Translations under genes and position numbers: made by a program
In this document: positions 1-20,318 of the stretch, one piece after another
Layout: the number at the start of each line of letters is the position of its first letter
How positions within the stretch are numbered: the first letter of the stretch is position 1
Notes under the pieces: model-generated
The model's input: the letters and a program-made list of their open reading frames with translations, nothing else
Told to the model about the DNA's origin: nothing
Databases searched by the model: none
Source of the DNA: Candidatus Desulfofervidaceae bacterium
GTDB lineage: Bacteria > Desulfobacterota > Desulfofervidia > Desulfofervidales > Desulfofervidaceae
Direction: 5' to 3'
NCBI GenBank assembly: GCA_021160485.1
Contig: JAGHCL010000216.1
Coordinates: 1-20,318, forward strand
Length of the DNA stretch: 20,318 bases

Positions 1-122
1 GAATTGGGATTATCTGTTTTGGTTCAAAAGTAGACTTATATCTGCCCGAAAACGCAACCCTCCTTCCTCTTTTAGGAAAAAAGGTAAAAGCAGGAGAAAC
101 CATTTTAGGATATTGGTCATGA
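1..122 (+). CDS. psd: Phosphatidylserine decarboxylase, C-terminal fragment
   Basis: The window opens inside a reading frame (codons from base 3) that encodes about 39 residues and ends with TGA at 120-122. The residues [10 protein letters not shown] and the closing [13 protein letters not shown] match the C-terminal lipoyl-like barrel of bacterial phosphatidylserine decarboxylases, downstream of the pyruvoyl-forming serine. The enzyme turns phosphatidylserine into phosphatidylethanolamine at the inner membrane. Its stop codon overlaps the ATG of pssA (ATGA, 119-122), so the two lipid genes are translationally coupled and act in consecutive steps. Only the tail is visible, so the call rests on this short match plus the neighbour. 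Confidence 0.8.
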
Positions 123-871
123 AAACAAAGGAAAAACGTGGGTTTTATATTTTACCCAATTTGCTCACCACTGCTAGTATGTTCGCTGGTTTTTACGCCA
201 TTGTCGCCTCTATCCAGGGTCAGTGGGAAAAGGCAGTTATTGCTATTCTAATCTCGGGTTTTCTGGATGGTCTTGATGGCAGAATAGCCAGACTAACAGG
301 CACAGTAAGTCCCTTCGGGGTTGAATATGATTCCCTAGCAGATTTAATTGCCTTTGGCGCTGCTCCGGCCATACTGATTTTTACTTATGCCCTAAACTCC
401 CTGGGCAGATGGGGATGGCTAGCTGCCTTTCTTTATCTGGCCTGTGGGGCATTACGTTTGGCCCGTTTTAACACTCAGGTAAAAAAAGTGGATGCCCATT
501 ACTTTATCGGTCTACCTATTCCAGCTGCGGCTGGGGCCTTGGCCTTAACGGCGATCAATTCTTTACAATGGCAAATCCCTCAAGAGGTAACCCAGTACCT
601 GCTTTTGACCCTTACCTATCTTCTCTCTTTTTTGATGGTCAGCACTATACGTTACCGCAGCTTTAAAGATTTAGAATGGGTAAGACATAAACCTTTCCGG
701 GCTTCGGTGTTGGGTGTCTTGTTCTTAGTAGTTATCATGAGCCATCCTTTTCTTATGCTATGGTGTATTTCCTTAATTTACATGCTCTCTGGCCCTGTTG
801 CTCTTTCCTTCTACCTTATACGCCGTCGCAAAATACAGGTTGAAAAAGAAGAAACACTCCTAGGAGGTTAA
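119..871 (+). CDS. pssA: CDP-diacylglycerol--serine O-phosphatidyltransferase
   Basis: Makes phosphatidylserine from CDP-diacylglycerol and serine in the inner membrane; psd just upstream then decarboxylates the product. The 250-residue protein is hydrophobic with several membrane segments. It carries the CDP-alcohol phosphotransferase signature DG(x2)AR(x8)G(x3)D(x3)D, seen from [10 protein letters not shown] through GVEYDSLAD at about residues 49-75, with all acidic metal ligands present. I chose ATG at 119 over the in-frame TTG at 113 because AGGA (107-110) lies eight bases upstream and the ATG overlaps the psd stop. The length is usual for the short bacterial type II enzyme. The gene ends two bases before the leuC start region, and the leuC ribosome binding site lies inside its last codons. 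Confidence 0.95.
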
Positions 872-872
872 A

Positions 873-2135
873 ATGGGAATGACGATTACAGAAAAAATTC
901 TGGCTGCCCATGCAGACCTGGACATGGTTAAACCCGGGCAGTTGATAAAAGCAAGGGTAGACATGGCCCTGGCCAACGATATCACTGCACCTTTGGCCAT
1001 TAAGGCTTTTAAATCAGCCGGTGGGGAAAAAGTATTTGCCCAGGACAAAATTTCACTTGTCCTGGATCACTTTACCCCCAATAAGGACATTCCTTCGGCT
1101 ATCCAGTGTCAGGAAGTAAGAAAGTTTGCTTATGAACAAGACATCATCAACTTTTATGACGTAGGTAGTGTAGGTATTGAGCATGTGCTTTTGCCTGAAC
1201 AGGGTCTGGTGTTACCCGGCGATGTGGTCATTGGGGCAGATAGCCATACCTGTACCTATGGGGCCCTAGGTGCCTTTTCCACAGGCGTAGGCAGCACAGA
1301 TCTGGGAGCAGTGATGCTTACAGGTGAAATCTGGCTTAAAGTCCCACCCAGTATAAAGCTGGTTTACAAGGGCTCTTTACCAAAGTGGATTACAGGGAAA
1401 GATTTAATTCTTTATACCATTGGAGACCTGGGCGTAGAGGGAGCCCTTTACAAAGCCATGGAATTCTGTGGTGAAACTATCAGCCAGCTTTCTATGGATG
1501 CGAGATTCACCATGGCCAACATGGCTATTGAAGCTGGGGCCAAAAATGGTATTTTTGCCCCGGATGAAAAGACAGAAGCCTATGTCCAACCAAGGGCAAA
1601 AAGAACATACCAAATTTATCGGAGTGACCCAGACGCTGAATATCTCTTCACCCGAGAATATGATGTAAGTACACTAGAACCTCAAGTGGCCCTCCCGCAT
1701 TCTCCGGATAATGTCAGAGGAGTTTCGGAAGTAGGTGAAATCAAAATAGATCAGGTAGTCATTGGTTCCTGCACCAACGGACGCCTAGAAGATTTAAGAC
1801 TGGCCGCAAGTATTTTGAAAGGGAAAAAAATTGCTAAAGGTGTACGCTGTATTGTAATTCCAGGTACTCAGCAAGTTTATCTAGATGCCCTGAAGGAAGG
1901 TATCATAGAGACATTTATTGAAGCAGGAGCCGCCGTAAGCACTCCTACCTGTGGTCCTTGCCTGGGAGGTCACATGGGTGTGCTGGCACCTGGAGAAAAG
2001 GCCGTTTCTACTACAAACAGGAATTTTATTGGACGGATGGGACATTCTCAAAGCGAAGTTTATCTGACCAGCCCAGCCGTGGCCGCAGCATCGGCCATTG
2101 CCGGTAAAATTGTGGGACCGGAGGAGGTAAATTAG
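873..2135 (+). CDS. leuC: 3-isopropylmalate dehydratase large subunit
   Basis: Large catalytic subunit of the aconitase-type hydro-lyase that isomerises 2-isopropylmalate to 3-isopropylmalate in leucine synthesis, with LeuD as partner. The 420-residue length fits the compact archaeal/thermophile-type LeuC (HacA/LeuC2 branch). The three [4Fe-4S] ligands are visible: Cys300 in GSCTNG, and Cys360 and Cys363 in [10 protein letters not shown]. Substrate-loop motifs [13 protein letters not shown] and [10 protein letters not shown] are intact. The start at 873 is set by TAGGAGG at 861-867, inside the end of pssA. leuD follows after 118 bases. Homoaconitase or a related dehydratase is possible, because this subfamily is hard to separate by eye and neither leuA nor leuB is nearby. 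Confidence 0.92.
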
Positions 2136-2253
2136 AAGGCAAACGTGTTAAATCTATTGCGTTAATGCGCACGTAAAAACGTTTTACTGACATTAATCCA
2201 TTTGAGCGTAAGAAATTGGATAAAAAGGCTTTTGATAATAAAGGAGGCATAAA

Positions 2254-2748
2254 GTGAACATCACAGGTAAAGCTTGGCGGTTTGGAGATAACGTTGACAC
2301 CGATATTATCATTCCCGCCCGGTATTTAAACACATCAGACCCAAAGGAACTGGCTAAACATTGTATGGAAGGCATAAAACCTGGCTTTACTGAACTGGTG
2401 AAAGAAGGTGATATTATTGTGGCTGGACGGAATTTTGGTTGTGGCTCCTCACGAGAACATGCCCCTTTGGCTATTAAGGCAGCCGGAATTCAGGTAGTTG
2501 TTGCGAAAAGTTTTGCCCGTATTTTTTATAGAAATGCGTTTAATATCGGTTTGCCCATCATAGAATCTGAGGAAGTTGTAGATGCCACTGAAGAAGGCGA
2601 CACCCTAAAAATTGACCTTGATAAAGGTGAGGTAATAAACTTAACCAAAAATCTTGTTTTTACCATTCAACCCTTGCCAGATTTCATGAAGGAACTAATA
2701 ACGGATGGCGGCTTAATTCCACATCTGGCCAAAAAAGGTGGATATTAA
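2254..2748 (+). CDS. leuD: 3-isopropylmalate dehydratase small subunit
   Basis: Swivelling-domain partner of LeuC; closes the active site and recognises the substrate. The 164-residue protein shows the family hallmarks: GDNVDTDIIIPARYL near the N-terminus, NFGCGSSREHAPLAI at about residues 62-76, and FARIFYRNAFNIGLP after it. The specificity loop reads YLNT, a form common in bacterial LeuD proteins of this short type. The start codon is GTG at 2254, supported by AAGGAGG at 2241-2247. The 118-base gap before it holds no gene; a short open stretch in it has no start codon. A 58-base gap leads to asd, where leuB might be expected but is absent. Confidence 0.92.
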   Translation: MNITGKAWRFGDNVDTDIIIPARYLNTSDPKELAKHCMEGIKPGFTELVKEGDIIVAGRNFGCGSSREHAPLAIKAAGIQVVVAKSFARIFYRNAFNIGLPIIESEEVVDATEEGDTLKIDLDKGEVINLTKNLVFTIQPLPDFMKELITDGGLIPHLAKKGGY

Positions 2749-2806
2749 AACTCATTTTATGGATGGAAGATAAAACAATTGAATTTGTCAAAATAGGAGG
2801 GCATTT

Positions 2807-3823
2807 ATGAAATCAGTCAATGTGGCTGTTGTTGGCGCTACGGGCGCGGTTGGTAATGAAATGAGAAAAACTTTAGAGCAGCGGAATTTTCCAGTGAAAA
2901 ATTTGAGACTGCTTGCCTCCAAACGCTCTGTTGGAAAAAAGTTCACCTTTCATGGTGAAGAAATACCAGTGGAGGAATTGACTGAAGATTCTTTTCAGGA
3001 CATTCAAATTGCTCTCTTTTCCGCCGGGGCTTCGGTGAGCAAACAATATGCACCCCTGGCTGCCGCAGCCGGAGCAGTGGTCATTGACAACTCCTCTGCC
3101 TTCAGGCAGGAGCCGGATATCCCCTTAGTAGTCCCTGAAGTTAATCCACATGCCATTGCCCAATACAAAAACCGTGGCATTATTGCTAATCCCAATTGCT
3201 CTACCATCCAGATGGTTGTGGCGTTAAAGCCTATCCATGATGTAGCCAGGATAAAACGGGTCATTGTTGCTACCTATCAGGCTGTTTCCGGTACAGGTCA
3301 GAAGGCCATTGATGAGTTAGAAACCCAGGTAAGGCAGCTTTTTAATCTCAAACCCGTTACGCCAAACGTTTATCCCTACCAGATTGCCTTTAACTGTCTG
3401 CCTCACATAGATGTCTTCTTTGAAAACGGCTATACCAAAGAAGAAATGAAGATGTATTATGAGACGAAAAAGATCATGGAAGATGATTCAATTACGGTTA
3501 GTGCTACCTGTGTGCGTGTTCCTGTATTTTATGGCCATTCAGAAGCTGTCCACATGGAGTTAGAAAAGAAACTCACGGCTAGTGAAGTGCGAGAAATATT
3601 AAGTAAGGCACCGGGAGTGATTGTAGTGGACGATCCATCCCATAATCTCTATCCTCTAGCCATAGAAGCAGCAGGTAAGGACGAAGTATTTGTAGGCCGC
3701 ATTCGTGAGGATTTGGCCTTTGAAAACGGTATTGCTTTCTGGGTGGTAGCCGATAATATCCGCAAAGGGGCGGCCCTAAATGCGGTGCAAATTGCGGAGA
3801 TTTTGCTGGATAAATACCTGTAA
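2807..3823 (+). CDS. asd: Aspartate-semialdehyde dehydrogenase
   Basis: NADPH-dependent reductive dephosphorylation of aspartyl phosphate to aspartate semialdehyde, the branch point to lysine/diaminopimelate, threonine and methionine. The 338-residue protein has the N-terminal nucleotide-binding motif VGATGAVGNEM, the active-site Cys131 in NPNCSTIQ, the VSGTGQKA loop, and GHSEAVHMEL with the second catalytic His region. Length and motif order are standard for the family. A strong site (AGGAGG, 2795-2800) precedes ATG 2807. Its stop (3821-3823) directly abuts the ATG of rsmD, so both are co-transcribed and probably coupled. Confidence 0.95.
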   Translation: MKSVNVAVVGATGAVGNEMRKTLEQRNFPVKNLRLLASKRSVGKKFTFHGEEIPVEELTEDSFQDIQIALFSAGASVSKQYAPLAAAAGAVVIDNSSAFRQEPDIPLVVPEVNPHAIAQYKNRGIIANPNCSTIQMVVALKPIHDVARIKRVIVATYQAVSGTGQKAIDELETQVRQLFNLKPVTPNVYPYQIAFNCLPHIDVFFENGYTKEEMKMYYETKKIMEDDSITVSATCVRVPVFYGHSEAVHMELEKKLTASEVREILSKAPGVIVVDDPSHNLYPLAIEAAGKDEVFVGRIREDLAFENGIAFWVVADNIRKGAALNAVQIAEILLDKYL

Positions 3824-4363
3824 ATGCGGGTAATCACAGGAAAGTATAAAGGCCGGCGTCTGGTTGTACCTGCCGGCCTTAAAATCAGGCCCAGCAGTGA
3901 CAGAGTTAAAGAATCCATCTTTAACATATTACCATCCTTATCCCAAGACACCATTGTCCTTGACCTTTATGCCGGTACAGGCAATCTGGGCATAGAGGCC
4001 CTCAGCCGAGGTGCAAAAAGAGCCGTCTTTATAGACAAACACCATCTAGCTATCCAGGCAATTAAAAAGAATCTCCTAGCGCTGGGGATAAAAAAAGAAG
4101 CCGTCATTTACAAACGGGACATCCTAAAAGGACTTAACTTTCTTAAAGATACCTATCACCTCATTTTCATGGACCCTCCTTACGCCAAGGGTTATGTGGA
4201 AAAAACATTAAATCTTATTCGCCATTTACCCGGGTTATTGGCAAAAGAGGGAATTATCGTCATAGAACATTCTCCTCAAGAGCGATTTTCTCTTGAAGGG
4301 TTTTTGTTAATAGACAAAAGACAGTATGGCCAAACCGAAGTAAGCTTTTTGCAAACCGAATAA
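3824..4363 (+). CDS. rsmD: 16S rRNA (guanine(966)-N(2))-methyltransferase
   Basis: Methylates N2 of G966 of 16S rRNA during small-subunit assembly, using S-adenosylmethionine. The 179-residue protein starts with MRVITGKYKGRRL, typical of RsmD. It has the SAM-binding loop DLYAGTGNLGIEALSRGA at about residues 46-63 and the amino-methyltransferase motif MDPPYAKG near residue 115, a DPPY variant of the NPPY motif. It abuts asd with no spacer and has no visible ribosome binding site of its own outside the asd end, which suggests coupling. coaD, a common neighbour of rsmD, is not present; a toxin-antitoxin pair follows instead. Confidence 0.93.
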   Translation: MRVITGKYKGRRLVVPAGLKIRPSSDRVKESIFNILPSLSQDTIVLDLYAGTGNLGIEALSRGAKRAVFIDKHHLAIQAIKKNLLALGIKKEAVIYKRDILKGLNFLKDTYHLIFMDPPYAKGYVEKTLNLIRHLPGLLAKEGIIVIEHSPQERFSLEGFLLIDKRQYGQTEVSFLQTE

Positions 4364-4432
4364 GGCGTAAAAACTAAATCCAACTTTCCATCTTTTGGAC
4401 AAAAAATCCAGTTTTTCAGAAAGGTTTTTTTC

Positions 4433-4461
4433 TTGACGCTAAAAACAAGTTATGGTAGAGG
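4433..4461 (+). promoter_or_regulatory. Candidate promoter of hicBA
   Basis: TTGACG (4433-4438) and TAGAGG (4456-4461) are separated by 17 bases, a sigma70-like layout with a good -35 and a weak -10. The pair lies about 50 bases before hicB. An 8-base palindrome AGCTAGCT (4487-4494) between this promoter and the start could be an operator for the antitoxin, but that is inference. The hicB ribosome binding site is AGGGA at 4503-4507. Confidence 0.4.
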
Positions 4462-4510
4462 AAAAGCATCCAAGAGAATAAAATAAAGCTAGCTAGAAAA
4501 ATAGGGAATT

Positions 4511-4702
4511 ATGAAAACAGTAAAATTTAAATACTGGCAAGATGGTAAATGGTGGATTGGATATTTAGAAGAATATCCTGATTATATGACCCAAGGAGAA
4601 ACTTTTGAAGAATTAAAGGAGAATCTTAAAGACCTTTATAAAGATTTAACAAGTGGTGAGATACCATGTGTAAGGAAAGTAGCTGAACTGAAAGTAGCAT
4701 GA
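4511..4702 (+). CDS. hicB: HicB-type antitoxin
   Basis: A 63-residue protein with the HicB fold pattern: short strands in KFKYWQDGKWWIGYLEEYPD, then GETFEELKENLKDLYKDL, the partly degenerate RNase H-like core that binds and blocks HicA. It lacks the extra C-terminal DNA-binding domain found in longer HicB proteins, so how it would autoregulate is unclear. It overlaps hicA by four bases (ATGA, 4699-4702), the usual coupled arrangement, with the antitoxin first. Placed between rsmD and the convergent cobN gene, the pair looks like a small mobile module inserted into a core region. The family call rests on the pattern plus the unmistakable toxin neighbour. Confidence 0.8.
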   Translation: MKTVKFKYWQDGKWWIGYLEEYPDYMTQGETFEELKENLKDLYKDLTSGEIPCVRKVAELKVA

Positions 4703-4881
4703 AAAGAAGGGATTTAATCAGGAAAATAGAGGAGATGAGATGTATTTTTATAAGACATGGTGGAAGGCATGATTGGTATCAAAATCCAAGGACAAAAGTA
4801 TCTCAGCCAATACCAAGACATAGAGAAATAAACGACAAGCTTGCTAAGCATATTATAAAGATGTTAAAGGATGATATCTAA
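4699..4881 (+). CDS. hicA: HicA-type mRNA interferase toxin
   Basis: A 60-residue protein of the YcfA/HicA family, a small double-stranded-RNA-binding-like fold that cleaves mRNA when not bound by HicB. It shows MKRRDLIRKIEE at the N-terminus, then GGRHDWYQNP with the catalytic His, and the closing PIPRHREINDKLAKHIIKML typical of the family. The active-site His is present, so the toxin looks intact. The start overlaps the hicB stop. The 116 bases between its stop and the convergent end of cobN (4882-4997) contain no gene and no clear terminator. Confidence 0.88.
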   Translation: MKRRDLIRKIEEMRCIFIRHGGRHDWYQNPRTKVSQPIPRHREINDKLAKHIIKMLKDDI

Positions 4882-4997
4882 TTTAGGTGTTATGCTGTTG
4901 AAAACGAGGGGTTGATATTTATCACAGTATCTAGGTGCAGGACACAAGCAAAAAAATAGCTGCTCTGCTTCAGTTGAAATTGAACAAAACCAAATAA

Positions 4998-7900
4998 TCA
5001 CTTATCTGCCAGTGCTTTTTGCATTAACCTTGCCCAGTTTTCTATTTCTTCTGCCGTAATCACATCCACCATTCCACCCTGAAATTCACCCCTAGTATCG
5101 CCCATATCCTCTTCCAGCCAGCCTTCTATCTCCAGATATGTTTCTTGAAGTCTCTCTAGCACCTCCGGGTCAGCCTGCCAGAGACCCCGCTCATGGGCCT
5201 CTAAGAGACGACGCGATATCTCCTCCATGGCCCAAGGGTTATTTTTTTGAAAGAAATCTCGCATCTCCTCATCAAGGACAAATTTGCGAGCAATATCGTC
5301 AAAAATCCAGTCATCTACCTGCTGCGTGGTTGCCTCCCAACCAAAGACGCGCCCAATCCGCTTGCTAATATCACCAGCACCTTTATAGCCATGACGCTTC
5401 ATGCCCTCTATCCATTTGGGATTGAGCAACTTAGTACGCACCACCCGCCTTATTTCGTCCGCCAAATCGTTAACTTCTATCTTTTCAGGATCACGGGTGT
5501 CACCATAGTAGGCCTTTATCTCCTTTCCCGAATATACCTTGGCCGCTGCCGTAAGGCCTCCGTGAGTGCCAAAATAACAGCAACAGCCAAATAAATCATA
5601 TTCATCACTGACGACTTTATTAAAAGTAGCTTCTACCGTCTTTAAGTTTTCTATCAACTGTTGATGTGAAGGTTTGCCAAACACATCCTTCCCATAAGCA
5701 TACCCATTCCAGTAAACGAATATATCGGCTAAGTCCTTTTCTTCTTTCCAGGCTGAGGCATAAACGGCCAGATTTACACCTGCCATATAAGTGCCGGGTT
5801 TACTGGCAAAAATGCGGTAAGTTGCCTCACGCCAGGCCTCTTTATGCGATTCTGTTTTTCCTTTAGAGTTTAGCTGTTCCAGGGTGTGTTTGCGCACAAA
5901 ATTCATCTCTACTGGCTCATCCAGGCTCGCCACTGTCATGATGGCTTCATCTATCAACCCTATGCAGTTGGGGAAATTATCCCGCGTAATGCCAGACACT
6001 CGGATAGTAACATCAATCCGAGGACGTTTTAGCTCTTCTAAAGGAATAATTTCAAAACTCTTTACCCGTCCATTACTGCGCCAAATTGGTCTGACCCCTA
6101 ACAAATACATTATCTGTGCCATGCCTTCGCCATCAGACCACATGATGTCCGTGCACATCCAGTAAAAACCTATATTTTCTGGATAACGCCCTTCTTCTTT
6201 TAAATGCTTGGCGAGAGTGGCTTCGGCCAATCTCATTCCAACTCGCCAGGCTGCTTTCGTCGGCACACGCTGGGGGTCTAAGGAGTAAAAATTCCGCCCT
6301 GTCGGTAACACATCAGGTCGTCCTCTGGTAATTAAACCTGAAGGGCCAGGAGGAATATAACCACCAGCAAATCCGCGCAATAAACTATCTACTTCTTTAC
6401 TGGCTTCAATACGCCTGTTTATCTCCAAGACCTTATCTTTAAGCAAAGCAAGTTGTGGTAAGGCCGTCTTCTCTTTAAGCCAATCACCCATGACTTCCTG
6501 AGCTAACTTCTCTAAAGGAACTTCAGGGTTGTTTAAAAATGTCCTGATAAATGACTTGGATAATTCCTCCAGACGAGAGAGCAACTGCCCATAGGTAAGC
6601 TTTAAGACAGGATGGTAATAATCAGGTCTATTTAAAACCTCTTGTATATCTAAACCCATAAGAGTTAAGAGAGCGCGTCTAAAAGAAACACCCTCTCCAT
6701 CGTCATAGCGTAAAATGGCCCGTATAAATTCCACCCGTTTTTCTCCTTTTGGCAACTCACCAAAGATGTGCATACCATCCTGTGTCTGACTGGAGCGAAT
6801 GCGGGTCAAGACCTCATGCAGCCTTTTTACAATTTCACCAAAGGGCATATCTTCTTCTAAGTGGATTTCCTTATCTAATTTTGCGTCTTTCATTTTATCT
6901 AAAATCATGTGCTCCAGAGTATGCGCCCGGGCCCTATCACCAATCTGGGCTTGTTGGTATTCATCTAAAAGCCGCTCCAGTTCAGCCAGACCTTCATAAA
7001 GTCCACTCTCTACCAACACTGTTTGCATGTGGTCTACCAGTGTGGCATAGCTCCGCCGTTTTGCAATCACCCCTTCAGGAGGATTGTCTGAGTTGTAAAT
7101 GTAAAGATGTGGCAATCTATCTATGGCTAAATCAGGAAAGCAAGCAGCCGAGAGCCCTACCCCTTTTCCAGGTAAAAATTCCAGGTTGCCATGTGTACCC
7201 ACATGAACAATGACGTCCACCCCAAATATGTCCTGTAAATAGCGATAAGTGGCAATATACTGATGGGGCGGTGGTACATCAGGGTCGTGTAAAATTTTAC
7301 ACACCCGACCGTCGCAGCGGGACCCCGCACAACCGCGCTTGGGTTGAACACAGACCACAGCATTACCATAACTTACGCCGGTAACAACGATTTTGCCATC
7401 ATAAACCATGGCCGCCGGCACACCATGCATGGGTTCACCCGGAGGATTACCCCAGACCTCGCAAATGCGCTTTTTTACCTTATCAGGGTAGGCATCAAAC
7501 CACTTTTGATAAGTCTCTAGGGAAAGCAAGGCTAAAGCTCCGCCTTTGTTGACAATCTCTTCTACCGTTGTCCAACGAAATTCAGAAATGGCCTTACGGG
7601 ACATGATGGTTTCTATTAATTCTTTGCCGTCCTTTGGGGGATGGGCAATCTCATAACCCTCTGCCTTCAGCCGATTTAAAATCCGGGCAACGCTTTCCAG
7701 GGTATCCAGATGCGCTCCCCCGCCAACGCTGGCCTCTACACTCGCACAGGGATTATTATGTAAAATAAAGGCAATTTTCCTTTGTGATTTGGGTTTATAC
7801 CTCAACTCAACCCACTTTTTTACCCGTTCGGCCAGGTGCTGACACCGCTCTTTAATGGCCGTTCGTTCTTCTACCGTTGTACCAGTAATATTATCCTGAA

Positions 7901-8885
7901 ATTTCCTGGCCGCACCAACAATAATGGGCTCAATTACCCCTTCAAATTCGGGCATTGCTACAGACCAGCCAATTTCTGCCCCAAGCCCCTGTGGATCTTT
8001 TTCCCATTCAGAAATGGTTTTGTGATAAGAAACAACAGGCTGGAATACAGGCACGCCCAGTTGTTTCAAAAGCTCTGCCCCGGTTGTGGCTCCGTGCGGG
8101 TCAGTTAAATCCTCTCCTGTCTCCCGGCCCAGAAAAAAGGCCTGAAGTTTGATTAAGGCATCAATGCAAGGAGTGCCATCGGGCCTTAAAAAGTACTCCT
8201 TGATAACCTGCGCACTCCCCTTTGCCCCAACACTCTCGTCTTTGGTACTGTAAGAAAAGGCCGGGATGACATTCAATCCAAGTGATTCTAAAACTTCTAT
8301 GAGGGTGTCCTCTATGTCTAAAGTGCGATTTACCCAATAATAACGGGAAATAAGCAGACCCACTGTCGGTGCGTCCTTGGGTTGATACCAGGCAAGATAA
8401 CTCTCAACATCGTTAAAGTATTTATCTGCCCGCGGGTGGTAAATCCCCTGCCAAGGCATATCTTTTGGTGGTTGATAATCTATCTCATATCCAAGTGCCT
8501 CTTTAAGTATATAACAAACAAGGTTAAAAAAGTTTTCTTCACCACCAAAGTTAAGATAACGATGAGCCGTGGTAACGACTTCTGCCTGCACTGAAGATAA
8601 CACCCAATAGGCTGGGTCGTGCGAAAGACAGATTAGTGGTTTTTGCTGCGCAAGTCGCTTTAATTCAGGCTCCAAACTGTCCCAGAACGCCTCAGAAGAA
8701 CGGTAAAGCAGAATTAAATCTGCCTCTTCCAGTGCATTGATGGCTTCTGTATAAGTGTTTTCATCTGTACTTAAAGTGTAATTAGAAAAGATTTTTGCCT
8801 GTAAAAAAGGCAACTTCTGACATGCCCTGACCAGCATCCCTACATGGGAACTCCACATAATGGCAGCGAGTTTAATCTTCTGCAT
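4998..8885 (-). CDS. cobN: Cobaltochelatase large subunit CobN
   Basis: A 1295-residue protein, the full family length, binding the tetrapyrrole and performing metal insertion with an AAA+ ATPase pair (ChlI/ChlD or CobS/CobT). Conserved blocks are the N-terminal domain, MHGVPAAMVYDG, HVGTHGNLEFLPGKG (residues 561-575), a Cys-rich segment with Cys512, 519, 524 and 529 (C-x6-C-x4-C-x4-C), and the C-terminal chelatase core with YVYWNGYAYG-like repeats. The Cys cluster could hold an iron-sulfur centre, which is inference. ATG 8885 is preceded by AGGAGG (8896-8891). The likely substrate is hydrogenobyrinic acid diamide or a related corrinoid. Mg-chelatase ChlH is less likely, since no chlorophyll genes are seen; another metal-tetrapyrrole pair cannot be excluded. 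The gene ends convergent to hicA. Confidence 0.93.
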   Translation of the reverse strand: MQKIKLAAIMWSSHVGMLVRACQKLPFLQAKIFSNYTLSTDENTYTEAINALEEADLILLYRSSEAFWDSLEPELKRLAQQKPLICLSHDPAYWVLSSVQAEVVTTAHRYLNFGGEENFFNLVCYILKEALGYEIDYQPPKDMPWQGIYHPRADKYFNDVESYLAWYQPKDAPTVGLLISRYYWVNRTLDIEDTLIEVLESLGLNVIPAFSYSTKDESVGAKGSAQVIKEYFLRPDGTPCIDALIKLQAFFLGRETGEDLTDPHGATTGAELLKQLGVPVFQPVVSYHKTISEWEKDPQGLGAEIGWSVAMPEFEGVIEPIIVGAARKFQDNITGTTVEERTAIKERCQHLAERVKKWVELRYKPKSQRKIAFILHNNPCASVEASVGGGAHLDTLESVARILNRLKAEGYEIAHPPKDGKELIETIMSRKAISEFRWTTVEEIVNKGGALALLSLETYQKWFDAYPDKVKKRICEVWGNPPGEPMHGVPAAMVYDGKIVVTGVSYGNAVVCVQPKRGCAGSRCDGRVCKILHDPDVPPPHQYIATYRYLQDIFGVDVIVHVGTHGNLEFLPGKGVGLSAACFPDLAIDRLPHLYIYNSDNPPEGVIAKRRSYATLVDHMQTVLVESGLYEGLAELERLLDEYQQAQIGDRARAHTLEHMILDKMKDAKLDKEIHLEEDMPFGEIVKRLHEVLTRIRSSQTQDGMHIFGELPKGEKRVEFIRAILRYDDGEGVSFRRALLTLMGLDIQEVLNRPDYYHPVLKLTYGQLLSRLEELSKSFIRTFLNNPEVPLEKLAQEVMGDWLKEKTALPQLALLKDKVLEINRRIEASKEVDSLLRGFAGGYIPPGPSGLITRGRPDVLPTGRNFYSLDPQRVPTKAAWRVGMRLAEATLAKHLKEEGRYPENIGFYWMCTDIMWSDGEGMAQIMYLLGVRPIWRSNGRVKSFEIIPLEELKRPRIDVTIRVSGITRDNFPNCIGLIDEAIMTVASLDEPVEMNFVRKHTLEQLNSKGKTESHKEAWREATYRIFASKPGTYMAGVNLAVYASAWKEEKDLADIFVYWNGYAYGKDVFGKPSHQQLIENLKTVEATFNKVVSDEYDLFGCCCYFGTHGGLTAAAKVYSGKEIKAYYGDTRDPEKIEVNDLADEIRRVVRTKLLNPKWIEGMKRHGYKGAGDISKRIGRVFGWEATTQQVDDWIFDDIARKFVLDEEMRDFFQKNNPWAMEEISRRLLEAHERGLWQADPEVLERLQETYLEIEGWLEEDMGDTRGEFQGGMVDVITAEEIENWARLMQKALADK

Positions 8886-8904
8886 TATTTCCTCCTAAAA
8901 AACA

Positions 8905-8943
8905 AAAAGCCACGCAGGCCTTGTTTAAGCCTTCGTGGCTTTT
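8905..8943 (-). terminator. Terminator-like hairpin in the cobN leader (possible attenuator)
   Basis: Read on the - strand, AAAAGCCACG (8943-8934) pairs perfectly with CGTGGCTTTT (8914-8905). Inside, GCCT/AGGC plus AAG/CTT continue the stem to a short loop. It is followed at once by TTTTTGTTTTTT and then the cobN ribosome binding site, so it has the form of an intrinsic terminator ending eight bases before AGGAGG. A smaller alternative hairpin, AAGCC-acgaa-GGCTT, would use the 5' arm and break the terminator. Attenuation of cobN is therefore plausible. It could also simply stop upstream read-through. Confidence 0.6.
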
Positions 8944-8973
8944 ATTTACCCTTCTTGGGCAATGTTGACTTTA

Positions 8974-9000
8974 ATTATCACAGGCCAAAGATGAGGTCAA
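8974..9000 (-). promoter_or_regulatory. Candidate cobN promoter
   Basis: On the - strand TTGACC (9000-8995) is followed after 15 bases by GATAAT (8979-8974), preceded by TGT as in an extended -10. A 17-base spacing to TAATTA (8977-8972) is the other reading. Transcription would start near 8965 and run through the leader hairpin into cobN. The same TTGACC...CTGTG(A/G)TAA arrangement recurs at 11200-11176 in the decayed copy, which supports it being a functional element. Confidence 0.4.
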
Positions 9001-9125
9001 CCTAAAATGAGCTTGTTTGAAAATTCCTTTTGGTCTCGCAAGTTTTAATTATACTACTGCTGGCATTTACAACAAAAAGAATTGCGCCTCAGAGTTTTCC
9101 AAACCTGTATCTTCTCCAAAGAGCA

Positions 9126-10358
9126 TCAATTTTTATCCACCAGTATATAGTGCCAAGGAACAACTATTATATTACCAACATTAAAAATCTCTTTTCCCAG
9201 ATAAACCACAATGCCTAATGGAGATTTTTGTTTAAAATCAGACAAAAATTGTTTAAGGCTTGCCATTTTTTTTAGCGATATTTTGGAAGTGGCTTTAATC
9301 TCTATTGGGAGAAGAATATTCCCCAGTTCAAGGACTAGGTCCACCTCTCCCCCGCCATGGGTTCTAAAGTAATAAAATCTGGCTCTGGGTTCCTGTAGAG
9401 AAATGAGTTTTATTATCTCTTCCACAATAAATGTTTCAACCAGAAACTGATAATATGGATTTAGAGAAATATTTTCTTCATTCAAAGCAATTCCAGCAAG
9501 GGCAATGGCCAGACCTGTATCCCTGAAATGGATTTTAGGTGCTTTCACCAATCTTTTGCCTATGTTAGCGAAATAAGGAATAAGTCTCCTTACTTGATAA
9601 GAAAGTTCTAAAAGATGAAGATAATTCCTAGCAGTTGATACTGAAATTCCAGCGTCTCTAGCTACTTCAGATACATTTAAAACCTGAGCAGTCCTTAAGG
9701 CAAGAAGGCTCATGAAACGCTTGAAATCTCCTAAAGAAGCCACTTGAGACAACTCTCTCAGATCCCTTTCCAGATAAGTAGCAATGTAATTGTCAAACCA
9801 GAGGTTTCTAATCGTATTATCAGGGGATAAAACAGCTGGAGGAAGGGTTCCCTTTAGGACAAAATCTTCTAAAGATATAGACAAATCCAAAGTCTCAGGA
9901 AGGGAAACTTTGCCTTTCAAACAGTTTAAAATAAAAGATGATGGCTTGCCTTCCATTGATTCTGCCACAAGAAATCCTGGAAGTTCAAAGATGGCAATTC
10001 TACCTGCTAGTGTTTCAGAAATATTTTTTAATAATAAAAAATTGGCGGAACCTGTTAGCAAAAATTGTCCTGGTTTACGATTTTCATCCACCATAAGTTT
10101 TAGCACATCAAAAACCTCAGGTGCTTTTTGCACCTCATCCAGAGTAATTTCCCCTTTTTGAGAAGTTAAAAAGGAATAAGGTTCTCTTTGCAGAACTTCC
10201 CGTATAGAAGGAGAATCTAGGCTAAAATATCTTCGTTCAGGAAATTCATTTTGCACAAGTGTTGTCTTTCCTGTTTGCCTAGCACCAACTACTGCAACTA
10301 CAGGAAAAAACTCCAGGGACTTTTTTATAGGTTTGGCAAAAACTCGTTTTATATACAT
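9126..10358 (-). CDS. AAA-family ATPase with DUF4143 domain
   Basis: A 410-residue protein of the widespread AAA_14/DUF4143 family, whose physiological role is not established. It has Walker A GARQTGKT (residues 25-32), a Walker B-like EITLDEVQKAPE, and a sensor region LLTGSANFLLL. A winged-helix-like middle follows (VSEVARDAGISVSTARNYL), then a C-terminal part containing GGGEVDLVLE...LPIEIKAT, which resembles a PD-(D/E)XK core. I chose ATG 10358 (MYIKR, the common family start) over TTG 10394, which lies in an upstream palindrome; no good ribosome binding site is visible. The gene separates chlD from cobN and is unrelated to cobalt use, so it is probably an insertion. Confidence 0.9.
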   Translation of the reverse strand: MYIKRVFAKPIKKSLEFFPVVAVVGARQTGKTTLVQNEFPERRYFSLDSPSIREVLQREPYSFLTSQKGEITLDEVQKAPEVFDVLKLMVDENRKPGQFLLTGSANFLLLKNISETLAGRIAIFELPGFLVAESMEGKPSSFILNCLKGKVSLPETLDLSISLEDFVLKGTLPPAVLSPDNTIRNLWFDNYIATYLERDLRELSQVASLGDFKRFMSLLALRTAQVLNVSEVARDAGISVSTARNYLHLLELSYQVRRLIPYFANIGKRLVKAPKIHFRDTGLAIALAGIALNEENISLNPYYQFLVETFIVEEIIKLISLQEPRARFYYFRTHGGGEVDLVLELGNILLPIEIKATSKISLKKMASLKQFLSDFKQKSPLGIVVYLGKEIFNVGNIIVVPWHYILVDKN

Positions 10359-10361
10359 TGC

Positions 10362-10394
10362 TTGAAATTTAACATAAATTTTGTTAATTTTCAA
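10362..10394. promoter_or_regulatory. Operator-like inverted repeat upstream of the ATPase gene
   Basis: TTGAAATTTAAC (10362-10373) and GTTAATTTTCAA (10383-10394) form a 12-bp inverted repeat with one mismatch around a nine-base AT spacer. It ends four bases before the chosen ATG (10358), where a repressor would block initiation. On the - strand its first arm also supplies a TTGAAA -35-like sequence. The role is inferred from position only. Confidence 0.45.
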
Positions 10395-10477
10395 GTGATA
10401 AAACTGCCCAAAATCCGCGATTGCCCTATAAGAAACCCCGCAAGTGGGCTATAATAAAGCGATCTTTAAAAAATACC

Positions 10478-10496
10478 TTTCACCTAAAAGGTGAAA
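10478..10496 (-). terminator. Perfect 8-bp hairpin, possible terminator
   Basis: TTTCACCT (10478-10485), a three-base loop and AGGTGAAA (10489-10496) form a perfect stem. On the - strand the stem is followed by GGTATTTTTT, a somewhat displaced T-run. It would stop transcription coming from the chlD side before the ATPase gene. The displaced T-run makes the call uncertain. Confidence 0.35.
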
Positions 10497-10579
10497 AAAC
10501 ACTTACAGCGTAAAAACAATGATAAAACAAAAAGGCTCTAAAATAAAGCAAACTGTTTTCCCAAAATCTGCGCGCCCAT

Positions 10580-10599
10580 AAAAAAATGCCTTAAGCATT
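10580..10599 (-). terminator. Weak intrinsic terminator candidate
   Basis: On the - strand AATGC (10599-10595), a five-base loop and GCATT (10589-10585) are followed directly by a T-run reaching 10580. The stem is only five base pairs, so efficiency would be low. Direction agrees with the chlID operon. Confidence 0.3.
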
Positions 10600-10667
10600 C
10601 TATTAAATATGTGGAGACCTTTTTCTTCAAGCCCAATTATAATTATAGCACCTCCGCTCGCTCATGC

Positions 10668-10712
10668 GGTCAAGGCCAAGCCCTGCGGGTGGCTTATCAG
10701 CCAGCCTTGACC
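10668..10712. repeat. GC-rich nested palindrome 1
   Basis: GGTCAAGGC (10668-10676) pairs with GCCTTGACC (10704-10712). Inside, AAGCC (10678-10682) pairs with GGCTT (10691-10695). Flanks carry CGCTCGCT on both sides as a direct repeat. The left flank plus arm, CTCGCTCATGCGGTCAAGG (10658-10676 region), matches the reverse complement of the right side of palindrome 2 at 17 of 19 positions, so the two are related in inverted orientation. Confidence 0.65.
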
Positions 10713-10746
10713 TCGCTCGCTTCGGCGCTCTTTTCTTTTTGAGGCC

Positions 10747-10779
10747 AGAAGGAAAAAGGAAAAATTTCTTTTTCCCTTC
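10747..10779. repeat. Purine/pyrimidine palindrome between the two GC-rich ones
   Basis: GAAGGAAAAA (10748-10757) and GAAA (10759-10762) face TTTC (10765-10768) and TTTTTcCCTTC (10769-10779). This gives 14 base pairs with one bulge on each side and almost no loop. The surrounding 10731-10800 is strongly strand-asymmetric and pyrimidine-rich on the + strand. It may be part of the same composite element. Confidence 0.5.
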
Positions 10780-10800
10780 CTCCTTTCAATTTTTCTTTTT

Positions 10801-10919
10801 TGCCAGGGCCGAGTGCAGTCAAGGGCAAGCCCGAAGGGCGCCGCCTGTGCCTAAAAAGGCACAGGTCGGAACGAGCGCAGCAAGTGAAGACCCTTGACCG
10901 TATAAGCGAGGCCCTGGCA
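10801..10919. repeat. 119-bp nested palindrome 2 (composite element or structured RNA)
   Basis: Four stems fit together. TGCCAGGGCC (10801-10810) pairs with GGCCCTGGCA (10910-10919). GTCAAGGG (10818-10825) pairs with CCCTTGAC (10891-10898). GCCC-gaa-GGGC lies at 10829-10839. CCTGTGCCT (10844-10852) pairs with AGGCACAGG (10857-10865) around AAAA. All stems are perfect. Either DNA strand could form the structure, so it may be a transcribed RNA, a small non-autonomous mobile element, or a cruciform-type repeat. No T-run follows, so it is not a simple terminator. Confidence 0.65.
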
Positions 10920-10934
10920 TATAATCTTTTAGAA

Positions 10935-10967
10935 GGAGAGGGATAATTCTTTTAAATATCCTTCTCC
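10935..10967. repeat. 11-bp hairpin next to the palindrome block
   Basis: GGAGAGGGATA (10935-10945) and TATCCTTCTCC (10957-10967) pair with one G-T wobble around an 11-base loop. An A-run follows on the + strand. On the - strand the T-run precedes the stem, so it is not a canonical terminator in the chlID direction. Confidence 0.4.
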
Positions 10968-11094
10968 AAAAAATCAATCACGGGTTTTGGGACTGGCAGG
11001 TTTATTCACAATTTGTTGATGGTTTATAGTTGACAGTCTTAACGTTTAACCTAATCTATACCTAAATTGTTTTATGGGATACTAATTTATGCCG

Positions 11095-11200
11095 CACTTA
11101 GGCAGATATAATTTTTGCATCATTTCTGCCTAAAAACAATTCACCCTTCTTGGGCAATTTTGTTTTGAATTCCTTACCACAGACTAAAAGGGGGGGTCAA
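11095..11200 (-). pseudogene. Decayed second copy (B) of the cobN promoter, leader and start
   Basis: On the - strand TTGACC (11200-11195), CTGTGGTAA, ATTGCCCAAGAAGGGT, GAAT, TGTTTTTAGG, GAAATGATGCA and ATTA follow in the same order as before cobN. The aligned ATG is at 11120-11118 and reads MQKLYLPKCGIN then TAG, against MQKIKLA for cobN. The ribosome binding site has changed from AGGAGG to AGGCAG. After the start region similarity fades. An incidental stem TTAGGCAGA/TCTGCCTAA (11098-11133) covers the start. I read this as the remnant of an older or duplicate cobN 5' end directly behind chlD. Confidence 0.6.
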
Positions 11201-11221
11201 GTTAGGAGCGTTGCTCCCTCC

Positions 11222-12121
11222 CTAAACGTAATTCCTTACTAATCGAGCCAGGTTATCTGCCTGTAAATCCTCAAGCCGATAGTATTTGGCCTTTAAATAT
11301 TCTGCTAAGTTTTGCATCCTGCCCAGATTAACAAAACCTGCTTCTACATCTACGACAATGGATTCAATGCCTGCTTTTTGTAATGTTTCAGCCACTTGTT
11401 TTACCTCATCCCAGGGATTTTGCTGCCCTATACTCACATTTGCCCGTCCGTCAGAAATAATGACCAATAAAGGACGCATTCTCGGATACTTGCGCCATTC
11501 TTTTATCATAGTTTCTTTTGCTAACCAGAGGGCATGGGCAAGTGGAGTTTTACCTCCGGTGGGTAGGATTTCCAGTCTCTGCTTGGCCAGCTCCACGCTG
11601 TTTGTTGGGGGCAGTATTAATTCTGCTTTTTTTCCCTTAAAGGCGATCATCCCCACCCTTTCTCGCCGCTGATAGGCATCTATTAGCAGAGACAAAATGG
11701 CCCCTTTGGCCGCTACCATCCTTTGATTGGCCCCCATACTCCCACTGGCATCCACAACAAAGAGAATCGTATGTCCAATCTTCTTTTCTCTTACCTTTTC
11801 TCTAAAGTCAGTGCTGGAAATTATTATCTGCTCCCCTACCCTGCGTCCACGCATAAGCTGGTAAGGTGCAGCGGCACGTAAAGTAGCGTCTATCGCCAGG
11901 TCTGTTGTTTTCTGTCGCGGTATTTGTGCCCTGACATAGCGGCCCCGTTTATGTTCAATTAAGGCAGCACTCCGACGGCCCTGGCCTTCATGGGTAAGTT
12001 TATCTTTAGAAAAAGCGATTTTTTTGACAGGGAATGGATGACCTATATCAAAACACACTTCCTGTGATGCATCCGCCCGACTTTCAGGAAACGAAGGTTC
12101 ATCTGGACTTAAATTATCGTT
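11222..12121 (-). CDS. chlD: ChlD-type VWA part of the chelatase ATPase, reached by -1 frameshift
   Basis: Encodes the von Willebrand A domain of the medium chelatase subunit: metal-binding MIDAS motif [10 protein letters not shown], the [11 protein letters not shown] segment with the MIDAS Thr, and [10 protein letters not shown]. It binds CobN and relays ATPase motion. In this frame the region opens at the A-run shared with chlI and reads [20 protein letters not shown], an acidic, proline-containing linker as expected between ChlI-like and VWA domains. No good independent start exists: GTG 12058 has AGGA only one base away, and no other start lies upstream in frame. The likely product is a fusion with the upstream ATPase domain (656 residues from ATG 13191 to TAG 11222). 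Mutation or sequencing error in the homopolymer is the alternative. Confidence 0.85.
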
Positions 12122-12133
12122 TTTTTTTCTCCT
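12109..12133 (-). other. Frameshift/slippage site: AGGAG plus nine A residues before the chlI stop
   Basis: On the - strand AGGAG (12133-12129) runs straight into nine A (12128-12120), then CGATAATTTAA with the frame-0 TAA at 12111-12109. Frame 0 reads GAA AAA AAA ACG. Slipping back one base on A AAA AAA continues AAA AAA AAC GAT into the open chlD frame. Nine A is also long enough for transcriptional slippage. I see no strong stem-loop downstream. Programmed frameshifting in chlD genes that yields two cobaltochelatase subunits has, as I recall, been reported for other bacteria. Confidence 0.75.
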
Positions 12134-13191
12134 GGTTGGGAAGGCTGATGAGGATGAGAGTGAGGTTTAGAAAATGATTTTTCTGTATTTGACGGTCTTG
12201 TTTGCGGTTCCTGAAATGGATGCCGACGTAAGCGGTGAGGTAATACTAACTCGGCAGCTTCTTTAACATCATCTTCTGTCACTTCAGAGTGACCATGATA
12301 GGCAGCCAAAGTCCGAGCAACCTTAAGCATGGCAATATCTGCCCGGTGGCCATCTACACCTGCTTCAATGGCAATCTGGGCAATCAAAGTGAGAATGTCA
12401 TCACTATAAGATACCTCTGGTAAAAGCTCTTGGGCCTTTACAATGCGTCCACGCAAGCACCTTTCTTCCGCTGCCCACTTTTTCTCTACGGCATGAGGGT
12501 CGCGTTCGTATTCTAGCCACCGTTTCACAATTTCTACTCGCATTGGCGGATCCTCAATGCCCTCTACATCAACGCACAATCCAAATCTATCCAAAAATTG
12601 CGGCCGCAGCTCTCCTTCCTCCGGATTCATGGTGCCAATGAGAATGAATTTGGCTGGATGAGAAAAGGACACTCCTTCTCTTTCCACAATATTTACGCCC
12701 ATGGCAGCGGCATCCAATAACACATCTACCAGGTGGTCATCTAAAAGATTGACTTCATCTACATACAAAATCCCGCGATGTGCGGCAGCCAGGATACCTG
12801 GTTCAAACCGTTTTTCCCCTGTCTTAAGTGCCCTCTCAATATCAAGTGTACCCACCACCCGATCCTCAGTTGCACCTAAAGGCAGATCCACTACCTGCAT
12901 CCGCCGTTTAACAATAGGTAATCTTTCTCCCCGTGCCTTTCGCTCCCGGCAGGCATGACACATTTCTGTTTCTAAATGCGGATTACAATTAAAAGGGCAG
13001 TCGGCAACAACCTCTATTTCAGGTAACAAAAAGGCTAGGGCCCGCACCGCCGTGGACTTGGCCGTGCCCTTTTCACCCCGAATTAACACCCCGCCAATGG
13101 CAGGATTGATGGCGTTTAAAATAAGGGCCTTTTTCATTTTCTCCTGGCCTACAATGGCGGTAAAGGGAAAAACGGTCCGACGACAGGTCAT
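12109..13191 (-). CDS. chlI: ChlI-type chelatase AAA+ ATPase (short frame-0 product)
   Basis: A 360-residue AAA+ ATPase powering metal insertion by CobN. Walker [10 protein letters not shown] is at residues 39-47, Walker [11 protein letters not shown] with Asp145-Glu146, and sensor 1 in [15 protein letters not shown] four-Cys insert (Cys65, 69, 78, 81 in CPFNCNP and CHAC) is common in cobalt-type ChlI. The start is ATG 13191, seven bases after AAGGAG; a longer open frame to 13254 lacks a site. The domain ends near [12 protein letters not shown]; a His/Pro/Ser-rich tail then runs to a stop at 12109, nine bases after the A-run. Normal termination would give the small subunit, frameshifting the ChlI-ChlD fusion. 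Working partners are CobN and ChlD. Confidence 0.93.
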
Positions 13192-13225
13192 ATTAAATCT
13201 CCTTATTTTGAGTATATTATTAACT

Positions 13226-13254
13226 TTTCTAGCATGTAAGGAAACTGTATGCAA
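13226..13254 (-). promoter_or_regulatory. Candidate chlID promoter
   Basis: TTGCAT (13254-13249) and TAGAAA (13231-13226) are 17 bases apart on the - strand, and TGC directly before the -10 makes an extended -10. The start would fall near 13219, upstream of AAGGAG and ATG 13191. This would let the chelatase be transcribed apart from the receptor gene. Confidence 0.4.
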
Positions 13255-13264
13255 GCAATTAACC

Positions 13265-13282
13265 GGGCAGATTACTCTGCCC
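13265..13282. terminator. Hairpin between the TonB receptor gene and chlI
   Basis: GGGCAGA (13265-13271), loop TTAC and TCTGCCC (13276-13282) form a perfect 7-bp stem ten bases after the receptor stop. On the - strand no T-run follows, so it is at best a weak terminator or an RNA-stability element at the 3' end of the receptor message. On the + strand AGTGTCTTTTT follows. Confidence 0.4.
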
Positions 13283-13291
13283 AGTGTCTTT

Positions 13292-15478
13292 TTAATATTT
13301 CAGCTCAATCTGGCCCCAGTAAGTCCTACCAGGAGTCTTATAAGACCAGTAATAGTCCTCATCAGTAAGATTATCAACGGCAAAGGAAATAGTGGCATAT
13401 TTGGTAACATCAGCACTCAGCTTTAAGTTTACAAGGTGGTGACTATCAAATACACCCGGGACATTTTCGGCAGTGTCAGAGTTATCATCTTTTTTATAAA
13501 CCTTCCCTACATAGTTCCAAGTGAGAGTGCCTTTTAAGAATTTATAATTTGCTTCTATACCAGCACTAGCGGTAACTTTTGGGGTATAAGTGATCCACTT
13601 ATTTACTGATTCAGGTTTGGCAGTGTTTTCTACAATCTTCATTGTTAGTTTATTAGAACAAACACCAAAAACCTTTAACCAGTCTGTAATTTTCTGTTCT
13701 GCCTCTAGTTCTATGCCTTTAATGTCTGTCTTACCGGCATTAGCATATTCCTTTACGCCTGAGGTGGTTTCTGTCCTATAAATTAAGTCCTTGACATAGT
13801 TTTCATAATAAGTAGCCTTAAGCACTGTTTTGCCTTCAAAAAAGGAAAAGTTAGTACCAATTTCCCAAGAGCGGGTTTTTTCTGGTTTTAAATTGGGATT
13901 GCCTTTGTATTCAGTACTACCCCAATACCAGGTCCGGTATAATTCATACACATTAGGCGCCCGAAAGGCACTTCCGGCCGAAAGTCTAAAGGTGGCAAAC
14001 TTTAGAGGCTTCCAGACAAAAGTAATCTTAGGGCTGAAAGCATATTGCTTGCGAGAGGCGTAATGTTCACTTTCATTTTTTTGATAATCTTCAAAATAAC
14101 CATCCCAGGTCTTCCAGTGGTCATAACGCGCGCCTGTGTAAACAGTAAGATTATAAGGCAAGTTTAACTCTTCTTGGAAATAAAAAGAAATGGTGCGGGT
14201 TTTACCTTCACAACTATAGAGTAATTCCTCTATGCTATTTTTACTCCTCCAGTCAGTTAATTTCCACTCACGAGTATGAGCTTGGTCACGACGATATGAA
14301 ATTCCCAAAGTCAAGAGACCTTCTTCGTGAATAACATCTGTTTGGAATTCCCAGTAATATTTTTTAGAAGGTGTAGAAGTAAGCAAAGGAACATAGCGAG
14401 TCCACGAATGAGGCGTTACATACCAGTTTGTCCTTTCATCTAATAATCCTCCTGTAAAATGTAAAAGCAAATTAGTAGCAGGTTTGGAATCAAACTTAAG
14501 GTGATAAACATCTGTAATTTCTTTTCCATAACTTCCCCAAAAATAATATGGATATACCTTATACACTTTTCCCTCAATCTCTACCTTTCCGCTATCCACC
14601 ACATTTCCATTGGCATCGCGCAAATAAGATTGGCCGTTGTCATAACCATATTTATAAAAACCTTCCTGGAAGTAGAAGGTCAATTTACTATCTTTATCAA
14701 ATTTCCATTGCCACTTGGTGTTGGCATTATAAGTGCGAATCCAATTATCCCCTTTATCGCCTAAAATATAACCTGGATTGCCATATGCATCGGTAGTGCT
14801 TATTGCACCTGTAACCGGTGTGCCTGTGCCTGTAGAAGTTTTGGTTTTGACATAATAATCTGTTACATATCCATTTGTATCTTTTCCTTCATACCCAAAG
14901 GAAAAGAATAACTTATCCTTCCAGTTATCACCATAATAGAACCCCTCCATAACGGTATCATAGGTGCCATAACCCGTTTTTGCTCTGATCTCCCGCTTCT
15001 TAGGCGTTTTGGTAATAATATTAATCACGCCTCCCATGGCATTACCACCATAAAGGGAAGAGAAAGGACCCTTTACCACTTCAATGCGGTCAATATTTTC
15101 AAGGGGTAAACTGTTCCAGTCCACTGCTCCTGTATAGCCATTGTTAAGGGGTTGACCGTCAAGTAAAATTAAAGTGCGCTTTTGCTCTGGAAAACCCCTT
15201 AAGGTAACGGCACTGAGGGTATCCATTAAACCCTTTCCCCGCCGTAAAAAGATGCCACTAACATGGCGCAATGCCTCATCCAGGGTCTTCACATTTTCTT
15301 TTTTTAAATCTTCAGCCGTAATAACAGTAATACTGGCCGGTGCATCTTCTATGCGTTTGGGTGTTTTAGTGGCTGTAACCACAATTTCTTCCAATTCAAC
15401 CGCTTCCTGAGCCCACGTCTGGGTCATAAAGATAAAACACAGTAAAATTCCTACTAGCATCCAGACCTTCTTCCGCAT
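13292..15478 (-). CDS. TonB-dependent outer-membrane receptor
   Basis: A 728-residue outer-membrane gated channel. A signal peptide ends around residue 23 (TQTWAQ) and a TonB box-like [11 protein letters not shown] follows. Next come the plug domain ([14 protein letters not shown], then [18 protein letters not shown] and [19 protein letters not shown]) and a long beta-barrel with many alternating aromatic strands, ending in IELKY with the expected terminal aromatic residue. Barrel motifs [10 protein letters not shown] and [15 protein letters not shown] are typical of BtuB/CirA-like receptors. The ligand cannot be read from sequence; a cobalt or nickel chelate or corrinoid is inferred from the cbiOQ and chelatase neighbours. 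ATG 15478 follows GAGGAGG at five-base spacing and a structured leader. Confidence 0.93.
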
Positions 15479-15483
15479 CTTGA

Positions 15484-15650
15484 CCTCCTCTTTTCCCTTG
15501 TATTTGGCCCCGGTTTGTGCTTTTATTTAAACGGGGTGGGGCCTTATCCCCTCCTCTTCGTCCCTGGCCGAAGCTTCCCCTAAACTCTGTTTCGGCCAGG
15601 GGGACTTAAATATTATCCAATTTCTACTCTCACCCCCCTTCCCTTGTATA
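15484..15650 (-). promoter_or_regulatory. Structured leader of the TonB receptor gene
   Basis: A possible -10, TATACA (15650-15645), has a weak TTGGTA 15 bases before it. The leader then carries a G-rich tract (six G at 15638-15633) and a strong hairpin with 13 base pairs (15560-15572 with 15591-15605, two C bulged, 18-base loop). A second hairpin (15506-15543) has two mutually exclusive registers: GGCCCC with GGGGCC, or CCCC-GTTT with AAACGGGG. The G tract can pair with the CCCCC in the first hairpin. The ribosome binding site is at 15490-15484. It looks like a regulatory leader, but I could not match it to a known riboswitch; the cobalamin core box is absent. Confidence 0.55.
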
Positions 15651-15694
15651 ATTTGCCATAACTTTTACCAACCTTAAAAACTCTACAAACTCTC

Positions 15695-16579
15695 TCACAA
15701 TTTACTCCCTAGGGCATAAAAACACTGCCAGCCCGGGTGGTAAAAAATGCCCTGGGCGTAAAGAAAATAAATAAACTTTACCAGGGCAACAAAAATGGAC
15801 AGGGTTAGCACCAAAGCAATACCTATTTTATCTGACCATTTAAACGCTAATTGCTGCCAACTGCTCCGCTGGGTTGTGGGAGAAAATCCCCGGCTGTAAG
15901 CTGCGGCCGCCAGGGTATATGAGCGCCTTAATGTATTGGCCAGCACCGGCGTGAGGGTGAAAAACACCATCTTGGGCAAGTGCCTGAATTTAAAGGGTTC
16001 AAAGCCCTTTATCCTTTGTGCCATGATCACATTCATAAATTCTTCGGTTAAAATGGGGATAAAACGCAAGGCCGTCATCACCATAAATGCCAGTGAATAT
16101 GGAACCTTTATAGCCGTCAGGGCCAGAAGCACATCTCTGGCTTCAGTAGTAAAACAGACGAGCAACCCCAGGGCGAGATTACTGGTAAGCCGCAACCCCT
16201 GGATCAGGCCATAAGTTAAACCTTCCCGATAGATGTAAATGCCCCCAGTTAATTTCCCTAAAACTGGGAAATCAGCAGGTAAAAGGGTTAACATAATTGT
16301 ACGGGGAAATGCCTGATAAAACAGGGCCTGACTGAATATTGTCGTCCAGAGGCTGAGGACAATAAATAAACATGCCAGCTTTAACTGAATCAAAGACAGC
16401 CGGGCCAATAAATATAAAAAGAGGATACTAAGAAACAAGATGGCTAGCGATAAAGGTCTATCCAAGCTAATACTTAATAACACCGTGCTGGCCAAAAAGG
16501 CCATTTTTGTCCTTGGATCAAGCTGGCTGAACCATGAGGGTTTGATTTCTGCTTGGATAATTTTTCTAATGCGTTCCAC
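15695..16579 (-). CDS. cbiQ: Energy-coupling factor transmembrane protein (CbiQ/EcfT)
   Basis: The membrane coupling subunit of an energy-coupling-factor importer, linking the CbiO ATPases to a substrate-binding membrane protein. About 294 residues with an N-terminal LDPRTKMAFL motif typical of EcfT, at least five membrane segments, and the two Ala/Arg/Gly coupling motifs in degenerate (AQRIKGF) and clear (AAAAYSRGF) form. I chose GTG 16579, which has GGAG six bases upstream and a 14-base overlap with cbiO; ATG 16651 would give 24 extra residues and an 86-base overlap. The substrate is probably cobalt or nickel from context. The leader of the TonB receptor gene follows. Confidence 0.9.
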   Translation of the reverse strand: MERIRKIIQAEIKPSWFSQLDPRTKMAFLASTVLLSISLDRPLSLAILFLSILFLYLLARLSLIQLKLACLFIVLSLWTTIFSQALFYQAFPRTIMLTLLPADFPVLGKLTGGIYIYREGLTYGLIQGLRLTSNLALGLLVCFTTEARDVLLALTAIKVPYSLAFMVMTALRFIPILTEEFMNVIMAQRIKGFEPFKFRHLPKMVFFTLTPVLANTLRRSYTLAAAAYSRGFSPTTQRSSWQQLAFKWSDKIGIALVLTLSIFVALVKFIYFLYAQGIFYHPGWQCFYALGSKL

Positions 16580-17981
16580 CCTTCTCTCCACAAAAGACAA
16601 TCTGTCCTTGTTCCATAAAGAAAATTCTATCTGCCCATTTGAAAGCAACATCTAGGTCATGGGTAACAAAGGCCACTGTCCTGCCCTGAAGGGTTAATGT
16701 TTTTAAATAATGCATTAGCCTTTCAATCTCCCCTGCATCCTGGCCTGAGGTAGGCTCATCTAGGAGCAGGATGTCTGGGTTAAGGGCTAAAACCGAGGCA
16801 ACTGCTACCCGTAACCTCTGCCCCCGACTCAAGGCCTGGGGTGCATCATCTTTGAAGGCCATTAAATTCAATGCCCTGAGGATAGTTTCTACCCTTTGTG
16901 CAATCTGACCAGATGGTATTTTTCTGCTCTTCAGCCCAAAGGCCACTTCTTCCCACACTGTTTTAGAAAACAGCATCAAATCAGGATTTTGCAGAACAAG
17001 ACCTGCGGACTTGTCACTTAAAATGCGCCCCTGTGTGGGTGAGAGTAAACCCGCCAGAAGATGAAGCAATGTGCTTTTCCCTGCCCCATTGGGACCCACA
17101 ATGGCTACTATTTCGCCCGGGAAAAGGCAAAAGGAAATACCTTTCAGCAGGGTGAGATAACTTAATCCTTCTGCTTTTAATATCCAGTCCTGGCGGGAAA
17201 AGGATCTCACTGGAGTCAAAGACATTTTTAATGTCTCTAAATCAGAAAACCTGGGTGGTGCCTTCGGTTTTAAACCCAATTCTTGCAATAAATCCGGCGA
17301 CAGGGCCTGGGGAGAACCATTAAACAATACCTTTCCCTGATTCATAACGACGACATGGGTAGCGTAAGGCACGACCCAGGGGAGGCGGTGTTCTACCAAG
17401 ATAACAGTAACCCCTCGTTTTTTGAGGCTTAAAAGCACTTCCAATACTTGCTTCACACCAATAAGGTCTAGCTGGGCCAGGGGTTCATCCAGGGCTAAGA
17501 CGGCTGGCTGCATGGCCAAAACCGAGGCAATAGCCAATCTTTGCTTTTCACCGCCAGATAGATTAAAAGTGGAGCCATGTCTAAAGTCTTCTAATCCGAC
17601 CTGACAGAGAGCAGCGGTAATGCGTTTTTCCATTTCTGTCTGTGAAAGGTTTAAGTTTTCCAGACCAAAGCCCACTTCTTCTTCTACTTTGGTGGTAAAA
17701 AGCTGGTCATCTGGATTTTGAAAGATAAGTCCAATAGTGCTACATCTATCATGGTGATTTAAGTCTGTTACCGGTACGCCCCTGATTTGCACCTTTCCTT
17801 CCAAATTTCCTGTTACTTCGGCTGGAATAAGTCCATTTAAAGTCTTTAGAAGAGTGCTTTTGCCACAACCTGTAGGGCCGGTAATCAGTAAAAATTCTCC
17901 TTCTTTTATGCTCAAATTGATCCCGGCAAGTGCGGGCCGGTCTTTACCTGCATAGGTAAAACTAAGTTCTTCTATCTGCAT
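16566..17981 (-). CDS. cbiO: Fused double ATPase of an ECF transporter (CbiO/EcfA type)
   Basis: One 471-residue chain with two ABC ATPase domains. Domain 1 has Walker A GPTGCGKST (residues 35-43), signature LSGGEKQRLA and Walker B AVLALDEPLAQLD. Domain 2 has GPNGAGKST, a degenerate signature LSRGQRLRVA, and DILLLDEPTSGQD. It powers uptake through CbiQ and a substrate-specific membrane protein. ATG 17981 is preferred because GGGGAG lies nine bases upstream; ATG 18002 in the same frame has no such site. The gene follows the 507-residue membrane protein closely and overlaps cbiQ, so the three should be made together. Fused EcfA pairs are common in ECF modules. Confidence 0.93.
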   Translation of the reverse strand: MQIEELSFTYAGKDRPALAGINLSIKEGEFLLITGPTGCGKSTLLKTLNGLIPAEVTGNLEGKVQIRGVPVTDLNHHDRCSTIGLIFQNPDDQLFTTKVEEEVGFGLENLNLSQTEMEKRITAALCQVGLEDFRHGSTFNLSGGEKQRLAIASVLAMQPAVLALDEPLAQLDLIGVKQVLEVLLSLKKRGVTVILVEHRLPWVVPYATHVVVMNQGKVLFNGSPQALSPDLLQELGLKPKAPPRFSDLETLKMSLTPVRSFSRQDWILKAEGLSYLTLLKGISFCLFPGEIVAIVGPNGAGKSTLLHLLAGLLSPTQGRILSDKSAGLVLQNPDLMLFSKTVWEEVAFGLKSRKIPSGQIAQRVETILRALNLMAFKDDAPQALSRGQRLRVAVASVLALNPDILLLDEPTSGQDAGEIERLMHYLKTLTLQGRTVAFVTHDLDVAFKWADRIFFMEQGQIVFCGEKGGTH

Positions 17982-18018
17982 CAACACCATCTCCCCTTCC
18001 ATCTACGCTTTCACGCAT

Positions 18019-19542
18019 CTACACATTTACGCACTTAAGCCTCTGTCCTAGTTTTATGCCAGCAAAAGTAGCTACAAAGGTGTAAAGAAAGCCAGGTACA
18101 AGTAGATAAAGCCAGATATACCAATCAGCATAATAAAGCCGATAAAGAACCATGAATAAATTCAGGGTGATATAGCTGATGGCAGCATCAGCCAGCCCCA
18201 GCCATAAAGCCAGGGTTAAGCGGGGTTTCTGTCCTCGGGTAAGACCACTTACATAAAAGGCTGCTTCCAGAAACAAAGTGTATGGTCCCAAAGCAAGAAG
18301 TGAAGCAGGTGTGAAACTCCCAAAAAGAAAATCGTTTAAAAGTGAGCGGATAAGAATGGCCAGGGTGGTAACACCCGGACAAGGAATAAGCCACACTAGG
18401 GCAACAAGCAGGATATAAAAGATTATCTCATAAAACAGCCCAGTGATAAAAAAGGCAAATGGCCCCAAGCATAAATGGGCAAACTGGAATAAAAAGTGAC
18501 CAGGTAAATTAACAACAGCAAAGATACTTGCCCCGAATAGGGTAATGGTCATGAAATGGCGCATTTTAAATGTCTTTAGCCAGTATCGCTGCCAGATAAA
18601 ACCAATGAGCAAACCTAAATCCAGCACAATAGCTAGACAGGTATTGAAAAGGGATATCTGCCGACGTGAGGTGGCGTGTAAAGGAAAGGTTTTTTCTGCG
18701 AGGATGAGTTCGGTACCAAAGAATTTGAGCGTGAGTTTACCCTGATACTGACCCGGAAGTAGCGTGTCTGCTTCTCCATATACTGGCAGGGACAGATTTA
18801 TAGTCTGATGAGGAGGCAACATAACCAATCGGTAGTTGCCCTTTAAGCTTAAACCCCCGTGGCCAGGTGGTAATTGTGGATCAAAACCAGCGATTCTCTT
18901 TCCTGTTTTGGGGTTACATACTTTCAAATGTACTACTACTGGTACAGAAAAAGGTAGATTGTTGCGCAATATCACCCCCAGGTAGGTAGCGGGAGGACTG
19001 ATACCCTTTTGCTCTCGGAACCAGAATGGGGAGCGTAAAATTAAAGTATAGGGCCTTTGCGCCTTTAAAGGACGTCCTTGGACATCTGCCGGAAGATAGA
19101 AATTCTGCAGATGCACAGCCTGTTTGAGTTTAAAGGCGTCCAGTACCCGGATGGTTTCATGCTTGGTAAAGTGTTTAGTTGTTGCATTATATTGATAGGT
19201 GACCTGAATATTAATTGAATAAGCTCCAGAGGTCGGCGCAGAAAAATCAATCACTCGAAACCATTTTGCGTGTTTTACTGGTAAAGAAAAGCATGCACTG
19301 AATTCTGATGCAGGAGAAACTTTAAATGCAGCAGGAAATTCCAGCTTTAGAGTTACAAAAACAGGCTTATCTTCCAAATTTTCTACCACTAAAAGGGCAC
19401 TTGTTTGGGTATGGGCAATGATAAATCCGCTTTTCTGCCCATAAGGTACCTGGAAATCAACCTTTAATGGCATTGCTTTTAACTCTCCAGTTAAACACAT
19501 TAGTCCAATAAAGCTTAAAATGGACATCCACCTCCGGCTCAT
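18019..19542 (-). CDS. Exported beta-rich ectodomain fused to a polytopic membrane domain; candidate S component
   Basis: Family not recognised. The 507-residue protein starts with a signal peptide (MSRRWMSILS to LKA, residues 1-23). Residues about 24-290 are hydrophilic and beta-rich, with two Ig-like or NEW-type stretches (TSALLVVENLEDKPVFVTLKL, ATYLGVILRNNLPFSVPV). From residue 293 to the end there are six or so membrane segments rich in aromatic residues, with NDFLFGSFTPASLLALGPY, ending in GIKLGQRLKCVNV. Position directly before cbiO and cbiQ, and the lack of CbiM/CbiN, suggest the membrane half is the substrate-specific subunit of the ECF importer and the ectodomain a periplasmic receiver. 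That role is inference; an envelope protein only co-transcribed with the importer is the alternative. Confidence 0.6.
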   Translation of the reverse strand: MSRRWMSILSFIGLMCLTGELKAMPLKVDFQVPYGQKSGFIIAHTQTSALLVVENLEDKPVFVTLKLEFPAAFKVSPASEFSACFSLPVKHAKWFRVIDFSAPTSGAYSINIQVTYQYNATTKHFTKHETIRVLDAFKLKQAVHLQNFYLPADVQGRPLKAQRPYTLILRSPFWFREQKGISPPATYLGVILRNNLPFSVPVVVHLKVCNPKTGKRIAGFDPQLPPGHGGLSLKGNYRLVMLPPHQTINLSLPVYGEADTLLPGQYQGKLTLKFFGTELILAEKTFPLHATSRRQISLFNTCLAIVLDLGLLIGFIWQRYWLKTFKMRHFMTITLFGASIFAVVNLPGHFLFQFAHLCLGPFAFFITGLFYEIIFYILLVALVWLIPCPGVTTLAILIRSLLNDFLFGSFTPASLLALGPYTLFLEAAFYVSGLTRGQKPRLTLALWLGLADAAISYITLNLFMVLYRLYYADWYIWLYLLVPGFLYTFVATFAGIKLGQRLKCVNV

Positions 19543-19567
19543 TTACCTGCTTTCCTGTCTGTATATT

Positions 19568-20318
19568 TCATGACAAAAGGTGAACCCGATGTTTACCCAC
19601 ACAGTCCTCTCTCTCTGGGTCAGGATTGATATCTATCGGTCCTTCTATTACGCCCACAAAATGACCATCAGGGGAAATAGCCGTATTAATTCCAATACCT
19701 TCCAAGGGGTAAAACCAAACCAGTTTTTCTGCTTCTGGCCTGTACAGATCAAAAACATAAAGCCCGGCAGTTTTTTTCTGCCTTGTGATGTAATTATGCT
19801 GTAAGGCAATAGCCAAAAACCTTCCTGTTTCATCCCACACCGGTTGGGTCTGGATGCCACCTTGACTCTGCCATACCCACTTAAGCTTGCCCCCTGAAGT
19901 CAGCAGATAAAGAGAGTTTTCCAGAGGATGGGCGATTTCAGGAAGGTGTCCTTTACCAAAACCAGGTGCAATGTAGGTGCTACCAATCACTACCAACACC
20001 TCTCCCTGGTTGTTGATAAGCAGTTTCCCTGCATAAGCATAAATAGGGATACCACTTACCCAAATCGGTTCCACAACCTGCTTTTGCCAGAGCAAAACTG
20101 GCCTTTTTACCTCTACACTGGCCCGGTTATCAAAAACAAAGAGGCGTCCATCGCAACTTAGGCAGCCTACATAACGGCCATCAGGAGAAATAGCTACACC
20201 TGTACCAAGAGAAACTTGCTCAAAACCATACGCAGGCAAGGCAGAAACCTGATAGCTCCAGATAACTTCACCCTTTCTGGCATCCAGAACATAAAGCTTG
20301 TTTTCCCCTTCCCCACTC
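19568..20318 (-). CDS. Beta-propeller (PQQ/WD40-like) protein, N-terminus beyond the window
   Basis: An open frame enters from the right edge and ends with TGA at 19570-19568; about 250 residues are visible. It has repeated blade motifs: NKLYVLDARKGEVIWSYQV, GVAISPDGRYVGCLSCDGRLFVFD, NSLYLLTSGGKLKWVWQS, GLYVFDLYRPEAEKLVWFYPL and TAISPDGHFVGVIEG. These are typical of PQQ-like and WD40-like propellers, which bind ligands or partner proteins. The C-terminus is short and ends CVGKHRVHLLS. It lies 25 bases before the membrane-protein gene in the same direction and is likely its operon partner, perhaps periplasmic, though the signal region is not visible. It could instead act as an assembly or sensor factor. 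Confidence 0.8.
   Translation of the reverse strand, partial: SGEGENKLYVLDARKGEVIWSYQVSALPAYGFEQVSLGTGVAISPDGRYVGCLSCDGRLFVFDNRASVEVKRPVLLWQKQVVEPIWVSGIPIYAYAGKLLINNQGEVLVVIGSTYIAPGFGKGHLPEIAHPLENSLYLLTSGGKLKWVWQSQGGIQTQPVWDETGRFLAIALQHNYITRQKKTAGLYVFDLYRPEAEKLVWFYPLEGIGINTAISPDGHFVGVIEGPIDINPDPEREDCVGKHRVHLLS

Follow-up and report, generated by a model that had tools for sequence, protein, structure and literature searches.

The question raised by this locus is how a chelatase gene should be read when its two halves lie in different frames, a ChlI-like frame that stops just past nine A residues and a VWA frame that is open across the same run in the -1 register. The window, i.e. the whole stretch of DNA that was analysed (20,318 bases), is the entire contig C99 of a 1.55 Mb assembly in 219 contigs (81.3% complete), and its features are collected in Table 1. 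The reading favoured here, at a probability of about 0.8, is that of a frameshifted chlD gene (fs-chlD), predicted from its sequence to give a short ChlI and a fused ChlID product by a -1 slip on A9. Normal decoding would yield a 360-residue ChlI-like small subunit, while the slip, in which two tRNA-Lys would most probably re-pair on A_AAA_AAA, would yield a 656-residue ChlID medium subunit; the insertion of an A by RNA polymerase would be an alternative or additional route, and the partner of both products would be the CobN-like large subunit, whose gene lies close by. That slipping takes place in this organism, how often it does so, whether at the ribosome or the polymerase, and on what substrate the enzyme acts, are inferences. 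The preliminary description of this DNA had mentioned chlD genes with programmed frameshifting and, indeed, a literature on frameshifted chlD with an A9 cassette was found, so that the kind is already known and the gene reported here is a new member of it in another lineage.

Table 1. Features of the window (positions on the window, all on the minus strand).
Feature	Positions	Strand	Basis and remarks
ChlI-like small-subunit frame (AAA+ core and AAA lid), 360 aa	13191..12109	-	ATG 13191, TAA 12111-12109; Mg_chelatase, AAA_lid_2; TIGR02442 positions 1-343 of 641; ChlI/BchI chains 8osf, 6l8d, 1g8p
A9 slippery run	12120..12128	-	Zero frame GAA AAA AAA ACG; A_AAA_AAA in phase
AGGAG, flush 5' of the A9 run	12129..12133	-	No conservation with out-of-frame relatives
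-1 frame, linker and VWA domain (entered via the putative slip)	12127..11222	-	VWA_2, VWA; TIGR02442 positions 362-641; BchD chain 2x31
GTG, start codon in the VWA frame near the junction	12056..12058	-	Poor ribosome-binding context
CobN-like large subunit, 1295 aa	8885..4998	-	NF004646 1994 bits, cut-off 1468; only one found in the assembly
AAA_14/DUF4143 ATPase, between cobN and chlID	10394..9126	-	Probably outside the chelatase
TonB-dependent receptor	15478..13292	-	Highest-scoring NCBIfam model haemin-type (233 bits; cut-off of 316.85 not reached)
CbiQ-like ECF transmembrane component	16651..15695	-	PF02361; NCBIfam match below cut-off
Double ECF ATPase (CbiO-like)	18002..16566	-	Profile matches
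507-aa protein	19542..18019	-	No Pfam or NCBIfam match

The coordinates and frames of the junction, as well as the position of the AGGAG, are those first described. The A9 of the mRNA appears as T9 on the plus strand; the zero frame, whose ATG is preceded by another AGGAG, ends GGA GAA AAA AAA ACG ATA ATT TAA, with 8 bases between A9 and the stop, and the -1 register reads ..AAC GAT AAT TTA AGT CCA.., being open from past TAA 12169-12167 to a stop at 11224-11222 (not 11220). In the VWA frame, first described as having no usable start of its own, the sole start codon between the upstream stop and 120 nt past the run is GTG 12058, which lies 61 nt 3' of the run and about 50 nt beyond the ChlI stop, with an AGGA almost in contact. 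The A9 run was rejected as evidence on its own because 21 such runs occur in the assembly, several of them within ordinary sense frames. Only one of the 21, the chlD junction, brings together two frames that each exceed 300 codons; at another of these sites (L123), the frames count 160 and 115 codons.

Starting at ATG 13191, the joined product counts 656 aa, the length first given for a ChlI-ChlD type fusion, and exceeds the cut-offs of both fused families, with 854 bits against TIGR02442, the fused "putative cobaltochelatase" (cut-off 779.45; positions 1-641 of 641 covered), and 521.3 bits against TIGR02031 (cut-off 499.55). Taken alone, the ChlI and VWA halves reach 545.6 and 305.2 bits against TIGR02442, both below cut-off, and by sequence they match solved chains of ChlI/BchI and BchD, respectively. 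The VWA frame is intact over 300 codons and carries DASGS, which we take to be the metal-site motif. Domain order and length are also those of the continuous TIGR02442 genes, e.g. in Kuenenia (L032), the cut-off of which the join passes; these genes differ in having one open frame, and the linkers of L032 and L191 have neither an A7+ run nor A_AAA_AAR.

Regarding the function of the complex, the presence of CobN was verified, the large subunit passing CobN models but also the BchH model TIGR02025. A cobaltochelatase for B12 fits as far as the matches to CobN and ChlID models go, but not as regards the pathway: only two TP_methylase matches were found in the window genome (G000) and in each of four genomes of the family (G001-G004, 99-100% complete), and neither CbiX nor CbiD had a match in G000 (81% complete), so that there is no clear sign of corrin synthesis de novo. 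Elsewhere, a genome from the same order likewise has two TP_methylase matches, whereas they number seven to eight in six other genomes with shifted genes, six in G048 and one in G009. The "cobalto" label of the chelatase is doubtful, and the name cobaltochelatase may mislead more generally in genomes lacking a corrin pathway. We think an imported tetrapyrrole or metal as likely a substrate as de novo B12, and the odds are about even that the complex inserts metal into, or removes it from, an imported tetrapyrrole, or acts on some other substrate, which is compatible with the frameshift. Besides the scarcity of TP_methylase, CbiX and CbiD matches, this is suggested by the TonB receptor, CbiQ and CbiO adjoining the gene, and by the haem de-chelatase HmuS, a CobN relative encoded in a haem-uptake operon that strips iron from haem according to PMC12583661. 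The same text describes the activity of HmuS as independent of ATP, whereas an ATP-driven ChlID motor is found here, so that HmuS is no direct model; the CobN models passed by the large subunit, the 81% completeness of the assembly and one GATase_3 protein over cut-off likewise speak against an imported substrate. The 507-aa protein adjoins CbiQ/CbiO, a place in which one might look for a substrate-binding component, and a relative (45% identity) is encoded in L069 beside CbiO, CbiQ and ChlD.

The preliminary description had proposed looking for the A-run and the -1 offset in related genes, and both recur there. Loci were classified by script, seven being excluded as duplicate stretches, and the ChlI and VWA halves are out of frame in 38 loci, the window included, with an offset of -1 in 38/38; five of these (L027, L028, L176, L179, L180) were retained despite weak VWA similarity (58-112 bits). 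Every overlap contains an A-run, of A9 in 29, A10 in five, A8 in three and A7 in one, even in genes with a GC content of up to 0.73, and the first A falls on codon position 1, 2 or 3 in 15, 12 and 11 loci, respectively; it follows from these lengths and phases that A_AAA_AAR is in phase in 38/38. In comparison, the linker holds A7+ in 8/84 and A9+ in 5/84 complete continuous genes, both sets including near-copies, the removal of which leaves 35 of the 38 loci. Six apparent +1 offsets (L019, L030, L034, L071, L081, L099) were rejected, their VWA match being an adjoining full-length chlD, and none is left once a distance limit is applied. The nearest protein, P0002 (354 aa, ENA), is 86% identical to the ChlI product and ends EKKTMI where the latter ends EKKTII, despite in-frame linker gaps; no VWA partner of P0002 was among the matches listed (best 120). 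This shared end, together with A7-A10 runs and -1 offsets in 38/38 out-of-frame loci, indicates that the frame break is no chance event. As side observations, L027 and L028 are divergent AAA/VWA genes from two genomes of the same phylum, split at T-A9-G, and the chlI end in L169, from another genome of that phylum, is identical in its bases to that in the named locus L081, which suggests that the phylum is probably that of Thermodesulfobacterium.

Transcriptional slippage was first suggested as perhaps mattering more than ribosomal shifting, a view that the constant offset weakens. Polymerase slippage, in which an added A would give a pool of A9 and A10 mRNAs, both translated normally, is a variant of the fs-chlD reading and, in our judgement, a possible but rather unlikely one. 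It would account for the pure A-run of 8-10 in 37/38 loci, which falls in all three codon phases, so that what seems to be kept is the length of the run and not its codon phase; PMC3711429 also records slippage on nine A's in T. thermophilus dnaX. Besides, neither a stem-loop nor a Shine-Dalgarno-like (SD-like) element is conserved. No stem-loop was found 3' of the A9 run of the window (z +0.88 and +1.23), in agreement with the first description, while downstream structure is usual, though not obligatory, for such signals (Kuznetsov 2022); the mean z of the 38 shifted loci is -0.38 vs. -0.19 for 66 continuous ones (Mann-Whitney p 0.40), and no Rfam family, riboswitch included, was detected in the window at gathering thresholds. 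The AGGAG was rejected as a stimulator, since SD-like matches of at least 4 bases within 20 nt upstream are no commoner (8/38 out-of-frame loci) than expected from shuffling (about 8.5). Against polymerase slippage stand the in-phase A_AAA_AAR in 38/38 and above all the -1 direction in 38/38: as given in section 10 of PMC3711429, a constant direction indicates ribosomal frameshifting, and the orthologues of families with confirmed slippage, e.g. transposases, need not keep one direction. The argument from direction is nonetheless weak, because independent gains may be few. The run length, mostly nine and in all three codon phases, suits polymerase slippage as well. Reporters of the fs-chlD family in E. 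coli gave 63% with A11, 40% with A9 and 10% with A7 (section 24 of the same source). We lean towards ribosomal frameshifting over polymerase slippage.

How the split state is distributed was followed in proteins as well as in DNA. The 119 proteins nearest to that of the window, within the best 120 of 7994 matches, comprise 57 of full length, 26 short ones with a lysine run (25 with KKK near the end, plus P0002), 33 short ones without, and three partial ones. Many of the 33 have histidine-rich tails, and short proteins of this type may be true separate ChlI. Twelve short ChlI proteins could be matched to a VWA protein by the equal size of the longest source contig, which suggests that they are split pairs; the ChlI ends at a KKK run in nine of these presumed pairs and at KEDD in three.

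The window gene and P0002 form a pair (support 100/100) in a carefully built 70-row tree, inside a 22-row clade (98/96) whose other members are 19 continuous genes and one frameshifted gene, L043 of Bacteroidales. Seven of these 19 rows are database proteins picked for full length, and the notion of a gene nested in a mostly continuous clade was discarded as partly a sampling effect, the clade being mixed once short proteins are added. The frameshifted label requires six changes on this tree, five of them forced by starred branches, with gains and losses indistinguishable; in a rapidly built tree for 147 ChlI halves, lysine-run short proteins require nine changes, six of them forced, and among the starred sets that comprise no more than half the rows, just one contains the window gene, namely its pair with P0002. 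A single origin was rejected for 26 frameshifted rows, of which 25 were identified from DNA and the last is P0002 (AU p 4.5e-56), and so was a common origin of the window gene with the Chloroflexi genes (p 1.9e-4); one with Bacteroidales L043 is compatible with the data (p 0.147).

Close relatives also differ in state, as read for the two following comparisons from protein sequences alone. In Elusimicrobiota, the continuous P0029 (660 aa) and the short P0038 (374 aa) share 321/335 residues (95.8%) of the ChlI half; at the linker, P0029 reads NEEKNEEPTPG, P0038 ends NEKKKRRVNPR, and P0136, the VWA protein matched to P0038 by equal source-contig size, reads KKKNEESTPD at the same point. Likewise, the continuous P0084 (EQEKKDQSPS) and the short P0083 (EQEKKKTIPI) share 290/330 residues (87.9%) of this half. 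The A-run is thus probably an evolutionary switch, with chlD flipping repeatedly between continuous and frameshifted states, each time with about nine A and -1, and with a few genes in reverse. Such reversal, in which a slip in a continuous gene would make the short subunit, is a lead only and concerns the five continuous genes of the 84 with A9-A10 in the linker (L008, L010, L015, L058, L107), all of which meet a -1 stop within nine codons; L107 has the shifted Herpetosiphon L074 as its sister in the tree, and L160, also shifted, is sister to L010 and L015. The idea that the reverse layout generally holds where a continuous gene has no separate ChlI was rejected: 3/19 named singles, 1/11 others and 1/24 paired genes combine A_AAA_AAR with a stop in the -1 frame no more than 10 codons on, and such a site is missing from most continuous genes scanned. 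The published inference is that fs-chlD genes are distinct from unshifted ones and spread by transfer rather than evolving anew, which the sample of window kin does not fit: here, the frameshifted form is suggested to come and go instead of descending from one ancient inheritance. In the passages covered of the chlD and chelatase frameshift literature (PMC9227772, PMC3711429, PMC5009743 and PMC8211752), neither a repeated origin nor sisters that differ in state are described, which is no proof that none has been published. Close split and continuous pairs offer a means of testing the need for both products, and the ribosome against RNA polymerase.

The ease with which sisters change between the split and continuous states also bears on whether the window gene merely suffered a recent frameshift mutation, or is decaying, being rescued by slipping or dead. 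This is improbable, even though, P0002 aside, the closest rows in the trees are continuous and no match was found in four sampled family members. It agrees poorly with an end point kept in a relative at 86% identity, with the intact VWA frame and its DASGS, with the recurrence of A-run and offset in other lineages, and with two contigs in agreement, the database giving a contig count of two for the 360-aa product as well as for the 278-aa one (longest contig 23,791 bases, vs. 20,318 for the window). A tolerated, slip-rescued change is possible, given that many near relatives are continuous, 57 of the 119 nearest proteins (best 120 of 7994) being full length. Equally hard to sustain is the view that nothing joins the halves and that a free VWA protein is made separately from ChlI, its translation re-initiating at GTG 12058. 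In other lineages, a VWA half may function unattached, where P0065 and P0072 (ChlI ending KEDD) and P0124 and P0126 (VWA beginning MID) point, on an inferred pairing, to a possible stop-start overlap without lysine run; however, the place of this GTG past the stop, with its AGGA almost touching, is unfavourable, in 13/38 out-of-frame loci the VWA frame lacks any ATG, GTG or TTG between the overlap and a point 120 nt beyond the run, and the conserved A-run would be left unexplained. As for an assembly error at A9, it is unlikely in view of the two contigs counted for both products and of the 86%-identical relative stopping at the same place.

The fs-chlD reading places the gene beside other systems in which a slip sets two products. 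With E. coli dnaX, where the slip is ribosomal and yields the short product, and T. thermophilus dnaX, where slippage occurs on nine A's, it shares a homopurine slip site and two subunits of one complex, but the proteins are unrelated and the slip here would give the long product. The likeness to described fs-chlD genes (Antonov 2013, 2020; Kuznetsov 2022) is closer, including ChlI and VWA halves that overlap and are offset by -1, an A-run containing A_AAA_AAR ahead of the stop of the zero frame, and short and fused products to be expected; the window gene is set apart in that no stimulatory structure was found, that its nearest kin mix continuous and split genes, and that its host lineage is without evident corrin synthesis. 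It adds a lineage to this known case of one gene for two subunits.

Finally, the preliminary description had drawn support from there being no separate small-subunit gene. No other full ChlI gene was found in the 81.3%-complete assembly, the one weak match (L002) being presumably a ComM/YifB-type protein, but the argument itself is weak. Among 43 genomes reached via named loci, a single ChlI-like match (E 1e-20) was found in 12/20 with shifted and 19/23 with continuous genes, the latter having been chosen for no adjacent ChlI and the completeness of the 43 not being given. As 19/23 continuous-gene genomes also have a single match, a missing separate ChlI is by itself no argument for frameshifting, and two products may not be needed in the cell. 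The genome with a single TP_methylase match (G009) holds four ChlI-like matches (C214, C299, C536, C544) of 68-72% identity.
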